Below are positions 1-64,000 of a stretch of DNA of 64,000 nucleotides, in pieces. The notes under the pieces are model-generated. The model was not told where the DNA came from. It searched no databases and worked only from the letters and a program-made list of their open reading frames with translations. Location: NCBI RefSeq assembly GCF_917563915.1, contig NZ_CAKJTI010000004.1:186001-250000 (forward strand). Direction: 5' to 3'. Source of the stretch: Bacillus rhizoplanae (GTDB taxonomy: Bacteria; Bacillota; Bacilli; Bacillales; Bacillaceae_G). Position 1 is the first letter of the stretch. Every line of letters begins with the position of its first letter. The position numbers and the translations under genes were made by a program.

Positions 1-1
1 T

Positions 2-754
2 TGTCATATTTTACCTGGTATTGATGACGGGGCACAAACTATAACAGATAGCATAGCAATGGCTAAAGCAGCAGTAGCAGAAGGAATACATACAATTGTA
101 GCAACTCCCCACCATCAAAATGGAAGATATGTCAATGAGCGCATGCATATTCTTCACCAGGTAAAACAATTAAATGATTCATTACAAGAAAACGATATAA
201 ATTTGACGGTTTTACCAGGTCAAGAAGTTCGTTTATATGGCGAAATGCTACAAGACTACGAAGATAATAAAATCGTCACATTAAACGAAACAAACACATA
301 CATACTCATAGAATTCTCGTCTAGTCATGTACCGCGCTATGCAGAACAAATGCTGTACGAATTGCGAGTAAAGGGAGTAATCCCAATTATCGTTCACCCA
401 GAGCGCAACGCAGAGTTAATCGAGCACCCTGATAAGTTATACAACTTTGTTAGCAAAGGAGTACTTACCCAAGTAACAGCAGGCAGTTTACTTGGCGATT
501 TCGGTAAAAAAATTAAAAAATTCTCATTGCAACTCATCGAACATAACTTAACGCATATGATTGCATCTGATGCGCATAACACAACAACGCGTGGATTTCA
601 CCTACAAGCTGGTTATGATGTCATTGAAAAGGAATTTGGTACTAGCATACTTATGGATTTTAAAGAAAATCCATATCTAATAATAAACGGAAAAAGCGTT
701 TATAAAGAAGATCCCGAACAAATTAGCCGTAAGAAAATATTCGGTATCTTTTAA
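2..754 (+). CDS. CpsB/YwqE-type protein-tyrosine phosphatase (5' end outside window)
   Basis: The frame is open from base 2 and begins inside the PHP-domain motif CHILPGIDDG, so only the first few residues lie outside the window. Family: metal-dependent (PHP) tyrosine phosphatases CpsB/Wzb/YwqE, which dephosphorylate the BY-kinase that controls polysaccharide chain length. Visible metal-ligand motifs include TPHH (about residue 36 of the visible part), the HPERN block and SDAHN near the C-terminus. The matching kinase and modulator genes would be expected just upstream, outside the window. A second in-frame ATG at 59 lies inside the PHP domain and is not the start. Confidence 0.93.
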   Translation, partial: CHILPGIDDGAQTITDSIAMAKAAVAEGIHTIVATPHHQNGRYVNERMHILHQVKQLNDSLQENDINLTVLPGQEVRLYGEMLQDYEDNKIVTLNETNTYILIEFSSSHVPRYAEQMLYELRVKGVIPIIVHPERNAELIEHPDKLYNFVSKGVLTQVTAGSLLGDFGKKIKKFSLQLIEHNLTHMIASDAHNTTTRGFHLQAGYDVIEKEFGTSILMDFKENPYLIINGKSVYKEDPEQISRKKIFGIF

Positions 755-762
755 TACGTATA

Positions 763-947
763 TGGTAATGTCTCCTAACCGTTATCAATGGAGGCACTCG
801 GCCTTGCTGTGGGTAGAAATTTCATTTCAACCTACCTTAGACGCATGTCGTCAGGAGCATGGCGTGAGGATGGGTTAGATGCCCAATGTTATTTATAAAA
901 ACTCTAGCTATGGAGTTGTGCATAAGGACGTTATAGCTAGGGTTTTT
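763..947 (+). ncRNA. candidate structured leader RNA upstream of galU
   Basis: This gap can fold into several nested helices. 775-780 (CTAACC) pairs with 873-878 (GGTTAG) as a closing stem. Inside it are AGGC/GCCT (792-795 with 801-804), GGTAG/CTACC (812-816 with 832-836) and ACGCATG/CATGGCGT (841-847 with 858-865). A terminator-like hairpin follows at 897-947 and then the galU ribosome binding site. The architecture (multi-branched domain, then terminator, then metabolic gene) is that of a cis-regulatory RNA, but I do not recognise the class. It could instead be a separate small RNA. No open reading frame with a ribosome binding site occupies the interval. Confidence 0.45.
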
Positions 948-950
948 ATA
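897..950 (+). terminator. intrinsic terminator or attenuator hairpin before galU
   Basis: AAAAACTCTAGCTAT at 897-911 is the near-perfect reverse complement of 933-947 (one mismatch), and the right arm ends in a run of five T. It either ends the upstream phosphatase transcript or acts as the expression platform of the candidate leader RNA at 763-947. Confidence 0.6.
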
Positions 951-1010
951 ATTTTTATATATTTATATAAGAATATACATATAGGAAAAATATAATTAGG
1001 GGGACTAACA

Positions 1011-1892
1011 ATGAAACAAGTAAAAAAAGCAATTATTCCAGCAGCTGGTCTTGGAACAAGATTTTTACCAGCAACGAAAGCGATGCCAAAGGAAATGTTA
1101 CCAATTGTCGACAAACCGACAATTCAGTACATTGTAGAAGAAGCAATCGAATCAGGAATTGAAGACATTATTATCGTAACAGGAAAAGGAAAACGTGCAA
1201 TTGAAGATCACTTCGATCATTCCTTTGAACTCGAACAAAATTTGTTAGAAAAAGGGAAGTATGACATGCTTGAAAAAGTACAAGCATCTTCCAAAATTAA
1301 CATTCACTACATAAGACAAAAAGAACCAAAAGGATTAGGACATGCAGTATGGTGCGCACGCAAGTTTATTGGAAACGAACCATTTGCCGTATTACTTGGT
1401 GATGATATTGTCCAAGCGGAAATACCATGTTTACGTCAATTAATGAATGAATACGAAACAACAAAAGCATCTGTAATCGGTGTGCAAACAGTACCAGAAA
1501 ACGAAACACATCGCTACGGTATTATCGATCCAATCGAGCAAAATGGCCGCCGTTACCAAGTGTGTCAATTTGTCGAAAAACCAGCACAAGGAACAGCACC
1601 ATCGAACTTAGCAATTATGGGCCGTTACGTTTTAACACCAGAAATCTTTATGTTCCTAGAAGATCAGCAAACAGGTGCGGGCGGAGAAATTCAATTAACG
1701 GATGCAATTCAACGTTTAAATGAAATTCAACGAGTGTTTGCGTATGATTTTGAAGGAACTCGTTATGATGTTGGAGAGAAGTTTGGGTTTATTAAGACAA
1801 CAATTGAAATGGCACTTCAGCATGAGGAATTAAAAGAAGAGTTGATGAAGTATATGAATGGATTAGTGCAGAAAGAGACTGTAAATATATAG
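1011..1892 (+). CDS. galU: UTP--glucose-1-phosphate uridylyltransferase
   Basis: The 293-residue protein has the full length and motifs of GalU/GtaB. The nucleotide-binding signature [15 protein letters not shown] is at residues 10-24, [21 protein letters not shown] follows in two blocks, and there is LLGDD near residue 125, EKP near 185 and [11 protein letters not shown] near 220. It makes UDP-glucose from UTP and glucose-1-phosphate in the cytoplasm. UDP-glucose is the substrate of the UDP-glucose dehydrogenase encoded at 13880 in the same locus. The ATG is preceded by AGGGGG at a good distance. A possible regulatory RNA lies upstream. Confidence 0.96.
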
Positions 1893-2022
1893 AAAGAAAA
1901 GCATTTTGTGCTGCCGGTATATGTGTATAACATAGGGAAAATAAATAATTTAGCTGTAGCCCCTTCAAAATGAAGAGGAAAAATTTTTATTTAAAAATAA
2001 GATAAAGAAGGGAACATGTATA

Positions 2023-3852
2023 TTGAGTTATCCAAAACGGCTTTCATTATTAATTTTCTTAGATTCATTTATTGTGTTAACTGCCGTGTACTTAAGTTAT
2101 TGGTTTATACACCCGAATGCATTAAACGGCGATGTTCCAATCACATTAATTATTAGTTCGATTACATTACTTTGCAGCCATCATATTTTTGCATCTATTT
2201 ATAAGTTATATAGCAAAGCTTGGGAGTATGCGAGTATTGGAGAATTAAAAAACATATTTAAAGCGGTTACCTTTTCGATTATAGTAACAGCAATTGTACA
2301 AGAAATTATTAATCAAGATATTTATGTACGTATTTTGGCAATTGCATGGATGGTACATATATTGTTAATTGGTGGTTCCCGCTTTGTTTGGCGTATGTTC
2401 CGTGATACATATATGGCAAAGAATACAAAGAATATAAACAATATAAATAAAACACGAACACTTATTATCGGAGCAGGTGCAGCGGGAACAATGGTTGTAA
2501 GGCAGCTGCAACAAAATAAAGAAGCTGAGTTATATCCAGTTGCATTCGTAGATGATGATAGAAATAAACAGCGATTAGAGATTTATAATGTGCAAGTTGT
2601 AGGTTCAACAAAGAATATTGAAAGAGTTGTAGAGCAATATAAAATTGAACACATCATTATCGCGATTCCTTCTTTAAATAGAAAACAAGTGAATGAGATT
2701 TTTGAAACATGTACAAAAACAAAAGCAAAGACACAGATTGTGCCGATGTTAGAAGATCTTTTAGATGGTAAGGTTTCTGTAAATGAGTTTCGTGATGTAC
2801 AAGTAGAAGACTTGTTAGGAAGAGAACCAGTTCAATTAGACGATGCTGGCATTGGAGAAAAAATTACAGGAAAAACCATTTTAGTAACAGGTGCAGGTGG
2901 ATCTATTGGTTCTGAGATTTGTCGTCAAGTTATGAAGTATAAACCAGCAAAAATTGTTCTTTTAGGACATGGTGAAAATAGCATTTATCATATTGAAATG
3001 GAATTGCGCACAAATTATAAAGATGCAGCTGAAATTACGACAGAAATTGCTGATGTACAAGATCGGAATAAAATATTTGAAGTAATGAAAAAGCATCAGC
3101 CATTTATTGTATACCATGCAGCAGCTCATAAACATGTTCCTTTAATGGAGCGTAATCCAGAGGAAGCTGTGAAGAATAATATTATTGGTACGAAAAATGT
3201 AGCAGAAGCTGCTGATACGTTTAAAGTAAATACGTTTGTTATGGTTTCTACAGATAAAGCGGTAAATCCAACAAACGTAATGGGGGCGACAAAACGTGTG
3301 GCAGAAATGGTTGTCCAGCATATGGCTACGGTAAGTAAAACACGATTCGTGGCAGTTCGGTTCGGAAATGTACTCGGAAGCAGAGGAAGTGTAATCCCAC
3401 TATTTAAAAGACAAATTCAAAAAGGCGGCCCTGTGACGGTTACACATCCGGAGATTACCCGCTACTTTATGACCATCCCAGAAGCGTCAAGACTTGTGAT
3501 CCAAGCGGGTACGTTAGCTAAAGGCGGCGAGATTTTTGTATTAGATATGGGAGAACCAGTTAAGATTGTAGATCTAGCCCAAAATCTAATTCAACTGTCA
3601 GGTTATTCTGTTGAAGAAATCGGGATTGAGTTTAGCGGCTTGAGACCGGGCGAGAAGATGTATGAAGAGCTATTAAATGAGAATGAAGTGCATCCGGAGC
3701 AAGTGTTCCCGAAAATTCATATAGGAAAAGCTGTTTTGATGGAACTGGATATTATTCAGCAGTTTATAGATAATTTTGAGCAGATGGGTCAAGAGAGTAT
3801 AAGAGAGACTTTATTAGGGTTTGCGAATAATAAAGTTGCGGTAAAAAGCTGA
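2023..3852 (+). CDS. membrane UDP-GlcNAc 4,6-dehydratase-like protein (PglF/CapD/EpsC family)
   Basis: 609 residues. Four hydrophobic segments occupy about residues 8-125. A first Rossmann-like domain (IIGAGAAGTMV, about 150) follows, then the short-chain dehydrogenase domain (VTGAGGSIGSEICRQ, about 290). The active-site region reads STDKAVNPTNVMGATKR. The usual tyrosine of YxxxK is Met and the preceding Thr-Asp-Lys is present, as in PglF-type dehydratases. Family role: NAD-dependent formation of a UDP-4-keto-6-deoxy sugar, the first step to bacillosamine-type diaminosugars. The start is TTG at 2023 behind AAGAAGGGA; no nearby ATG fits better. It is followed by aminotransferase, transferase and acetyltransferase genes of the same pathway. 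Confidence 0.92.
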   Translation: MSYPKRLSLLIFLDSFIVLTAVYLSYWFIHPNALNGDVPITLIISSITLLCSHHIFASIYKLYSKAWEYASIGELKNIFKAVTFSIIVTAIVQEIINQDIYVRILAIAWMVHILLIGGSRFVWRMFRDTYMAKNTKNINNINKTRTLIIGAGAAGTMVVRQLQQNKEAELYPVAFVDDDRNKQRLEIYNVQVVGSTKNIERVVEQYKIEHIIIAIPSLNRKQVNEIFETCTKTKAKTQIVPMLEDLLDGKVSVNEFRDVQVEDLLGREPVQLDDAGIGEKITGKTILVTGAGGSIGSEICRQVMKYKPAKIVLLGHGENSIYHIEMELRTNYKDAAEITTEIADVQDRNKIFEVMKKHQPFIVYHAAAHKHVPLMERNPEEAVKNNIIGTKNVAEAADTFKVNTFVMVSTDKAVNPTNVMGATKRVAEMVVQHMATVSKTRFVAVRFGNVLGSRGSVIPLFKRQIQKGGPVTVTHPEITRYFMTIPEASRLVIQAGTLAKGGEIFVLDMGEPVKIVDLAQNLIQLSGYSVEEIGIEFSGLRPGEKMYEELLNENEVHPEQVFPKIHIGKAVLMELDIIQQFIDNFEQMGQESIRETLLGFANNKVAVKS

Positions 3853-3943
3853 AGAATGGGAACTGTTATGATCACGACCTATTTTGATTATGTATTTGAA
3901 TTGAAACAGAATTTATTTCAGAATTAATAAAGGAAGGAAGTCT

Positions 3944-5065
3944 TTGAAAATGGGAGAAAGAATATTCCTCTCATCGCCACATATGAGCGATGAGGGTTAT
4001 GAAATGCAATATGTTAAGGAAGCCTTTGATACAAACTGGATTGCACCTCTTGGGGAGAATGTGAATGGATTTGAAAAAGAACTGGCTACGAAGGTTGGTT
4101 CTAAAGCTGCTGCGGCATTATCTTCTGGAACAGCTGCGCTTCATATGGCCCTTAGAGCGGCAGGGGTAGGAGAAGGGGATATTGTTTTTTGTCAAACCCT
4201 GACGTTCTCAGCTACAGCAAATCCTATCATCTATCAAAACGCTATTCCTGTTTTTATAGACAGTGATTATGAAACTTGGAATATGTGCCCTAAAGCATTG
4301 GAAGCAGCTTTTGAGAAATATCCCAATGTAAAGGCAGTAATAGTAGTTCACCTTTATGGCCTTTCTGCGGATATGGATAGAATAGTTGAACTTTGTAAGA
4401 AATATAATGTCGCTTTAATAGAAGACGCTGCCGAGTCTCTGGGAACTTACTACAAAGGTAAGCATACGGGGTCCTTTGGTGATTATGGCATCTTCTCTTT
4501 TAATGGAAATAAAATCATTACTACTTCTGGGGGCGGCATGCTTGTTTCTGATAATGAAGAGAGGATTGCGAAGGTAAGATTTTGGGCTACTCAAAGTAGA
4601 GATCAAGCAAGACACTATCAACATAGCGAATTAGGATTCAATTACCGTATGAGCAATGTGGTTGCTGGAATCGGTAGAGGGCAACTTAAGATATTAGATC
4701 AGAGAGTTCAGAAGAAAAGATACATCTTTGAGTTTTATAAGAGAGAACTAGGCCATCTTGAAGGTATTCAGTTTATGCCTAGTAACGAGTGGAATGAACC
4801 GAATTATTGGTTAAGCTCAATGACTTTAAACGGTAAGGTTCGACCAATTGATATTATGGTAGCTCTTGAAAAAGAAAATATTGAATCTAGACCAGTTTGG
4901 AAGCCAATGCATATGCAGCCATTCTTTGAAAAGTATGACTTTGTTGGTACGGATGTATCGGAAAGACTGTTTGAGAACGGTGTTTGTTTGCCAAGTGATA
5001 CGAAGATGACGGATGAGGATTTGGAGAGGGTTGTAAAGATCATTAAAGGGTTGTGGTTAGCGTAA
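3944..5065 (+). CDS. DegT/DnrJ/EryC1-family sugar aminotransferase (PglE/EpsN-like)
   Basis: 373 residues, full length for PLP-dependent sugar 4-aminotransferases. The cofactor loop SSGTAALHMAL is near residue 60, EDAAESLG near 160, and the Schiff-base lysine lies in FSFNGNKIITTSGGGM near 187. It would aminate the 4-keto sugar made by the upstream dehydratase. TTG (3944) sits 5-8 bases behind AAGGAAGG; ATG at 3950 is an alternative that costs two residues. The stop codon overlaps the ATG of the next gene (TAATG), so translation of the two is probably coupled. Confidence 0.93.
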   Translation: MKMGERIFLSSPHMSDEGYEMQYVKEAFDTNWIAPLGENVNGFEKELATKVGSKAAAALSSGTAALHMALRAAGVGEGDIVFCQTLTFSATANPIIYQNAIPVFIDSDYETWNMCPKALEAAFEKYPNVKAVIVVHLYGLSADMDRIVELCKKYNVALIEDAAESLGTYYKGKHTGSFGDYGIFSFNGNKIITTSGGGMLVSDNEERIAKVRFWATQSRDQARHYQHSELGFNYRMSNVVAGIGRGQLKILDQRVQKKRYIFEFYKRELGHLEGIQFMPSNEWNEPNYWLSSMTLNGKVRPIDIMVALEKENIESRPVWKPMHMQPFFEKYDFVGTDVSERLFENGVCLPSDTKMTDEDLERVVKIIKGLWLA

Positions 5066-5709
5066 TGAAAAATTCTAAAGGTGGCATCTATAGAAGGTTT
5101 GTAAAAAGAGCGATGGATTTTATACTATCTTTGATCGCTATTATGGTTCTTAGTCCAGTATTTTTGGTAGTTGCTATCCTTGTAAGAGTTAAGCTAGGCA
5201 GTCCAGTGCTTTTTAAACAGAAAAGACCTGGTCTTAATGGGAAGGTTTTTATGATGTATAAGTTTAGGACGATGACGGATGAAAGAGATGAGAATGGAGA
5301 ACTACTTCCTGATAGTGTGAGGCTTACGAAATTCGGAAGGTTCTTACGTTCTACATCTCTTGATGAGCTTCCTGAACTTTTCAATATTCTTAAAGGCGAT
5401 ATGTCGATTATAGGGCCTAGACCTTTACTGGTTCAGTACCTATCATTATACAATGAGCATCAAAAACGTCGTCATGAAGTTAGACCCGGATTATCTGGTT
5501 TAGCGCAAGTAAGTGGTAGGAATGCTATTAGTTGGGAAGAGAAATTTAATCTTGATGTAGAGTATGTAGATAATGTAAGCTTCATCGGAGATTGGAAGAT
5601 TATCCTTCTAACTATTAAAAAAGTTTTTGTTAGGGAAGGCATTAACTCAGAAACTGCTGCAACTATGGAACCATTTAGAGGAAACAAAAGAGGAAGAGTA
5701 GAGCTATGA
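5065..5709 (+). CDS. undecaprenyl-phosphate sugar phosphotransferase (PglC/EpsL-like, monotopic)
   Basis: The 214 residues from the ATG at 5065 make a small monotopic phosphoglycosyl transferase. It has one N-terminal re-entrant hydrophobic segment (about 12-34) and the signature KFRTM. The catalytic Asp-Glu pair is in SLDELPELFNIL, followed by GPRPLL and RPGLSGLAQVSGRN. It transfers a sugar-1-phosphate, here probably a diacetylated diaminosugar, to undecaprenyl phosphate on the cytoplasmic face and so starts the repeat unit. A GTG at 5053 would add four residues, but the ATG overlapping the upstream stop fits operon coupling better. Its 3' end overlaps the next ATG (ATGA). Confidence 0.93.
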   Translation: MKNSKGGIYRRFVKRAMDFILSLIAIMVLSPVFLVVAILVRVKLGSPVLFKQKRPGLNGKVFMMYKFRTMTDERDENGELLPDSVRLTKFGRFLRSTSLDELPELFNILKGDMSIIGPRPLLVQYLSLYNEHQKRRHEVRPGLSGLAQVSGRNAISWEEKFNLDVEYVDNVSFIGDWKIILLTIKKVFVREGINSETAATMEPFRGNKRGRVEL

Positions 5710-6326
5710 AGAACAAACTTATCATAATAGGTGCTAGTGGTCACGGGAAAGTTGTTGCTGATATTGCCTTAAAAATGAATAAATGGCAGAGCATTGCTTT
5801 TTTAGATGATGATGAAAGCGTCAAGTCATCGATGGGAATAGAAGTAATCGGTAAATCAGCGGATGTCTTTAAGTATATAGAGGATTATGACTTTTTTGTA
5901 GGTATTGGTAATAATGCTATACGAGAAAAAATCCAGAAGAAGCTTGAAGCTGAAGGTGCAAGTATACCTACTTTAATTCACTCTACTGCTGTTATTGGAG
6001 AACAAGTTAAGTTGGCATCAGGTACCGTAGTTATGGCTGGAGTTGTGATTAACTGCTGCACTACAATTGGGAAAGGGTGCATTATTAACACTGGTTCTAC
6101 AATAGACCATGACAATATAATTGAAGATTATGTTCATATATCACCAGGGGCACATTTAGCTGGTACGGTGAAAGTTGGACGAGGTATTTGGTTAGGTATT
6201 GGTAGTGTAGTAAGCAATAATGTTAACATCACTAGTGGCTGTAAAATCGGTGCTGGTGCTGTTGTGGTTAAAGATATAGCTGAACCTGGGATCTATGTAG
6301 GAGTTCCAGCGAAGAAGATAGATTGA
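5706..6326 (+). CDS. NeuD/PglD-family sugar O/N-acetyltransferase
   Basis: 206 residues. The N-terminal Rossmann-like domain begins IIGASGHGKVVADIA. The rest is a left-handed beta-helix of hexapeptide repeats. A conserved His is in STIDHDNIIEDYVHISPGAH, and the C-terminal VGVPAKKI is typical of NeuD/PglD proteins. In the Pgl pathway this enzyme acetylates the 4-amino group with acetyl-CoA to give UDP-di-N-acetylbacillosamine. Its place next to the PglF-, PglE- and PglC-like genes makes that role likely. It overlaps the preceding gene by four bases. Confidence 0.92.
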   Translation: MKNKLIIIGASGHGKVVADIALKMNKWQSIAFLDDDESVKSSMGIEVIGKSADVFKYIEDYDFFVGIGNNAIREKIQKKLEAEGASIPTLIHSTAVIGEQVKLASGTVVMAGVVINCCTTIGKGCIINTGSTIDHDNIIEDYVHISPGAHLAGTVKVGRGIWLGIGSVVSNNVNITSGCKIGAGAVVVKDIAEPGIYVGVPAKKID

Positions 6327-6353
6327 TAATAAATAATTTAAGGGAGAAAATAC

Positions 6354-7520
6354 ATGGAGTTATTATATAAAATTTTATTTTATATAAGTGGATTTATTAT
6401 AGTGTGGGCAATGGTTGGTTATCCAATATCTTTAAAGTTAATTGGGCGCTTATATAAGAATCGGAAGCTTGAAAAAAATTATTCTCACCAGCCAACGGTA
6501 ACGGTTATGGTAGTTGCTCATAATGAAGAAAAAGTAATATTGGACAAGCTTCATAATATCCTAGAGCTAGATTATCCTCAAGACAAAATAGAGTTCTTGA
6601 TTGCTTCTGATAATAGCACAGACAAAACGAATGAGATTGTTAGAAAGTTTATAAAAGAACATCAGGATCGAAAGGTGCGACTTTATGAGGTACAGGCCCG
6701 TAAAGGAAAAACAAATGCTCAGAATGAGGCACAAAAAACGGTTACAACGGAATATTTAGTAATGACTGATGCAAATTCCATTATGGATAAAAAGTCTGTT
6801 AAGGAGCTTATGGCCACCTTTATTTCAGAAGATATTGCTTATGTTTCAGGCAGGCTGTCTATTATGAATCATGAATCCAGTGATGTAAGTAGTGCTGAAG
6901 CAAGTTACTGGGATAGCGATATGGCTGTTCGTGAAATTGAAGGGAGAATTCAAACTATAACAGCTGGTAACGGAGCATTATACGCATGTAGAACTAAGGA
7001 TTATTATGACTTCGATCCAATTCAATGTCACGACAGTGCAATGCCGCCGTTGTATGCACTTCAAGGTAAAAAGGCAATCGCCAATCATGATGCAATAGCT
7101 TATGAGAAGGCCGGTGAAGTTATTGAAGATGAGTTTGGTCGTAAAGTAAGGATGAACAGGATTATTTTAAAATATATTTTACCTGACATAAGGATACTTA
7201 ACATATTTAAGTATAAGTGGTTTTCATATTTTTATTTTGGGCACAGGACATGCAGGTATTTACTCTGGATTTCACATTTAATCGTATTAATTTCTAATGC
7301 TTTACTAATAACAGAATCTTGGTTTTATGCGATGATATTTGCTGGACAGATTCTGTTTTATCTTATGGCACTAGCTAAAGTAATAACTAAAACAAACAAT
7401 AAATATTTGACATTAGTTTATTACTATTGTGTCACAATAATTGCACAATGGGTCGGTGTATATAACATATTGACTGGAAAGGCAAAACCATTTTGGGAAA
7501 AAGCAGAGAGTACAAGATAA
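6354..7520 (+). CDS. membrane glycosyltransferase, family 2
   Basis: 388 residues. An N-terminal transmembrane segment (about 6-28) precedes a GT-A domain that starts with VTVMVVAHNEE. MTDANS is the DxD-like position, and TAGNGALYACR and HDSAMP follow. Two or three hydrophobic segments (about 290-370) end the protein. The plan is that of processive or membrane-anchored GT2 enzymes, but the QRRRW motif of cellulose/hyaluronan synthases is not seen, so a single-transfer enzyme is more likely. The donor sugar cannot be read from the sequence. Ribosome binding site AGGGAG is well placed. Codon use is AT-rich like the following genes. Confidence 0.88.
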   Translation: MELLYKILFYISGFIIVWAMVGYPISLKLIGRLYKNRKLEKNYSHQPTVTVMVVAHNEEKVILDKLHNILELDYPQDKIEFLIASDNSTDKTNEIVRKFIKEHQDRKVRLYEVQARKGKTNAQNEAQKTVTTEYLVMTDANSIMDKKSVKELMATFISEDIAYVSGRLSIMNHESSDVSSAEASYWDSDMAVREIEGRIQTITAGNGALYACRTKDYYDFDPIQCHDSAMPPLYALQGKKAIANHDAIAYEKAGEVIEDEFGRKVRMNRIILKYILPDIRILNIFKYKWFSYFYFGHRTCRYLLWISHLIVLISNALLITESWFYAMIFAGQILFYLMALAKVITKTNNKYLTLVYYYCVTIIAQWVGVYNILTGKAKPFWEKAESTR

Positions 7521-7546
7521 TAATTAATAAATAGGGAGCAATTAAA

Positions 7547-7800
7547 ATGAGGATAGCTATAGCAGGAACAGACTATGTTGGCTTATCTAATGCACTATTG
7601 TTATCTCAACATAATGAAGTTATTGCGCTAGTTATTTTGTAAAATAGATAATAAAAAATTATCGAAAATTTCGGATTAGAGTTCAAGGATTAATGAAGAT
7701 TAATTTAATAACCCATTAGTTGCTAAATATTTGAAAAGCTTAGAGGATATCAGCTGTTATCTTAAAATTAGGCTTTCAAATAATTTTAGAGATTTCTTAT
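7547..7800 (+). pseudogene. decayed UDP-glucose/GDP-mannose 6-dehydrogenase
   Basis: An ATG behind AGGGAGC opens a 31-codon frame, MRIAIAGTDYVGLSNALLLS and so on, which matches the NAD-binding start of UDP-sugar dehydrogenases (normally AGTGYVGLS). It stops at 7642. Downstream, in other frames and after more stops, pieces such as NKKLSKISD and a LVAKYLKSLED-like stretch resemble the next part of the family. The rest is missing. An intact dehydrogenase of a different subtype is at 13880, so function in the locus is retained. The right boundary is approximate. Confidence 0.8.
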
Positions 7801-7849
7801 AGTTCAAGCGAAAATTACAGTGTCAAAAAAGAACCAAAGGAGTACGAGC

Positions 7850-8632
7850 ATGGACTTACAAGTACTAGTATCAACGATGCATCAAGATAACCATAGTCTA
7901 ATAGAAAGAATGAATATACAATCTGATGTAATTGTAGTTAATCAATGCGATCGAAATGAATTTGAGGAATTTATGTATAAGGGTTACAATGTACAATTTT
8001 TGTCATTTCCCGAACGTGGGGTTGGATTGAGCAGAAATAATGCTTTTATGCGTGCGACTGCAGATATTTGTATATTTGCAGATGATGATTTGACATACTG
8101 TGATAATTACAAAGAGATGATCCTAACGTCTTTCAAAAATAATCCAGATGCAGATATTATTGTATTTAATGTACCAAGTACCAATCCTGATAGACCATCC
8201 TATCAAATTAAAAAGAGTGGAAGAGTGAGATTGTTTAATTGTTTAAAATATGGAGCAGTAAGATTCGCAGTTAGGACAGATAAGGTGCGAAAGGCCAATA
8301 TACATTTTTCATTATTATTTGGTGGTGGAGCAAAGTATGGGTCAGGAGAAGATAGTTTATTCATATTTGAATGTATTAAAAAAGGATTAAAAGTCTATGC
8401 CGAACCCAAAGTAATTGGATACGTCAGTCAGGAAGACTCTTCATGGTTTACTGGTTATACAGATAAGTATTTTATTGATAAAGGTGCCCTTTATGCTTCT
8501 CTTTCTAAGAGATGGGCAAAATTGTTAATTTTTCAGTTTGCTTTAAGACATAGAAATATGTATAAAAACTATAAAACCTGGACCTCAGCACTTAAACTAA
8601 TGCTTAAAGGTATAAGAGAAATTAAAGGGTGA
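7850..8632 (+). CDS. glycosyltransferase (GT2-like)
   Basis: 260 residues from the ATG at 7850, which lies seven bases behind AAAGGAG; an upstream in-frame GTG at 7820 has no such site. The protein has a GT-A-like core: LVSTMHQDN, then GVGLSRNNA and FADDDLTY (the DDD metal/donor motif) near residue 80, and GGGAKYGSGEDSLF near 170, where the acidic residue is in the position of the catalytic base. No membrane segment is seen. The gene follows the ugd remnant directly, so that decay did not remove it. Its stop overlaps the next gene region. Donor and acceptor are unknown. Confidence 0.85.
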   Translation: MDLQVLVSTMHQDNHSLIERMNIQSDVIVVNQCDRNEFEEFMYKGYNVQFLSFPERGVGLSRNNAFMRATADICIFADDDLTYCDNYKEMILTSFKNNPDADIIVFNVPSTNPDRPSYQIKKSGRVRLFNCLKYGAVRFAVRTDKVRKANIHFSLLFGGGAKYGSGEDSLFIFECIKKGLKVYAEPKVIGYVSQEDSSWFTGYTDKYFIDKGALYASLSKRWAKLLIFQFALRHRNMYKNYKTWTSALKLMLKGIREIKG

Positions 8633-8634
8633 AA

Positions 8635-9603
8635 ATGATGAAACCTAAAATATCAATTATTGTACCTATATATATGGTAGAAAGATATATAGAAAAATGT
8701 GTTGATAGTTTAATCAACCAGACTTATAAGAATATTGAAATAATTCTTGTGGATGATGGGAGTCCTGATAATTGTCCTGATATTTGTGATAGTTATATAA
8801 AAAAAGATCCGCGTATCAGGACCATACATAAAGAAAATGGTGGTTTATCTGATGCTAGAAATGCTGGTTTGAGAGAAGCAATAGGTGAATATATCCTATT
8901 CGTTGATTCTGATGACTACATTGATAAGGACACATGCGAACGCTTTATGTCGGTTATAGGTATGAATAAGGCTGATATAGTCGTCGGAAATGCAAAAAGA
9001 ATAGAAGGCCGCAATGTATCGTTAATGAAGCATAGCAATTTTAAAGAAGGTCAAGTTGTAACTGGTGAGCAATATTTAATGGAAGAGTTAAGATCGGGCA
9101 CTATGTATATGGCTGCTTGGTTAAATTTATATAATAGAACTTTTTTATTAAAAAATAATCTGGAATTTAAGGTTGGGCTATTGCATGAGGATGAGCAATT
9201 TACACCAAGAGTGTTTTTAAAGGCAAAAAGAGTAATTAGTACAAATATTTTATTTTATAATTACTTAATTAGGGAAGGCTCAATTACGACAACAAAAAAC
9301 AAACTTAAAAATGCTGAGCATATAATGAAAATATGTAAAGAACTAGAACAAATCTATAGTGAAATTCAAAATAATGATTTAAGAAAATTATTGAACGATA
9401 ATTTAGTAAATAAATATCTTAACATATTTCAAGTTGCAGGCTTATATAAGGCCGAATACTCTTATTTAGTAGATAAGAGCTTTTTGAAAAGTAAGGCTTA
9501 TACCAGAAAAAATAAAGTAAGAGTTTTATTGTTTAGAATAAGTAAAAGGTTATATTTCCATTTGAATAGACTTATTAAAGAAATGAAGAGCTTATATTCA
9601 TAA
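8635..9603 (+). CDS. glycosyltransferase family 2
   Basis: About 322 residues. Classic GT2: ISIIVPIYMVERYIEKCVDS at the N-terminus, LVDDGSPDNC, NGGLSDARNAG and FVDSDDYI (DxD), then a HEDEQF block near residue 180 (catalytic base region). The start is either the ATG at 8635 or the one at 8638; both follow AAAGGGTG. An in-frame GTG at 8629 overlaps the previous stop and is less likely. It has no transmembrane segment and probably adds one sugar to the lipid-linked repeat unit on the inner membrane face. Confidence 0.92.
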   Translation: MMKPKISIIVPIYMVERYIEKCVDSLINQTYKNIEIILVDDGSPDNCPDICDSYIKKDPRIRTIHKENGGLSDARNAGLREAIGEYILFVDSDDYIDKDTCERFMSVIGMNKADIVVGNAKRIEGRNVSLMKHSNFKEGQVVTGEQYLMEELRSGTMYMAAWLNLYNRTFLLKNNLEFKVGLLHEDEQFTPRVFLKAKRVISTNILFYNYLIREGSITTTKNKLKNAEHIMKICKELEQIYSEIQNNDLRKLLNDNLVNKYLNIFQVAGLYKAEYSYLVDKSFLKSKAYTRKNKVRVLLFRISKRLYFHLNRLIKEMKSLYS

Positions 9604-9697
9604 TTAAAATTAATTAATAAATACTTCTCTTTAGGGTAATTTGTTTGGCAAACGTTCTGGATTTGGAGGAATATTGAAATATGAGAAGGATCTATCA

Positions 9698-10771
9698 ATG
9701 ATATTTTATTTCAGTTGGTTTATATTAGTTTTTTTATTGTTAGCATGTAAAAGGCAGAGAAATAAAATAAATGTGATTTTAGTATTTATTTTATTTACTT
9801 TAGTGTATGGAAGTAGAGATTATGGTGGTGTAGATGATTTAACATACATATCTGCATTTAATAATGCCATTAGTGGGAATATAGTTTATGGTATGGAAAA
9901 TTCATATTTAGTAATTTCAAGGATTCTTGGGGGATTAGGATTTAATTACAAAGCAGTATTTTTAGTATATGCAACGATATCGTTTACTTTTATGTATTTT
10001 GCCTATAAAAAATTATGTAATGACAAGTATGATTGGATTGTTGCTATGTTGGGATTTTTAGTTTTTGCATTTTTCCCAACTATAACGGTGATGCGTCAAT
10101 TTGCAGCTGCAGCGATCTTAACTTATGCTTTTACGCTTAAACTCAAAGGAAGAAATAAACTATCATTAGTTTTTATTGGACTAGCATCTTTAGTTCATGT
10201 GGGATCAGTAATCGGGTTTTTACTATTTCCTTTGTTTTCAATTAAATTCAAGCCATGGTCAAAAGTTATTATACCAATAATATGCTTTGGTATTGGTTAT
10301 TTTGGGCTTTCTAACCATTTTTTAAATTGGTTTCAGAAAATAATCCCAGGTAAATATTTGGGTTATCTGGGTAATGATGCCACGAGCCCTCATGTAGGTA
10401 TACTACATATCATTTTGTTTACAATCTATCTTTTTCAGTTTGTTTTAGGAAGCCTAAATAAGAATAATAGACTTTCAGATAGAACTATAGATTTTCTAGA
10501 ACGTGCACAGATGATATATTTTTCAATATTTTTTATTACTTTGTCCAGTGGTTGGGCAAGCCGTTTAAGTATTTACTTTATACTATTTGTCCCTTTTATT
10601 TTCACTACATTTATTTCAAGGTTCTCAATAGAAAGAGACAAGAAACTGTTATATCAAGTATGTTACGGAGCTTACGTACTCTTATTTATTTATCAAGTAT
10701 TAAATTTGCCAAGCTCTACAAATATGAGCGATCTTATACCTTACAACTGGTCATTTAACTTTCATAAATGA
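9698..10771 (+). CDS. EpsG/Wzy-like polysaccharide polymerase
   Basis: 357 residues, with about ten hydrophobic segments across the whole length, beginning MIFYFSWFILVFLLLACKRQ. The block YGSRDYGGVDDLTYISAF after the first two segments is the layout of EpsG-family proteins, which polymerise repeat units on the outer face. The ATG at 9698 is seven bases behind GAGAAGGA; TTG at 9641 and 9674 are possible but weaker. Next to the flippase gene, it forms a Wzx/Wzy pair. Primary sequence of these proteins is poorly conserved, so the call rests on topology, the N-terminal motif and position. Confidence 0.82.
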   Translation: MIFYFSWFILVFLLLACKRQRNKINVILVFILFTLVYGSRDYGGVDDLTYISAFNNAISGNIVYGMENSYLVISRILGGLGFNYKAVFLVYATISFTFMYFAYKKLCNDKYDWIVAMLGFLVFAFFPTITVMRQFAAAAILTYAFTLKLKGRNKLSLVFIGLASLVHVGSVIGFLLFPLFSIKFKPWSKVIIPIICFGIGYFGLSNHFLNWFQKIIPGKYLGYLGNDATSPHVGILHIILFTIYLFQFVLGSLNKNNRLSDRTIDFLERAQMIYFSIFFITLSSGWASRLSIYFILFVPFIFTTFISRFSIERDKKLLYQVCYGAYVLLFIYQVLNLPSSTNMSDLIPYNWSFNFHK

Positions 10772-10823
10772 GTAATAATTAATTGAAATTTCTCAAAAAG
10801 TAAAGAGTTTATGGAGAAACTTA

Positions 10824-10860
10824 GTGCCCATTTTGGACTATCATTATCTAAAATGGGCAC
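10824..10860 (+). terminator. perfect 11-bp inverted repeat after the polymerase gene
   Basis: GTGCCCATTTT (10824-10834) is exactly complementary to 10850-10860 around a 15-base loop. The right arm is followed by a mixed, not T-only, sequence, so termination may be weak or partial. It lies in the largest gap inside the middle of the polysaccharide locus, just before the flippase gene. Confidence 0.55.
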
Positions 10861-10991
10861 CTATATTACTCTTTAACCCAATACTATTTAGTGGAGATGC
10901 AAAAAAAAAAATGTAAAAAATAGGTATATTAAGGGTAGATGTATTAATACAATAAATTTTTAAATTTCTAAAAAAGGATTCGGAGATTAAA

Positions 10992-12527
10992 GTGGGAAAA
11001 AACAAACAAATTGTAATTAATATGATAACTCAAATGATTAGTTTTATAATTAACATCGCAATTAGCTTTTTCTTAACATCGTTTATTGTGGAGAAAATAG
11101 GAAAAGAGGTTTTCGGTTTTTGGGGATTGGCCAATAATTTTATTAGTTATATAACTGTATTTACGGTTGCTTTAAATAGTATGCTTAGTCGCTTTGTAAC
11201 AATCAAGTTACATCAAAACGACCTTGAATCTGCAAACAAGTATTTTTCTTCCGTAGCAATTGCAAATATTGCATTATCATTAATTCTTTCCGTTCCAACA
11301 GCAATATTAATATTGTTTTTAGAAAAAGTTATTAATATACCAGGGGATTTTATTTTTGATGTTAAACTACTTTGGCTATTTTTATTCTTTAGTTTTTTTC
11401 TTAGTTTATCAACGAGTGTATTTGATGTAGCAACATTTGCAAAGAACAGATTAGACCTTGCCGCTTCAATTAACATAAAATCAAATATACTAAGAGCATC
11501 ATTATTAATCGTCCTATACATCTATATGTCACCACATTTATGGTACATTGGCTTTACATTTTTGATTTGTACATTATATGTGGTTTTTGCGAAATTTCAC
11601 TTTAGGAAAAAGTTAACACCGGAGCTTATAATTAAAAGGAATTATTTTGACTGGAAATCAATGAAAGAATTATTAGCTGTTGGTTTTTGGAATTCGATTA
11701 ATCAGCTAAATTCAATTTTTATGACAGGTCTGGATCTGCTAATTACAAATATTTTTATTGGTGCTACAGACATGAGTATGTTATCTGTTGCAAAAACCAT
11801 TCCAATGCAACTTCAAACTTTTGTGCAAATGATTGCTAATACATTTACGCCACAACTTACTATTACTTATGCTAAAAAGAATTTAAGTGACTTTATTAAA
11901 CAAGTTATTTTTTCAATGAAAATTACAGGCTTTTTAGGATCTGTACCTATTATTGGATTAGTAGTTTTTGGGCAAAATTTCTTCTCTTTATGGCTGAATT
12001 CACTGTCCCATAATGAAATTATAAAAGTACAGATACTATCAATATTAACTTTATTACCTATGTTGTGTAATACATTTGTTAACCCACTCTTTAATGTTAA
12101 TACGATTACTGCAAAAGTTAAATTGCCTGTTATAACAAATCTTGTTATAGGTGTTTTAAATATATGTATTGTATATTTACTTATTAAATATACGGATTTG
12201 GGAGTTTTTGCAGTTGCAGGTGTAAGTGCCATTATGGTTCTAGTTCGTATGATTTTATTTGTACCGATATATGCTGCTTATATATTAAATGTAAAATGGT
12301 ATACTTTTTATTGGGTATTGTTGCGAGGAACTTTTGCACTTGTAATTTTGACTATTACATTTATGACTATCAATCATTTAACTAATATAACATCGTGGTT
12401 TTCTTTTGTGATAATTTGTATTTTAACTGGCTTGTTTGGATACATTTTAAACTTTTTTATTATTTTTAATAACTATGAAAAGAGTATGATTATTAATATG
12501 CTAAAACGGAAGTTAACTAACGATTGA
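10992..12527 (+). CDS. Wzx-type oligosaccharide flippase
   Basis: 511 residues with twelve to fourteen hydrophobic segments and no large soluble domain, as in Wzx/PST proteins of the MOP superfamily. The N-terminal region (SFFLTSFIVEKIGKEVFGFW) and the mid-protein NSINQLNSIFMTGLDLL match the usual blocks. It would move the undecaprenyl-linked repeat unit to the outer face for the Wzy-like polymerase at 9698. Start is GTG at 10992 behind CGGAG. The base composition is very AT-rich, as in the neighbouring glycosyltransferases. Confidence 0.9.
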   Translation: MGKNKQIVINMITQMISFIINIAISFFLTSFIVEKIGKEVFGFWGLANNFISYITVFTVALNSMLSRFVTIKLHQNDLESANKYFSSVAIANIALSLILSVPTAILILFLEKVINIPGDFIFDVKLLWLFLFFSFFLSLSTSVFDVATFAKNRLDLAASINIKSNILRASLLIVLYIYMSPHLWYIGFTFLICTLYVVFAKFHFRKKLTPELIIKRNYFDWKSMKELLAVGFWNSINQLNSIFMTGLDLLITNIFIGATDMSMLSVAKTIPMQLQTFVQMIANTFTPQLTITYAKKNLSDFIKQVIFSMKITGFLGSVPIIGLVVFGQNFFSLWLNSLSHNEIIKVQILSILTLLPMLCNTFVNPLFNVNTITAKVKLPVITNLVIGVLNICIVYLLIKYTDLGVFAVAGVSAIMVLVRMILFVPIYAAYILNVKWYTFYWVLLRGTFALVILTITFMTINHLTNITSWFSFVIICILTGLFGYILNFFIIFNNYEKSMIINMLKRKLTND

Positions 12528-12568
12528 TTTTTGTAGGCATACATTAATCAAAAGGAGACATTAATAAT

Positions 12569-13690
12569 ATGAACACACTAATGTTTATAAAGAAAAAAAT
12601 ATCACTATTTATTAGGAAACCTGTCCTTCCTGCTCAACGTTTTCGGTATAAGAAGATAGTTGATAATAAATTTCAAGCAGCAAAAAACCATAATTTAAAA
12701 TATTTATATGATAAACAGGATGAGAGTCAATGGAAAAATGCATTTTACAAAATGATGTGCATAAATAAAAATACGTATGAAATACTTTGTGCATTTACTG
12801 AAAATCAAATAGATTTAGTTAATTCTACCTCTCAAAAAAAAGAAGGACCTATTTTGATTTCCATTGTGAAAAATGAAAAGAAACGAATTAAGACCTTTTT
12901 AAATCATTATAGAGATATGGGTTTTCAACACTTCGCTATTTTAGATAATAATTCAAATGATGGAACAAGGGAATGGCTATGCCAGCAGGAAGACTGTGAT
13001 GTATTCTATACATCAGAACCATATTCTACGCAAAAAAGGGAAGCATGGATCAATCGTTTACTGAGCTATTATGGATATAATCAGTGGTATTTAGTAGTGG
13101 ATTCAGACGAACATTTTGTGTATCCAGAGATGGAATCGAAAAACATCAATAATTTTATTTCAATTATTAGAGAACGTGGTTATGAACGAGTTCGTTCGGT
13201 AATGTTAGATATGTATCCAAAAGACAACATAAATCTTACGGCAAGTGAGCAGGATGAAGATTATACATCGAAATACTGTTATTTTGATAAAGATTCTTAT
13301 AAAGTGACAAAGGAATATTTTGGTTTAATGGTAAGCGGGGGTCCAAGAAAACGTATTTTTAATTTGGATGTCTATTTGACGAAGCATCCTTTATTTTATT
13401 TTAGGCCTGGTGACATACAGGGACACTCTCATTATCAATACCCATATCAGAAGAATAAGAATTTGTCTTGTTTTACTGCCTTGTTACACTACAAATTTCT
13501 TAGTAGTGACATAAATAAATATGAACAACGTGTGAAAGAGGGCAATTTTTATAATGGTAGTGAAGAATATAAGCAATATTTGAAACTATTTAATAATCAT
13601 AGTGACTTTACCTTCCTTTATGATGGATCAACTAAGTATCAAAATTCTAATTCGTTACTTGAAGTTGAGATTATTGAAAAGATTAACTAA
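12569..13690 (+). CDS. GT2/GT92-like glycosyltransferase
   Basis: 373 residues. After a basic N-terminal region of about 90 residues comes a glycosyltransferase core. It has ILISIVKNEKKRIKTFLNHY, AILDNNSNDGT, KREAWINRLL and the DxD-type motif VVDSDEHF near residue 185. GGPRKRIF and HPLFYF follow. This order is that of the glycosyl transferase 2_4 / GT92 families. There is no signal peptide or membrane segment. AAAGGAGA precedes the ATG. It is the last of the AT-rich block; the next gene (ugd) is more like the flanking genes in composition. Confidence 0.86.
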   Translation: MNTLMFIKKKISLFIRKPVLPAQRFRYKKIVDNKFQAAKNHNLKYLYDKQDESQWKNAFYKMMCINKNTYEILCAFTENQIDLVNSTSQKKEGPILISIVKNEKKRIKTFLNHYRDMGFQHFAILDNNSNDGTREWLCQQEDCDVFYTSEPYSTQKREAWINRLLSYYGYNQWYLVVDSDEHFVYPEMESKNINNFISIIRERGYERVRSVMLDMYPKDNINLTASEQDEDYTSKYCYFDKDSYKVTKEYFGLMVSGGPRKRIFNLDVYLTKHPLFYFRPGDIQGHSHYQYPYQKNKNLSCFTALLHYKFLSSDINKYEQRVKEGNFYNGSEEYKQYLKLFNNHSDFTFLYDGSTKYQNSNSLLEVEIIEKIN

Positions 13691-13879
13691 TTAATTAGTC
13701 AGTTTGTAATTCTCATTCTGTAGTGAGGATGTTCCAATATCAATATGATTTATCCTTTTTTGCCAACATTTATAGATTAGATTATATATTTTTACACATG
13801 TAAATTTTGTATCAGGCTCTAAAGGGAGTTTGATAAATTATACAATTCTGCAAAAAAGTAAAATACGGGGGAGATTTAT

Positions 13880-15253
13880 ATGTACAAAATTGCAGTCGCA
13901 GGAACAGGCTACGTAGGTTTAGTAGCAGGTGTATGTTTTGCTGAAGTTGGTCATCAAGTAACCTGTGTTGATATTGATGATAAAAAAGTAGATTTAATGA
14001 AGTCTGGAGTTTCTCCAATCTATGAAGCTGATTTGGAAGAATTGATGCAAAAGAATTATGCTGCTGGAAGACTTGATTATACCACAGATTATAAATCAGC
14101 CTATAAAAATGCAGATGCAATCTTTGTAGGTGTAGGTACTCCAGAACAGCCAGATGGTTCCGCAAATCTTTCATATATCGCAACCGTTGCAAGACAAATC
14201 GCTGAAACGATAGAAAAGGATTGTCTTGTCGTTGTAAAATCTACAGTTCCGGTTGGAACGAATGATAAAGTTGAACAGTTTATCCGTGACTTTTTAGTGA
14301 ATGATGTAAAAGTAGAAGTAGCATCGAACCCAGAGTTCTTGGCACAAGGTTCTGCTGTCCATGATACGCTAAATGCAGAAAGGATTATTATTGGTACAGA
14401 AAGTAAATGGGCTGAAGAGATGCTGATGAAGATCTATGAGCCATTCCATTTACCTATTGTTTCAGTAAATAGACGATCTGCAGAGATGATCAAGTATGCA
14501 TCTAATGACTTCCTTGCTCTTAAAATCTCCTACATGAATGATATTGCTAACCTTTGCGAACTTGTCGGTGCAGATGTTCAGGATGTTGCGAGAGGTATGA
14601 GTTTTGATGAACGTATTGGAAGTAAGTTTTTAAATGCCGGTATTGGTTTTGGTGGGTCATGCTTTCCTAAGGATACAAAAGCACTAGAGTATCTAGCAAG
14701 ACAGAATGGTTATGAGCTTAAAACTGTTAAGGCTGCTATTGATGTGAACAAAGACCAAAAGACTTTGTTATATAAAAAAGCTAGCAAAAGACTCATAACT
14801 TTTAATGGTCTTAAGGTAGCTGTACTAGGATTGACCTTTAAGCCTGGAACGGATGATTTAAGAGAAGCAGCATCTCTTGAAAATGTACCTTTATTATTAG
14901 AGCAAGGCGCAGATATCTATGCGTATGATCCAGTAGGTGCAGAAAACTTTGCTAGAGTTCATCCAGAAGGTAAGAATGGCAAAGGTAGCATTACGTATGT
15001 TGCTAATATTGAGCAAGCTTTAGAAGGTGCAAATGTCTGCTTTATTTTTACTGAATGGGGAGAAGTAAAAGCAGTAACGCCTGAAATGTATAAGAAGTTA
15101 ATGAGAACGCCTTTAGTATATGACGGAAGAAATATTTACCGTGTTGAAGAGATGCGAGAGGCAGGAGTGGAATATCACTCTGTTGGAAGAAAGCCTGCAA
15201 TTAGAGAAGGATTAAAGGAGTCGAAGAACTTTGAATTACAAACCTCTAGATAA
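13880..15253 (+). CDS. ugd: UDP-glucose 6-dehydrogenase
   Basis: 457 residues, full length. NAD site AGTGYVGLVAGVCFAE is at residues 7-22. VGTPEQPDGSANL and VKSTVPVGT follow, with NPEFLAQGSAVHD near 155 and the catalytic cysteine in GGSCFPKDTKAL near 260. The C-terminal GLTFKPGTDDLREA site follows. It oxidises UDP-glucose (from GalU) to UDP-glucuronate in two NAD-dependent steps. The ATG follows GGGGGAGA. The gene overlaps the epimerase gene at 15231 by 23 bases, which supports a joint role in making acidic sugars. Confidence 0.96.
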   Translation: MYKIAVAGTGYVGLVAGVCFAEVGHQVTCVDIDDKKVDLMKSGVSPIYEADLEELMQKNYAAGRLDYTTDYKSAYKNADAIFVGVGTPEQPDGSANLSYIATVARQIAETIEKDCLVVVKSTVPVGTNDKVEQFIRDFLVNDVKVEVASNPEFLAQGSAVHDTLNAERIIIGTESKWAEEMLMKIYEPFHLPIVSVNRRSAEMIKYASNDFLALKISYMNDIANLCELVGADVQDVARGMSFDERIGSKFLNAGIGFGGSCFPKDTKALEYLARQNGYELKTVKAAIDVNKDQKTLLYKKASKRLITFNGLKVAVLGLTFKPGTDDLREAASLENVPLLLEQGADIYAYDPVGAENFARVHPEGKNGKGSITYVANIEQALEGANVCFIFTEWGEVKAVTPEMYKKLMRTPLVYDGRNIYRVEEMREAGVEYHSVGRKPAIREGLKESKNFELQTSR

Positions 15254-16256
15254 TAGTAAAACATACCTTATTACTGGAGCAGCAGGTTTCATTGGATATT
15301 TCTTATCTAAGAAGTTACTGGAACAGGGATGCCGGATAATTGGTATTGATAATATAAATGATTATTATGATGAGAACCTTAAATATGCTCGTTTAGAGCA
15401 GCTTAAACCTTATGAGAAGTTTACTTTTATCAAGGGTGATATTTCTGATAAGGCAATGATTACAAACATATTTGAAGAGTACAAGCCTAATATTGTTGTA
15501 AATCTGGCTGCTCAAGCAGGAGTGCGGTATTCAATAGAAAATCCAGATGTATATATTCAAAGTAATATCATCGGTTTCTACAACATTCTTGAAGCATGCA
15601 GACACAATCCGGTGGAACATCTTGTATATGCGTCATCTAGTTCTGTTTATGGAGCAAATAAAAAGGTTCCTTTTGAAGAAACAGATTTCGTAGATCATCC
15701 AGTATCGCTTTATGCATCTACTAAGAAGTCGAATGAATTGATGGCTCATACGTATAGCCACTTGTATAAAATTCCAGCTACTGGACTTCGCTTCTTTACG
15801 GTATATGGTCCAATGGGTCGCCCGGATATGGCCTACTTTGGGTTTACTGATAAATATTTTTCTGGTGAATCGATTAAGATATTTAATAATGGTGATTTTG
15901 AAAATGATCTTTACCGAGACTTTACTTATATAGACGATATTGTTGAAGGGATTAAACGTCTTTTAAGTAATCCGCCTGTGGATGATGTAAAACATAAAGT
16001 ATTCAACATCGGAAATAACAATCCAGAGAAGCTAATGGTATTTATAGAAACGCTGGAGAAAGCACTAAGTAAAGCATTAGGAAAAGAAGTAATATTTGAG
16101 AAGATTTTTGAGCCTATCAAGCCAGGAGATGTACCGGCTACTTATGCATCGACTGACTTGTTACAGGAAGCTGTGGGATTTAAACCGGAGACCTCAATAG
16201 ATGAAGGTTTGCAGAATTTTGCTGAATGGTATGTGAAGTATTATAAGGTAAAGTAA
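15231..16256 (+). CDS. UDP-glucuronate 4-epimerase-like NAD-dependent epimerase
   Basis: 341 residues. Extended short-chain dehydrogenase: ITGAAGFIGYFLSKKLL near residue 13, NLAAQAGVRYS near 93, YASSSSVYGAN and the catalytic YASTKKSNELMAHTYSH near 162. RFFTVYGPMGRPDMA follows. The AAQAGVRYS and SNELMAHTYSHLY blocks are those of UDP-glucuronate 4-epimerases (CapI type), which make UDP-galacturonate. It lies directly behind, and overlaps, the gene that makes UDP-glucuronate. The start is TTG at 15231, about ten bases behind AAGGAG inside the end of ugd. Confidence 0.93.
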   Translation: MNYKPLDNSKTYLITGAAGFIGYFLSKKLLEQGCRIIGIDNINDYYDENLKYARLEQLKPYEKFTFIKGDISDKAMITNIFEEYKPNIVVNLAAQAGVRYSIENPDVYIQSNIIGFYNILEACRHNPVEHLVYASSSSVYGANKKVPFEETDFVDHPVSLYASTKKSNELMAHTYSHLYKIPATGLRFFTVYGPMGRPDMAYFGFTDKYFSGESIKIFNNGDFENDLYRDFTYIDDIVEGIKRLLSNPPVDDVKHKVFNIGNNNPEKLMVFIETLEKALSKALGKEVIFEKIFEPIKPGDVPATYASTDLLQEAVGFKPETSIDEGLQNFAEWYVKYYKVK

Positions 16257-16341
16257 AAATGTTTTATTCTTGAAATGTACCTCATTCCTCTCGCCTTACA
16301 ACATTTTTATATTTAACTTTATTGGAGAGGGATACTTATAA

Positions 16342-16476
16342 AAAGAGGATTATCTGAATGCATTGAAAAATTATGAAAGAGCAGTAAATTTGCTTCTTTA
16401 TACAAAAGTGAACGAGGAAAATCAAAATTGTATTATTGTGGCAGTTAAGGAGTTAGCTCAGAGTATTGAATATTAG
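16342..16476 (+). pseudogene. orphan 3' end of an unidentified gene
   Basis: A 44-codon frame with no start codon or ribosome binding site reads NALKNYERAVNLLLYTKVNE and so on, ending AVKELAQSIEY at 16476. The composition is protein-like (regular helix pattern), while the upstream frame is closed at 16339-16341. I read it as the tail of a gene whose front was lost. I do not recognise the family. The rest of the gap between 16257 and 16584 holds only this fragment and a hairpin. Confidence 0.4.
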
Positions 16477-16536
16477 AGGCGAATTAGTGTTTGAATTTTG
16501 CTTTATATGTTTTTGAATTATTAATTAAAATAGAGG

Positions 16537-16571
16537 ATAAGCGAAGCCATTATTGACTTCGCTTATTTATT
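16537..16571 (+). terminator. intrinsic terminator before the GalE-like gene
   Basis: ATAAGCGAAG (16537-16546) pairs with CTTCGCTTAT (16557-16566) and is followed by TTATTT. It would end transcription of the ugd-epimerase part of the locus, so the GalE-like, LCP and SGNH genes may have their own control. Confidence 0.7.
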
Positions 16572-16583
16572 TAGGTGATAAAC

Positions 16584-17540
16584 ATGATACTAATAATAGG
16601 CGGTGCAGGTTACATAGGCAGTCATATTGTGAAAGAGCTTATTTCACAGCAACATCGTATCGTTGTATTAGACGATTTATCGACAGGCCATCGAGTAAGT
16701 GTAAACAAACGAGCTATTTTTGAAAAAGGTGATTTTCGAAATCCTGATGATTTAGATCGTGTGTTTTCACGTTATAGTATTGAAGCAGTTATGCATGTTG
16801 CGGCGTATGACGCAATTGGGATGCGGTTACTATTAAAAAAAATGTTGATGCACCAAGTGTACAATTTTATTTTTTCGTCTGAGTTACCTTTTTCAAGTAT
16901 GTCTTATAAAGATCAAATAAAGGAAGTATACACGCCGTATCCTTTTATTTTTCAAGGGAATTCTAGCCTAGTGATAGAGCAAATGTTAGAAGATTTTTAT
17001 AAGGCATATGATTTACATTACATATCGCTGCGTTATTATAATGCAGTGGGAGCTAATATAGAAGAAGGAATTGGTGAAGATCATCAGCAGGAGACACATC
17101 TTCTACCGAGAATTTTGTTGCATTTACGAGATCAAGAAAAACAGCCCTTTTTGGTGAATCGTAGTTATGCCACAGAAGACGGAACATTCGTAAGGGAGTA
17201 TCTGCATGTTATGGATGTTGCGAGAGCGCATGTAGGAGCTTTACATAGCCTTCTTCAGCATGATAAGACAAATGAACGGTATAATATAAGTAATGAAATT
17301 GGATGTTCTGTCAGGGAATTGATAGAAAAATGCGAAATTATAACTGGTAAAAAGATGAATATATCGTATAATAGTTCTAGTTCAACTGATTTATCTATAG
17401 TAGTATCATCAGCAAATAAAATCTATCGAGAATTAGGATGGAAAGCGTTATGCTCTATTGACGAGGCAATTCATTCTGCTTGGCTGTGGCATAAACGGTT
17501 TCCAAGTGGGTATAAGCATAGAGAATTAGTTTATAAATAG
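16584..17540 (+). CDS. GalE-like protein lacking catalytic residues (probable pseudoenzyme)
   Basis: 318 residues. The NAD site is intact (MILIIGGAGYIGSHIVKEL), as are LDDLSTGHR, RYYNAVGA and TEDGTFVREYLHVMDVA, all typical of UDP-glucose 4-epimerase. The active site is not. Where GalE has PYGRTKLMIEQ this protein has IFQGNSSLVIEQ, so the YxxxK tyrosine and lysine are Gln and Ser. The SSxATYG block reads SSELPFSS, and about 20 residues are missing after the VMHVAA block. It cannot work as a normal epimerase; a structural or regulatory role, or early decay of an intact frame, are the options. ATG 16584 follows TAGGTGA; GTG 16575 is an alternative. Confidence 0.85.
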   Translation: MILIIGGAGYIGSHIVKELISQQHRIVVLDDLSTGHRVSVNKRAIFEKGDFRNPDDLDRVFSRYSIEAVMHVAAYDAIGMRLLLKKMLMHQVYNFIFSSELPFSSMSYKDQIKEVYTPYPFIFQGNSSLVIEQMLEDFYKAYDLHYISLRYYNAVGANIEEGIGEDHQQETHLLPRILLHLRDQEKQPFLVNRSYATEDGTFVREYLHVMDVARAHVGALHSLLQHDKTNERYNISNEIGCSVRELIEKCEIITGKKMNISYNSSSSTDLSIVVSSANKIYRELGWKALCSIDEAIHSAWLWHKRFPSGYKHRELVYK

Positions 17541-17556
17541 AGAGAGGGTTAGAGAG

Positions 17557-18474
17557 ATGAAAAAGAAAATTTTATTCTGGATTCTCGGTATCATAGGTGT
17601 TCTCGTGGTTGGAGGAGGAGCTTATGCGTATCATATTTACTCCAATGTATCGAGTACATTAGATGCAGTTCATAAACCATTAGACCGTGATAAGTCAGAT
17701 AAGCGTGAAGAAAAAATAGATGTAGCAGATCAAAAACCCATTTCTATTTTACTAATGGGTAGTGACCAACGAAAAGATGAAGTTGGCCGTTCCGATACTT
17801 TAATGTTATTTACTTTAAATCCAAAGACAAAGTCGATGAAAATTGTAAGTATTCCACGTGATTCTTATACAGAAATCATTGGCAAAGGAAAGAAAGATAA
17901 GATTAACCATGCGTATGCATTTGGTGGCATTGATATGGCTGTGAAAACAGTTGAAAATTTCCTTGATGTTCCTGTGGATCATTATATTGAAGTAAATATG
18001 GCTGGATTTAAGGATATCGTGGATGCTGTTGGTGGTGTAGATGTAAATAATGATTTAGATTTTACACAAGATGGCCATCATTTTGCGAAAGGGAATATTC
18101 ATTTAAATGGTGATGAAGCTTTAGCCTATACGCGTATGCGACATGAAGATCCTCGAGGTGATTTCGGGCGTCAAATGCGTCAGCGTCAAGTTATCCAAGC
18201 TGTAATTAAAAAAGGTGCAAATGTATCGTCTCTAGCAAATTATGGTGATGTGTTAGCGGCGATTCAAAAGAATGTGAAGACAAGCTTAACGCAGGAGCAA
18301 ATGTTTGATATTCAAAAAAATTATAAAGACTGTATGCAAAACACTGAAGAAATCCAAATTCCTGGTGATGGTCATAAGGCTGAAGATGGTATTTGGTACT
18401 ACTTTGTAACAGATCAAACACGTAAAGATATCTCTAACAAATTAAGGGAAAACCTTGAGTTACCGAAAAAATAA
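17557..18474 (+). CDS. LytR-CpsA-Psr family wall-polymer ligase
   Basis: 305 residues. One N-terminal transmembrane anchor (about 5-27), then an extracellular LCP domain: ISILLMGSDQRKDEVGRSDT, SIPRDSYTEI, KINHAYAFGG and GGVDVNN, with the arginines in RMRHEDPRGDFGRQMRQRQV that bind the lipid pyrophosphate. LCP enzymes move undecaprenyl-linked polymers onto peptidoglycan. Its place at the end of the locus suggests it attaches the polysaccharide made here. Start ATG behind GAGAGGG. A strong terminator follows directly. Confidence 0.94.
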   Translation: MKKKILFWILGIIGVLVVGGGAYAYHIYSNVSSTLDAVHKPLDRDKSDKREEKIDVADQKPISILLMGSDQRKDEVGRSDTLMLFTLNPKTKSMKIVSIPRDSYTEIIGKGKKDKINHAYAFGGIDMAVKTVENFLDVPVDHYIEVNMAGFKDIVDAVGGVDVNNDLDFTQDGHHFAKGNIHLNGDEALAYTRMRHEDPRGDFGRQMRQRQVIQAVIKKGANVSSLANYGDVLAAIQKNVKTSLTQEQMFDIQKNYKDCMQNTEEIQIPGDGHKAEDGIWYYFVTDQTRKDISNKLRENLELPKK

Positions 18475-18480
18475 TCTTTC

Positions 18481-18516
18481 AAACCCAACTATTTACCAAT
18501 AGTTGGGTTTATTTTT
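18481..18516 (+). terminator. intrinsic terminator after the LCP gene
   Basis: AAACCCAACTAT (18481-18492) is perfectly complementary to 18499-18510 around a six-base loop and is followed by ATTTTTG. It lies a few bases behind the LCP stop codon. Confidence 0.92.
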
Positions 18517-18570
18517 GTATGCTTTTATATTAATATTATGTAATATGAGATTAATAATGAGGTGAAACGC

Positions 18571-19368
18571 ATGAATAAGAAAGCATGGTTCGTGCTTTTG
18601 ATTTTCGTATTGTTTGTTGCTTCTGTTGTGAGTGGTAAGATGTATTGGAATAAGAAGGTTGCGAAGGCAACGCAGCAAGCATATGAAACGAAGCAAGAGA
18701 CGAGTGCGAAAGATGGAGAGAAGAAACCAGAGATGCAAGTATCTTTTAATGAAGCGTATGCGAAGAATTTACCGGATGCGGTGAAAGAGAAGCTAAAGAA
18801 AGCAGCTAGTGAGAAGAAGGCTGTGAATCTTGTGATTGTTGGTGATGAAGCATCGGCGGCGACTGGTGCTTGGCCGGAAAAGTTTAAAGCAAACTTAAAT
18901 GCCGCTTATGGTGAAGGGCTTTGGAATGTAACAGTTCAAGAGTATAAAGGGGAAAGTACGGAAGAGTTGATTGCGAAGAATCGTGAGAAAGAGATCGCAA
19001 AGGCAAATCCGGATGTGATCCTATTTGAACCGCCATTTATTACAGATAATAAGGAAGTCGGGAATGGTAATTCGGTAGCGAATACGCAAAAGTTTGTAGC
19101 AGCACTGCAAGCAAGTGCGAAGGATGCTACGATTATGATTCAACCATCAAATCCAGTGTATAATGCGAAGAATTATCCGAAATCTATTGCTGCTTTGAAA
19201 CAGTTTGCAGAGCAAAACGGTTATACATATATCAATCATTGGGAAGCATGGCCTAATCCAACGACAAAGGACATCTTACCATATTTACAAGATGAGTTTG
19301 GTTTCCCAAATGCGAAAGGTCAAGAACTTTGGGCGCAGTATGTTACGAATTATTTTGTAGCAAAATGA
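18571..19368 (+). CDS. SGNH/GDSL-hydrolase-like secreted or anchored protein
   Basis: 265 residues. A hydrophobic segment at about residues 4-22 acts as a signal anchor; a charged linker follows to about 60. The remainder looks like an SGNH fold: VNLVIVGDEASAATGAWPEK in place of the GDS block, NPDVILFEPPFITDN in the Gly/Asn block position, and HWEAWPNP near the C-terminus in place of the DxxH block. The motifs are divergent, so activity (for example O-acetyl ester chemistry on a wall polymer) is only inferred. ATG 18571 follows TGAGGTGA; GTG 18562 is weaker. It has its own unit between two hairpins. Confidence 0.75.
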   Translation: MNKKAWFVLLIFVLFVASVVSGKMYWNKKVAKATQQAYETKQETSAKDGEKKPEMQVSFNEAYAKNLPDAVKEKLKKAASEKKAVNLVIVGDEASAATGAWPEKFKANLNAAYGEGLWNVTVQEYKGESTEELIAKNREKEIAKANPDVILFEPPFITDNKEVGNGNSVANTQKFVAALQASAKDATIMIQPSNPVYNAKNYPKSIAALKQFAEQNGYTYINHWEAWPNPTTKDILPYLQDEFGFPNAKGQELWAQYVTNYFVAK

Positions 19369-19397
19369 TAGAAAGTGTGAAATCTCGGAGTTAGTTT

Positions 19398-19444
19398 GAC
19401 GAAGCGGAAGAAGGGTGCACATGCAATCCTTCTTCCGCTTCGTC
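19398..19444 (+). terminator. long perfect hairpin after the SGNH gene
   Basis: A 17-bp perfect stem (19398-19414 with 19428-19444) surrounds a 13-base loop. There is no T run on either side, so it may be an atypical terminator or an mRNA 3'-end stabiliser. The rest of the gap to 19755 contains a short bcr1-like remnant (19556) and no gene I can support. Confidence 0.6.
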
Positions 19445-19555
19445 ATGCCATTTAGTTAACTTTGTGGAATAAATATAGATTCCTTTATTCTTCCAGCGTA
19501 TATTTGAAGAAGATTTAACTCCTTCTAACTCTTTATGAAAATAAGAGAGGAAGGG

Positions 19556-19579
19556 TGACTGATGGAAGTTTCGCTTTAT
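19556..19579 (+). repeat. terminal remnant of a bcr1-like repeat
   Basis: The sequence ACTGATGGAAGTTTCGCTTTAT matches, in two overlapping pieces of up to 20 bases, the right-hand end shared by the bcr1-like repeats at 30737 and 40686, with one change. Nothing else of the element remains. Confidence 0.55.
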
Positions 19580-19754
19580 ATATGACTGTGATAGAATTAA
19601 AAAATTCAAAATATTATATTATTTGTTGTGATCAATAATATAAATGTCAAACTATGTAATATAAATGTGAGAAATATCAGATGTCTGTTGAGATTTTTTG
19701 GAAAAATTTATATAATTTTATTATACAAATAATTCTATTAGAAGGAGATAAAAA

Positions 19755-20942
19755 ATGTTACCAGATACCGTTCATGCCCCGAATAAAAAGAAAAAGTGGA
19801 TTGTGGTAGGAATTATTGCTCTTATTGTAATCGTTGCTGCTGTAAATATTTTTATTATGCAGAGCAAGAAAAAAGGCAGCACAGCAGATGTGAAGTTTAC
19901 AAATGTAGCAGAACGCCAGCTGAATAATACAAAGTTAGTTTCTGGTCAAGTGAAACCAGGGAATATCGAAAGCTTCTATGCGGATATGACAAAAGGAAAA
20001 GTGAAAGATATTGCTGTAAAAGAAGGGCAAGAAGTGAAAAAAGGGGACAAGCTGTTCTCGTATGATAATGAAGAAATTAATCTGCAAATGCAGCAAGCAG
20101 AAATTGATCAAGAAATGGCTTCTATGCGCTATGATCAAGGACAGAAAAAGATAGATTCATTGAAACAAGATATTAAAAAAGCGAAGGATAGCGGAGCAGG
20201 GAAAGAGATGATTGAGCCGTTAGAATCGCAATTAAGTGACCTTGAAATGACGCAAAAAGCAGCAGGACTTGAAAAAGAAAAAGGAAATCTCCACATGGAA
20301 GAGCTGAAGAAAAAACAAGGTGAACTTACGATTTACAGTAATTTTGCCGGTGTTGTACAAAAGCTTGATAAAGATGCAGCGCAAGGTTCTACGCAAGCAA
20401 TGGGTGGCCAAGGAAAGCCATTTTTACAAATCGCCTCTAAAGATCCGTTCCAAGTTCAAGGAACATTAACGGAGTTACAAAAATCACAAATTCAAAAAGA
20501 TCAAACTGTTACAGTAACAGCAAAAGCAGCACCGAAGAAAAAATGGACTGGAAAAATTACAGAAGTAAGTGAATATCCAACAAGTGCGGACGTTAATACA
20601 CAAGCTATGACAGGCGCAGAAGCAGGACAAAATATGTCTTATTATACATATAAAGCAACGCTCGACTCACAAGATGGATTATCACCGGGATATCATGTAT
20701 CACTGCAAGTAAATTTAGAGAATAAGAAAATGATTGCAGTTCCTCGTAAAAGTATCGTAGAGGAAAAAGATGATGCATTTGTGTATGTAGAAGATAAAGG
20801 AAAGCTTCGCAAGCAAATGGTGAAGAAAGGTTCAAGTGACGGAGATTGGGTGGAAGTGCTTGAAGGCGTAACAGTAGGACAAAAGGTGGTTGAAAATCCT
20901 TCCGATAAAGTGTTTGACGGAATGGAAGTGAAGGGAAAATGA
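19755..20942 (+). CDS. MacA/YknX-like efflux membrane fusion protein
   Basis: 395 residues. One N-terminal membrane anchor (about 15-37). Split biotinyl/lipoyl halves flank a coiled coil rich in Lys, Glu and Gln (about 105-195): KVKDIAVKEGQEVKKGDKLF on the first side and IYSNFAGVVQKLDKDAAQG on the second. A beta-barrel domain and membrane-proximal domain follow. It connects the ABC transporter below to the exterior. ATG follows AAGGAGATA. The stop overlaps the ATPase gene (ATGA). In B. subtilis the related YknWXYZ set protects against the SdpC toxin; that role here is inference. Confidence 0.92.
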   Translation: MLPDTVHAPNKKKKWIVVGIIALIVIVAAVNIFIMQSKKKGSTADVKFTNVAERQLNNTKLVSGQVKPGNIESFYADMTKGKVKDIAVKEGQEVKKGDKLFSYDNEEINLQMQQAEIDQEMASMRYDQGQKKIDSLKQDIKKAKDSGAGKEMIEPLESQLSDLEMTQKAAGLEKEKGNLHMEELKKKQGELTIYSNFAGVVQKLDKDAAQGSTQAMGGQGKPFLQIASKDPFQVQGTLTELQKSQIQKDQTVTVTAKAAPKKKWTGKITEVSEYPTSADVNTQAMTGAEAGQNMSYYTYKATLDSQDGLSPGYHVSLQVNLENKKMIAVPRKSIVEEKDDAFVYVEDKGKLRKQMVKKGSSDGDWVEVLEGVTVGQKVVENPSDKVFDGMEVKGK

Positions 20943-21619
20943 TTACCTTAAACAATATTGATAAAACGTATTATCAAGGGAGCCTAGCTGTGCCCATTTT
21001 ACATGATATTAGTTTGAAGATTGATAGTGGTGAGTTCGTTTCTATTATGGGACCGTCTGGATCAGGGAAATCGACGCTTATGAATATTATCGGTTGTCTC
21101 GATCGACCAACAGAAGGGGAATATATGCTGAATGACGTGAATATTTTAACAGCAGACGAGTCAAAGTTGGCACTCATTCGAAATGAATATATCGGCTTTG
21201 TGTTTCAGCATTTTAATTTATTGCCTCGTCTTTCGGCGGTGGAAAATGTGGAGTTACCGCTTATTTATGGCGGTATAAAGAAAGCAGAGCGCCGCGAGCG
21301 GGCATTAGAGGCACTAGGAAAGGTTGGATTAGCAGATCGCGTGAATCACTTGCCAAATGAATTATCAGGCGGACAAAAGCAGCGCGTGGCAATTGCGCGT
21401 GCAATTGCGAACAACCCAACGTTTATTATGGCTGATGAACCAACAGGTGCGCTCGACACGAAATCGGGTGAGCAAGTTATGAATATTTTCACTCAGCTTA
21501 ATAAAGAAGGTACAACAATTGTCATGGTTACACATGAAGAGGAAGTTGCTGCGTATTCGTCTCGCCGCATTGTGCTTAGAGATGGAAGAATTACAGAAGA
21601 TAGAAGGTGGGCCGTATGA
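20939..21619 (+). CDS. MacB/YknY-type ABC transporter ATP-binding protein
   Basis: 226 residues. Walker [16 protein letters not shown] at about 39-53, Q-loop [21 protein letters not shown], signature [15 protein letters not shown] near 142, Walker [13 protein letters not shown] and switch His in MVTHEEEVA. This is the LolD/MacB-like ATPase subfamily. It powers the permease encoded next. ATGA overlaps tie it to both neighbours in one operon. Confidence 0.96.
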
Positions 21620-22815
21620 GTTTACTAGATAGTATGAAAATTGCACTTTCTTCTATTCTAGCTCATAAATTACGCTCGGCATTAACGATGCTAGGTATTA
21701 TTATCGGTGTTGGTTCTATTATTACTGTCGTTGCCATCGGACAAGGCGGGGAAGCGATGCTGAAGTCGCAATTTGCTGGTGCAGGTAATAATGTCATTCC
21801 AATTCAGTTTCAGTCGGATATCAATGATCCATTTGCAGCAGGAATGGGAGAACGTCCTGAATTAACAGATGAAGATATTCTTGAACTGAAACAAGTGCCA
21901 GAGATTGCTCATGTTGTTACGACAAATTCGGGTATGGAACCGCTTGATATTAATGATAAAAAGGATATGACAAATATTATCGGACTTGATAGTGAATATT
22001 TTGCGGTCAATAAAATCAAGTTGATCGAAGGCCGCTCTTTAAATGAAGGTGACGTTGAGCATGGTAATAACGTTGCGATGATTAGTACGAAAGCAAAGGA
22101 TATGTTTTATCCGAAAGAAAATCCTGTTGGGAAAATTATCGAATTAAAGGGTCAGCCATTGCAAATTATCGGGGTGTATAAATCTGATAATGAGTTTATG
22201 GGCATGGGGATGTCGGAAATGTTAATTCCGATTTCACTTTGGCCAACCTTATATGGAAAAAGTGAAATTCAAAATATTGCGGTGCAAGCAAAAAATGTGG
22301 ATCAGCTACAAGAAGCAGGGAAAAAAGCAATTGGCGTTTTAAACGACCGAAAATCAAATGATATTCCAGGTAAGTATGAAGTTGTCGATCTTGAGAAAAT
22401 GAAAGAAAGCATCTCGAAAGTAACAAGTATTATGACGATGATTATCGGCGGTATTGCTGGTATTTCTTTAGTCGTTGGCGGTATTGGCGTTATGAATATT
22501 ATGCTCGTATCTGTTACAGAGCGTACGCGTGAAATTGGTGTTCGTAAAGCACTCGGGGCAACGCGCGGGAAAATCTTGCTTCAATTCTTAATCGAGGCAG
22601 TGATGTTAACACTTCTTGGCGGTCTTATCGGAATCGGTCTTGGCTATGGAGGCGCTTATATTGTCTCTGCTTTTGCGAAATGGCCACCGCTCGTTTCGTG
22701 GCAAGTTGTACTTGGCGGCGTTTTATTCTCAATGACACTCGGTATTATTTTCGGATTAATTCCGGCAAACAAAGCAGCGAAGCTCGACCCAATCGAAGCG
22801 CTGCGCTATGAATAA
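21616..22815 (+). CDS. MacB/YknZ-type ABC transporter permease
   Basis: 399 residues from ATG 21616, five bases behind AAGGTGG; GTG 21607 is the other in-frame choice. One N-terminal transmembrane segment (GIIIGVGSIITVVAIG, about 20-45), a large extracytoplasmic MacB-PCD domain of about 230 residues, then three transmembrane segments. GIGVMNIMLVSVTERTREIG and KALGATRGKILLQFL are the FtsX/MacB signature. With the fusion protein and ATPase it makes a tripartite-like exporter, probably for a peptide or amphipathic toxin. Confidence 0.95.
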   Translation: MSLLDSMKIALSSILAHKLRSALTMLGIIIGVGSIITVVAIGQGGEAMLKSQFAGAGNNVIPIQFQSDINDPFAAGMGERPELTDEDILELKQVPEIAHVVTTNSGMEPLDINDKKDMTNIIGLDSEYFAVNKIKLIEGRSLNEGDVEHGNNVAMISTKAKDMFYPKENPVGKIIELKGQPLQIIGVYKSDNEFMGMGMSEMLIPISLWPTLYGKSEIQNIAVQAKNVDQLQEAGKKAIGVLNDRKSNDIPGKYEVVDLEKMKESISKVTSIMTMIIGGIAGISLVVGGIGVMNIMLVSVTERTREIGVRKALGATRGKILLQFLIEAVMLTLLGGLIGIGLGYGGAYIVSAFAKWPPLVSWQVVLGGVLFSMTLGIIFGLIPANKAAKLDPIEALRYE

Positions 22816-22843
22816 CAGAAGGTTTTTGTATATTTCTTTATAA

Positions 22844-22911
22844 CACCCAGTTCTTGTGGGTGGGTAATCACTATTTGAAAAAGTAGGGATTACCCACCCG
22901 TTAGAACGGGT
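22844..22911 (+). promoter_or_regulatory. three mutually exclusive hairpins between the permease and Yip1 genes
   Basis: Hairpin A: CACCCA 22844-22849 with TGGGTG 22857-22862. Hairpin B: GGGTGGGTAATC 22858-22869 with 22888-22899, a perfect 12-bp stem. Hairpin C: ACCCGT 22896-22901 with ACGGGT 22906-22911. B shares bases with both A and C, so B excludes A and C. None is followed by a T run; the AAGGAGG of the next gene starts ten bases after C. This may tune readthrough or translation of the Yip1 gene. Confidence 0.5.
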
Positions 22912-22935
22912 ATGAAAATAAAGGAGGTTTTACAT

Positions 22936-23610
22936 ATGGAAACGAACGTAAACACGCAGAAGGTAAGTGGAGAGAAGCCCTCATTATTTGGAATGATTAC
23001 CTCACCTAGTCTGCAGTTTGAGAGAATGAAAAGTAATGCACCGGTGTGGGGCGCGTTTTTCTTAATGGCTGTATTAGGTGGTCTTTTCGGGGCTGTGGCT
23101 ACATATTTATATTCTATAGACCCTGCAGTTGTCGCAAAAAATAAAGAGCTTGGTTTTGAAATGCCTATAGCAATCACATTAGGCAGTGGATTTGTAATGG
23201 CATTAATTAGCGTTATGGTTACATTCTTTATTGGTGCAGCTCTGTATAAAGTACTTATGATGTTTATGAGCAATGATACGTCTTATAAGAAGTTATTAGC
23301 AATTACTGTTTATTCTAGTATTATTACAGTTATTGGTGGCATTATTAATTTGGGATTAGCATGGATTCTTGGCGGAAATGGTCAAGAAATGTATACAGGA
23401 TTAGGGCCGGTATTTGCTTCTACTGGCGGCGTTGTACATGGCATTGCAAAATCATTTGAAGTTTTCGCGATTTGGGGATTGGTTGTAACAGGATTAGGAC
23501 TGCACATTACAGCAGGCTTAAGCAAGAAACAAGCGACGATCCTTGTTGTTATTTTCTTTATTTTATCAATGGCATTTGGAGCAGTTGGTGGTTTATTCCC
23601 AAAAGCATAA
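22936..23610 (+). CDS. Yip1-family membrane protein (YknW-like)
   Basis: 224 residues from ATG 22936, behind AAGGAGG; an upstream ATG at 22912 would put the ribosome binding site inside the gene. A short hydrophilic N-terminus (PSLFGMITSPSLQFERMK) precedes five or six transmembrane segments, the Yip1 pattern. In B. subtilis the Yip1 protein YknW is needed for assembly of YknXYZ. Here the order is X-Y-Z-W with a hairpin-rich spacer, not W first. Function by this analogy is an inference. Confidence 0.85.
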   Translation: METNVNTQKVSGEKPSLFGMITSPSLQFERMKSNAPVWGAFFLMAVLGGLFGAVATYLYSIDPAVVAKNKELGFEMPIAITLGSGFVMALISVMVTFFIGAALYKVLMMFMSNDTSYKKLLAITVYSSIITVIGGIINLGLAWILGGNGQEMYTGLGPVFASTGGVVHGIAKSFEVFAIWGLVVTGLGLHITAGLSKKQATILVVIFFILSMAFGAVGGLFPKA

Positions 23611-23632
23611 TATAAGATCATATTTATAGAAG

Positions 23633-23658
23633 CGGCTCATATAGAGCCGTTTTTTTTT
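23633..23658 (+). terminator. intrinsic terminator after the Yip1 gene
   Basis: CGGCTC (23633-23638) pairs with GAGCCG (23644-23649), followed directly by nine T. It closes the efflux operon. The following 170 bases hold no gene I can support. Confidence 0.93.
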
Positions 23659-23830
23659 GTGTGATCCAAGTCTTGAATTGTGAAGGAAGTTGGCGGTAGC
23701 TTTTTTCATGTCGAATGATATATTGATGGTTAAGATGAAATTGCTATCTAAGCGTCAAATATTCCCCACCTACCATTTGTAAATAACCCATGAGATAATC
23801 TTCTTACATACTACATGTGGAGGTTTTTTT

Positions 23831-24945
23831 ATGAAAAAAACACTTATTAAAGAAAGAATGGGAAGCTTATATTCAAGACTATAAAAACAGATGATACATC
23901 CCATAAAATTAATTATCCGCCAATGAAAACTTATGCTCTGAATAGGGTGTATATTGATTATGGTGTGGAATTAGCAAAGCAGAAAATTGACGAAGCAATT
24001 GCTAATAACGGATGGGTTATATTCGGTATGCACTGTCATTATCCAGATTTTCACTCTAATGTTGTCAAACAAATTGTGGAGTACGCAAGATTAAATGGTG
24101 TTGAAATTGTTAGTGTTACTGAAGGCTTAAACAGCATGGGGAATATTGTTGAAATAGGAGACAGTTATTCTTTAGTAAAAAATAACACCTATATTGTTGA
24201 TTGTGACGGTGTTTCTCATGGTGTTGATAGTCCGCATATGGTGTATCGAAGTGGCATTACTAATAATAGTATCCCATCAGACTTTCCTATCGGAAAGCCT
24301 ACGATGACAATGATAGGGACAACGAACACTGCTGGATTTCCTAAAGGTACAGGTGGAGTAGTTTTAGCACATGTTTACGGTGCCGATGTAAGCTTTCCTT
24401 GGATATACCAAGAATGGTATTCAATCGCAACAGATTTTAAGTATATTCGTTATTGGGATAGAACAACAACAGCTTGGACCTCGTGGAAAATAGTACAGGC
24501 TAATTATCTTCTTGGAACTAATGAGATGACTCCATCGACCCCTTTGACAGATCTTGACATTGGGACAAATATTACTTCTTTTAATAATTCTAATGCTGTG
24601 GGTTTGCCTAGTTCAATTGGAGGAGTACTACAGACATTCAATGCTGGTGTTAATGGTTGGGGTTACCAATTATTTAAGCAATACAACACATCAAAGTTAT
24701 TCTTAAGACAGTCAAATACAGATGGTAGTTGGGAAGCATGGATAGAAATAGCAACGGATAATCCTTGTAAAATAGGTTCGACAAACCAATATACAAATAA
24801 TTCTTTAATTGCGGATTTTCCAGCTAATTCTATAACAACAATATTAATAAATACATCCGGAGCCACAGGATTCCCAAACAATACAGCAGGAACGCTAACA
24901 ACTTATCGTCTTAATGATGCTCGGGGAAAAATTAGTGTTGTTTAA
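23831..24945 (+). pseudogene. truncated polysaccharide deacetylase / pyocin-knob surface protein
   Basis: The 3' part (frame open from 23851, usual start ATG 23923) encodes the last strands of a NodB-type deacetylase (NNGWVIFGMHCHYPDF, then VEIVSVTEGL). Three repeats with the pyocin-knob pattern follow (GTTNTAGFPKGTGGVV; YWDRTTTAWTSWKIV; TDGSWEAWIEIAT). The catalytic front of the deacetylase is absent. A 17-codon start (ATG 23831, MKKTLIKERMGSLYSRL) behind AGGTTT lies in another frame and stops at 23884. I read this as a large internal deletion plus frameshift. The knob repeats could still be made as a 340-residue fragment. Confidence 0.75.
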
Positions 24946-25015
24946 TTTATTAAAGAATTTACCCTTTGAATATAGTAAAATAATGATATCTGATAATAAA
25001 AAGGGGAAATGAAGA

Positions 25016-25519
25016 GTGTCATTTTTTAAAAAAGTAGTGCGGTTTATTAGTTTTAAAACAAAGATGAAGTATAACGATCTTAAGACTAGGAAATATAAAA
25101 AAACACTAAACGCTAACGATAAAAACCTTCACATATATGGGTTACCATTAGTTATCAAAAACTCCGAAAATATAAAGGTAGGAAAGAATTGCAGATTTAA
25201 CGAACATGTTTTTCTTCATGGTGGCGGGGGTATCACGATAGAAGATAATGTTACTCTTTCAGCATACTCTAAGGTTATTTCTTGGACTTATGATACGAGT
25301 GATTGGACTAGCAACTATATAAAAAAGGACCATGTTGGCTCTCCTATTCATATAGGTATGGGAACTTGGGTTGGTGCAGGTGCAACTATTCTTCCGGGAG
25401 TACAAATTACAGGTAAAGGAGTAATTGTTGCTGCTGGTTCTGTTGTTACAAAAGATGTAAATGATGATTTCGTTTTGGTAGGTGGAAGTCCAGCTAGAGT
25501 TTTAAAAAAGTATAAATAA
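25016..25519 (+). CDS. LbetaH-type acyltransferase (maltose/galactoside O-acetyltransferase-like)
   Basis: 167 residues. A basic N-terminus is followed by hexapeptide repeats of a left-handed beta-helix (IKVGKNCRFNEHVFLHGGGG, then IEDNVTLSAYS). The typical end is HIGMGTWVGAGATILPGVQI, GKGVIVAAGSVVTKDV and GGSPARVLKKY. Such enzymes acetylate sugars with acetyl-CoA; it may decorate a surface glycan. GTG start behind GGGGAAATGAAGA. The gene stands alone between a pseudogene and a terminator and is AT-rich, which suggests acquisition. Confidence 0.9.
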   Translation: MSFFKKVVRFISFKTKMKYNDLKTRKYKKTLNANDKNLHIYGLPLVIKNSENIKVGKNCRFNEHVFLHGGGGITIEDNVTLSAYSKVISWTYDTSDWTSNYIKKDHVGSPIHIGMGTWVGAGATILPGVQITGKGVIVAAGSVVTKDVNDDFVLVGGSPARVLKKYK

Positions 25520-25603
25520 CTATTTAAAATACACTGACTAACAACTTAGCGCTTGGAAGATAATGCGACATTAGTTAATTGAACAAAATACGGATTTTTG
25601 AAC

Positions 25604-25632
25604 AAAAAGAGTAGTTTAATCTACTCTTTTTT
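25604..25632 (+). terminator. intrinsic terminator after the acyltransferase gene
   Basis: AAAAAGAGTAG (25604-25614) pairs with CTACTCTTTTT starting at 25621; the right arm ends in a run of six T. It can act in both directions. Confidence 0.93.
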
Positions 25633-25738
25633 ATTTTTGAACAAATTTACATTAGGTATTCTTTAAAAGTTCACAGTTAATACACAATATTAAAATATTA
25701 TATGCTACGTTACTTATAAAAATAAGAGGATAGATAGT

Positions 25739-25837
25739 ATGAAGACAGATGGTAATTTCTTTGTAGGTTTATTATGGGGAAGTTTATTTTCTATTATTCT
25801 GTGGATGTCGCTTATCGGTTGGATAAAGATTTTGTAA
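25739..25837 (+). CDS. small membrane peptide, 32 residues, unknown
   Basis: ATG 25739 lies eight bases behind AGAGGA. The peptide starts MKTDGNFFVGLLWGSLFSII and then LWMSLIGWIKIL: a short polar start and a single hydrophobic segment of about 22 residues. It is too short for a common length cut-off. It sits just in front of a broken bacteriocin-like gene and could be a leftover partner, or the result of a deletion that removed that gene's front. I do not recognise a family. Confidence 0.55.
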   Translation: MKTDGNFFVGLLWGSLFSIILWMSLIGWIKIL

Positions 25838-25839
25838 AT

Positions 25840-26545
25840 ACGTTTATGAGTATCATGAAACAACGATTCCAAGCTTAAATGGAGAAGTGATTGAGACTCA
25901 AAAATATTTAGTAAATGGTGCTACCAAAGCTTCAAATGTTGAAGCAACAAATAATGAATTAGTCACTTCTTTTGAAACCAACATAAGAGAAATTGGTGAC
26001 CAAACTATTTCCTTTTCATAAACAGGGAACTCCGAAGCTGAACAAGAACAAGTTGTAAATTTATCTAAGATTAAAGGATCTGGTTATAATCCAGAACAGC
26101 CACCTGATGTTTCTCCAATCCAAGAACCGAACGTGAATTCACAAAATATGAATCCTATTCAATCCCTAGCAAGTGGAAGTGTAACAAAAGGGGGATCTTA
26201 TATAGCTGGAATTTGGTATGAAATATATAGTTGGAGCAATAACGCACAGGCTATTATGTATCCAAACTCGAATTTGTATATAAATACAATTGGAGATTTG
26301 TTGATTTTAGAAATAAAGCGGACAATATTAGGTCTGCGGAGTGGAGTGCAGTTCTAGCTGGAATTCCTGGTTTGTTAAATGAAATTAGTATAGCAGCTAA
26401 AATGGGGAAATGGATTACGGTTGCTTTTGTTAAAAATATTCTTAAAAGATTAGGAAGAGCAATTCCTGGGGTTGGAACGTTAATTAGTTTAGTTGTTTGG
26501 GGAAATGCTATACATGAAGCAAGAAACGCTTATCGTTCTATTTAA
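25840..26545 (+). pseudogene. broken secreted bacteriocin-like gene (geobacillin-26-like)
   Basis: A protein-like frame begins without a start (YEYHETTIPSLNGEVIETQK) and runs to an in-frame TAA at 26019. It continues in the same frame (NPEQPPDVSPIQEPNV, then GSYIAGIWYEIYSWSNNAQA) until about 26300, where a one-base loss in a T run shifts the frame. The tail (DNIRSAEWSAVLAGIPGLLN, then GRAIPGVGTLISLVV) ends at 26545. Missing start, stop and frameshift mean it is dead. A glycine/alanine-rich hydrophobic C-terminus and the small membrane protein behind it suggest a secreted toxin; the geobacillin-26 resemblance is from memory and unsure. Confidence 0.65.
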
Positions 26546-26561
26546 TTAAAGGAGATAAATT

Positions 26562-26870
26562 ATGGGAATGGGAATCTCATTTATCAGTATAGCTTTGCCT
26601 ATCCTTTTTTGTATTCTTAATATACAATTTCTCGGATATAAATTAGAGAAATATATAAGTAGAAAAAGTACATTTGTTGAATATATTTACGGTGCAAGTT
26701 TTTTAGTCTGCTTTATTCTCACGCTTCCTATATTACTAATTGTTTCAAACTCATCAGTAGCATATCCAATTATTTTGGCTGGAGTGTTAGTTGGGGGATG
26801 CGGTACAATTTTTTATGCCATCTTAGAAAATCAAATCGTAAAGTGTATGATAAGATTGCTAGATGGCTAG
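26562..26870 (+). CDS. small four-helix membrane protein, candidate immunity protein
   Basis: 102 residues with three or four hydrophobic segments (about 4-24, 42-62, 66-90) and a positively charged cytoplasmic loop (YKLEKYISRKST). ATG behind AAAGGAG, 16 bases after the end of the broken toxin-like gene. The position and membrane nature are those of bacteriocin self-immunity proteins. No family is recognised, so the role is inferred from context. A terminator follows at 26891. Confidence 0.6.
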   Translation: MGMGISFISIALPILFCILNIQFLGYKLEKYISRKSTFVEYIYGASFLVCFILTLPILLIVSNSSVAYPIILAGVLVGGCGTIFYAILENQIVKCMIRLLDG

Positions 26871-26890
26871 ACTCTGAATAATAAACAACA

Positions 26891-26924
26891 GTGTCACGAT
26901 GTTTTAATGTCGTGGCACATTTTT
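26891..26924 (+). terminator. terminator after the small membrane protein gene
   Basis: GTGTCACGA (26891-26899) pairs with TCGTGGCAC (26910-26918) with one internal mismatch, followed by ATTTTT. Confidence 0.8.
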
Positions 26925-26963
26925 GGGGGATGCAGTAGTCACACTAGCACAACTCCAAATCGA

Positions 26964-27491
26964 ACAAGCTAACGAATAGAAGGCTTATCCCATGAGTGGT
27001 GGTTTATTTTCTTTTTTTGTTGTAAATAAAATGAAATGAGCGGATTTTTTTGGTTTTTGTATACGGATGTTAGGATATTGTTTCGAAATTTGATAATGAT
27101 TTTTGAAATAAGTAAGGGGATAGATACTGCATGTTCTATCCTTTTTTGTACTACAAATAACTCATTTACTACATACAATATTAGTTTGGTACTTTTCAGA
27201 TAAAGCACCTGTTACTCTCATATTCAAGTTTGGTTTTGTTTTTCTTTTTTAAAAAAGAAGCCTGTCTCTAGCATAACTCAAGACCGAAGAGATGGACAAA
27301 CAGAAGGCTTATCCTATGGGATTTCTAGCTTCTTGTCCTTTTCTTACAAACAAAAGAAATCCAGCGAAATAAGTTTTCGGTTTTGAGAAGTGGTCAAGTC
27401 AGAACAAGCGATAACATTTTCGATTTTGGGTGTACGGATATTAAGATGTAGTTTCAAAGTTTGATAGATGTTTTTGAAATAAGTAAGGGGA
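26964..27491. repeat. two decayed copies of an unidentified element, direct repeat
   Basis: Copy 1 (about 26969-27121) and copy 2 (about 27305-27491) begin with the same motif GAAGGCTTATCC and end with the same GAAATAAGTAAGGGG. In between they share a diverged stretch (TACGGATGTTAGGATATTGT in copy 1, TACGGATATTAAGATGTAGT in copy 2). On the - strand both give PLTYFKN-like fragments, interrupted by stops. This looks like the 3' ends of two dead transposase genes, but the family is not recognised. The wider gap 26925-27851 holds no intact gene that I can support. Confidence 0.5.
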
Positions 27492-27636
27492 GTATGTTGT
27501 AGAAACGGGAAGCAAGTGGAAAAATTTTTGGAATGTTTTAAGTTTGTATTCCTTTGCCACATTCTTATGATAAAAGTAAAATGTAACCGTTATTATATGA
27601 TGGGTTAAATAAAACTCTTAATATTATATATGTAAC

Positions 27637-27674
27637 AAAACAACCAGTCATATGAGTAATTGGTTATTTTGTTT
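27637..27674 (+). terminator. possible weak terminator
   Basis: AAAACAACCA before and TGGTTATTTTGTTT after a 14-base loop form an imperfect AT-rich stem ending in T-rich sequence. There is no clear gene upstream, so the use is uncertain. Confidence 0.3.
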
Positions 27675-27851
27675 ATTACATTGTTATCGAATTTTACATA
27701 AGGCTAGTAAAACTTCAAATGCTGCACAGGTAAATTTGAAATTCTATTATTCTATCATGAAATGCAGTGCGGTGAAGGCTGTACCGTTTTTTTATAAGGT
27801 AAAGGTACCGCGGAATAACAAAGAGGCATGCCTTTTAGAAATGGGCCGAAC

Positions 27852-28328
27852 ATGAAGCCAGTTACCTTTGCAGAAACAGCAGCACTGTATGAGGGGATGA
27901 TTAGAAATCAAATGAGGAAGCTTTGTATTTACCGGGATTATGAAGAGTATTATCAATGCGGACTCATTGCGCTTTGGCGGGCGTATGACAGATATGATGA
28001 GGAGAAGGGAAGTTTTCCGGCATATGCGCTTATAACGGTGCGCGGTTATTTGTTAGAGCAGTTAAGGAAGGAGCGCCGTTTTCAAGACCGGGAAACCTGC
28101 ACGGAGCAAAGTATATTAGAAAATATAGGCGGTGAAGAGAAGCAGACGGAAGTGTTTGAATATATGAGTATGCTAGGGGCGAAAGAAAGGCTTATTTTGC
28201 TAGAGCATTTCTACGTGGGAAAGAAAATGCATGAGATTGCAAACGAGTTAGGCATAACTTATCATCAAGTGCGCTGGATATATCGACAAGCACTGAAAAA
28301 AATACGGGCGTACGCGGCAAAAAAATGA
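27852..28328 (+). CDS. small sigma-70 family RNA polymerase sigma factor
   Basis: 158 residues from ATG 27852. Region 2 is YYQCGLIALWRAYDRYDEEK with FPAYALITVRGYLLEQLRKE; region 4 is ERLILLEHFYVGKKMHEIAN with LGITYHQVRWIYRQALKKI as the helix-turn-helix. Region 1 and most of region 3 are lacking, as in ECF-like and phage-like sigma factors. No anti-sigma gene is next to it. An upstream ATG at 27828 has AAAGAGG only two bases away and is less likely. The gene converges on comK, with a bcr1-like repeat between them. Confidence 0.88.
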   Translation: MKPVTFAETAALYEGMIRNQMRKLCIYRDYEEYYQCGLIALWRAYDRYDEEKGSFPAYALITVRGYLLEQLRKERRFQDRETCTEQSILENIGGEEKQTEVFEYMSMLGAKERLILLEHFYVGKKMHEIANELGITYHQVRWIYRQALKKIRAYAAKK

Positions 28329-28330
28329 AA

Positions 28331-28486
28331 TAAAGTGAAACTTCCAGCAGTGGGGATTTTTTTCATCCCCCACTGCTGGTTAGTTGAACCAATCGGGCGC
28401 ATGCCAGCAGTTATCTCCCAACCATCTTCCTCGTTTTTTTTGAATCTTGAGGTGGGGGTCTTACTGCCCACGAATAGCGGGTTAAA
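28331..28486 (-). repeat. bcr1-like repeat, full length, inverted
   Basis: It starts TAAAGTGAAACTTCCAGCAG and ends in the GCGGGTTAAA region, the reverse complement of the copies at 30737 and 40686. The terminal hairpin has CAGCAGTGGGG paired with CCCCACTGCTG. Relative to the other copies both arms changed together (ATC to AGC), so pairing is kept. It fills the space between the sigma factor and comK and may serve as their shared 3' hairpin. Confidence 0.85.
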
Positions 28487-28527
28487 AAGGAGGCAACATA
28501 TGAGATTGTCTCCTTTTGCTATATGTA

Positions 28528-29010
28528 TTAACTTTTGTCATGGTATCGATCTAGAAGATTGAGCTTCGCTAAAATATGGCCAGCTCTTATCCACTGATGT
28601 TCCATTTGGTAGAAACTGATCGGGAAAATTTGTGTCTTGCCGTTACGGAAATATATTTTTGTGTGTCGGGCATCATGACGTTCAATGTTTTCTATATAAG
28701 CGTAGAATATCCAGGAGCAGGGCCAGGATGAAGGTGATCTTGTAGGGATGGCGCAAATATAGTGCTGATGATCGATAGGGATTGGAATGTTTTGTTTAAA
28801 ATGACAGCATTTTTGAATGGCTAATCGTTTTCCCTCATAGGTAGAGTAGTTTCTCAGAAGACAACTTTCCTGAATGAGCTGTAATGGTGTTTTTGCTGAG
28901 AAGAAGGTTCCTCGTGTGTCCAAAATTTTTGTCTGGTAAAATGAATGAGCGTACGGTTCCAGTGACATTGTATGAGCTGAAATTTCATACCGATCAGCTA
29001 ATTCAGTCAA
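28528..29010 (-). CDS. comK: ComK-family competence transcription factor
   Basis: 160 residues (B. subtilis ComK has 192). Recognisable blocks: KTPLQLIQESCLLRNYSTYE near residue 40, IPIPIDHQHYICAIPT near 75, WIFYAYIENI and FRNGKTQIFPISFYQMEHQW near the C-terminus. ComK binds paired AT-boxes in the minor groove and turns on DNA-uptake genes. The start is TTG at 29010, eight bases behind AAGGAGG. B. cereus-group genomes carry two ComK-like genes; which one this is cannot be told here. It stands opposite a small sigma factor gene. Confidence 0.88.
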   Translation of the reverse strand: MTELADRYEISAHTMSLEPYAHSFYQTKILDTRGTFFSAKTPLQLIQESCLLRNYSTYEGKRLAIQKCCHFKQNIPIPIDHQHYICAIPTRSPSSWPCSWIFYAYIENIERHDARHTKIYFRNGKTQIFPISFYQMEHQWIRAGHILAKLNLLDRYHDKS

Positions 29011-29202
29011 TGTAAAAACCTCCTTATATATTGTTATTATGAATTATATTTCCAATTATAAAACCGAAATATAAAGATAATTTAAAATATTTGTAAATTT
29101 ATGTTAAATATTGTATTTGTAAGATATTTCTAGCATTCAGGTTGTCTAATTTGCAATGAAATTTCATATAGATGAAAATAGAATAGATAGGCGGTGAAAA
29201 AT

Positions 29203-29592
29203 ATGAAATGGAAATATGTGCTCCTCGCTTTGTCTCTAGTGCTTCTCGTGTATTTAGCTAATAGTAATCCGAGCAAAGGAGAGTATACAGACTGGGCGGC
29301 AAAGCAGTTGATGACGCGCAATGATATTCATAAGAAATTAACGGAAGTAGAGAAAGAAGACCAAGAAGGACTTTTTGGTGAGTTAGCTACAATGGGGAAG
29401 AAACTAGCGAAGAAATATGTAGAGCCGCAAGTGGGCGTACTGATTGATTACTATACGAAGCGTAATGATTATATTTTTTTCTCGACATATACAACAGAGT
29501 TTACGATAGGAAAAGAAAACTATAAATATGTTTCAGTTGGTATTTCAAATATTTTTATACCAATTGAAATGCCAAAAAAGAAAGAGGAGTAG
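29203..29592 (+). CDS. DUF4359-type exported small protein
   Basis: 129 residues. An N-terminal hydrophobic segment (YVLLALSLVLLVYLANSNPS) acts as a signal anchor. A soluble domain of about 100 residues follows, with NPSKGEYTDWAAKQL at its start and YVSVGISNIFIPI at its end. This N-P-x-x-x-x-Y layout is that of DUF4359 proteins. Function unknown. ATG 29203 is five bases behind AGGCGGTG; GTG 29194 is weaker. The stop codon lies inside the terminator stem. Confidence 0.8.
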   Translation: MKWKYVLLALSLVLLVYLANSNPSKGEYTDWAAKQLMTRNDIHKKLTEVEKEDQEGLFGELATMGKKLAKKYVEPQVGVLIDYYTKRNDYIFFSTYTTEFTIGKENYKYVSVGISNIFIPIEMPKKKEE

Positions 29593-29613
29593 CCGCACTC
29601 CTCTTTCTTTTTT
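29574..29613. terminator. bidirectional terminator between convergent genes
   Basis: AAGAAAGAGGAGT (29578-29590) is perfectly complementary to 29597-29609, with A runs before and T runs after. It serves the DUF4359 gene (+) and the DUF2922 gene (-). Confidence 0.92.
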
Positions 29614-29614
29614 G

Positions 29615-29830
29615 CTATGCGTTGATGCTTACTTCAGAAATGGTCTTTTCGACAAGCCTTGCTCCTTTTTTACGCGCATTTTGCCCAAGTGTGAGAAAAA
29701 TATCAGAGGATACAATTGTATCCATGACACTAGTTACGGTTTGTTCGTTTACAGGTGTAATCGGATTCTCGATAGAAAAAGTTGTCGTTTTACCGTCTTC
29801 TTTTAAGAAAACGAGTTCTAGTACTTCCAT
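29615..29830 (-). CDS. DUF2922 family protein
   Basis: 71 residues, starting MEVLELVFLKEDGKTTTFSI and continuing to VSSDIFLT near residue 45. Small all-soluble protein with the length and pattern of DUF2922. ATG behind AAGGAGG. It follows a DUF1659 gene by 19 bases; the two families are usual neighbours in Bacillus. Function unknown. Confidence 0.88.
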   Translation of the reverse strand: MEVLELVFLKEDGKTTTFSIENPITPVNEQTVTSVMDTIVSSDIFLTLGQNARKKGARLVEKTISEVSINA

Positions 29831-29849
29831 CTGTTATAACCTCCTTTTG

Positions 29850-30074
29850 TTATTGATTAGATACGTCAGTTGTGCTTACAAGTTGAACTGCATCAAGCTT
29901 ATGCTGCTGTAAAGATGCAATTGCAGTTGCGACTTCGTGCACTTTGTTTAAGTCTGCATTTGTTTTTACATTTTTAAATTGTTTGTTTTTCATGATGGCT
30001 TTACCATTTTTGTCTGTGCCGCCGTTTAGGACAAGACGTAAGCTCATATCAGATACAATCGTTTGAATTGCCAT
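29850..30074 (-). CDS. DUF1659 family protein
   Basis: 74 residues from the ATG at 30074, behind AAGGAGGTGA; a longer in-frame opening up to 30173 has no ribosome binding site. The protein starts MAIQTIVSDMSLRLVLNGGT and has KNKQFKNVKTNADLNKVHEV, the DUF1659 pattern. It forms a two-gene unit with the DUF2922 gene. Function unknown. Confidence 0.88.
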   Translation of the reverse strand: MAIQTIVSDMSLRLVLNGGTDKNGKAIMKNKQFKNVKTNADLNKVHEVATAIASLQQHKLDAVQLVSTTDVSNQ

Positions 30075-30185
30075 GTTTTTCACCTCCTTTTCGTCATATA
30101 TATAGGAGGTAAGGTCATACTTTTGGCGTGAATTTTTTTCTTTTTTTTGGTACGCTTGAAAGAAATAGGACAAGGAGTTTCAAAT

Positions 30186-30671
30186 ATGAATCGTAAGTGG
30201 TTATTCTGGATTCCCGTTTTATTATGGATAGGAGTCATTTTTTATTCTTCATCTCAGCCGTATACGAAGCAAGATATGCGTTCGGATATCACAAAATATG
30301 TGAATGAAGAGTTTGTGAAAGAACATTTCTCATGGGTATCCATTGATTATGGAGGCGGTACACCTGTTAGCATTGCCAACAAAGGGGTAGGCGGTTTTAT
30401 CGAATTTTTTGTTCGTAAAGGTGCTCATTTTACTGTGTTTGGTATTCTTGGTGCACTGTTGTACATCGCGTTATTTCAATATGGCTTTAGGAGAAAGGAA
30501 GCTTTCCAGCTGGCGCTGCTTCTCGTCGCTGCCTATGCGGGAATAGATGAAATTCATCAATCCTTTACGGGTGACCGTACACCGATGTGGCAGGATTCTG
30601 TATTAGATACGTGCGGTGGTTTCACGGGGATCTTAATAAGCAGTTTCTATTGGAAAGGAAAAAGGAGCTAA
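30186..30671 (+). CDS. VanZ-family membrane protein
   Basis: 161 residues from ATG 30186, behind CAAGGAG (an opening from 30147 has no such site). Four hydrophobic segments. The first is followed by IFYSSSQPYTKQ, then come RKGAHFTVFGILGALLY and AAYAGIDEIHQSFTGDRTPMWQDSVLDT-like blocks in VanZ order (the E-x-x-Q-x-F and R-x-x-x-x-D residues are present). VanZ proteins affect sensitivity to teicoplanin and other lipid-like antibiotics; the exact role is unknown. Transcribed away from the DUF1659/2922 pair. Confidence 0.92.
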   Translation: MNRKWLFWIPVLLWIGVIFYSSSQPYTKQDMRSDITKYVNEEFVKEHFSWVSIDYGGGTPVSIANKGVGGFIEFFVRKGAHFTVFGILGALLYIALFQYGFRRKEAFQLALLLVAAYAGIDEIHQSFTGDRTPMWQDSVLDTCGGFTGILISSFYWKGKRS

Positions 30672-30696
30672 ATCCTTCCCTTTTAGGTAGACAGTA

Positions 30697-30729
30697 AAAA
30701 AGAGTCCATCTGGTATGATGGGCTCTTTT
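30697..30729 (+). terminator. intrinsic terminator after the VanZ gene
   Basis: AAAAGAGTCCATC before and GATGGGCTCTTTT after a six-base loop form a 13-bp stem with one G-T pair, ending in four T. Confidence 0.88.
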
Positions 30730-30736
30730 CTATTGT

Positions 30737-30890
30737 TTATCCCGCATTAACGGGCAGTAAGCCCCCCCTCAAGATTGAGAGAGAATCGAAGAAGATAGGT
30801 GGGGGATAACTGCCCGTAAAAGCCCGATTGGTTCAACTAACCATCAGTGGGGGATGAAGAAAACCCCCACTGATGGAAGTTTCACTTTAT
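30737..30890 (+). repeat. bcr1-like repeat, full length
   Basis: It begins TTTATCCCGCATTAACGGG and ends GAAGTTTCACTTTAT, so the element is bounded by TTTAT on both sides. Internal hairpins: CCCCTC...AGGTGGGGG and CATCAGTGGGGG paired with CCCCCACTGATG. Between them is the conserved CCCGATTGGTTCAACTAA. The remaining bases to the permease gene at 31199 include no other gene. Confidence 0.9.
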
Positions 30891-31198
30891 CTAGGGGGAT
30901 TTTTTATTTCCAATTACTGACCCGTTGGACTTTTTATAGGGGCCTTTCAAGCTAATATTTTGGCCAGCTGACGATAGTAATCTGTCCAAATAGGATTAAG
31001 GTCCGGTACCCAAAAGAATATAAGTCATAATCGACTTGGTTAATGCTAATATGACTTAATTTTACACTTCGAAAATACGAAAAATGTCGAAACGATAATG
31101 ATAGGATGCAGTAGTTGTAAGGTATTCTAAATTTACTGAAAATTGGCATAAAAATTGCATGAAGTAGGTTGAATAAGTATTTGGGGGCGATAAAAATA

Positions 31199-32587
31199 AT
31201 GGAGCAACAGCAGAACAAACTACAGAAGCAGCTAAAATCAAGGCATGTAACAATGATTTCTCTTGGCGGAATTATCGGGGCAGGTTTATTTGTAGGTAGT
31301 GGGGCGGTTATACACGAAACGGGCCCTGGTGCTATTCTCTCTTATGCAATAGCAGGTTTGCTTATCGTTTTACTCATGCGTATGCTTGGGGAGATGGCAG
31401 TCGTGAATCCAGACAGTGGTTCTTTTTCCACCTACGCACGACAAGCGATTGGACCATGGGCAGGTTATACCATTGGATGGTTATATTGGTTTTTCTGGGT
31501 GATTGTTATTGCTATCGAGGCAACAGCAGGAGGAGCGATTGTTCATGGTTGGATTCCTTCTATGCCGATTTGGTTAGTAAGTTTAATTTTAACCCTTTTG
31601 CTAACGCTTACAAACATTTACTCCGTTAAATCGTTTGGTGAATTTGAATATTGGTTTTCGATGATTAAAATTGTGGCAATAATTGCATTCATATGTATAG
31701 GGGTAGCGATTATCTTTGGCTTTATCCCAGGAGTTGAATCACCAGGGCTGTCTAATCTTACAGAACACGGAGGATTTATGCCGAAGGGATTTGGTTCCGT
31801 TTTTGTTGGTATTATTACTGTTATTTTCTCATTTTTTGGTGCGGAGATCGCAGCAATTGCAGCCGGAGAATCATCTGATCCGGAAAAATCAGTAGTTGTA
31901 GCAATCAATAGTGTTGTTTGGCGTATTCTACTCTTTTTTATTGGTTCAGTGAGTGTACTGGTTATTCTTCTCCCTTGGAATTCCGCTGAGTCGCTTGAAA
32001 GTCCGTATGTAACAATGCTTAATATGATTGGTATTCCAGCTGCCGCTCAAATTATGAATGTCGTCGTTCTAGTCGCAGTTCTTTCTTGTTTAAATTCAGC
32101 TTTATATACGAACTCTCGTATGCTGTTTTCTCTTGCTCAAAATGGGAATGCGCCACGTGCACTTTTAAAGGTAAGTAAGAATGGTGTACCCGTAAGAGCT
32201 GTTTTAGCAAGTACATTTTTTGCCTACATCTGTTCTATTTTTAATTTTGTGTCTCCGGATAAATTATTTCTCTTTTTAGTGAATGCGTCTGGAGCTATTG
32301 CGCTACTTGTTTATCTTGCTATTGCTGTTTCGCATTTACGTATGCGAAGAAAGTTGGAAAAAGAAAATCCAGAAGCAATGAAGCTAAAAATGTGGCTATT
32401 TCCTTACTTAACATACGTAACGATTATTGCTATGGTCGTTATTCTGATTGCCATGGCATTCATTGATTCTATGCGTTCACAGTTTTTCTTAACCATGATG
32501 ATTACTATTCTGGTTATTCTTTCTTATTTTGTATCTAAGCGTAAAACTGCTCATAGTTCTATAGATGAAGAGAAAAATGTTATCTAA
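31199..32587 (+). CDS. APC-family amino acid permease
   Basis: 462 residues from ATG 31199; TTG 31169 would add ten. Twelve hydrophobic segments. The first carries the signature MISLGGIIGAGLFVGSG; FSFFGAEIAAIAAGESSDPE (segment 6 region) and NSALYTNSRMLFSLAQNG are typical of the AAT subfamily that includes GABA and proline permeases. The substrate cannot be fixed from sequence. Monocistronic, followed by an IS3 remnant. Confidence 0.92.
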   Translation: MEQQQNKLQKQLKSRHVTMISLGGIIGAGLFVGSGAVIHETGPGAILSYAIAGLLIVLLMRMLGEMAVVNPDSGSFSTYARQAIGPWAGYTIGWLYWFFWVIVIAIEATAGGAIVHGWIPSMPIWLVSLILTLLLTLTNIYSVKSFGEFEYWFSMIKIVAIIAFICIGVAIIFGFIPGVESPGLSNLTEHGGFMPKGFGSVFVGIITVIFSFFGAEIAAIAAGESSDPEKSVVVAINSVVWRILLFFIGSVSVLVILLPWNSAESLESPYVTMLNMIGIPAAAQIMNVVVLVAVLSCLNSALYTNSRMLFSLAQNGNAPRALLKVSKNGVPVRAVLASTFFAYICSIFNFVSPDKLFLFLVNASGAIALLVYLAIAVSHLRMRRKLEKENPEAMKLKMWLFPYLTYVTIIAMVVILIAMAFIDSMRSQFFLTMMITILVILSYFVSKRKTAHSSIDEEKNVI

Positions 32588-32699
32588 CGTTCAAAATCAA
32601 GGGTTGAATGAAATAGGGAGCATGCCAAATAAGTTATAAAATGATTTAAATCTTGTGCTTTCCATATTAGAACAATTAAGGGGAATGAAACGACCATCG

Positions 32700-32905
32700 C
32701 AAACCCGTTTACATTCTGAACAAGGGTTCCAATAGATATCTAAAAGTTATGTGAAACAACTAGAACAATTAGATATAAAAAGGATTCATTCTAGGCGAGG
32801 AAACTGTTTTGACAACGTATGTATTACGCTATATTACATTGTATAATCAGGAGCGATTCCAAGAAAAACTTCACGGCCTCTCCCAGGTAGAATATTGGGA
32901 GAGGC
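32700..32905 (+). pseudogene. IS3-family transposase remnant
   Basis: The fragment reads LHSEQGFQ, stop, ISKSYVKQLEQLDIKRIHSR and RGNCFDNVCIT, then jumps to YNQERFQEKLHGLSQVEYW. These are the last two parts of the DDE catalytic domain of IS3/IS150 orfB (HSDQG, RGNCxDN, FYNxxRxxxxLxxxSPxEY). A deletion removed the segment with the catalytic Glu. No terminal inverted repeats could be placed. Confidence 0.85.
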
Positions 32906-32909
32906 CGTG
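32872..32909 (-). terminator. terminator of the SNF2 gene built from IS3 sequence
   Basis: CACGGCCTCTCCCA (32872-32885) is perfectly complementary to 32896-32909. Read on the - strand the stem is followed by AAGTTTTTC. It overlaps the coding remnant of the IS3 transposase C-terminus (LHGLSQVEYW) and is 26 bases beyond the SNF2 stop codon. Confidence 0.8.
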
Positions 32910-32934
32910 GCATACATACTTTTTTTATCATTGT

Positions 32935-34256
32935 CTAATTGACGGATACACCTAGTAATTCTTTCAACTCATTTGTTGATAGCTCTGTGATCCAATTTTC
33001 ACTTGTAATAATCGCATTATTGAGCGATTGTTTCCGCTCTAGCATTTCATCAATTTTTTCCTCAAGTGTTCCTGTTGTAATAAGTTTATGCACGTGAACA
33101 AACCGCTTTTGACCGATTCGATAAGCACGGTCTGTTGCTTGGTTTTCAACGGCAGGATTCCACCAGCGGTCGTAATGAATAACATGGTTGGCTGCAGTTA
33201 AGTTCAGGCCCGTTCCTCCTGCTTTTAAAGAGAGAAGGAAAATACCGTGTTGTCCGCTTTGGAACTGCTCAATCATTTTATCGCGTTCTTTCTTCGGTAC
33301 ACTGCCGTTTAAGAAGATGACGCGCTCTCCAAAATGTTCTTCTAACAATGTTTGCAGCATATTTCCCATTCGAATATATTGCGTGAAAATTAAACAGCTT
33401 TCCTGCTGATCACGTATGTTTTCCACGAGTTCTAATAATGTTTCTGTTTTCATAGAACGCTCAATTAAGTTTGCTGGTGTGTCTTCTTTTAAATAGAGAG
33501 CAGGATGATTACAAATTTGTTTTAGTTTATTTAACATGAGCAAAATAAATCCGCGGCGCTCAATCCCCGTTAATCCTTCTACATTCTTTAATGTATCTTG
33601 GACGAGTTGTTCATAGAGCGATGCTTGCTCTGCCGTTAATGGGCAGTATGCTTTTTGCTCTTGTTTATCTGGTAAGTTCAGGGCAACCGTCTTATCTTGC
33701 TTCGTACGGCGCAGTAAGAATGGTGCGATTAAACGCTGCACTTGCTGAATCTTTGTCTCATCGCGATCTTTTTCAATTGGTGAAACGAAGCGGCGCTGAA
33801 ACTGCGGCAAACTGCCAAGATAGCCGTGATTCAGAAAATCAAAAATAGACCATAGTTCTGATAGACGATTTTCCATCGGTGTTCCTGTTAAAGCGATTTT
33901 ATGATTCGCTCGTAAATTCCGAGCCGCACGCGATTGTTTTGTATGCGGGTTTTTTATATTTTGCGCTTCGTCAAGAATAATCGCATCCCACAGCTGTGTG
34001 TTTAGCTCTTCTTCATCAAGCTGTGCAAGCGCATAGGATGTAAGAATCACATCGGCATCTTGCAGGAAGACAGGCAAGTCATCTCCCTTTGCCCGGCTGC
34101 CACCGTAATGGAGCTTTACTTGTAAGCTCGGTGCAAAACGCTCAAATTCTTTTTGCCAGTTACCGAGGACTGATGTAGGCGCTACAATAAGCGCTGGTCC
34201 TGTTTTTAGGCTGTGTTCTTTTGTGTATAGTAAGTAAGTAATGGTTTGGATGCTTT
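32935..34256 (-). CDS. SNF2-family helicase, 3' exon (C-terminal part)
   Basis: Second exon of the gene begun at 38542. It resumes in the middle of the Walker A lysine codon and reads SIQTITYLLYTKEHSLKTGP, then APTSVLGNWQKEFERFAP. Then come the DExx box LDEAQNIKNP, LTGTPMEN (motif III), LSLKAGGTGLNLTAANHVIH (V) and the arginine-finger motif DRAYRIGQ (VI). The open reading frame recognisable by ATG alone starts only at 34077. Joined to the first exon it gives a 921-residue ATPase of the Swi2/Snf2 group seen in bacteria beside SWIM-domain proteins. Confidence 0.92.
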
Positions 34257-34304
34257 ATGACGATAGGTAAGTATTTGATACAATCTCCAACTTTTCCCCC
34301 GTCC

Positions 34305-34344
34305 CACACCGTGCATGCACCTTTCAATGCACACGGCGTTCCAT
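34305..34344 (-). ncRNA. group II intron domain V
   Basis: On the - strand, CCGTGTGCATT and GGTGCATGCACGG are paired around a GAAA tetraloop with a bulge, the form of the catalytic domain V. About 48 bases remain to the 3' splice site, enough for domain VI with its branch-point A. Confidence 0.85.
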
Positions 34345-34394
34345 CGATAGTGTTCTACTCACAGGTAGTTTTCTCTACATGTTTTCGTTGCTGG

Positions 34395-36317
34395 CTATGA
34401 ACTCACATTCATAGCTGCATTATAATCAGCAGTTTCTTTTGTTAATTGATATTGGAATTTCTCAATCTTCTTAACGGTTTTAGGTGAACCTTCTACATTT
34501 TTCTTTTCATGAATCATAAGGTGACAAGACTGACATACAGTAGCTAAATTTGGAACTTTATTTACTTCGTATAATGGTAACCACGGTTTTATATGATGAC
34601 AGTGTATATTCCATGGATAAAGGAATGAGTCACAACATCTGCATTTTCCTTTATCCCGATTGTAGGCGTATTCTCTGTTCATGATGTATTCAAAGTTGTA
34701 TCTTGGGTGCAGTCTTTTATGTTTCAGTTCGTATATCCGGCTCCATAAGGTTTCTTGAGAGTAGATAACATCTCGTTCTAGGAGAAATTTCTTTTGTCTT
34801 TTTGTTTCTAAGAACTTTCTTCCTTCTTCGGTGTAGCAGGATATACCTGTTTTCCATCGGTAAGGGATGCGAGCCTCGGTAAAAGAGAATTTTGTTAGTC
34901 CAATTTTGACTTCATCGGCTTCTAAGTAGAAAATTCTATCGTTCCTCCGTTGATGTCTGTTTGGGCGATTATTTGTTTCCTTAGCTGGAATCACATAGTT
35001 TTCCCAGCGTCTCTTTTGTCCTCCGCTTTGCAACTTACACCATTTTTTATACGCCACTTGATACAACTTCTGATCTTGTCGTTTCATAATATGAGCTGCT
35101 GAACTTGTTTTATAGAAATCAGCAATTCCTACAATCATGGAATTTACTTTTTCAAGTATTGCTATGTTTTCGCGTGGTTGTCGTAAGTTATGAATTTTAC
35201 GTATTTCTTTAGCTACTTGTCTTACTTTATTTTTCAGTCTTTTAATATCGGGAATGCTGTGACAACTTAATGATTTTGTTTTCTTACTATGGTTCTTCTC
35301 AACAAAGAATTCAAATCCTAGAAACTTTACTCGTTTTTTCCTTAAGTCTGTAATAATTGTTTTTTCGTTTGAAAGCTCAAGATTTAGTACATGTTTTAAA
35401 TATTTTCTGCTTGTCCTTAGGAGGGACTCGGCTTGGTCCATATCTTCACATAGAATAATCCAATCGTCTGCGTATCTAACGATTTGACATTTCTTATGTT
35501 TTTTATGAACACGTCTTAGTCCATCACTGTACGGATTAGAAACATCGTATCTAGCAGAATGATCTTGGAACTTTCTTGCTATCATCCAGTCGAAATTATT
35601 TAAGTATATATTCGCTAATAGAGGTGAAATAATTCCACCTTGCGGGGTTCCTAAGTGATTGTCTATTTGCATGTTATTTTCCATAACTCCTGCTTTTAGC
35701 ATTTTCTTGATAAGCATTAAAAAACGTTTATCTCTAATGCCAAGACTCCACATGATTTTTAGAAGTTTATTATGATCGATGTTATCGAAGTAGCCACGTA
35801 TATCTCCTTCTATAGCGATATACATTTTGCTTCTTTGTACTCTATCTAGAACCTCACGTTGAGCATGTTCAATACTTCGATTTGGTCTAAATCCAAAACT
35901 GTATTCGTAAAACTTTCCCTCTGCTATTGGCTCTAGAACGATTCTGGCTAGTTCTTGAATAATTCTATCTAGAATTGTAGGTATTCCGAGAGGGCGTTTC
36001 TTTCCATCAGTTTTTGGTATATATACTCTTCGAACTGGATTTGGATAATAGTTATCGATACAGCTTCTTATTAAATTGAGTAAAGTTTGCTCTGGTAGTT
36101 GCAAATAATTGTATATATCTTTGTTGTCTATTCCTTTTGTTTTACTACCTTTATTCGATTTTATGTTGTGAATCGCCGTAATAATAGTTTCCCGATTTTT
36201 CATTAGTTCAATCAAATTGTAGAAAGGTTCATTACCATCTTTAGATTTAGCATACATTTCATCCAATGTTCTATTTAACATGAATTCTGATTTGATTCTA
36301 CGAGCATCTACCTTCAC
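34395..36317 (-). CDS. ltrA: group II intron-encoded reverse transcriptase/maturase with HNH domain
   Basis: 640 residues. RT domain: VRRVYIPKTDGKKRPLGIPT (RT1-2), GDIRGYFDNIDHNKLL (RT3), GTPQGGIISPLLANIYL (RT4) and the catalytic RYADDWIILCED (RT5). Maturase X domain around 350-500 (KVNSMIVGIADFYK). C-terminal HNH endonuclease: CRCCDSF, HCHHIKPW, CQSCHLMIHEKKN. All motifs are intact, so splicing and retrohoming both look possible. Start is GTG at 36317, with AAGGAGG twelve bases upstream. It helps fold the intron RNA and carries out target-primed reverse transcription. Confidence 0.96.
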   Translation of the reverse strand: MKVDARRIKSEFMLNRTLDEMYAKSKDGNEPFYNLIELMKNRETIITAIHNIKSNKGSKTKGIDNKDIYNYLQLPEQTLLNLIRSCIDNYYPNPVRRVYIPKTDGKKRPLGIPTILDRIIQELARIVLEPIAEGKFYEYSFGFRPNRSIEHAQREVLDRVQRSKMYIAIEGDIRGYFDNIDHNKLLKIMWSLGIRDKRFLMLIKKMLKAGVMENNMQIDNHLGTPQGGIISPLLANIYLNNFDWMIARKFQDHSARYDVSNPYSDGLRRVHKKHKKCQIVRYADDWIILCEDMDQAESLLRTSRKYLKHVLNLELSNEKTIITDLRKKRVKFLGFEFFVEKNHSKKTKSLSCHSIPDIKRLKNKVRQVAKEIRKIHNLRQPRENIAILEKVNSMIVGIADFYKTSSAAHIMKRQDQKLYQVAYKKWCKLQSGGQKRRWENYVIPAKETNNRPNRHQRRNDRIFYLEADEVKIGLTKFSFTEARIPYRWKTGISCYTEEGRKFLETKRQKKFLLERDVIYSQETLWSRIYELKHKRLHPRYNFEYIMNREYAYNRDKGKCRCCDSFLYPWNIHCHHIKPWLPLYEVNKVPNLATVCQSCHLMIHEKKNVEGSPKTVKKIEKFQYQLTKETADYNAAMNVSS

Positions 36318-37098
36318 GTTGTTTAATAACCTCCTTGTTTGAGGAATAGCTGGTTATGCGTGAATTAACTATTTTACTTCCACATTCTTTTAAAGAAAGG
36401 GTCGTCTTACCGTAGAATCTGCTGATTAACATACACTACCGACTGGTGCCCTTCGCTAAGATGTTTTTCTGCTCCGTGACACTTCCGCAGAATTTCGTCT
36501 GCTTTATAGTCACATCAACGCCCATCTATTATTGCTACTATGACACCGCTGACTTTCAACTCGTTTCACCGTACCTTTATACTCCACGAATTGAATCTCA
36601 AACGTTCCATATCGTTTATCCCTTCTTTTGCATTCCTTAGGTGCCCTCTATACACCGGAGTTACTTCGCTCAAGTTAGATTGACCTTAACTTCTTGAGCC
36701 AACTTCGTCATTTAGGCAAAGTAACGAAGTAGCATTTGTATCTTAGGAAAATATACAAATATTTCACTCAGACCATCCTTTGACCTACGTATGATGGCTA
36801 TGGGTAACGGTGCGTGCATGACGAGGGTTCGTCTTCGCTCACCATAGAATGCTTTTAAGGACTACCGCCTCATATCAGGGAGTGTAGGCTCCCGTCAGTA
36901 GACGACTTCACCTGGCTCTCATACGACAAGTTATAAAGGTAATTTGTCGCATGCAGGAGTATTATAGATAGAACAGAAAGGTCATTTGTTCTAATTAGGA
37001 GTTTCACCTAATATTTCAACGATACAGTTAGAATAAGGCAAAACCTTATTCCCGTAATTTCGTGTTTTAAGCAACACTTATATACGAACGTTTCGCAC

Positions 37099-38542
37099 TG
37101 CCGAGTCCCATATCATCGGCTAGCAACGCGCCAAATCCTAACTCTCGTAAGTAGAGGAGCCACTCGACACCTTGCTGTTGGTATGGCCTTAATGTTGCTT
37201 GTAAGGAAGCCGGCACCTTGGCAGGTGGAATTTCCCCAATGTGCAGCAATCTTTCAAACAGTTTATCGTAATAATCATCGAATTCAAATTCCATATCTGC
37301 AAAAGGATTTTCTTCTTCGACTACTTCTGTTTCTGCACTTCGAAGCAACCGCTGCTGCACGACATCTTTCATCTCAAGGCCGTATCTGTCTGCTTTCTTC
37401 ATCAGCTTCTTCACTTCTTCGATAAACGCTGGATCAAGTCTCATCCATTGTCCATTTATGTGAATAAGACGTCTGTTTTGTTCAATGAGCGCAAGAAATT
37501 CAGCCTCTGATAAATCGATGCCGTTTGTAGAAATGCGCCAGTCAAAATCTACGAGCGTATTCATTCCAAAGAATGCCTGTCCTGTTTTCGCATTATGTTT
37601 CACTTGGACGCGCAGCTTTGGTTTATTTGCTTTTAAGTTTTGCCACCATGACGGCAGTAAAATATCAACACCGGCCGCTAGAAATTCATTGCTGGCTTCT
37701 GTTAAAAAGCGCCATGCTTCCGTTTCGTATAGCTCGCTCCGAAATACGTCTTCTTCTATTAACCAAGGTACGAGTTTGCCGAAACCTTCTTGCGTTTCGA
37801 TAATACGTTCTTCATGATTTATCCACCTTTTAGGCAGTGAATCGGGGCCTGTATATACGGATATTCGCTGATTGCCGCGTTTTGGTGTTAGTATGGTTTC
37901 CAGCTTCCACGTTTCAAAATCATTCTCTGGTTCTTGTAATCGAAGCCCAATTGCAAATGGTAGATCATCCTCGATATAGCCAATTTTACGGAGCCAATCG
38001 TTTTCATGAATAGCCGTTTCAAGTTGTCGTTTCGTAAAGTCATAATGCTCATATAAGCGCTTTGCATCCTCCCATGCATCGTCAGAGCGAGTATGATGCC
38101 GAAGTGTTTCATTAATCGCCTCTGAAAACAGCTTTTGCACCGTTTCATCCATTTCTTCTTCATGAGCGGTTTTCCAGGATGGATACTGGCCCCAGTGTTT
38201 GATGTCTGGAAGAAAGTTTCCTATTGTGTAAGCCTCCCAAGCCTGCTGAGCGACTGGCTTGAGTTCAGTAATGTTTGCGCTTGTTTGCAGCTTTGTAAAT
38301 GAATTTACTGGCTTTTTGGCGATATATTCAAATGCTTGAGTAGCGCTCAAAATGATACCGCTTCGCTGTTCATATGTTCCTTCTTGCAAAAATGTTCCGT
38401 AGAAAGAAGTGGAGTGCCATGTGAACGCATGTTGTTTCCAACTGCTTAGAGGCAAGCTGCTTCCAGTTTCATCCTCTGCCCAAAGAAACCAGTTTTCTTT
38501 CATTCGTTCGAGCCGAATGGTAATGTCAATTTGTGTTGTCAT
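37099..38542 (-). CDS. SNF2-family helicase, 5' exon (N-terminal part)
   Basis: First exon, 481 codons plus one base. It holds an N-terminal bacterial SNF2-associated region (about 1-430, with WWQNLKANKPKLRVQVK and FFGMNTLVDFDWRISTNG). The start of the ATPase domain follows: LRPYQQQGVEWLLYLRE (motif Q/I lead) and FGALLADDMGLG. It breaks off at the A of the Walker A lysine codon. Without splicing, translation runs ten codons into the intron and stops at 37067. ATG at 38542 is behind GGAAAGGAAAG and overlaps the SWIM gene by 17 bases. Confidence 0.92.
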
Positions 38543-40145
38543 GGATCAACTTTCCTTTCCGCAGTTCTTCTTGCAATGCTCGCAGCCGTGAGTGAGAGGA
38601 GGCAATCATTATAATGAAGTAATCCCATTCGTCTGTCCGTTTGAGCCTTTTGTAAAGTGTTCTCAGTTTTTTTAAGTAGCGAATTGCTCTGCGATATGAT
38701 TTTCGATTCTTTTCTTCAATGGCTTGCATTGCGGCATAATGATAGAGCGGAAGAGCAGCTTCTGGCGCTTCTTTTTCAATTTCTTTTAACGGCTCTTTTA
38801 ACAATTCAATTGCTTCAAATCCATATAGTAAATGAAGCTCCGTCCATGTGTGATATTGCTTTTTGGCAAGAACATATTGCTCGTAGCTTACGAAACTATA
38901 TGGCAATAATTCTTGAAGAATCATTTCATAGCCAGCTTGTTCATTCGTATGAGTGGCATATGTTTCATACATCATCATAAATAAACGGACAACATCTTTC
39001 ACAAAGTATGGATCGTGCTCGGCAGTTATCGTTTCTTTCACTCGCTTGTAAGTGAATGATAGCCATTGTTCTGCCCGCTCCCACTGCATGGAACTTAATA
39101 AATCTTCCAACCAGTCAAAGTAAAGTCCAACAACTTGTGGTGGCTGCGCTCTTAGTACATCCATTGCTTCTGCATCTTTTTTCTGTAGAAAGAGAAGGTG
39201 AGCGGATGCAAGTGCTTTTGATAAGGGATGAATCTTTGTTTCAATCCGCAGTTCTTCTTCTTGTATCCAAGTTTGCTCTGTGAAAAGCTCTCCCCATATG
39301 TGGCGATAAATAAAAAATCGCTCTTGTGTATAGGAAGAGGACGAGAAGAAGATTGTATGTAGCACTTCGGCAGTGTGCTGCAAAAATGGCGTAAGTACAT
39401 CTGGGAGCGGCTCAGCTTTAAAATCCCTTACAATGCTTTCTATTTTATCAACAAAGAGCCGTACAATATTGATTGGTTTATGATAAGAATAGAGTTCATC
39501 TTCTTCAAATATTTGTATTTCCTCAAGCAGCTTTTGAAAAGAAAAGAGAGCTGCACTAAGTTTAAACAGTTCGTGAACAGCAACAATGCGCGGTGCTTTT
39601 CGTTCAATTTTCACATAAAAATCCATGAAAATGTTCATCAGAAAATACATTTGTTTGTATGATAGGCGCTTTTGTTCTTTTGCGAATGTATCGTACTCAG
39701 TTTCAAAATAGGCAATCCAGCTTTTGTAATCTGTATCTTTAAAAGATGTTGTTTGCAACATTTGCCGTGCTGTGCGAATAGGAGGGAGAGTAGGTTTACC
39801 TTTCTTTTTAAATAAAGTTAGAATGTCTCCCACTTGCCCAAAGCTTGCAGCTGCATAGAGTAAGACTGCGAGCATGTGTTTACATTGCGTCGGTGAAAAG
39901 CAGTCACAATAACTTTCCGACACGTTTCGAATAGGGATGTTTACACTAAAAATATCTCCATCGTTTTCAACTGTCCCCGATAATGTGTATCCATCAAAAT
40001 CAACGTTATACACGAGGCCGCTACGGTAGAGCTGAAGTGCATCTGAAACTTGTTCTTTGTCAGATGCTTGCTGTGGATCCAGTCCTTTCAAAAATTCATT
40101 GGCGATTTCCATAATCTCATCTTTCGTAATTGAATGTTGCAGCAT
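38526..40145 (-). CDS. SWIM zinc-finger protein
   Basis: 539 residues. The N-terminal SWIM motif CDCFSPTQCKH (CxCx6CxH, about 80-90) binds zinc. The rest is largely alpha-helical and rich in Leu, Tyr and Glu, without recognised motifs. SWIM proteins of this kind are regularly encoded directly before a SNF2 ATPase, as here (17-base overlap), and the two probably act together on DNA or chromatin-like complexes. ATG behind GCGGAGG. The 150 bases upstream look like a promoter region. Confidence 0.9.
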   Translation of the reverse strand: MLQHSITKDEIMEIANEFLKGLDPQQASDKEQVSDALQLYRSGLVYNVDFDGYTLSGTVENDGDIFSVNIPIRNVSESYCDCFSPTQCKHMLAVLLYAAASFGQVGDILTLFKKKGKPTLPPIRTARQMLQTTSFKDTDYKSWIAYFETEYDTFAKEQKRLSYKQMYFLMNIFMDFYVKIERKAPRIVAVHELFKLSAALFSFQKLLEEIQIFEEDELYSYHKPINIVRLFVDKIESIVRDFKAEPLPDVLTPFLQHTAEVLHTIFFSSSSYTQERFFIYRHIWGELFTEQTWIQEEELRIETKIHPLSKALASAHLLFLQKKDAEAMDVLRAQPPQVVGLYFDWLEDLLSSMQWERAEQWLSFTYKRVKETITAEHDPYFVKDVVRLFMMMYETYATHTNEQAGYEMILQELLPYSFVSYEQYVLAKKQYHTWTELHLLYGFEAIELLKEPLKEIEKEAPEAALPLYHYAAMQAIEEKNRKSYRRAIRYLKKLRTLYKRLKRTDEWDYFIIMIASSHSRLRALQEELRKGKLIHDNTN

Positions 40146-40337
40146 AACGTTCCTCCGCGCAAAAGATTTCCTTCTTCTACATTATAAACACAATGAGTAT
40201 AAAAATAGAAAAAAACAAGTTTTATATCAAAAAATATTTGAAAATTATGGTAGAATATCACATTCGTTATGGTGGTGGATCTGTGATTTAGTAACGAGCA
40301 TGTTGTTACAGTCACACCAGAAACACAGAATTAACGC

Positions 40338-40370
40338 AAAAAGACTATCTCTTTTAAGAGGTAGTCTTTT
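40338..40370. terminator. terminator at the end of the 103-residue protein gene
   Basis: AAAAAGACTA, then CTC, pairs with GAG, then TAGTCTTTT, with one bulge. It overlaps the stop codon of the - strand gene at 40354 and could act in both directions. Confidence 0.75.
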
Positions 40371-40665
40371 GTTGTAATACGCTTTGTACGTAAGGATCTT
40401 GCAAAATCCTTTCGATTAAAGGAATGGTTTTATTTTTGAAGTGGTGGCCAGTGTCAATCGGAAATGGCTTTTGTCCACCAGGTTTGACGCCATATTGTAT
40501 AATTTTATACTGCAAGTCCTCCTCTTGTTGTAATACGATTAGTCTATATCGGTTATCGTCATGCTCTAATGAAAAATCAATTGCAGTCGCATCGTATGTG
40601 ACATCGTCTTTATATATATACGGAGTAGGTGTGCCAATCCAGTCAACTTTTGCATTTATATTCAT
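40354..40665 (-). CDS. uncharacterised soluble protein, 103 residues
   Basis: It starts MNINAKVDWIGTPTPYIYKD and has LEHDDNRYRLIVLQQEEDLQ in the middle and GHHFKNKTIPLIERILQDPY near the end. There is no signal or membrane segment. The ATG lies behind AAAGGAGG. The length and mixed beta/alpha pattern look like a real small domain, but I do not recognise the family. It is a single gene between the SWIM-SNF2 operon and a bcr1-like repeat. Confidence 0.75.
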   Translation of the reverse strand: MNINAKVDWIGTPTPYIYKDDVTYDATAIDFSLEHDDNRYRLIVLQQEEDLQYKIIQYGVKPGGQKPFPIDTGHHFKNKTIPLIERILQDPYVQSVLQQKTTS

Positions 40666-40685
40666 ATAGATGCCTCCTTTTCTTC

Positions 40686-40840
40686 TTATCCCGCATTAAC
40701 GGGCAGTAATCCCCCCACCTCAAGATTGAGAGAAGCGAAGAAGATAGGTGGGGGATAACTGCCCGTAAAAGCCCGATTGGTTCAACTAACCATCAGTGGG
40801 GGATGAAAAACCCCCCCCACTGATGGAAGTTTCACTTTAT
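40686..40840 (+). repeat. bcr1-like repeat, full length
   Basis: Near-identical to the copy at 30737: CCCGCATTAACGGGCAGTAA at the left, CACCTCAAGATTGAGAGA in the first loop, CCCGATTGGTTCAACTAACC in the middle, and the hairpin CATCAGTGGGGG with CCCCCCACTGATG. The right end is TTCACTTTAT. Confidence 0.9.
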
Positions 40841-40852
40841 TATAAGCAAAAT

Positions 40853-40886
40853 AAAAGCCAGCTCTCAACTGATGAGAGCTGGCTTT
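40853..40886 (-). terminator. intrinsic terminator of the SH3-3D protein gene
   Basis: AAAGCCAGCTCTCA (40854-40867) pairs with TGAGAGCTGGCTTT (40873-40886). On the - strand it ends in TTTTATTTTG. Confidence 0.88.
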
Positions 40887-40908
40887 GTCTTTTTTATAAC
40901 AATAGCAT

Positions 40909-41763
40909 TTAGTCTAAAATTTTCACTTTTACATGTTTGCGTCCCCATTGGTTTGCAGCGGCATCAGAGCCGACTAGGACGTCGATACGATTTCCTTTAA
41001 TTGCACCGCCAGTATCACCAGCAATTGCTTCTCCGTAGCCTTCTACCCAGATCTTTGATCCAAGTGGAATCACTTTCGGGTCAACAGCAACCATTTTCAT
41101 GTTTGGATTTGCTGTTAGGTCATGCCCCATAGCAGTTAATACATGACCGCCATGTGTGCCTCCATTTTCGCTTGGGTCAGCTGTGTAAGCAGTTGCTTCA
41201 ACTGTTAGTTCACGGCCGCTAGCTGGTGCAGCTGCAGCTTTTGTTTGTGTAGCAGTCTGCGTTGCTTGAGCTGGAGCTGGTTGTGCTTTTGCAGGAGCAG
41301 GTGCTTGTTCTTGTGCTGTCACAACAGGTGCAGTACCTGTTAAATAAGGAACATTTACATAAGCTGTCTTTCCGTTATATTCAAATTGTAACCAGTCGTT
41401 TTGAACTTGATGTGTCGTTTGAATGACATCATCTTTCTTTAATGTACCCAGAATTTCTGAGTTTGTGTTTGCATCAGCACGTACATTTAATACGTTTGCT
41501 GTTACATAATAGATGTTTTTCGTAAACTCGGAGCTTACGAATCCTTCTTTACCATTCAGGTTCACTTTTAGCCAACCGTTTTCTGTATTTTTAACATCTA
41601 ATTTATAACCATCTAATACTTTACCTACAACTTTTGATTCAATATTTGGGTTTTCTCGTACGTTTAGAACGTCTGCGTTAACAACTGTTTCAGCTTGTGC
41701 AGAAGAAGTGAAAATCCCAAGACCAAAAACTGCTGCTGTTGCTATACCAAGTAACTTTTTCAT
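40909..41763 (-). CDS. SH3b-3D domain cell-wall protein
   Basis: 284 residues from ATG 41763, behind GGAGG. Signal peptide of about 25 residues (MKKLLGIATAAVFGLGIFTS, then SAQA). Two bacterial SH3 domains (about 27-85 and 90-150), each starting VNADVLNVRENPN or VTANVLNVRADAN. A Pro/Ala/Gln linker follows, then a C-terminal 3D domain named for its three Asp: VDPKVIPLGSKIWVEGYG and AGDTGGAIKGNRIDV. The 3D domain is related to lytic transglycosylase MltA folds, so it likely binds and cuts peptidoglycan. B. cereus proteins of this layout have been annotated as EntA/B/C. Confidence 0.93.
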   Translation of the reverse strand: MKKLLGIATAAVFGLGIFTSSAQAETVVNADVLNVRENPNIESKVVGKVLDGYKLDVKNTENGWLKVNLNGKEGFVSSEFTKNIYYVTANVLNVRADANTNSEILGTLKKDDVIQTTHQVQNDWLQFEYNGKTAYVNVPYLTGTAPVVTAQEQAPAPAKAQPAPAQATQTATQTKAAAAPASGRELTVEATAYTADPSENGGTHGGHVLTAMGHDLTANPNMKMVAVDPKVIPLGSKIWVEGYGEAIAGDTGGAIKGNRIDVLVGSDAAANQWGRKHVKVKILD

Positions 41764-42395
41764 GAATAGCCTCCAATGCTTTTGTTTTCGTGTCCTCATT
41801 ATAGCAACAGATTTTCAGCGAAAATGGGAAATCACACAATTACAAACCATTCGTAACACTTCATTAATACTTTGTAATATGAAAAAATACATAAACAAAC
41901 CGCTTTTTTATTGAGTTTTAAGGGACTTCATTACATGTTACAGGATTTAGGAGAGGGGAGGAAATATTTTAAGGGGGTTAATCGTGTTTCGGGAGTATTA
42001 CGATAGTGTTATGAAATTATTACTTTCGTTGAGTGTTTTATTAATTTATTACCAAAATAGTTATTTAAATATAAGCAGTTTGTGTTATTTTTCACAAATT
42101 ATAGCCCTGTTTTACGAAAAATCACCATATAATTGTTACAAAAAGAAGGGGTGTCATAGAACAAATTTGTTCCTTTTCATCTCTGTAACATATCACAATG
42201 AATGAAATACGTATTATTTATTCCAGCGAGAGGGGAAAAAAGAGACCATCTAGTTAGGATGTCTTTCATTTTGTATGATATTGACAAAAAAATGTCGAAA
42301 ATGTGTTGTCACATCTTCCTAAATGTGCTATATTATTTCCTGTAAGCGATTTCAATTTAAGTTTTACGGCAACTAAGGGGAGGACATCCAGAGTA
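41764..42395. other. intergenic region without a supported gene
   Basis: 632 bases, very AT-rich. It holds the promoter area of the SH3-3D gene on the - strand. A 73-codon opening at 41984 on the + strand has no convincing ribosome binding site and an unlikely protein composition. I see no hairpin of note. Confidence 0.5.
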
Positions 42396-42530
42396 ATGAA
42401 ACGTTACGAACGAAAGTGGAAGCATATTTGTTTAAAGCGTGCTACGCACCGAGCAGTACATGAAAACGAAGAGCGAAAGATAGAAAAACCTACAAAGGAA
42501 CCAGAAAAGCAATTGGTCTCACAAAAGTAG
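42396..42530 (+). CDS. small basic protein, 44 residues, unknown
   Basis: ATG 42396 stands about twelve bases behind AAGGGGAGG. The protein starts MKRYERKWKHICLKRATHRA and ends EKQLVSQK, with a high share of Lys, Arg and Glu. The transcript could run on to the terminator at 42638. The long 3' part and the loose spacing of the ribosome binding site leave open that the unit is a small RNA. No family recognised. Confidence 0.4.
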   Translation: MKRYERKWKHICLKRATHRAVHENEERKIEKPTKEPEKQLVSQK

Positions 42531-42637
42531 GATCCACTTTTGTCGTATATATAAGAAAGTGTTACGTTCGTTGGGGGATGGGCGTAAAGTAACTTTCAAC
42601 TAAGGGGTATTAGTTCAATATATAAGTTTACGGTTAA

Positions 42638-42673
42638 AATAAGCGCAGAGCATACGGCAGCTCTGCGCTTATT
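42638..42673 (+). terminator. strong intrinsic terminator of the short 42396 unit
   Basis: AATAAGCGCAGAGC (42638-42651) is perfectly complementary to 42660-42673 around an eight-base loop and is followed by TGTTTTC. Confidence 0.85.
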
Positions 42674-42753
42674 TGTTTTCTCTATAATAGTAGAAACTCG
42701 TTTGTATCGTTATCGCAAGGCATGCCCCTGCGATTCTGTGCAAGCCGGAAAAT

Positions 42754-42792
42754 AAAAATCCCTCTTAAGTTTTTAACTTAAGAGGGATTTTT
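42754..42792 (-). terminator. intrinsic terminator of nupC
   Basis: AAAAATCCCTCTTAAGTT (42754-42771) pairs with 42775-42792. On the - strand it ends in five T. It starts six bases beyond the nupC stop. Confidence 0.93.
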
Positions 42793-42797
42793 GTATA

Positions 42798-44006
42798 TTA
42801 AAACATCATGCCCGCTACGGCAGCGTTTAAGAAGTTAGCTAATGTACCAGCAATTACTGCTTTAATTCCCAATTGTGCAATTTGTTGACGGCGTGAAGGA
42901 GCAAGTGTACCTGTCACACCTAATTGAATTGCAATAGATGAGAAGTTTGCGAAGCCGCAAATTGCAAATGCTAAAATAATGTTTGTTTTTTCAGAAAGGT
43001 CTCCCATATGCTGAGCTAAATTTCCGTATGCAACGAATTCATTCACTGCAAGTTTCTGTCCGATGTAACCAGCTGCTTGAATTGCTTCATGCGGCGGAAC
43101 CCCGATTAGTACAGCGAGTGGAGACAGGATGTAACCAAAAATTAGATCAAGGCTTAGTTTTATATCAAACCAAGAACCAATCCATCCTAGTAGACCGTTT
43201 AATACAGCGATTAACGCGATAAATGCCATAAGCATGGCTGCAACGTTAATAACAAGCTGCATCCCTTCAGATGCACCGCGTGCTGCTGCATCAATAACGT
43301 TTGCATCTGTACGCTCTGTAGAAAGCTTTACATCGTTATTTACTTTTTCCGTTTCCGGCATGATTAATTTTGCAATCAGTAAGCTTGAAGGTGCAGCCAT
43401 AATAGCAGCTGCAAGTAAATGCTCAAGCGGAATTCCCATTGCTGCATAACCAACAAGAACAGAACCGGCAACAGACGTCATACCGCTAACCATAATAGCG
43501 AAGAATTCACTATTTGTTACGCGATCTAAGTAAGGTTTAATTAAAATCGGTGCTTCCGATTGTCCTAAGAAAACAGTTGTAACAGCATTTAAGCTTTCTG
43601 TTTTTGAAGTGCCAAGAAGTTTGCTTAACCCGCCGCCAATAATAGTAATAAACCATTGCATGATACCAAAATAATATAATATAGCTACGAGTGCACTAAT
43701 AAATACAATTGGAAGTAATGCTTGAATAATAAAGACGAAGCCCCAAGGACCTTTAGCGTTTGCTAGATCGCCCACAACGAATTTAATTCCTTCGTATGAG
43801 AAATTAATAAGACTTTGTACACCACCAGCAGCATATTTTAAAACAGCTTTTCCAGCGTCCCATCTTAATACGATGAAGGAGAAAGTGATCTGAATAGCTA
43901 GCGCAATTAAAATTGTACGCCAATTAATAGCTTTGCGGTTGGAAGACAGTAAAACTGCAATTGCCATAATTCCAAGCACGCCGCCAATTCCCCATAAAAC
44001 ATTCAT
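42798..44006 (-). CDS. nupC: NupC-family concentrative nucleoside transporter
   Basis: 402 residues. Eight to ten hydrophobic segments. The CNT motifs GQSEAPILIKPYLDRVTNSE (near 150) and YILSPLAVLIGVPPHEA (near 295) are followed by ICGFANFSSIAIQLG near 355. CNT proteins import nucleosides with H+ or Na+. ATG at 44006 with GAGAGGAG about eleven bases upstream. Monocistronic. Confidence 0.95.
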   Translation of the reverse strand: MNVLWGIGGVLGIMAIAVLLSSNRKAINWRTILIALAIQITFSFIVLRWDAGKAVLKYAAGGVQSLINFSYEGIKFVVGDLANAKGPWGFVFIIQALLPIVFISALVAILYYFGIMQWFITIIGGGLSKLLGTSKTESLNAVTTVFLGQSEAPILIKPYLDRVTNSEFFAIMVSGMTSVAGSVLVGYAAMGIPLEHLLAAAIMAAPSSLLIAKLIMPETEKVNNDVKLSTERTDANVIDAAARGASEGMQLVINVAAMLMAFIALIAVLNGLLGWIGSWFDIKLSLDLIFGYILSPLAVLIGVPPHEAIQAAGYIGQKLAVNEFVAYGNLAQHMGDLSEKTNIILAFAICGFANFSSIAIQLGVTGTLAPSRRQQIAQLGIKAVIAGTLANFLNAAVAGMMF

Positions 44007-44235
44007 GCTTGTAAAATCTCCTCTCTAAATTGACGAAACATTGCGAATAGTAGAATTGCTACGTTTCTCTGAAAATATTATCTTATGTAACTTATCACAC
44101 CAGACATCGGAGGTCAAACGTCTACGGAAAAGTCAGAATAGGAAAACAATAAGAGGGATAAACACATATAGGATGAAATTTGGTCATGATGTTTCAGAGG
44201 AAGAACGACCGAAAAACTATATAAATCCATTTTGA

Positions 44236-44313
44236 CTTACTGCCCATAAAAGTCCGATTGGTTCAACTAACCTTCTGGGAAAAAAACGCTCCCAGAAGGA
44301 AGTTTCACTTTAT
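44236..44313 (+). repeat. bcr1-like repeat, right half only
   Basis: TTACTGCCCATAAAAGTCCG leads into the conserved GATTGGTTCAACTAACC. The hairpin is of the second type (CTTCTGGGA with TCCCAGAAG), and the end is GAAGTTTCACTTTAT. The left half is absent. Confidence 0.85.
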
Positions 44314-44355
44314 GTCATTTTTTCAATTTGTATTTATATATATAATATAATGAAA

Positions 44356-44383
44356 AGAGCCTTCTAGTAATCTAGAAGGCTCT
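44356..44383 (-). terminator. intrinsic terminator of the NlpC/P60 gene
   Basis: AGAGCCTTCTAG (44356-44367) is perfectly complementary to 44372-44383. On the - strand the stem is followed by TTTTCATT. Confidence 0.92.
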
Positions 44384-44394
44384 AAAACTATCAA

Positions 44395-45903
44395 TTAATA
44401 AGGCTTAGAATATCCTAAGAAATGACTGCTCCAATATGAGTTGTTTAATGAAGCTACTTTAACGCCATTGTCACCGGCTTGAATAAATGTACCGCCGCCA
44501 AGGTAAATACCCATATGAGATGGACCAGATTTATATGTGTTTTGGAAGTAGATTAAGTCGCCTGGCTGTGGGTTAGATGTATGTTGGAAGCTACTCCAAT
44601 ATCCAGCTACACTTGTACGGCTGATTGAATAACCAAACTTCTTATATACGTGATAAATGAAACCACTGCAGTCAACGCCATTTGCAGAAGTGCCGCCCCA
44701 TACGTATGGAACACCTTCCATTGATCTTGCGTATGAAAGTAGTGATGACATATCACCAGAGTTATTGCTTGTATTGTTGTTATTATTTCCATTATCCGGT
44801 TTTTCAGCTGGTTTATTTTCTTGTCCGCTGCTTACAGGTGTTTTAGATAAGTAGCGAGTGCCTACATATCCAGTGCGGCCATTATAGTTAATTTTGCTCC
44901 AGCCGTATTCGTCTGCAAGTACTTGTACTTTTTGTCCTTGTGGTAAGGCTCCGATTACACCGTAGTTTGAGCCAGCGCCGCTGCGTACATTTAGTGCGCT
45001 TGCATTAACGTAATATTCTCCGCTTCCTTGCGATGGAGTTTCATTGCTTGTTGCTGGCGGAGTAGGTGTAGAAGTGCCGTCTTTTACAAATTTCACAAAT
45101 TCGCTGCTAACATAACCAATTTGTCCATTATGCTTCACTTTGAACCAGCCATTTTCAGCGCCAATAACGTTTAACTTTTGTCCGTTTAATACGCCGCCAA
45201 TGATACTGTTGTATGTAGCTGGGCCTGTACGAACGCGTAAAGATGTTGCGTTTACAACGTAAGTACCGCCAGGTTGGACTGTAACATTGTTGTTATTATT
45301 TTGCTGTTGGTCATCCTGTGCAGCATCTGTATTAGAGCCGCCTTTTGTTACATAATCTTTGCTAATGTAAGCTGTTTGTCCGCTGTAGTTAATTTTGAAC
45401 CAATCTTGTACTTCGCCAACGACTTGTACAACTTGTCCTTTATGTAGAGAACCTAACTGTGTATGTGATGTGCTAGGGCCTGTACGAACACGAAGGGAAG
45501 ATACATTTACTGTATAGTTTCCACTTGCTGGTTGAACAGTTGTGTTATCGTTTGGTTTAGAAGGGGTATTCGTATTGCCCGCATTTACAAACTCACCGCT
45601 AACATAGCCGACTTTTCCATTGAGATTAATTTTATACCAGCCATTTTCTTGTCCAATTACGTTTAGTGTTTGTCCTTCGTATACGCGAGACATGATGTCA
45701 TTAGAAGTGCCAGGACCCGTACGAACGCGTAATACATCCGCGTTTACTGTGTACTTTGTTGTGTTTTGTGATGTTGCTTGAGCCGTTTGAGCTGTTTTTG
45801 CTGCAGGTTGTTGTACGGTTTCAGCTGCCTGAACCGTATCCATTGTCGGTGCTACAGCACCTGCAACAGATACTGCAGCAAGACCGGCAAGATATTTTTT
45901 CAT
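44395..45903 (-). CDS. secreted SH3b-NlpC/P60 peptidoglycan endopeptidase
   Basis: 502 residues. Signal peptide of about 27 residues, then four bacterial SH3 domains starting at about 50, 130, 215 and 295. Each has VNAxxLRVRTGP or a close form. Asn/Pro/Thr linkers separate the domains. The C-terminal NlpC/P60 domain has the catalytic Cys in GVDCSGFIYHVYKKF (about 418), the His in GPSHMGIYLGGGTFI and a downstream polar residue. It cuts stem-peptide bonds in peptidoglycan (gamma-D-Glu-diamino acid in this family). ATG at 45903. Same plan as the EntFM/CwlO-like proteins of the B. cereus group. Confidence 0.94.
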   Translation of the reverse strand: MKKYLAGLAAVSVAGAVAPTMDTVQAAETVQQPAAKTAQTAQATSQNTTKYTVNADVLRVRTGPGTSNDIMSRVYEGQTLNVIGQENGWYKINLNGKVGYVSGEFVNAGNTNTPSKPNDNTTVQPASGNYTVNVSSLRVRTGPSTSHTQLGSLHKGQVVQVVGEVQDWFKINYSGQTAYISKDYVTKGGSNTDAAQDDQQQNNNNNVTVQPGGTYVVNATSLRVRTGPATYNSIIGGVLNGQKLNVIGAENGWFKVKHNGQIGYVSSEFVKFVKDGTSTPTPPATSNETPSQGSGEYYVNASALNVRSGAGSNYGVIGALPQGQKVQVLADEYGWSKINYNGRTGYVGTRYLSKTPVSSGQENKPAEKPDNGNNNNNTSNNSGDMSSLLSYARSMEGVPYVWGGTSANGVDCSGFIYHVYKKFGYSISRTSVAGYWSSFQHTSNPQPGDLIYFQNTYKSGPSHMGIYLGGGTFIQAGDNGVKVASLNNSYWSSHFLGYSKPY

Positions 45904-46031
45904 AGTTTGTCGATTCCTTTCTGCCTGTATTTTAAGGTAATGAAAAATTTACCAACTATAAAAATTCTAAAATGGTTGTCGATTGATGTCAATACTTATG
46001 AAGAAATCCGAATATCCTAAAAAGGGATAAC

Positions 46032-46067
46032 AAAAAAAAGAAAGGTGCAAAAATACACCTTTTTTTG
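46032..46067 (-). terminator. terminator of the D-amino acid aminotransferase gene
   Basis: AAAGGTG (46041-46047) pairs with CACCTTT (46056-46062), with A run before and T run after, so it can work on both strands. It lies about 50 bases beyond the dat stop. Confidence 0.75.
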
Positions 46068-46113
46068 GTTTTGTATCCATATATTCTCATTTTTGAGGTG
46101 TAATTGTCCGCTT

Positions 46114-46986
46114 TTAAGGCCAAAGGACGTTGGAAGTAGAAAAACTTTGCATAAATGTTTTTTGTAACAATTTTGTGATAGGCCCGACTTGTCCGTTTTG
46201 AATAGCAGTCCCATCGAGGTGTGTCACTGGCATCACTTCAAAGGTTGTTCCTGTAAAGAAACATTCATCTGCTTTGTATACATCATGAACACTAAACAAT
46301 TCTTCTTCCAGAGGAATATGTAATGTATGGGCAAGCGATATAATATATTGCCGAACAATACCGTTTAAAATGAGATGATTGGCAGGGTGTGTATATAGCG
46401 TTCCATTCTTCACAAGAAAGAAGTTAGAGTGGCTTCCTTCAGTGACGATGCCGTTACGAACGAGAAGAGCCTCTTTGCAGCCTTTTCGCTCTGCTTTTGT
46501 ACTAGCTAATACATTGGGTAGTAAATTTAGTGACTTAATATCGCAGCGCAGCCAGCGGATATCAGGCTCCGTTATGGCGCGAATTCCATACTCAATCCAT
46601 AAAGCAGGGCGTTCTTTTTTGCGAATGTATGCATAAATAGTTGGAGTTGCATCAAAGGAAAAGGCATGAACACGCGGCTTGACACCTCGTGAAATTTGGA
46701 GATAAATGATGCCGTCTTCTTGAAATTGATTTTTTTCCAGCAGTTCGTATAGGAATGCGATAAGCTCAGCTTTTGAGAGAGAAAGGGTGAGCTCCATTTC
46801 TTCCATAGAGCGGTATAATCTTGTTATATGTGGATCTAACAAATGCAAGGTCCCTTTATAAACACGAATTACTTCATATACGCCATCACCAAACTGTAGA
46901 CCGCGCTCTTCTAAGTCAATATGAGGTTGTTCGTTTGTTGTATCAATCATTTTTCCATTCCATAATATAAAGCGTTCATATTTCAT
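46114..46986 (-). CDS. dat: D-amino acid aminotransferase
   Basis: 290 residues from ATG 46986, behind AAGGAAGGAG. Fold-type IV PLP enzyme: LEERGLQFGDGVYEVIRVY near residue 25, HITRLYRSMEEM, IYLQISRGVKPR, and the PLP lysine in RWLRCDIKSLNLLPNVLA near 145. EGSHSNFFLVKNG and FFTGTTFEVMPV follow. The protein makes D-glutamate or D-alanine by transamination for the cell wall. The frame is open upstream to 47157, but no ribosome binding site supports that. A terminator-like hairpin stands in its leader. Confidence 0.94.
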   Translation of the reverse strand: MKYERFILWNGKMIDTTNEQPHIDLEERGLQFGDGVYEVIRVYKGTLHLLDPHITRLYRSMEEMELTLSLSKAELIAFLYELLEKNQFQEDGIIYLQISRGVKPRVHAFSFDATPTIYAYIRKKERPALWIEYGIRAITEPDIRWLRCDIKSLNLLPNVLASTKAERKGCKEALLVRNGIVTEGSHSNFFLVKNGTLYTHPANHLILNGIVRQYIISLAHTLHIPLEEELFSVHDVYKADECFFTGTTFEVMPVTHLDGTAIQNGQVGPITKLLQKTFMQSFSTSNVLWP

Positions 46987-47063
46987 GTTTTTCTCCTTCC
47001 TTTCCCAATTATTGTCTGCACATACAAATTCGAAGGCCGGAAGAAAGAATCCTGCTTTGCAAC

Positions 47064-47093
47064 AAAAAAACAACGTTCTATTACAGAACGTTG
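47064..47093 (-). terminator. terminator-like hairpin in the dat leader
   Basis: On the - strand CAACGTTCT, a five-base loop and AGAACGTTG are followed by TTTTTTT. It lies about 80 bases upstream of the dat start and after the likely promoter area. As no gene is found between it and ltaS on this strand, it may attenuate dat. Confidence 0.65.
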
Positions 47094-47274
47094 CATAAGG
47101 AGGGTAGCTTGTATAATAGGGACAAAGCTTACATGTTTTATTATAAAGATGTTTCATAAATTTTATGTAAAATTTTAGTGAAGGCTGTGTAATGATTAGT
47201 CAGCGTGTTTCTTGAAAGCTGTTTTTGCATAGTGTGTGTTCATGTCATATGATCGATATATTGATGTTATAAAT

Positions 47275-47305
47275 AGAAAAAAAGACGCTAATTACTTAGC
47301 GCCTT
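47275..47305 (-). terminator. terminator of the LTA synthase gene
   Basis: GGCGCTAA and TTAGCGTC on the - strand form a stem followed by TTTTTTTCTATT. The stop codon lies within the stem. Confidence 0.85.
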
Positions 47306-49226
47306 TTTCTTTATTATTTTCTTTAATGGTTGTTTTGATTGTACCTGTTTTTACTTTGTTACCATCGTAGAAACGCAGTAAGTCACCTTCAATAATTTGA
47401 TCTGACATGCGCAACTCATTTTGTGCGCGGTCAATCATTGCTTGTGCTTCGGCTTTTGGCACTTCTGCAACTGCACCTGTCGTACGGTTATAGAATGTAT
47501 TATTTGTGTAAATGTATTGATCTGTAACGAAGCTTCCATCACGTAATACGACAAATGGTTTGCGCTCTGGTGCGAATAAATCATGACCAAAGTTAATGTC
47601 GTTCGTTGTATCAACACCTAGTAAATGAAGGATTGTTGGTTTTACATCAATTTCTCCAGCAGGTGCTGTAATTGTTTTTCCTTCTTTTTGACCAGGAACG
47701 TGAACGAAGAATGGTGTACGTTGTAAGTTCATACGATCAAATTCTGTAATTTCTTCTTTTCCTAAGAATTGTGCCATTGCACGGTTATGGTTGTCAGAAA
47801 TACCGTAGTGGTCACCATAGAATACAATAACAGAGTTATCGTAAAGGCCCTCTGCTTTTAAATCTTCAATAAAGTGTTTTAACGCTTCATCTAAATAACG
47901 AGCTGTTACCATGTAATTGTCAAATACATCGTCACCAGAGTTATATGGCTCAATTAATTTCGTTGCTTCATCATAGTCAAATGGATAGTGGTTTGTTAAC
48001 GTAAGGAAACGTGTATAGAACGGTTGCTTAATATTTTTTAACATATCCACTGATTGATCAAAGTACTCGATATCTTTTAAACCCCAACCTAGCTTTGTTT
48101 CAGGGGTAACCTTGTAATCTAATTCATTAAAGTAACGATCGTAACCAAGTGCTGGGTACACCATGTTACGGTTCCAGAATGTTGCGTTGTTTGCATGGAA
48201 TACAGCTGTGTAATAGCCTTGCTCATGCAAGATTTCTGGCGTTGCAACAAATTCATTATTACCATGCGTAAAGAATACAGCGCCGCGATCTAATGGATAT
48301 AAAGAGTTATCTACAAGAAACTCTGCATCAGATGTTTTACCTTGACCTGTTTGGTGATAGAAGTTTTCAAAGTAATAGCTTTCTTTCGCAAACTGGTTTA
48401 AGAATGGTGTCACTTCTTGTCCGTTTACTGTCGCACCAATTAAGAATTGCTGCATGGACTCAAGAGATACAACAATTACGTTTTTCCCTTCTGCTACGCC
48501 GAACATATTTGGATCTGGCTTTTCTTGCATTGTTTTCACATAGTTCTCTGCTTCTTGCAGCTTACTGCCATCTGCAAATGCTTTTTGTGAACTTGATTTT
48601 GCTTGTAGGCCAAGGTCGTACACTTGGTGTACGTATAAGCCTAAGTTTTTGACAAGCATTACGCGGTCAAATGAGCGTGTTAATAATTCAGGACGCTCTG
48701 CTTCTGCAAGTCCTAAGTTTGCAAAGAAAATGGCAATTGTTGATACGAAATATAGTGATCGCATTGGACGTGAAACACGCTCTGTTTTTGCATAGTCTTT
48801 CTTTTTCTTTAAAAGGACTGCGAAGAAGATAATATCGGCAAAAGCGACAACAATTTTGTAGTTAAGGAGTTCTTTCACACTGGAGCCAAGACTACCGAAG
48901 TTTGACGTTTGTCCAAGTACAGGTAATGTCACAAAGTCGTTATAGAAACCGTAGAACATTACGTTACCAACAAGAATGATGGTAAGGACAAAGTCAATTC
49001 CAAGTGCAATATAGTTTCGTTTTTTCCCTTTTGCAAATAATGCAAGACCCACTAGAAATAATGATGAAGCTAATGGGCTAATAAATAAAATGAATTCTTG
49101 CATGAAAGATTCTAGTTTTAAGTCAAAGCTAGTACGTGTAATAATGTACGTTTTTAGCCACACTGTGATGGCAATAAAGAATGTAAATCGCACGTTTTGA
49201 AATTGTAATTTCAAAGATTCCTTCAT
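47292..49226 (-). CDS. ltaS: lipoteichoic acid synthase (LtaS family)
   Basis: 644 residues from ATG 49226, seven bases behind AAAGGGTG (a GTG at 49235 is also in frame). Five transmembrane segments in the first 200 residues, then the extracellular sulfatase-like domain: VVSLESMQQFLIG (metal Glu), YHQTGQGKTSDAEF with the catalytic Thr, VFYGDHYGISDNHN with metal Asp/His. It polymerises glycerol-phosphate from phosphatidylglycerol on the outer membrane face. Bacillus genomes have several such paralogues, so the exact subtype is open. It is a single gene with a long 5' region. Confidence 0.94.
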   Translation of the reverse strand: MKESLKLQFQNVRFTFFIAITVWLKTYIITRTSFDLKLESFMQEFILFISPLASSLFLVGLALFAKGKKRNYIALGIDFVLTIILVGNVMFYGFYNDFVTLPVLGQTSNFGSLGSSVKELLNYKIVVAFADIIFFAVLLKKKKDYAKTERVSRPMRSLYFVSTIAIFFANLGLAEAERPELLTRSFDRVMLVKNLGLYVHQVYDLGLQAKSSSQKAFADGSKLQEAENYVKTMQEKPDPNMFGVAEGKNVIVVSLESMQQFLIGATVNGQEVTPFLNQFAKESYYFENFYHQTGQGKTSDAEFLVDNSLYPLDRGAVFFTHGNNEFVATPEILHEQGYYTAVFHANNATFWNRNMVYPALGYDRYFNELDYKVTPETKLGWGLKDIEYFDQSVDMLKNIKQPFYTRFLTLTNHYPFDYDEATKLIEPYNSGDDVFDNYMVTARYLDEALKHFIEDLKAEGLYDNSVIVFYGDHYGISDNHNRAMAQFLGKEEITEFDRMNLQRTPFFVHVPGQKEGKTITAPAGEIDVKPTILHLLGVDTTNDINFGHDLFAPERKPFVVLRDGSFVTDQYIYTNNTFYNRTTGAVAEVPKAEAQAMIDRAQNELRMSDQIIEGDLLRFYDGNKVKTGTIKTTIKENNKEKGAK

Positions 49227-49551
49227 CCATTTCACCCTTTCTCTATCAGGCTTGGTCGATTTTTGAGAGAAACCTGCTAAAATAAAAAATACATAGTTTT
49301 CTTTGCCATGGATAGAGTTTTTTCTTTATACATCTATATATGACTTGAACTATGCATACCCTTTTGTTTTCCTGTCATTTTGTATTGTTCCATAAGAACA
49401 AAGCCATTTTGTATTATACAACAAAATTTGGCTATTAGGAACACACTCGCATCTTACATTTTTTGTCTTTTTTTCCATTATAGCTGACAGTGAAAACTTT
49501 AACATTGGTTTATATGCTCGTCAACTAGAAAATATAACAAATATGGGAAAG

Positions 49552-49575
49552 AGTCCGTAGAAACGAGGACTTTTT
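49552..49575 (+). terminator. orphan terminator
   Basis: AGTCC (49552-49556) pairs with GGACT (49567-49571), then TTTTAT. It could end a small RNA made from the ltaS-ykvA gap, or be chance. Confidence 0.4.
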
Positions 49576-49736
49576 ATATTGAGAAAAATTTAAAAATCAG
49601 CACCAAACACTTGTTCTTTTCCGCTTGTTTGTTATAATAAGAATGCATGATAAGTAACGTTGCCAAGCTAGAATCTACATTATATTGTATGTGTGTGAAG
49701 TTTGCTTATGTTGTAAAAGAATTCGGCATAATAGAA

Positions 49737-49792
49737 ATAAAGTAAAATTTCCATCAGTGGGTGTCTTACTGCCCGCGAATAGCGGGATAAAA
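49737..49792 (-). repeat. bcr1-like repeat, inverted, internally deleted
   Basis: TAAAGTAAAATTTCCATCAG (right end, inverted) is joined directly to GTGTCTTACTGCCCGCGAAT and AGCGGGATAAA (left end). The middle, including the conserved CCCGATTGG block, is missing. Confidence 0.8.
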
Positions 49793-49812
49793 GAATAACA
49801 AGGGGAGATTTC

Positions 49813-50178
49813 ATGATGAAGGAGAAATTTTCGGTCGAAGCGTTTTGGAATAAAGTAAAACATGCAGCAATTAAGGCGGGACATTCCGTTATTTATGCCA
49901 GTTTGTTGCTGTTTTATGTATTGCAGAAACCAGGTGTTCCAAAACGAGTGAAGCTTACGATTATTGGTGCTCTTGCGTATTTTATTGCACCGATTGATGC
50001 TATTCCGGATTTTGTAGCTGGACTCGGTTATACAGATGACTTAGGCGCATTAACGGCTGCGCTCGTACAAGCTGCCATGTATGTAGATGAAGAAGTGAAA
50101 GAACAAGCGCGTACAAAGCTGGGAGAATGGTTTGGTTCTGATGTGGATACGTCACTTATCGATCAAAAATTAGATTAA
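49813..50178 (+). CDS. YkvA-family (DUF1232) membrane protein
   Basis: 121 residues. The DUF1232 core is complete: SLLLFYVLQKPGVPKRVKLT, GALAYFIAPIDAIPDFVAG and GYTDDLGALTAAL. It includes one or two hydrophobic segments and the conserved P-x-D-x-x-P-D-F and D-D residues. Function unknown; members are small membrane proteins. ATG behind AGGGGAG. The next gene (50256) follows by 77 bases in the same direction. Confidence 0.9.
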   Translation: MMKEKFSVEAFWNKVKHAAIKAGHSVIYASLLLFYVLQKPGVPKRVKLTIIGALAYFIAPIDAIPDFVAGLGYTDDLGALTAALVQAAMYVDEEVKEQARTKLGEWFGSDVDTSLIDQKLD

Positions 50179-50255
50179 TGCAGTAAGACGTCTATTGGTG
50201 TTTCTTTCATTAATGGACAGTCGGACGAGTTAGGATCGAACGGAAGGAATTGGAT

Positions 50256-50750
50256 ATGCCATCAGGAAAAACACACACGAAGATAAACTTAGTTTCTCTT
50301 CCCATTGTATTATTTATGCTCGGTTCTTACGGGCTAACGAATTTTGATTTTCTTCTTACGTTTGCGATTGGATTTATTGTTGGGACGTATTTTTTAACAC
50401 CGGATTTGGATATTCATAGTTCTGCTTACCGCAAATGGGGGTTATTTCGCATCTTTTGGTATCCATATCAAGTTGTGATGCCGCATCGGTCACCGCTTAC
50501 GCATACGATTATTATTGGTGATTTGATTCGTCTTCTTTATATGTTAATCGTTTTCTCACCGTTTTTATATATTTTAAATCAAACAGTGTTAGAGGGAAAA
50601 CTGATAGAGATTGCAAAGGAGCATGAAGTGGCAATTGTTATGTTTGTACTGGGCGTGATAGCTGCTAGTGCATTACACATTATCGCGGACGGTGTAAATA
50701 CAAGGCGTAAAAAAATGATGCGCCGCAAACGAAGAAAAAGAAGATGGTAA
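50256..50750 (+). CDS. DUF2227/YdjM-like putative metal-binding membrane protein
   Basis: 164 residues from ATG 50256, nine bases behind GGAAGGA (TTG 50250 is closer than usual). It has H-T-K-I-N at the start, TPDLDIHSSAYRKWG near 55, MPHRSPLTHTIIIGD near 77 and ALHIIADGVNTRRKKMM near 145. The His/Asp pattern with three hydrophobic segments is that of the YdjM/DUF2227 group, which is related to membrane metal-dependent hydrolases. The C-terminus is strongly basic. Function unknown. Confidence 0.88.
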   Translation: MPSGKTHTKINLVSLPIVLFMLGSYGLTNFDFLLTFAIGFIVGTYFLTPDLDIHSSAYRKWGLFRIFWYPYQVVMPHRSPLTHTIIIGDLIRLLYMLIVFSPFLYILNQTVLEGKLIEIAKEHEVAIVMFVLGVIAASALHIIADGVNTRRKKMMRRKRRKRRW

Positions 50751-50751
50751 A

Positions 50752-50778
50752 GGTACTCGCAGCGTGCGAGTACTTTTT
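50752..50778 (+). terminator. intrinsic terminator
   Basis: GTACTCGCA and TGCGAGTAC pair around a very short loop (50754-50773) and are followed by TTTTTTC. Confidence 0.88.
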
Positions 50779-50809
50779 TCTTATATATATAAAGATGGTG
50801 AGATTTTCC

Positions 50810-50954
50810 TTTATCCCGCATTAACGGGCAGTAAGACCCTCACCTCAAGATGCAGAGAGAACTAAGAAGGTAGGTGGGGGATAACTGCCCGTGCCCGATT
50901 GGTTCAACTAACCTTCTGGGAAAAAAAACGCTCCCAGAAGGAAGTTTCACTTTA
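50810..50954 (+). repeat. bcr1-like repeat, full length, second hairpin type
   Basis: Left module as in 30737 (CCCGCATTAACGGGCAGTAA; CACCTCAAGATGCAGAGA), but the right hairpin is CTTCTGGGA with TCCCAGAAG in place of CATCAGTGGGGG. It ends TTCACTTTA and touches the next copy. Confidence 0.88.
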
Positions 50955-51075
50955 CCCCGCCCAAACAGCCGGTAAGAAGTTAGGCAAGGAAGAGAGCCAA
51001 ACCGTCTGTAAGGGCCCGATTGGTTCAACTAACCTTCTGGGAAAAAAACGTTCCCAGAAGGAAGTTTCACTTTAT
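50955..51075 (+). repeat. bcr1-like repeat with alternative left module
   Basis: The left part is different: CCCGCCCAAACAGCCGGTAA, then GTTAGGCAAGGAAGAGAGCC and AAACCGTCTGTAAGGGC. It is followed by the same CCCGATTGGTTCAACTAACC, a CTTCTGGGA hairpin and TTCACTTTAT. Directly abuts the previous copy. Confidence 0.85.
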
Positions 51076-51111
51076 AGTTTTTGCACTGAAAACTACAATC
51101 AAAAGCTCTTC

Positions 51112-51645
51112 TTAAGAAACCTTTGATAAATTATAATGTATGGTTTGTTTGAATTTTTGCCTGTTTGAGTTAAAGCATTTTTCAATTCCAAGGTAGCGGT
51201 CTAAACTTAAAACGTAACTGCGTTTTAAAAAGAATAATATTCCAAATGCACTTGTATACAGTGTAAGACTTGTTAAATTCATATTACCTGAGAGAATAAA
51301 ATTAATATGCATAAAAAGACAAATACAAACAGAAGGAATAATCATTAATCCTACTATCATACATATACCAACTACAATCTGGACGATAGGAATCGTATAG
51401 TTAAAGAACATAATATGTTTTAGGGCTATGTATTGAATGAAATCATGATAAAATTCTGGAACATTTGGTTTTTCTAGTGCCATTATTAAGTAATTTTTAA
51501 GAAAAATCCCAGGTTCACTAAACCAATGTTTTTCTGTAATCTTTGTTATTCCTGCCAAAAGCCATCCAATCCCAAAAAAAACGCGCATTAAAGTAACTAA
51601 TAATTGAAATAATTGCTTTTCCAGACGCCTTGATAATACATTCAT
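51112..51645 (-). CDS. DoxX-like membrane protein, probably Fur-regulated
   Basis: 177 residues from ATG 51645 (TTGGAG lies twelve bases upstream; ATG 51657 and TTG 51663 are other in-frame starts). Four hydrophobic segments with LVTLMRVFFGIGWLLAGITK at the first, as in DoxX/DoxD proteins. NYTIPIVQIVVGICMIVGL and HINFILSGNMNL follow. DoxX proteins are partners of redox enzymes or respond to oxidative stress. A Fur box about 50 bases upstream of the start suggests iron-starvation control. It is a single gene; the terminator is not clear. Confidence 0.8.
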   Translation of the reverse strand: MNVLSRRLEKQLFQLLVTLMRVFFGIGWLLAGITKITEKHWFSEPGIFLKNYLIMALEKPNVPEFYHDFIQYIALKHIMFFNYTIPIVQIVVGICMIVGLMIIPSVCICLFMHINFILSGNMNLTSLTLYTSAFGILFFLKRSYVLSLDRYLGIEKCFNSNRQKFKQTIHYNLSKVS

Positions 51646-51696
51646 AACATTAAACATCTCCAATCTTGTAAGGGGAAAAGAAGTACCCTTAAATAT

Positions 51697-51717
51697 TGAT
51701 AACGATTATCATTATCG
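51697..51717 (-). promoter_or_regulatory. Fur box upstream of the DoxX gene
   Basis: TTGATAACGATTATCATTATC contains overlapping GATAAT-type hexamers (GATAAC, GATTATC, ATTATC) in the arrangement of the classic Bacillus Fur box (consensus TGATAATNATTATCA). A weaker GATAACTATTTTCA lies about 25 bases further upstream. Confidence 0.82.
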
Positions 51718-51785
51718 AAATTAAATTTAACAATTATGATAACTATTTTCAACGGAAAATGTAGGATAATTTGCAAAAGGTTAGG

Positions 51786-51899
51786 AAGTGAATTCCCGCT
51801 TCAAGATTCGAGAGAGAAGTGAAGGGAATTTTCATACATGTAATGTCATTCCAGTTCTATCAATTAAGCTTAGATCGGGCGAATTGTAATGGAATGAAA
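51786..51899. repeat. diverged hairpin repeat related to the bcr1-like elements
   Basis: AATTCCCGCTTC and GAAGGGAATT form a stem around AAGATTCGAGAGAGAAGT, which resembles the first loop of the bcr1-like copies (AAGATTGAGAGAG), but the stem sequence is different. A second stem, TCATTCCA (51846) with TGGAATGA (51890), encloses ATCGGGC. It may be an old or distinct member of the family. Confidence 0.4.
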
Positions 51900-51925
51900 G
51901 CAAGACCGTCAAAAGACGGTCTTGC
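51900..51925. terminator. terminator beyond the 57-residue protein gene
   Basis: GCAAGACCGTC (51900-51910) is perfectly complementary to 51915-51925. The T-rich side is on the + strand (TTCTTATTTTTC). It is the only hairpin downstream of the - strand gene at 51982. Confidence 0.75.
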
Positions 51926-51981
51926 TTCTTATTTTTCTTTAATTAATGATGCCAACAAATACCCAAACAAATTATCTCGTA

Positions 51982-52155
51982 TTATCTAGCTGTGACATCT
52001 TTAGCTGCTTCAGAAATACGGTCAACTGTTGCTTTTCCAGCATCTTCAACAGCATCAACTGCATTTTGTACTGCATCGCTTGCTACTTCAATTCCACGTT
52101 TTGTTTTATTACGCCCTTCATCAATAGCAGATTGATTTCGATTTTGTTCAGCCAT
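51982..52155 (-). CDS. small hydrophilic helical protein, 57 residues
   Basis: ATG at 52155, behind AGGAGGGTAACAA. The protein starts MAEQNRNQSAIDEGRNKTKR and has ASDAVQNAVDAVEDAGKATV and DRISEAAKDVTAR after it. It is rich in Ala, Asp, Glu and Lys with a repeating 11-residue feel like LEA-type or stress proteins, with no Cys, Trp or membrane segment. I do not recognise a named family. It is short enough to be missed by usual length limits. The ribosome binding site and terminator support it as a real gene. Confidence 0.8.
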   Translation of the reverse strand: MAEQNRNQSAIDEGRNKTKRGIEVASDAVQNAVDAVEDAGKATVDRISEAAKDVTAR

Positions 52156-52276
52156 TTGTTACCCTCCTAAAATTGGTTTTCGATCTTAGTATAAGAAAAT
52201 GTCATTTTACTATTCATACATTAGAAATATTTCTAATCATTCGGGTTGTGTGAACAAAAAACCTCTTCAGAATACG

Positions 52277-52384
52277 TTTATCCCGCTATTTGTAGGCAGT
52301 AAGACTCCCACCTCAAGATGCAGAGAAAAGCAAAGAAGATAGGTGAGGGATGAAGAAAATCCCACTGATGAAAGTTTTACTTTA
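52277..52384 (+). repeat. bcr1-like repeat, internally deleted (tandem run, unit 1)
   Basis: TTTATCCCGCTATTTGTAGG, CACCTCAAGATGCAGAGA and AGGTGAGGGATGAAGAAAAT are followed by CCCACTGATG and AAAGTTTTACTTTAT. The middle CCCGATTGG block and the left arm of the second hairpin are missing. Confidence 0.8.
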
Positions 52385-52504
52385 TCCCGCCCAAACAGCC
52401 GGTAAGAAGTTAGGCAAGGAAGAGAGCCAAACCGTCTGTAAGGACCCGATTGGTTCAACTAACCCTCTGGGGAAAAACGCTCCCAGAAGGAAGTTTCACT
52501 TTAT
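52385..52504 (+). repeat. bcr1-like repeat, alternative left module (tandem run, unit 2)
   Basis: CCCGCCCAAACAGCCGGTAA and AAACCGTCTGTAAGGACCCG lead to GATTGGTTCAACTAACC, a CTCTGGGG/TCCCAGAAG hairpin with one arm slightly decayed, and GAAGTTTCACTTTAT. Confidence 0.85.
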
Positions 52505-52624
52505 CCCGCCCAAACAGCCGGTAAGAAGTTAGGCAAGGAAGAGAGCCAAACCGTCTGTAAGGGCCCGATTGGTTCAACTAATCCTCAACGAGAAAACCAT
52601 TCGTTGATGAGAGTTTCACTTTAT
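52505..52624 (+). repeat. bcr1-like repeat, alternative left module and third hairpin type (tandem run, unit 3)
   Basis: The left module is identical in type to unit 2, but the final hairpin is CTCAACGA with TCGTTGATGAG, a sequence unlike the other two hairpin types and still able to pair. It ends GAGTTTCACTTTAT. The three units share their junction TTTAT bases. Confidence 0.85.
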
Positions 52625-52745
52625 TTTAGAAACTTGTAATCATATCACATTTTGTGAAAGAATGAACAAAGAAAATGTGAAAAAAATTCGAAAATAGGAT
52701 TGTAAATAGGGAAAAATATGATAAAGTAGAATTATCAAATATTTA

Positions 52746-52772
52746 TGAAAACGTTTTCTGTAAACGTTTTAT
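52746..52772 (+). promoter_or_regulatory. two overlapping cre-like sites before the lactate permease gene
   Basis: TGAAAACGTTTTCT (52746) fits the CcpA site consensus TGWAANCGNTNWCA at all but the last position. TGTAAACGTTTTAT (52759) fits with two mismatches. They lie about 90-115 bases before the lctP start and suggest catabolite control. Confidence 0.55.
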
Positions 52773-52785
52773 TTTTTGGACCTAA

Positions 52786-52799
52786 AGGTCTGATGACCT
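52786..52799 (+). promoter_or_regulatory. palindromic operator candidate before lctP
   Basis: AGGTC-TGAT-GACCT is a perfect palindrome with a four-base spacer, about 60 bases before the start. GntR-type lactate regulators (LutR/LldR) bind sites of this size, but the match to their consensus is only suggestive. Confidence 0.4.
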
Positions 52800-52860
52800 G
52801 GTTGTCCACTTATAGGATTATAAGTACATGAAAAAGAGACATTAGAAGGGAAGAGAAACT

Positions 52861-54522
52861 ATGAGCACATGGACACAAGTTTATGATCCGCTAGGTAACA
52901 TTTGGCTTTCGGCAGCAGTTGCAATGATTCCAATTGTATTTTTCTTCTTAGCGCTAACAGTTTTTCGTATGAAAGGCTACGTTGCAGGGTTCATTACAGT
53001 TTTATTAACAGTTATAATTGCACTTTTTGTTTATAAAATGCCATTTACGATGGCGATAGCAGCAACGGGCTATGGGTTTGCTTATGGATTATGGCCAATT
53101 GCGTGGATTATTATCATGTCAGTATTTTTATACAAAATCTCAGTAAAAACGGGACAGTTCGATGTCATTCGTGCATCTGTTCTTTCTATTACAAATGATC
53201 ATCGTCTACTTGTCATTTTAATCGGCTTCTCATTCGGTGCATTTTTGGAAGGAGCAGCTGGATTTGGAGCACCAGTAGCAATTACAGCAGCGCTTCTTGC
53301 AGGACTTGGTTTAAACCCGTTATACGCAGCGGGGCTTTGCTTAATTGCAAATACAGCACCGGTAGCATTCGGAGCGATGGGTATTCCAATTTTAGTAGCG
53401 GGTCAAGTAACAGGTATTGATCCTCATAAAATAGGAGAAATGGCTGGACATCAATTACCGCTTCTATCATTATTTGTTCCATTCTTTATTGTATTCTTAA
53501 TGGATGGATTAAAAGGTGTAAAACAAACGTGGCCTGCATTACTTGTAGCAGGCGGTTCGTTCGGGATTACGCAGTTTATTACAGCAACATATCTTGGACC
53601 TGAACTCCCGGATATTACATCAGCACTAGTGAGCTTAGTGAGTTTAGCGCTATTCTTAAAAGTATGGCAGCCAAAAGAAATTTACCGTTCTGGAAAAGGA
53701 CAAGCAGAAGCAGCGGCGACGGTAGATGCTGGTTCTACAATGAATTTAACAGCAGGAAAAGTTTTGAAAGCGTGGTCACCTTTTATTATCTTAACGATAA
53801 TGGTTGTAATCTGGAGCCAAAAGTTCTTTAAAGCTTTATTTGCTCCAGGCGGTGCACTTGAAAGCTTAGTGTTTAAAATTCAAATTCCGGGTCTGCATAA
53901 TTTAGTGATGAAGGCAGAGCCAATTGTTAATAAACCAACACCATATGAAGCTATATTAAAGATTGATATTTTATCGGCAACAGGCACAGCAATTTTGATT
54001 GCATGTATTATCACAATGTTTGTTTTGAAAATGAGTCCAAAACAAGCAGTGGTCACATTTAAAGAAACATTGCAAGAATTGAAAATGCCAATTTTATCGA
54101 TTGGATTAGTACTTGGTTTTGCTTTTATGGCAAATTACTCAGGACTTTCATCGACATTGGCATTAGCGTTAGCAGGAACGGGGAAATTCTTCCCATTCTT
54201 CTCGCCATTCCTTGGATGGCTCGGGGTATTCTTAACAGGATCAGATACATCTGCAAACGCATTGTTCTCAAATCTACAAGCAATTACAGCGCAGCAAGTA
54301 GGCGTAAGCGAAGTATTGCTTGTTGCGGCGAATACAACGGGCGGTGTAACTGCTAAAATGATTTCACCGCAGTCCATTGCAATCGCATGTGCGGCAGTTG
54401 GACTTGCTGGGAAAGAATCGGACTTATTCCGTTTTACAGTGAAGCATAGTTTATTCTTCGTAACAATCATCGGTATTATCACATACATTCAAGCTTATTA
54501 TTTAACTTGGATGATTCCTTAA
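52861..54522 (+). CDS. lctP: L-lactate permease
   Basis: 553 residues with about thirteen hydrophobic segments. LctP-family motifs: [20 protein letters not shown] near 125, [20 protein letters not shown] near 160, and near the C-terminus [19 protein letters not shown] and [20 protein letters not shown]. It takes up lactate (and glycolate) with protons. ATG behind GAAGGGAAGAG. Monocistronic, between cre-like sites and a strong terminator. Confidence 0.96.
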
Positions 54523-54525
54523 TAG

Positions 54526-54562
54526 AAAAAGGGGTGTCTCTTATGATGAGATACCCCTTTTT
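54526..54562 (+). terminator. intrinsic terminator of lctP
   Basis: AAAAAGGGGTGTCTC (54526-54540) pairs with GAGATACCCCTTTTT (54548-54562) with one G-T pair. It can also serve the - strand gene that ends at 54576. Confidence 0.92.
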
Positions 54563-54575
54563 GTTATTTTTGATT

Positions 54576-55262
54576 TTAGCATGGAAGATGTACGGTTTTA
54601 ACGTGATGTAAATTAAAATGAAAACGCTGATTACGTGCTGTAATGAGTTCAATTTGGTTGTCGGTTACTTCAGCTAATTTGCCAATTTTAAAATTCTGTA
54701 TGCCTAAATCAAGTAAAACGATATGTTGTTTTAGTTTTTTCATTTGCTCAGAAAATGTACGTGCAAGTGTAATCTTTGAAGCTGGTGATAAGAGTTTTTC
54801 ATTTTCTAGTCCGTAAGGCGTTTCTGCTTCCTTATACGGAACGATATATTTTACGTGATGAAATGGGATGTATAACATTTGATAGACAGGTGAGAGGAAG
54901 ATAAAATAGTCATTCATAATATGGGTAACATATCCATGTAAGAAGTGTTCATGTGATAGCGCAAGTTCAATAAATTGTCCTTTTGCCACTTGCAATGTTT
55001 TTCGTAGTGAAATAGTGGATTCACTTGATATTATGTCTGGCGGTAGTAAAGATTCTGGAATTGTTAGGTTATCAAATAATGAAGAATCGATGTTTGGGGT
55101 TAAATGTTGAATGTGTAAACTGGAGATATACATGTACTTTTCTCCATCATACAATACAATAATGTCTGAGCCTTTATCAATCATAATCCCTTCAAATGGA
55201 AGAAGGTCCCCGGATAGTGTCACTTGTATGGGATGATTAATATATTTTTGTAAATGAAGCAT
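54576..55262 (-). CDS. DUF2642-like protein with three tandem LSm-like repeats
   Basis: 228 residues from ATG 55262, behind AAAGGTGA; a longer opening to 55307 has no such site. Three repeats of about 60 residues can be seen. The first is VTLSGDLLPFEGIMIDKGSD with YISSLHIQHL, the second IELALSHEHFLHGYVTHIMN with YIPFHHVKYIV, and the third IVLLDLGIQNFKIGKLAEVT with HFNLHHVKTVHL. Each has the strand pattern of DUF2642 (spore-coat-associated proteins of the CotO/YuzF sort in Bacillus). No signal peptide. A coat role is inference. Confidence 0.75.
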   Translation of the reverse strand: MLHLQKYINHPIQVTLSGDLLPFEGIMIDKGSDIIVLYDGEKYMYISSLHIQHLTPNIDSSLFDNLTIPESLLPPDIISSESTISLRKTLQVAKGQFIELALSHEHFLHGYVTHIMNDYFIFLSPVYQMLYIPFHHVKYIVPYKEAETPYGLENEKLLSPASKITLARTFSEQMKKLKQHIVLLDLGIQNFKIGKLAEVTDNQIELITARNQRFHFNLHHVKTVHLPC

Positions 55263-55327
55263 AATAATCACCTTTCTTGTAATTACATAATCTCCTCCTT
55301 CTAACATAGTGGAAGGAGGGAGATGTT

Positions 55328-56689
55328 TTAGGGTGCGAAGATTAATTTAACCCAATAATATAAACATAGTAGTGTAAAAATGACGGTTGGCGGAATGACA
55401 AGGAATGTAGTTTTTATATAGGTACCCCAACCGATAGTTACTTTTCCTTTTTTCACAATATACATCCACATTAAGCTTGCTAGTGTACCAATCGGGAGTA
55501 ATAATGAACCCATGTCACTACCGATGATGTTTGCAAGATAAATGGTTTTCAATGTAATAGGATCTAGTCCCATTTCGGTGAGTTCAATTGTGCCAATCAT
55601 TAAGGCAGGATGGTTATTAAAAATGTTAGAGAGGATAGAGATTAGGCCCCCCATAACAAAAGTGGCATGAAATAAACTATCAGCGACGAGTGGTTGAAAT
55701 GTAGTGACGAGCAGTTTGGTTAAACCGATGTTATTAAGTCCATACACAATCACATACATAGAAAATGCGAAAATTAAGACGTACCAAGGGGTTTTTTTAA
55801 TCATATCATGAGGTGGGATGCGCAGTTTGTACCATCTCCACCCGAGTAAAATAACGGAGCCAATGACTGCTACAATGGCGATAGAAAACTGAAAGAAAGA
55901 TGCGATAAATAAGCTGATGCGAACGCACAAAACAAATAATAGAATTCTAAGCATAAACTTTGTTCGCTTACGATTTTCATCAATTGCGGGACGTGGTTGC
56001 AGTGGGTGAAAGGATTTTTTAACGAAATTTTCATCTAAGTATGTCGACAAGACCGGGAGTTTTTCAGGGATTTTTTTCCGAAAAACAAGGAATAATAGAA
56101 ACGACATAAAAAGGAGCCCTAACGTAGCGGGAACAAACATCATGGCTGTGTGCATGTATAAATCCATATCAATAATTCTCAGGGCGATTAAATTCACAAT
56201 ATTGCTTACACCAATCGGCGCGCTTGAGGCAGTGGCGATGAGTGCACCACTTAATAAGTAAGGTATTTTTTGATCATTTTTGAGTCGCAAATGGTGTAAT
56301 AAAAGCAGTAAAATGGGAGTTGTAATTAAGATGCTACCATCGTTATTGAAGAATAATGTCATGAGAAAACAAAGAAGATTTGTATACCAAAAGAGGCGAA
56401 TACCAGAGCTTTTTGCTTTTTTAGCAAGTTGAACGGCGTACCAATAAAAAAAACCGAAACTCTCTAATACGATCGCCATAACAATGGTAGCCATAATTGT
56501 TATGGCGGCGCCCATAATCTTTGAGCTAATATCACCCAAGTCGGCAAGAGAAACTGTACCGCTTAAAATGACAATCACTGCACCAACTGTTGCTGGAATT
56601 GCTTCATTCATTCCTTTGGGACGCCAAAAGATGATGAGCGTGGTTCCGAGAAAAGCGAGTATGGTTATTGTATATTGTAGGTTTATCAA
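55328..56689 (-). CDS. ArsB/NhaD-superfamily permease (paralogue 1)
   Basis: 453 residues if started at TTG 56689 (AGGGGTGA upstream); GTG 56698 is the other choice. About twelve hydrophobic segments. Ion-transporter superfamily motifs: TIMATIVMAIVLESFGFFYW, FFNNDGSILITTPILLLL and, in the second half, NNHPALMIGTIELTEMGLDP and LANIIGSDMGSLLLPIGTLA. ArsB relatives export arsenite or move other anions; no arsR or arsC is nearby. A close paralogue is at 59478, on the other side of thiC. Confidence 0.88.
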   Translation of the reverse strand: MINLQYTITILAFLGTTLIIFWRPKGMNEAIPATVGAVIVILSGTVSLADLGDISSKIMGAAITIMATIVMAIVLESFGFFYWYAVQLAKKAKSSGIRLFWYTNLLCFLMTLFFNNDGSILITTPILLLLLHHLRLKNDQKIPYLLSGALIATASSAPIGVSNIVNLIALRIIDMDLYMHTAMMFVPATLGLLFMSFLLFLVFRKKIPEKLPVLSTYLDENFVKKSFHPLQPRPAIDENRKRTKFMLRILLFVLCVRISLFIASFFQFSIAIVAVIGSVILLGWRWYKLRIPPHDMIKKTPWYVLIFAFSMYVIVYGLNNIGLTKLLVTTFQPLVADSLFHATFVMGGLISILSNIFNNHPALMIGTIELTEMGLDPITLKTIYLANIIGSDMGSLLLPIGTLASLMWMYIVKKGKVTIGWGTYIKTTFLVIPPTVIFTLLCLYYWVKLIFAP

Positions 56690-56838
56690 CTCTTTCACCC
56701 CTGTTCTTATAGTGAAAAGTTCGCATAAGACATACGTCCTGCACTGGCTTATATTCTATATGTATGAAGTGTGGGTTCGGCTTGTACTAAGTGAAATACC
56801 CATTTTTTGAATAAGGAAAAGAAATGATATAAATACCT

Positions 56839-56866
56839 TTGCATTTTTTAGACAATGATGTATGAT
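56839..56866 (+). promoter_or_regulatory. probable sigma-A promoter of thiC
   Basis: TTGCAT (56839-56844) and TATGAT (56861-56866) are 16 bases apart, about 30 bases before the TPP riboswitch. Confidence 0.6.
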
Positions 56867-56897
56867 AAGAGCGTAGTGAAAATTTAATCAGTGATAA

Positions 56898-56996
56898 ACT
56901 AGGGGTGCCCAAGAGAGCTGGGCTGAGAGGGAAGCGTGTTGAAGCTTCTTAACCCTTTGGACCTGATCTGGTTCGTACCAGCGGAGGGAAGTTAAC
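56898..56996 (+). promoter_or_regulatory. TPP riboswitch (thi box)
   Basis: All conserved parts are present in order: AGGGGTGCCC, GCTGAGAGG, ACCCTTTGGACCTGATCTGG, TTCGTACCAGCGGAGGGAAG. It binds thiamine pyrophosphate and controls thiC below. A terminator follows 27 bases later, so control is by early termination. Confidence 0.97.
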
Positions 56997-57022
56997 GGCT
57001 TTACATAACAATGCCTTATGTT

Positions 57023-57059
57023 GCCAGGTCCTATTCTTTATTATGGACCTGGCTTTTTT
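57023..57059 (+). terminator. riboswitch-controlled terminator
   Basis: GCCAGGTCC (57023-57031) is perfectly complementary to 57045-57053, followed by TTTTTTATTT. The CAGGTCC arm could pair alternatively with the GGACCTG of the riboswitch itself (about 56959-56965), the expected antiterminator. Confidence 0.92.
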
Positions 57060-57111
57060 ATTTGAGCATATGCTAGCCGCTAGTTCTCATCCTGGTCATA
57101 AGAAAAGTGGA

Positions 57112-57143
57112 GCCGACTGTTTAGACGCAAGGGTCTAGGCGGC
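57112..57143 (+). promoter_or_regulatory. second hairpin in the thiC leader
   Basis: GCCG (57112) pairs with CGGC (57140), and inside it TAGAC (57122) pairs with GTCTA (57133). It is beyond the terminator and about 60 bases before the thiC start. Role unknown. Confidence 0.4.
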
Positions 57144-57157
57144 GAAACTGAATCTAA

Positions 57158-58966
<1,809 letters not shown>

Positions 58967-59034
58967 TTAGAAAGCATCTTTCTGAACACCTCTTAATCTA
59001 TGATCATGTGTACCTAACCTAATATAGATAATAG

Positions 59035-59065
59035 TCCCCCTGCTGAGCGAGAGCAGGGGGATTTT
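59035..59065 (+). terminator. intrinsic terminator of thiC
   Basis: TCCCCCTGCT (59035-59044) pairs perfectly with AGCAGGGGGA (59052-59061), then TTTTG. Confidence 0.93.
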
Positions 59066-59108
59066 GTTATAATTTACATAAAAAGCAAGATGGATCGGAG
59101 GGGTAAAA

Positions 59109-59417
59109 ATGAAGCAGAAAATTGTTCCTGCTATTTCATTTATATTACAGATTCTTTTTGTCGTTACATTTGTTTTTTTATTGTCACCAAATTATGAGAA
59201 ACAAATGGATATTATCATAACAGCTGTCAGTACGTTGTTTTTTGTGTTTGGTAGTTTTGGCCTTTCTGTATATTCATTTGCGAAGAAGTGGTACCCGAAA
59301 TTATCGTTTTTCTTCATCATTACATCATGCATGTTGCTTGCTTATTTCATTTTGGTTTTTGTTCTTCCCGAGGCGGGAATTCCGCCTTACCTCTGTCACC
59401 GATTTACGGAGCATTAA
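59109..59417 (+). CDS. small membrane protein, possibly frameshifted at its end
   Basis: 102 residues, three hydrophobic segments (about 8-27, 35-58, 65-88). ATG behind GGAGGGG. The C-terminus, PYLCHRFTEH, looks unnatural. A one-base shift at about 59390 would instead give LSPIYGALILIEIGTFRIYF up to a stop at 59467, a normal fourth membrane segment. So the gene may carry a recent frameshift or need slippage. I do not recognise the family. Confidence 0.6.
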   Translation: MKQKIVPAISFILQILFVVTFVFLLSPNYEKQMDIIITAVSTLFFVFGSFGLSVYSFAKKWYPKLSFFFIITSCMLLAYFILVFVLPEAGIPPYLCHRFTEH

Positions 59418-59477
59418 TATTAATAGAAATAGGAACCTTCCGTATATATTTTGGAGGGTCCCTATAAGGTGTTTTAT

Positions 59478-60836
59478 TTAACGAGCAAAAACGAGCTGCA
59501 CCCAGTAGAATAGGAGGAAGAGTGTTACGATTGTTGTAAGGGGAATGACAATTAAGGAGACATTCAAGTAATCTTTCCATTTTACTTTGATTTTATTTTG
59601 CTTTAGGATATGCATCCAAATAAGAGAAGCAAGTGTACCGATTGGTAGTAACAATGATCCCATATCGCTGCCAATAATGTTTGCGAGGTAGATTGTTTTG
59701 AGGGTAATAGGGTCTAATCCCATTTCTGTTAAGGTAATGGTTCCAATCATTAAGGCAGGATGGTTGTTAAAGAAGTTTGATAGAAGTGAAACGAGTCCAC
59801 CCATGATAAAGCTTGCATGTAATAAACTTTGATTTACGATTGGCTCACATATTTGTACAAGCCAAGCTGTTAATCCAGCATTATGAAGCCCGTAAATAAT
59901 GACGTACATGGAAAAAGCGAATATGAGAATGTGCCACGGTGTCTTTTTTAATATATCGACTGGATTTGTTCGTAAATAATACCATCTCCATACGAGCAGA
60001 ACGAGGGAGCCAAGTACGGCAACGATTTCAATCGGAATTGCAAAGAATGAGGCAACGAAAAGAAGACAACGCATAAGGAAGACGAACAGTAACACTTTTA
60101 ACATAAATTTTGTGCGTTTGCTTTTCGTATCAATAGAATCTTTCCCTTTTAAGGGGTGAAAGTGTTTTGTGAAAAAGACTTCTTCAATATCATAAGCGGA
60201 TGTTGGTAGTGTTTTCGGTAATTTCTTTTTCACAACTAGATACATGAGCCATGACATAAAGATAAGCCCTAACGTTGCAGGTACGAACATCATTGCTGTA
60301 TGCATATAGAGTGTCATATGAACGATGTTTAATGCGATTAAATTTACGATATTACTAACGCCAATTGGGGCACTAGAAGCAGTTGCAATTAATGCACCGC
60401 TTAATAAATATGGAATTTGTTGATGTGGCTTTAATTGAAGGTTTTTCAAAAGTAAAATTAAAATTGGTGTGGTAATTAAAATACTACCATCGTTATTAAA
60501 TAATAGCGTCATGAGAAAGCAGAGTAATTGAATGTACCAATATAGACGGTGTCCGGAGCCTTTTGCTAAGTTCGCGAGCCGGGCTGCTGCCCAGTGGAAG
60601 AAACCAAAACTTTCTAATATAACAGCCATAACGATTGTCGCGATGATGGTGATAGAGGCGCCGCCAATTTTACTAATAATATCGGCAATGTCGCTGCGTG
60701 ATACAAGACCGGTAATAATGATAATCCCCGCTCCAATTGCAGCTGGCCATGCTTCGTTTACTCCTCCTGGCCGCCAAAATATAACGACCATGGTGATAAA
60801 AAAAACAAAAAGTGTAATCCAAATTTCAATACCCAT
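59478..60836 (-). CDS. ArsB/NhaD-superfamily permease (paralogue 2)
   Basis: 452 residues from ATG 60836, behind AAGGGCAGG; a longer opening to 60893 has no such site. It follows the paralogue at 55328 almost position by position: FFNNDGSILITTPILILLL, PYLLSGALIATASSAPIGVS, NNHPALMIGTITLTEMGLDP, LANIIGSDMGSLLLPIGTLA. About twelve hydrophobic segments. The substrate is unknown. The two paralogues flank the thiC unit in the same orientation, which points to duplication. Confidence 0.9.
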   Translation of the reverse strand: MGIEIWITLFVFFITMVVIFWRPGGVNEAWPAAIGAGIIIITGLVSRSDIADIISKIGGASITIIATIVMAVILESFGFFHWAAARLANLAKGSGHRLYWYIQLLCFLMTLLFNNDGSILITTPILILLLKNLQLKPHQQIPYLLSGALIATASSAPIGVSNIVNLIALNIVHMTLYMHTAMMFVPATLGLIFMSWLMYLVVKKKLPKTLPTSAYDIEEVFFTKHFHPLKGKDSIDTKSKRTKFMLKVLLFVFLMRCLLFVASFFAIPIEIVAVLGSLVLLVWRWYYLRTNPVDILKKTPWHILIFAFSMYVIIYGLHNAGLTAWLVQICEPIVNQSLLHASFIMGGLVSLLSNFFNNHPALMIGTITLTEMGLDPITLKTIYLANIIGSDMGSLLLPIGTLASLIWMHILKQNKIKVKWKDYLNVSLIVIPLTTIVTLFLLFYWVQLVFAR

Positions 60837-61016
60837 AGCTAGCCTGCCCTTCTTGATTCTTGAATTTGAACAAGAATATTTCGACTTGTCCACGACTTTC
60901 TAATTAATCATATTCATATTCTTAAAAGAAGGTATGGGACATTACACTAACTATTGTAAATATGTGCGTTTGGTGCTTTGAGGAAAAGACATAGTATATA
61001 GGGAATTCTAAATGAA

Positions 61017-61045
61017 AATAGGCACATATCCAGTATGTGCCTATT
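61017..61045. terminator. hairpin in the gap before cydB end
   Basis: AATAGGCACATA (61017-61028) is perfectly complementary to 61034-61045, with T-rich sequence on neither side clearly longer. The rest of the 60837-61188 gap holds no gene I can support. Confidence 0.55.
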
Positions 61046-61188
61046 AGGTATTTATAATAGAAAGGTTGTTACATGCATCTACCTAGTTTTCTTTTGGTAG
61101 GTAGATGTGGATGAAAATATGCTACTTATTTCGTGGTAGATGATGTTTGACTAAGAATTTTGTTATCAGTATGGGTATTTGTAATGCT

Positions 61189-61260
61189 GTCTGTAAGAGC
61201 CCGATTGGTTCAACTAATCCTCAACGAGAAAATCGTTCGTTGGGGAAAGTTTCACTTTAC
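61189..61260 (+). repeat. bcr1-like repeat, right half, at the cydB stop
   Basis: CTGTCTGTAAGAGCCCGATT, GGTTCAACTAATCC, then a third-type hairpin (CAACGA with TCGTTG) and GAAAGTTTCACTTTA. Its last bases form the cydB stop codon on the - strand. Confidence 0.85.
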
Positions 61261-62276
61261 TTTAAAAAAGTTCTATCTTTCAAGAATAAGTTCCAGAAGA
61301 AGATGAAGCCTGGTAATAGTATTGCGATACCGACTGCATAGAGAATGAGTAGCGCATAAAACGTTTCTTTCGTTGTAAAACTTGTGAATACAGTTACTTC
61401 TGGATAAATAATATACGGAAGGTGTGCAACGCCGTAAGCGTAGCTTGCAAATCCATACTGGGCAACGACAGAAAGAACAGCAATGCGTGGCCAGCCAAGT
61501 GTTTCATGTTTTTGACTTGTCCACCAAAGGGAAGAATAGCCAATGATAAAAAAGATGATCGAGATTGTAAACCATTTGAATTGTTTAATTAATCCTTCCA
61601 TGAGCCAATGTGTTTCAGGTTCCATTACGACAAGTGCAATGATGGCGGTGACAAGCGTTGCAGGACCGAGCACGATGGCGTTTCTCCGGTAGACACGATA
61701 TGTATCTTCGGACCCTTGTTCTCTAGCAAAATCAGCCAGAAAGAGTGCTGATAAAAAGAGTTCTGATGTTAAACCAAAGAGCATGTACCAGTATACGACT
61801 GGACTTGATAATAATTTTCCATATAATAACGTTTCTTTGCCGCCGGCAGTGGTAATGAAGGCTCCTTCTGTTACAGGAAGAACTGTAATTAAGAGAGCTG
61901 GAATTAATAGACCAGTAATGCCCGAAATAACACGCATTAGATACTGGTACTTTGGCAAGGAATAAGAAAACACCATAAAAGTACTACGAATTGTAACGAG
62001 TATGAGAATTAAGGTAACAGGTAAAAACATTGCGGTTGCGAGTGTAAATGCAGCTTTTGGAAAGAAGCCGAGAAACGCAACAACGACAAAGACTAGAAAT
62101 GTATTCGTAACTTCCCATGTTGGGGATAAATAGCGATTAGCGAGTTTTCCAGCAAGTGTTGGGTGCTTTGCATACACCATTCCCCAAAAGCCGGCACCGA
62201 AATCAATTGAGCCTAAAATACTGTATACAAAGACGACAGCCCAGAGAATGATAATAGCAATGCTTGCTTCAGGCAT
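61257..62276 (-). CDS. cydB: cytochrome bd ubiquinol oxidase subunit II
   Basis: 339 residues with eight or nine hydrophobic segments. CydB start ILWAVVFVYSILGSIDFGAG, then WEVTNTFLVFVVVAFLGFFP and a C-terminal FYALLILYAVGIAILLPGFI. It forms the quinol oxidase with CydA. Its ATG overlaps the end of cydA by eight bases. The stop codon TAA belongs to the end of a bcr1-like repeat on the opposite strand. Confidence 0.95.
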   Translation of the reverse strand: MPEASIAIIILWAVVFVYSILGSIDFGAGFWGMVYAKHPTLAGKLANRYLSPTWEVTNTFLVFVVVAFLGFFPKAAFTLATAMFLPVTLILILVTIRSTFMVFSYSLPKYQYLMRVISGITGLLIPALLITVLPVTEGAFITTAGGKETLLYGKLLSSPVVYWYMLFGLTSELFLSALFLADFAREQGSEDTYRVYRRNAIVLGPATLVTAIIALVVMEPETHWLMEGLIKQFKWFTISIIFFIIGYSSLWWTSQKHETLGWPRIAVLSVVAQYGFASYAYGVAHLPYIIYPEVTVFTSFTTKETFYALLILYAVGIAILLPGFIFFWNLFLKDRTFLK

Positions 62277-63624
62277 GTGAGTCCCCCCCGTTCGGTTGTA
62301 AGTCTTGCTTCAATGGATGGCGCCTAAAGAATGTTCGTAATACGAAGACAGTTAAGATGCCAAGTGCAATGTAAAGTACGACAAATACGACAAATAATGG
62401 CCCAACAAAGTCGGCGCGCGTTGCAGCATCTGTTGTACGTTGAAAGCCGTAAATCGTCCAAGGCTGCCGTCCGCTACAGCTGAAAATCCAGCCACATTCA
62501 ATGCCAAGAAGCATAATCGGACCGCCCGCAGCGATTGCTCCCAGTAGCCATTTTGGCAATTGTCCGCCTTTTTTTCGGTAAATGAAGTACCAATATCCAA
62601 GTGAAATTGCAGCGACGGCGAATGAAAATGTAGCTGCTCCGACCATTAAGTCAAAGAATAAATGGGTGTAAAAAGGAGGCCACGTTTCTGGTGGAAATTC
62701 ATTTAATCCTTTTACAACTGTATTTGGAGAAAAACCGACTAACATACTTAACATGTTTGGGAATTCAATGGCGTATTTTAATTCGTGTGTTTCTGGATCG
62801 AGAACGCCTCCAACGGCTAGTGGTGCATGTGACTGTGTATGAAATAATGCTTCAGCTGCTGCCAGTTTCTCTGGTGAGTGCTCATGAAGTCCAATCGCAG
62901 ATTCATGTCCAGAAACCCACATAATCGCGCCTGTAATGAATGTGACCATAAGACCTAAGTATAATCCTTTTTTATGATAAGCAATCTCCCGTGCGCTTTT
63001 ATTTCGTTTTAATAATTTAAAGCCAGCGATAGAAGCGATGACAGCAGCTCCTGTTGCATAAGCGGTAATGACAACATGAACGGAGCTTGTGAAAAAGCTT
63101 GGATTAAAAAAGGCTTTCCACGGATTAACATTATAGACTGATCCGTCCGCGGCCATTGAAAATCCGGCTGGTGTATTCATCCATGTATTTGCTGATGTAA
63201 TGAGTACAGCGGATGCAGTTGCGCCGAGCATAACAAAAAAGAGCGATATTAATCGCATGAATGGTGGCAACTTGTCTGCAGCATAGACGTAAATGGACAT
63301 GAACAATGCTTCTAGGAAGAAGGCGAAAATTTCAATTTGAAATGGAACGGAAATAACTTGTCCAACAATCTTCGCAAAGCCAGGCCAAAGCAAGGAAATT
63401 TGGACGCCTACAATTGTTCCTGTTGGAATGGCAACACCAAGAAGAATCGCAAATGCTTTCGTCCATCTTTTTGCCATCACAGAGTAATCGGAGTCCTTCT
63501 TCCAGTGATATAACACTTCACTTATAAAAATCATTAAGGAAAGTCCAATTCCCAGTGTTGCAAAGATAATATGGAAGGCTAACGATGATCCAAAGAAAGC
63601 GCGCGATAGTGTAACAGTATCCAT
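62269..63624 (-). CDS. cydA: cytochrome bd ubiquinol oxidase subunit I
   Basis: 451 residues from ATG 63624, behind GAAGAGGAG (an opening to 63651 adds nine residues without support). LSRAFFGSSLAFHIIFATLG has the His near residue 18, a haem ligand. GLHEHSPEKLAAAEALFHTQ, HELKYAIEFPNMLSMLVGFS and CGWIFSCSGRQPWTIYGFQR (GWxxxExGRQPW region, with Ser-Cys-Ser in place of the usual Glu stretch) are visible. The Q-loop is short, as in other Bacillus enzymes. It reduces O2 to water at low oxygen with quinol as donor. Confidence 0.95.
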   Translation of the reverse strand: MDTVTLSRAFFGSSLAFHIIFATLGIGLSLMIFISEVLYHWKKDSDYSVMAKRWTKAFAILLGVAIPTGTIVGVQISLLWPGFAKIVGQVISVPFQIEIFAFFLEALFMSIYVYAADKLPPFMRLISLFFVMLGATASAVLITSANTWMNTPAGFSMAADGSVYNVNPWKAFFNPSFFTSSVHVVITAYATGAAVIASIAGFKLLKRNKSAREIAYHKKGLYLGLMVTFITGAIMWVSGHESAIGLHEHSPEKLAAAEALFHTQSHAPLAVGGVLDPETHELKYAIEFPNMLSMLVGFSPNTVVKGLNEFPPETWPPFYTHLFFDLMVGAATFSFAVAAISLGYWYFIYRKKGGQLPKWLLGAIAAGGPIMLLGIECGWIFSCSGRQPWTIYGFQRTTDAATRADFVGPLFVVFVVLYIALGILTVFVLRTFFRRHPLKQDLQPNGGDSHA

Positions 63625-63913
63625 GTTTCTACTCCTCTTCGTTTTTGCCATTATTTTCTTACTGATATGGAAATTTTATTCAAAAAAATGACAAAAAATA
63701 TATATGTATTTTAGGAGAGATTATGATATTATAATGTTGAAATCTTCTGAAAATAAAAATTTTTATTTTAGAATTGTGCTTTGAGGGGAAATATTTTATA
63801 ATGCTTTATGCGAACGCAAGTTCTGTTTTGCAGAATTTCTTTACAAACTGTAAGGGAAAAATGCGGATGTGCACTGGATTTAGTCGTATTCATGAAACGG
63901 AGGGAAAGTTTTC

Positions 63914-64000
63914 ATGTATCCAGAAGTCATTAAAAAAATGGCATTTTCGAAAGAGCATAAAGATTTATTGTTGAAGCTATACAATAAGGAAATTACGCGA
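63914..64000 (+). CDS. start of an unidentified gene, cut by the window end
   Basis: ATG 63914 is nine bases behind GGAGGG. The visible 29 residues begin MYPEVIKKMAFSKEHKDLLL and are hydrophilic and helical, without a signal peptide. The frame runs off the window. An opening at 63774 in another frame overlaps it and has an unlikely composition. Family not recognised. Confidence 0.65.
   Translation, partial: MYPEVIKKMAFSKEHKDLLLKLYNKEITR

What the first reader, a model, noticed from the sequence alone, without database searches (positions are those of the whole stretch)
34257..37098. Group II intron splits the Walker A lysine codon of a SNF2 ATPase
Seen: intron start GTGCG, domain V, maturase with all RT and HNH motifs, end AT. 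Exons join as GGC A|AA AGC, giving GLGKS and a continuous 921-residue frame. Most bacterial group II introns avoid conserved genes or sit in mobile DNA. Here ATPase function depends wholly on splicing; the unspliced product ends ten codons into the intron, without ATPase motifs.
Basis: partly seen in the sequence, partly recalled or inferred. Interest (0 to 1): 0.75.

Follow-up and report, generated by a model that had tools for sequence, protein, structure and literature searches.

The report
RNA intron inside helicases' ATP-binding lysine
A self-splicing mobile RNA intron sits inside the codon for the key ATP-binding lysine of a bacterial helicase-like gene, and it belongs to a small intron lineage found at that same codon in several other, non-equivalent helicase genes, much as some protein introns (inteins) are.

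Summary
A 2,842-nt group II intron (37098 to 34257, minus strand) with domain V/VI and D1-D4 matches and an intact maturase interrupts the Walker A Lys codon (A|AA) of a YwqA-type SNF2 ATPase; the exons encode 921 aa. All 19 genomes searched in the family of Ectobacillus panaciterrae carry this gene uninterrupted. The exon behind the intron is about 80% identical to three intron-less orthologues and shows no selective decay, so efficient splicing is likely, though not shown.

The larger result lies outside the window. Five relatives of this intron occupy the same lysine codon in other SF2/SNF2-like genes, on chromosomes and plasmids, in four further gene families. The six form one clade in a 29-protein maturase tree (95/90). 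Their EBS2 guide faces the Met-Gly codons of motif I, and EBS2:IBS2 pairing follows the target across site classes (6 of 40,320 permutations as good; 6 of 5,040 without these six). I read this as an RNA-guided lineage specialised on P-loops, a counterpart of P-loop inteins. Group II introns in conserved genes, and a pair in remotely homologous helicases, are in print; my searches found no report of this lineage.

The parts
37099..38542 (-). Exon 1 of the YwqA-type SNF2 gene: DUF3670 region and the SNF2 domain up to DDMGLG plus the first base of the Lys codon
   Evidence: Pfam PF12419 1.1e-35 and SNF2-rel_dom profile 1-29; 55-61% identical to three intron-less orthologues L037-L039
37107..37112 (-). 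IBS2 (TATGGG, positions -14 to -9; the Met-Gly codons of motif I)
   Evidence: 6 of 6 Watson-Crick pairs with EBS2
37099..37104 (-). IBS1 (TCGGCA, -6 to -1)
   Evidence: 5 of 6 pairs with EBS1, one C.U mismatch
34257..37098 (-). Group II intron, 2,842 nt, GTGCG...AT
   Evidence: Rfam RF02004 and RF00029; empty site in 19 of 19 homologues
36854..37006 (-). Part of domains I-IV matched by RF02004
   Evidence: 55.2 bits, E 2.2e-10
36799..36804 (-). EBS2 (CCCATA, intron positions 295-300)
   Evidence: pairing at this alignment region follows the target across site classes
36713..36718 (-). Candidate EBS1 (TGCCTA, intron positions 381-386) in the loop of a 7-bp hairpin
   Evidence: weaker class-level support than EBS2 (742 of 40,320 permutations as good)
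34395..36317 (-). Intron-encoded reverse transcriptase/maturase with HNH-like end, 640 aa, GTG start
   Evidence: Pfam RVT_1 and sub-threshold HNH, TIGR04416
34257..34341 (-). Domains V and VI
   Evidence: RF00029 57.6 bits, full model
32935..34256 (-). Exon 2: last two bases of the Lys codon, rest of SNF2 domain and Helicase_C
   Evidence: SNF2-rel_dom profile 32-289 6.1e-59, Helicase_C 1.6e-25; 79-80% identical to L037-L039

Best explanation
This is a mobile group II intron with its own maturase, living in the Walker A lysine codon of a YwqA-type SNF2 ATPase gene. The transcript would be made with the intron, the maturase translated from inside it would help the RNA fold and splice, and the joined mRNA would encode an intact GLGKS P-loop; without splicing only a 491-residue fragment is made. 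The excised RNA with its maturase recognises DNA by base pairing: EBS2 reads the Met-Gly codons of motif I (IBS2), EBS1 reads the bases up to and including the first base of the Lys codon (IBS1). These bases are constrained by the protein motif (Met has one codon, Gly is always GGN), so related landing sites exist in many SF2 ATPase genes, and the lineage has moved between them. Shown by sequence: anatomy, site, one-clade grouping, guide covariation, intact exons. Inferred: splicing, mobility, direction and number of moves, ATPase activity.
For: Anatomy. Exon 2 behind the intron: dN to outgroup L043 is 0.275, against 0.274 and 0.289 for two intron-less orthologues. Empty site 19 of 19. Six introns at the same codon: window DDMGLG|K, L001 DDMGLG|K, L002 YDMGMG|K, L027 GDMGTG|K, L030 and L031 GEMSTG|K. 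Host genes are not orthologous: exon-1 identities are 27% over a part (window/L001) or no significant match, except the L030/L031 pair at 48%. E. panaciterrae carries its intron in a SWIM-SNF2 gene while its own YwqA orthologue (L038) is uninterrupted. One clade 93/89 with 27 proteins and 95/90 with 29. EBS2:IBS2 at or above observed in 6 of 40,320 class permutations, 6 of 5,040 without the P-loop class; eight shifted control regions gave 4,039 to 40,302 of 40,320.
Against: No RNA data. No close strain with or without the intron, so insertion could be too recent for exon decay to show. The window branch is somewhat longer than those of the intron-less genes in both exons (exon 2 dN 0.139-0.157 to L037-L039, against 0.104-0.130 among these three), and dS is saturated, so dN/dS could not be computed. 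EBS1 pairing is weaker: 742 of 40,320 permutations as good, 286 of 5,040 without the P-loop class. L030 pairs poorly with its own target (4 of 6 at EBS2). Three of six hosts (L027, L030, L031) are only weakly SNF2 by Pfam (Helicase_C or sub-threshold SNF2). The clade rests on six sequences, 95/90.
Confidence: 0.82

Rival explanations
1. The intron has inactivated the gene: it does not splice well enough, and the exons are still intact only because the insertion is young.
For: No splicing evidence exists here; no sister strains could be compared (no genome held). The window branch is a little longer than its relatives in both exons.
Against: Exon 2 is not faster than intron-less orthologues against an outgroup (0.275 against 0.274 and 0.289); the ribozyme parts matched and the maturase are intact; the other five introns also sit between open exons that restore Lys.
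Confidence: 0.12
2. The shared P-loop site is convergence: separate introns reached P-loops independently because such sequences are common, and their maturases group for other reasons.
For: Related introns at other sites also hit conserved motifs: Walker B of a TraG-like gene (L018) and of a DnaX-like gene (L020), RecA (L028), HU (L035), SSB (L064, L065), DUF3854 (L033, L034). The clade support is moderate (93/89 and 95/90).
Against: One change of site on the tree, 0 of 500 label shuffles as low, 96% of 200 bootstrap trees; the same exact codon and phase; EBS2 CYCAT at the same alignment position in all six.
Confidence: 0.12
3. The intron helps the host by making helicase expression conditional on splicing (a regulatory switch at the P-loop), as has been proposed for some inteins.
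For: Only analogy: a review of inteins (PMC5874633, passages seen) raises regulation as an open question for P-loop inteins.
Against: No test here; absence of the intron from 19 of 19 family genomes fits a selfish element better.
Confidence: 0.05

Closest known systems
Class B (group IIB) introns of Bacillus and relatives, e.g. B.psf.I1 in pBpOF4-01 (PMC3261151, passages seen)
   Same: Firmicute hosts, RT/maturase, plasmid replication and helicase-like hosts. My L016 lies at the published B.psf.I1 coordinates and is 39% identical to the window maturase. The Niallia member L030 has a 51-nt extension beyond the RF00029 end, like the published 53-56-nt domain VII.
   Different: The window intron has no 3' extension and sits in a chromosomal-looking SNF2 gene at the P-loop. 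B.psf.I1 is in a primase gene. B.th.I5 is listed in a 'hypothetical protein with two helicase domains' (pXO1-08); its exact site was not examined.
Group IIA intron of Streptococcus phage phi-SgaBSJ31_rum in a DarB-like/SNF2 helicase gene and a near-identical bacterial intron in a remotely homologous helicase gene (PMC12350094, Results read in full)
   Same: A group II intron in SNF2-type genes, with a probable move between remotely homologous helicases.
   Different: That intron is IIA and near-identical between two hosts; its position relative to the P-loop is not given in the text I read. Here maturases are 49-66% identical across five gene families and one exact codon.
recA group II intron of Geobacillus kaustophilus (Chee and Takami 2005; seen only as a reference in PMC4424553)
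   Same: A group II intron in a conserved chromosomal gene of Bacillales.
   Different: Different gene and motif. L028 of this study (recA) may be of that kind; not compared.
Inteins at P-loops of DnaB, PcrA, UvrD and RecA/RadA (PMC5874633, passages seen); NCBIfam NF058636 'sll1366 family intein-prone helicase'
   Same: Mobile self-removing element at the nucleotide-binding motif of helicases. The NF058636 model matches window exon 1 and runs only two positions past its last residue.
   Different: Inteins are removed from protein and home by a DNA endonuclease; this element is removed from RNA and is guided by RNA pairing. That inteins of the sll1366 family sit at this very lysine is my inference from the model's end, not checked.

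Membership tests
Group II intron | Domain V/VI ribozyme core | tested here: met
   RF00029 57.6 bits, model 1-77 of 77
Group II intron | GUGYG 5' end, AY 3' end | tested here: met
   GTGCG...AT
Group II intron | EBS/IBS pairing with the 5' exon | tested here: met
   EBS2 6/6, EBS1 5/6; EBS2 covaries with target
Group II intron | Intron-encoded RT/maturase | tested here: met
   TIGR04416 325 bits, cut-off 300; RVT_1
Group II intron | Self-splicing and retrohoming activity | not testable with these tools
   No RNA or mobility data
Class B / group IIB | Maturase groups with class B to the exclusion of other classes | tested here: inconclusive
   Related to L016 (published class B intron B.psf.I1), but the trees held no reference of classes A, C-F, ML or CL
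Class B / group IIB | 3' extension (domain VII), present in some class B introns only | tested here: not met
   Exon 2 follows domain VI directly in the window. It is not a required feature; present in relative L030
YwqA-type SNF2 ATPase (host gene) | DUF3670 region, SNF2 and Helicase_C domains, collinear with intron-less orthologues | tested here: met
   The name YwqA is recalled from Bacillus subtilis, not from a call
P-loop intein | In-frame protein insert with intein motifs | tested here: not met
   Frame stops ten codons into the insert; the insert is a ribozyme with an RT gene

The most novel reading that the evidence does not exclude
A group II intron lineage has become a P-loop specialist: its RNA guides read the codon-constrained Met-Gly-x-Gly-Lys sequence, so it can home into many non-orthologous SF2 ATPase genes, on chromosomes and plasmids, always between the first and second base of the catalytic lysine codon. 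It would be the RNA-guided counterpart of P-loop inteins and would show that nucleotide-level codon constraint, not a protein-level property, suffices to draw homing elements to P-loops.
Probability: 0.65. Interest if true: 0.68.

Novelty: new variant of a known kind. Interest (0 to 1): 0.55.

Why it matters
Why homing elements collect at P-loops and other catalytic motifs is posed as an open question for inteins (PMC5874633). A group II intron that homes by base pairing reaches the same motif by another mechanism, with the guide readable in the sequence, so the role of codon constraint can be tested directly. It also shows an intron lineage tracking a protein motif rather than a gene.

Tried and rejected
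No genome is held for the window, so the organism, its intron copies and sister strains could not be examined. A notebook entry of mine says the window is not of the B. cereus group; the genomes behind that are unnamed, so I withdraw it. That entry's 'all sites phase 1' was also overtaken (exceptions L016, L056, L072).

Plasmids: no nucleotide match at 'near' sensitivity. By protein, 355 plasmid records matched at E up to 1e-60, 304 of them Enterococcus; the listed ones are about 34% identical. I fetched 12 of the 355 (H1-H12). Phages: 17 records, 2 fetched. Viral contigs: a maturase scan gave 2 distant hits and a junction pattern gave none. Genome scans with the maturase or alignment A1, at strict E-values: 3 of 397, 2 of 299, 6 of 398, 1 of 29, 1 of 15 and 3 of 398 genomes (G001 is counted in three of these, and G002, G253, G325, G523 recur); no further P-loop case. 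Rows dropped before the trees: L006-L010, L019, L021-L026, L068, L071 and second RT copies in L030, L036, L057, because the match was partial or distant or the boundary unclear; L011-L015, L029, L061-L063, L066 and L069 repeat loci already used.

In the permutation test I put L003 and L060 in one class because their maturases are close, although their exons differ; the EBS2 region was chosen from the window's own pairing, hence the repeat without the P-loop class and with shifted regions. Javan phage intron H66 was fetched and not used. dN/dS failed because dS is saturated.

Full report
1. What is there. On the minus strand, 37098 to 34257, is a group II intron of 2,842 nt. Rfam finds domains V-VI at its exact 3' end and a D1-D4 match near the 5' end. 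It begins GTGCG and ends AT. Inside is a 640-residue reverse transcriptase/maturase (RVT_1 8.3e-36; TIGR04416 above cut-off; HNH just under Pfam's cut-off). The flanking exons are open and together with the split codon give 921 residues. The split codon is A|AA, the lysine of DDMGLGKS. The Pfam SNF2 domain is divided there: profile 1-29 in exon 1 and 32-289 in exon 2. Unspliced translation stops ten codons into the intron.

2. Is it a real insertion in a living gene? All 19 genomes searched in the family of E. panaciterrae hold an uninterrupted homologue with 906-925-codon open frames, and all 19 show the same motif and an empty site. Exon 1 is 55-61% and exon 2 79-80% identical to the three intron-less orthologues L037-L039. 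Against the outgroup L043, exon 2 of the window has dN 0.275, two intron-less orthologues 0.274 and 0.289. The window lineage is slightly longer than the intron-less ones in both exons, not in exon 2 alone. This argues against decay, but a young insertion cannot be excluded, and dS is saturated.

3. Relatives. One scan of genome contigs with the maturase gave 10 loci; plasmid, phage and genome searches gave more. In E. panaciterrae (66% identical maturase) the intron sits at DDMGLG|K of a SWIM/SNF2_assoc gene. In pBpOF4-01 of A. pseudofirmus it is at YDMGMG|K of a SNF2-like gene. In plasmids of Niallia circulans and Planococcus lenghuensis it is at GEMSTG|K of an orthologous pair of helicase-like genes. 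In all six the split codon is A|AA. The hosts make five gene families: exon-1 identities are 27% over 183 residues (window/L001), 48% (L030/L031), and otherwise without significant full-length match; exon 2 of L027 and L031 is 29% identical over 466 residues. E. panaciterrae has its own intron-less YwqA orthologue (L038), so the nearest known relative of this intron lives in a different gene beside an empty orthologous site.

4. Tree. In a 27-protein maximum-likelihood tree the six P-loop introns are one side of a branch (93/89). With two more proteins it is 95/90, in 96% of 200 bootstrap trees, and 0 of 500 label shuffles need as few changes. The next branch, L032, has another target. Other relatives lie in or beside conserved motifs: DUF3854 (L033, L034), HU (L035), RecA (L028), SSB (L064, L065), TraG-like (L018, L073), DnaX-like (L020), RadC (L067) (gene names other than those annotated or 28 are my reading of the translated flanks). 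Sites of L004, L005, L017, L032, L036 and L057-L060 are less clear or of other kinds; L005 is in a tRNA-like region. So conserved-motif sites are common in this set, and the P-loop clade is the clearest case of several genes sharing one site.

5. Guides. EBS2 (intron 295-300, CCCATA) pairs 6/6 with IBS2 TATGGG, which is the Met-Gly part of motif I. The same alignment region reads CCCATG in L002 (target CATGGG), CTCATT in L031 (GATGAG), CCGAAT in L032 (GTTCGG) and GGACCT in L034 (AGGTCC). Own targets pair better than those of other site classes: 6 of 40,320 permutations are as good, 6 of 5,040 when the P-loop class is left out, while eight shifted control regions give 4,039-40,302 of 40,320. 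A candidate EBS1 in a hairpin loop (TGCCTA) pairs 5/6 with IBS1; its class-level signal is weak (742 of 40,320; 286 of 5,040 without the P-loop class). L030 pairs poorly (4/6) at EBS2. Only 3 of 122,252 other places in the window match the guides as well as the occupied site. All 19 empty orthologous sites keep 5 or 6 of 6 pairs with EBS2 and 4 to 6 with EBS1.

6. Mechanism. Inferred from established group II biology (recalled, and PMC4424553 passages): maturase-assisted splicing restores the mRNA; the excised RNA-protein particle reverse-splices into DNA that pairs with EBS1/EBS2 and copies itself. Because Met has one codon and the glycines start GG, the DNA under DMGxGK is constrained, which offers a recurrent landing site in SF2 genes. 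Splicing also leaves the motif whole, so the host tolerates it.

7. What is known. Group II introns in conserved genes are known (review PMC4424553, passages; it cites the G. kaustophilus recA intron). A phage IIA intron in a SNF2-type gene with a near-identical copy in a remotely homologous bacterial helicase is the closest precedent (PMC12350094, Results read). Class B introns in Bacillus plasmids, one of them in a gene with helicase domains, are tabulated in PMC3261151 (passages). Inteins at helicase P-loops are well known (PMC5874633, passages), and NCBI names a relative of this host family 'intein-prone'. I found no paper describing a group II lineage on P-loops.

8. Verdict. The intron itself is an ordinary kind of element. 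The shared, codon-exact P-loop site across five gene families in one clade is new to me and worth a test.

Noticed in passing
L030 (Niallia circulans plasmid NZ_CP053316.1), 4197-7108 and about 7995-10549: One helicase gene appears to carry two different group II introns: the P-loop one, with a 51-nt 3' extension like domain VII, and a second one with another RT after GTLFGGK.
   Followed up: partly
window 37102-38542 (-): NCBIfam 'sll1366 family intein-prone helicase' (589 positions) matches exon 1 up to position 587, i.e. the model ends about at the Walker A lysine; intein and intron may share this hot spot.
   Followed up: no
loci: Of the relatives whose host frame I could read, 17 insert after the first base of a codon (phase 1); exceptions are L016 and L056 (phase 0) and L072 (phase 2). 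Some 3' ends were read by eye; no test was made.
   Followed up: partly
   Followed up: no
   Followed up: no
window 763-885 (+) and 56891-57006 (+): An epsC (EAR) RNA element and a TPP riboswitch.
   Followed up: no
window 38526-40145 (-): A SWIM zinc-finger protein (539 aa) directly upstream, overlapping the start of the SNF2 gene; probably one operon.
   Followed up: no
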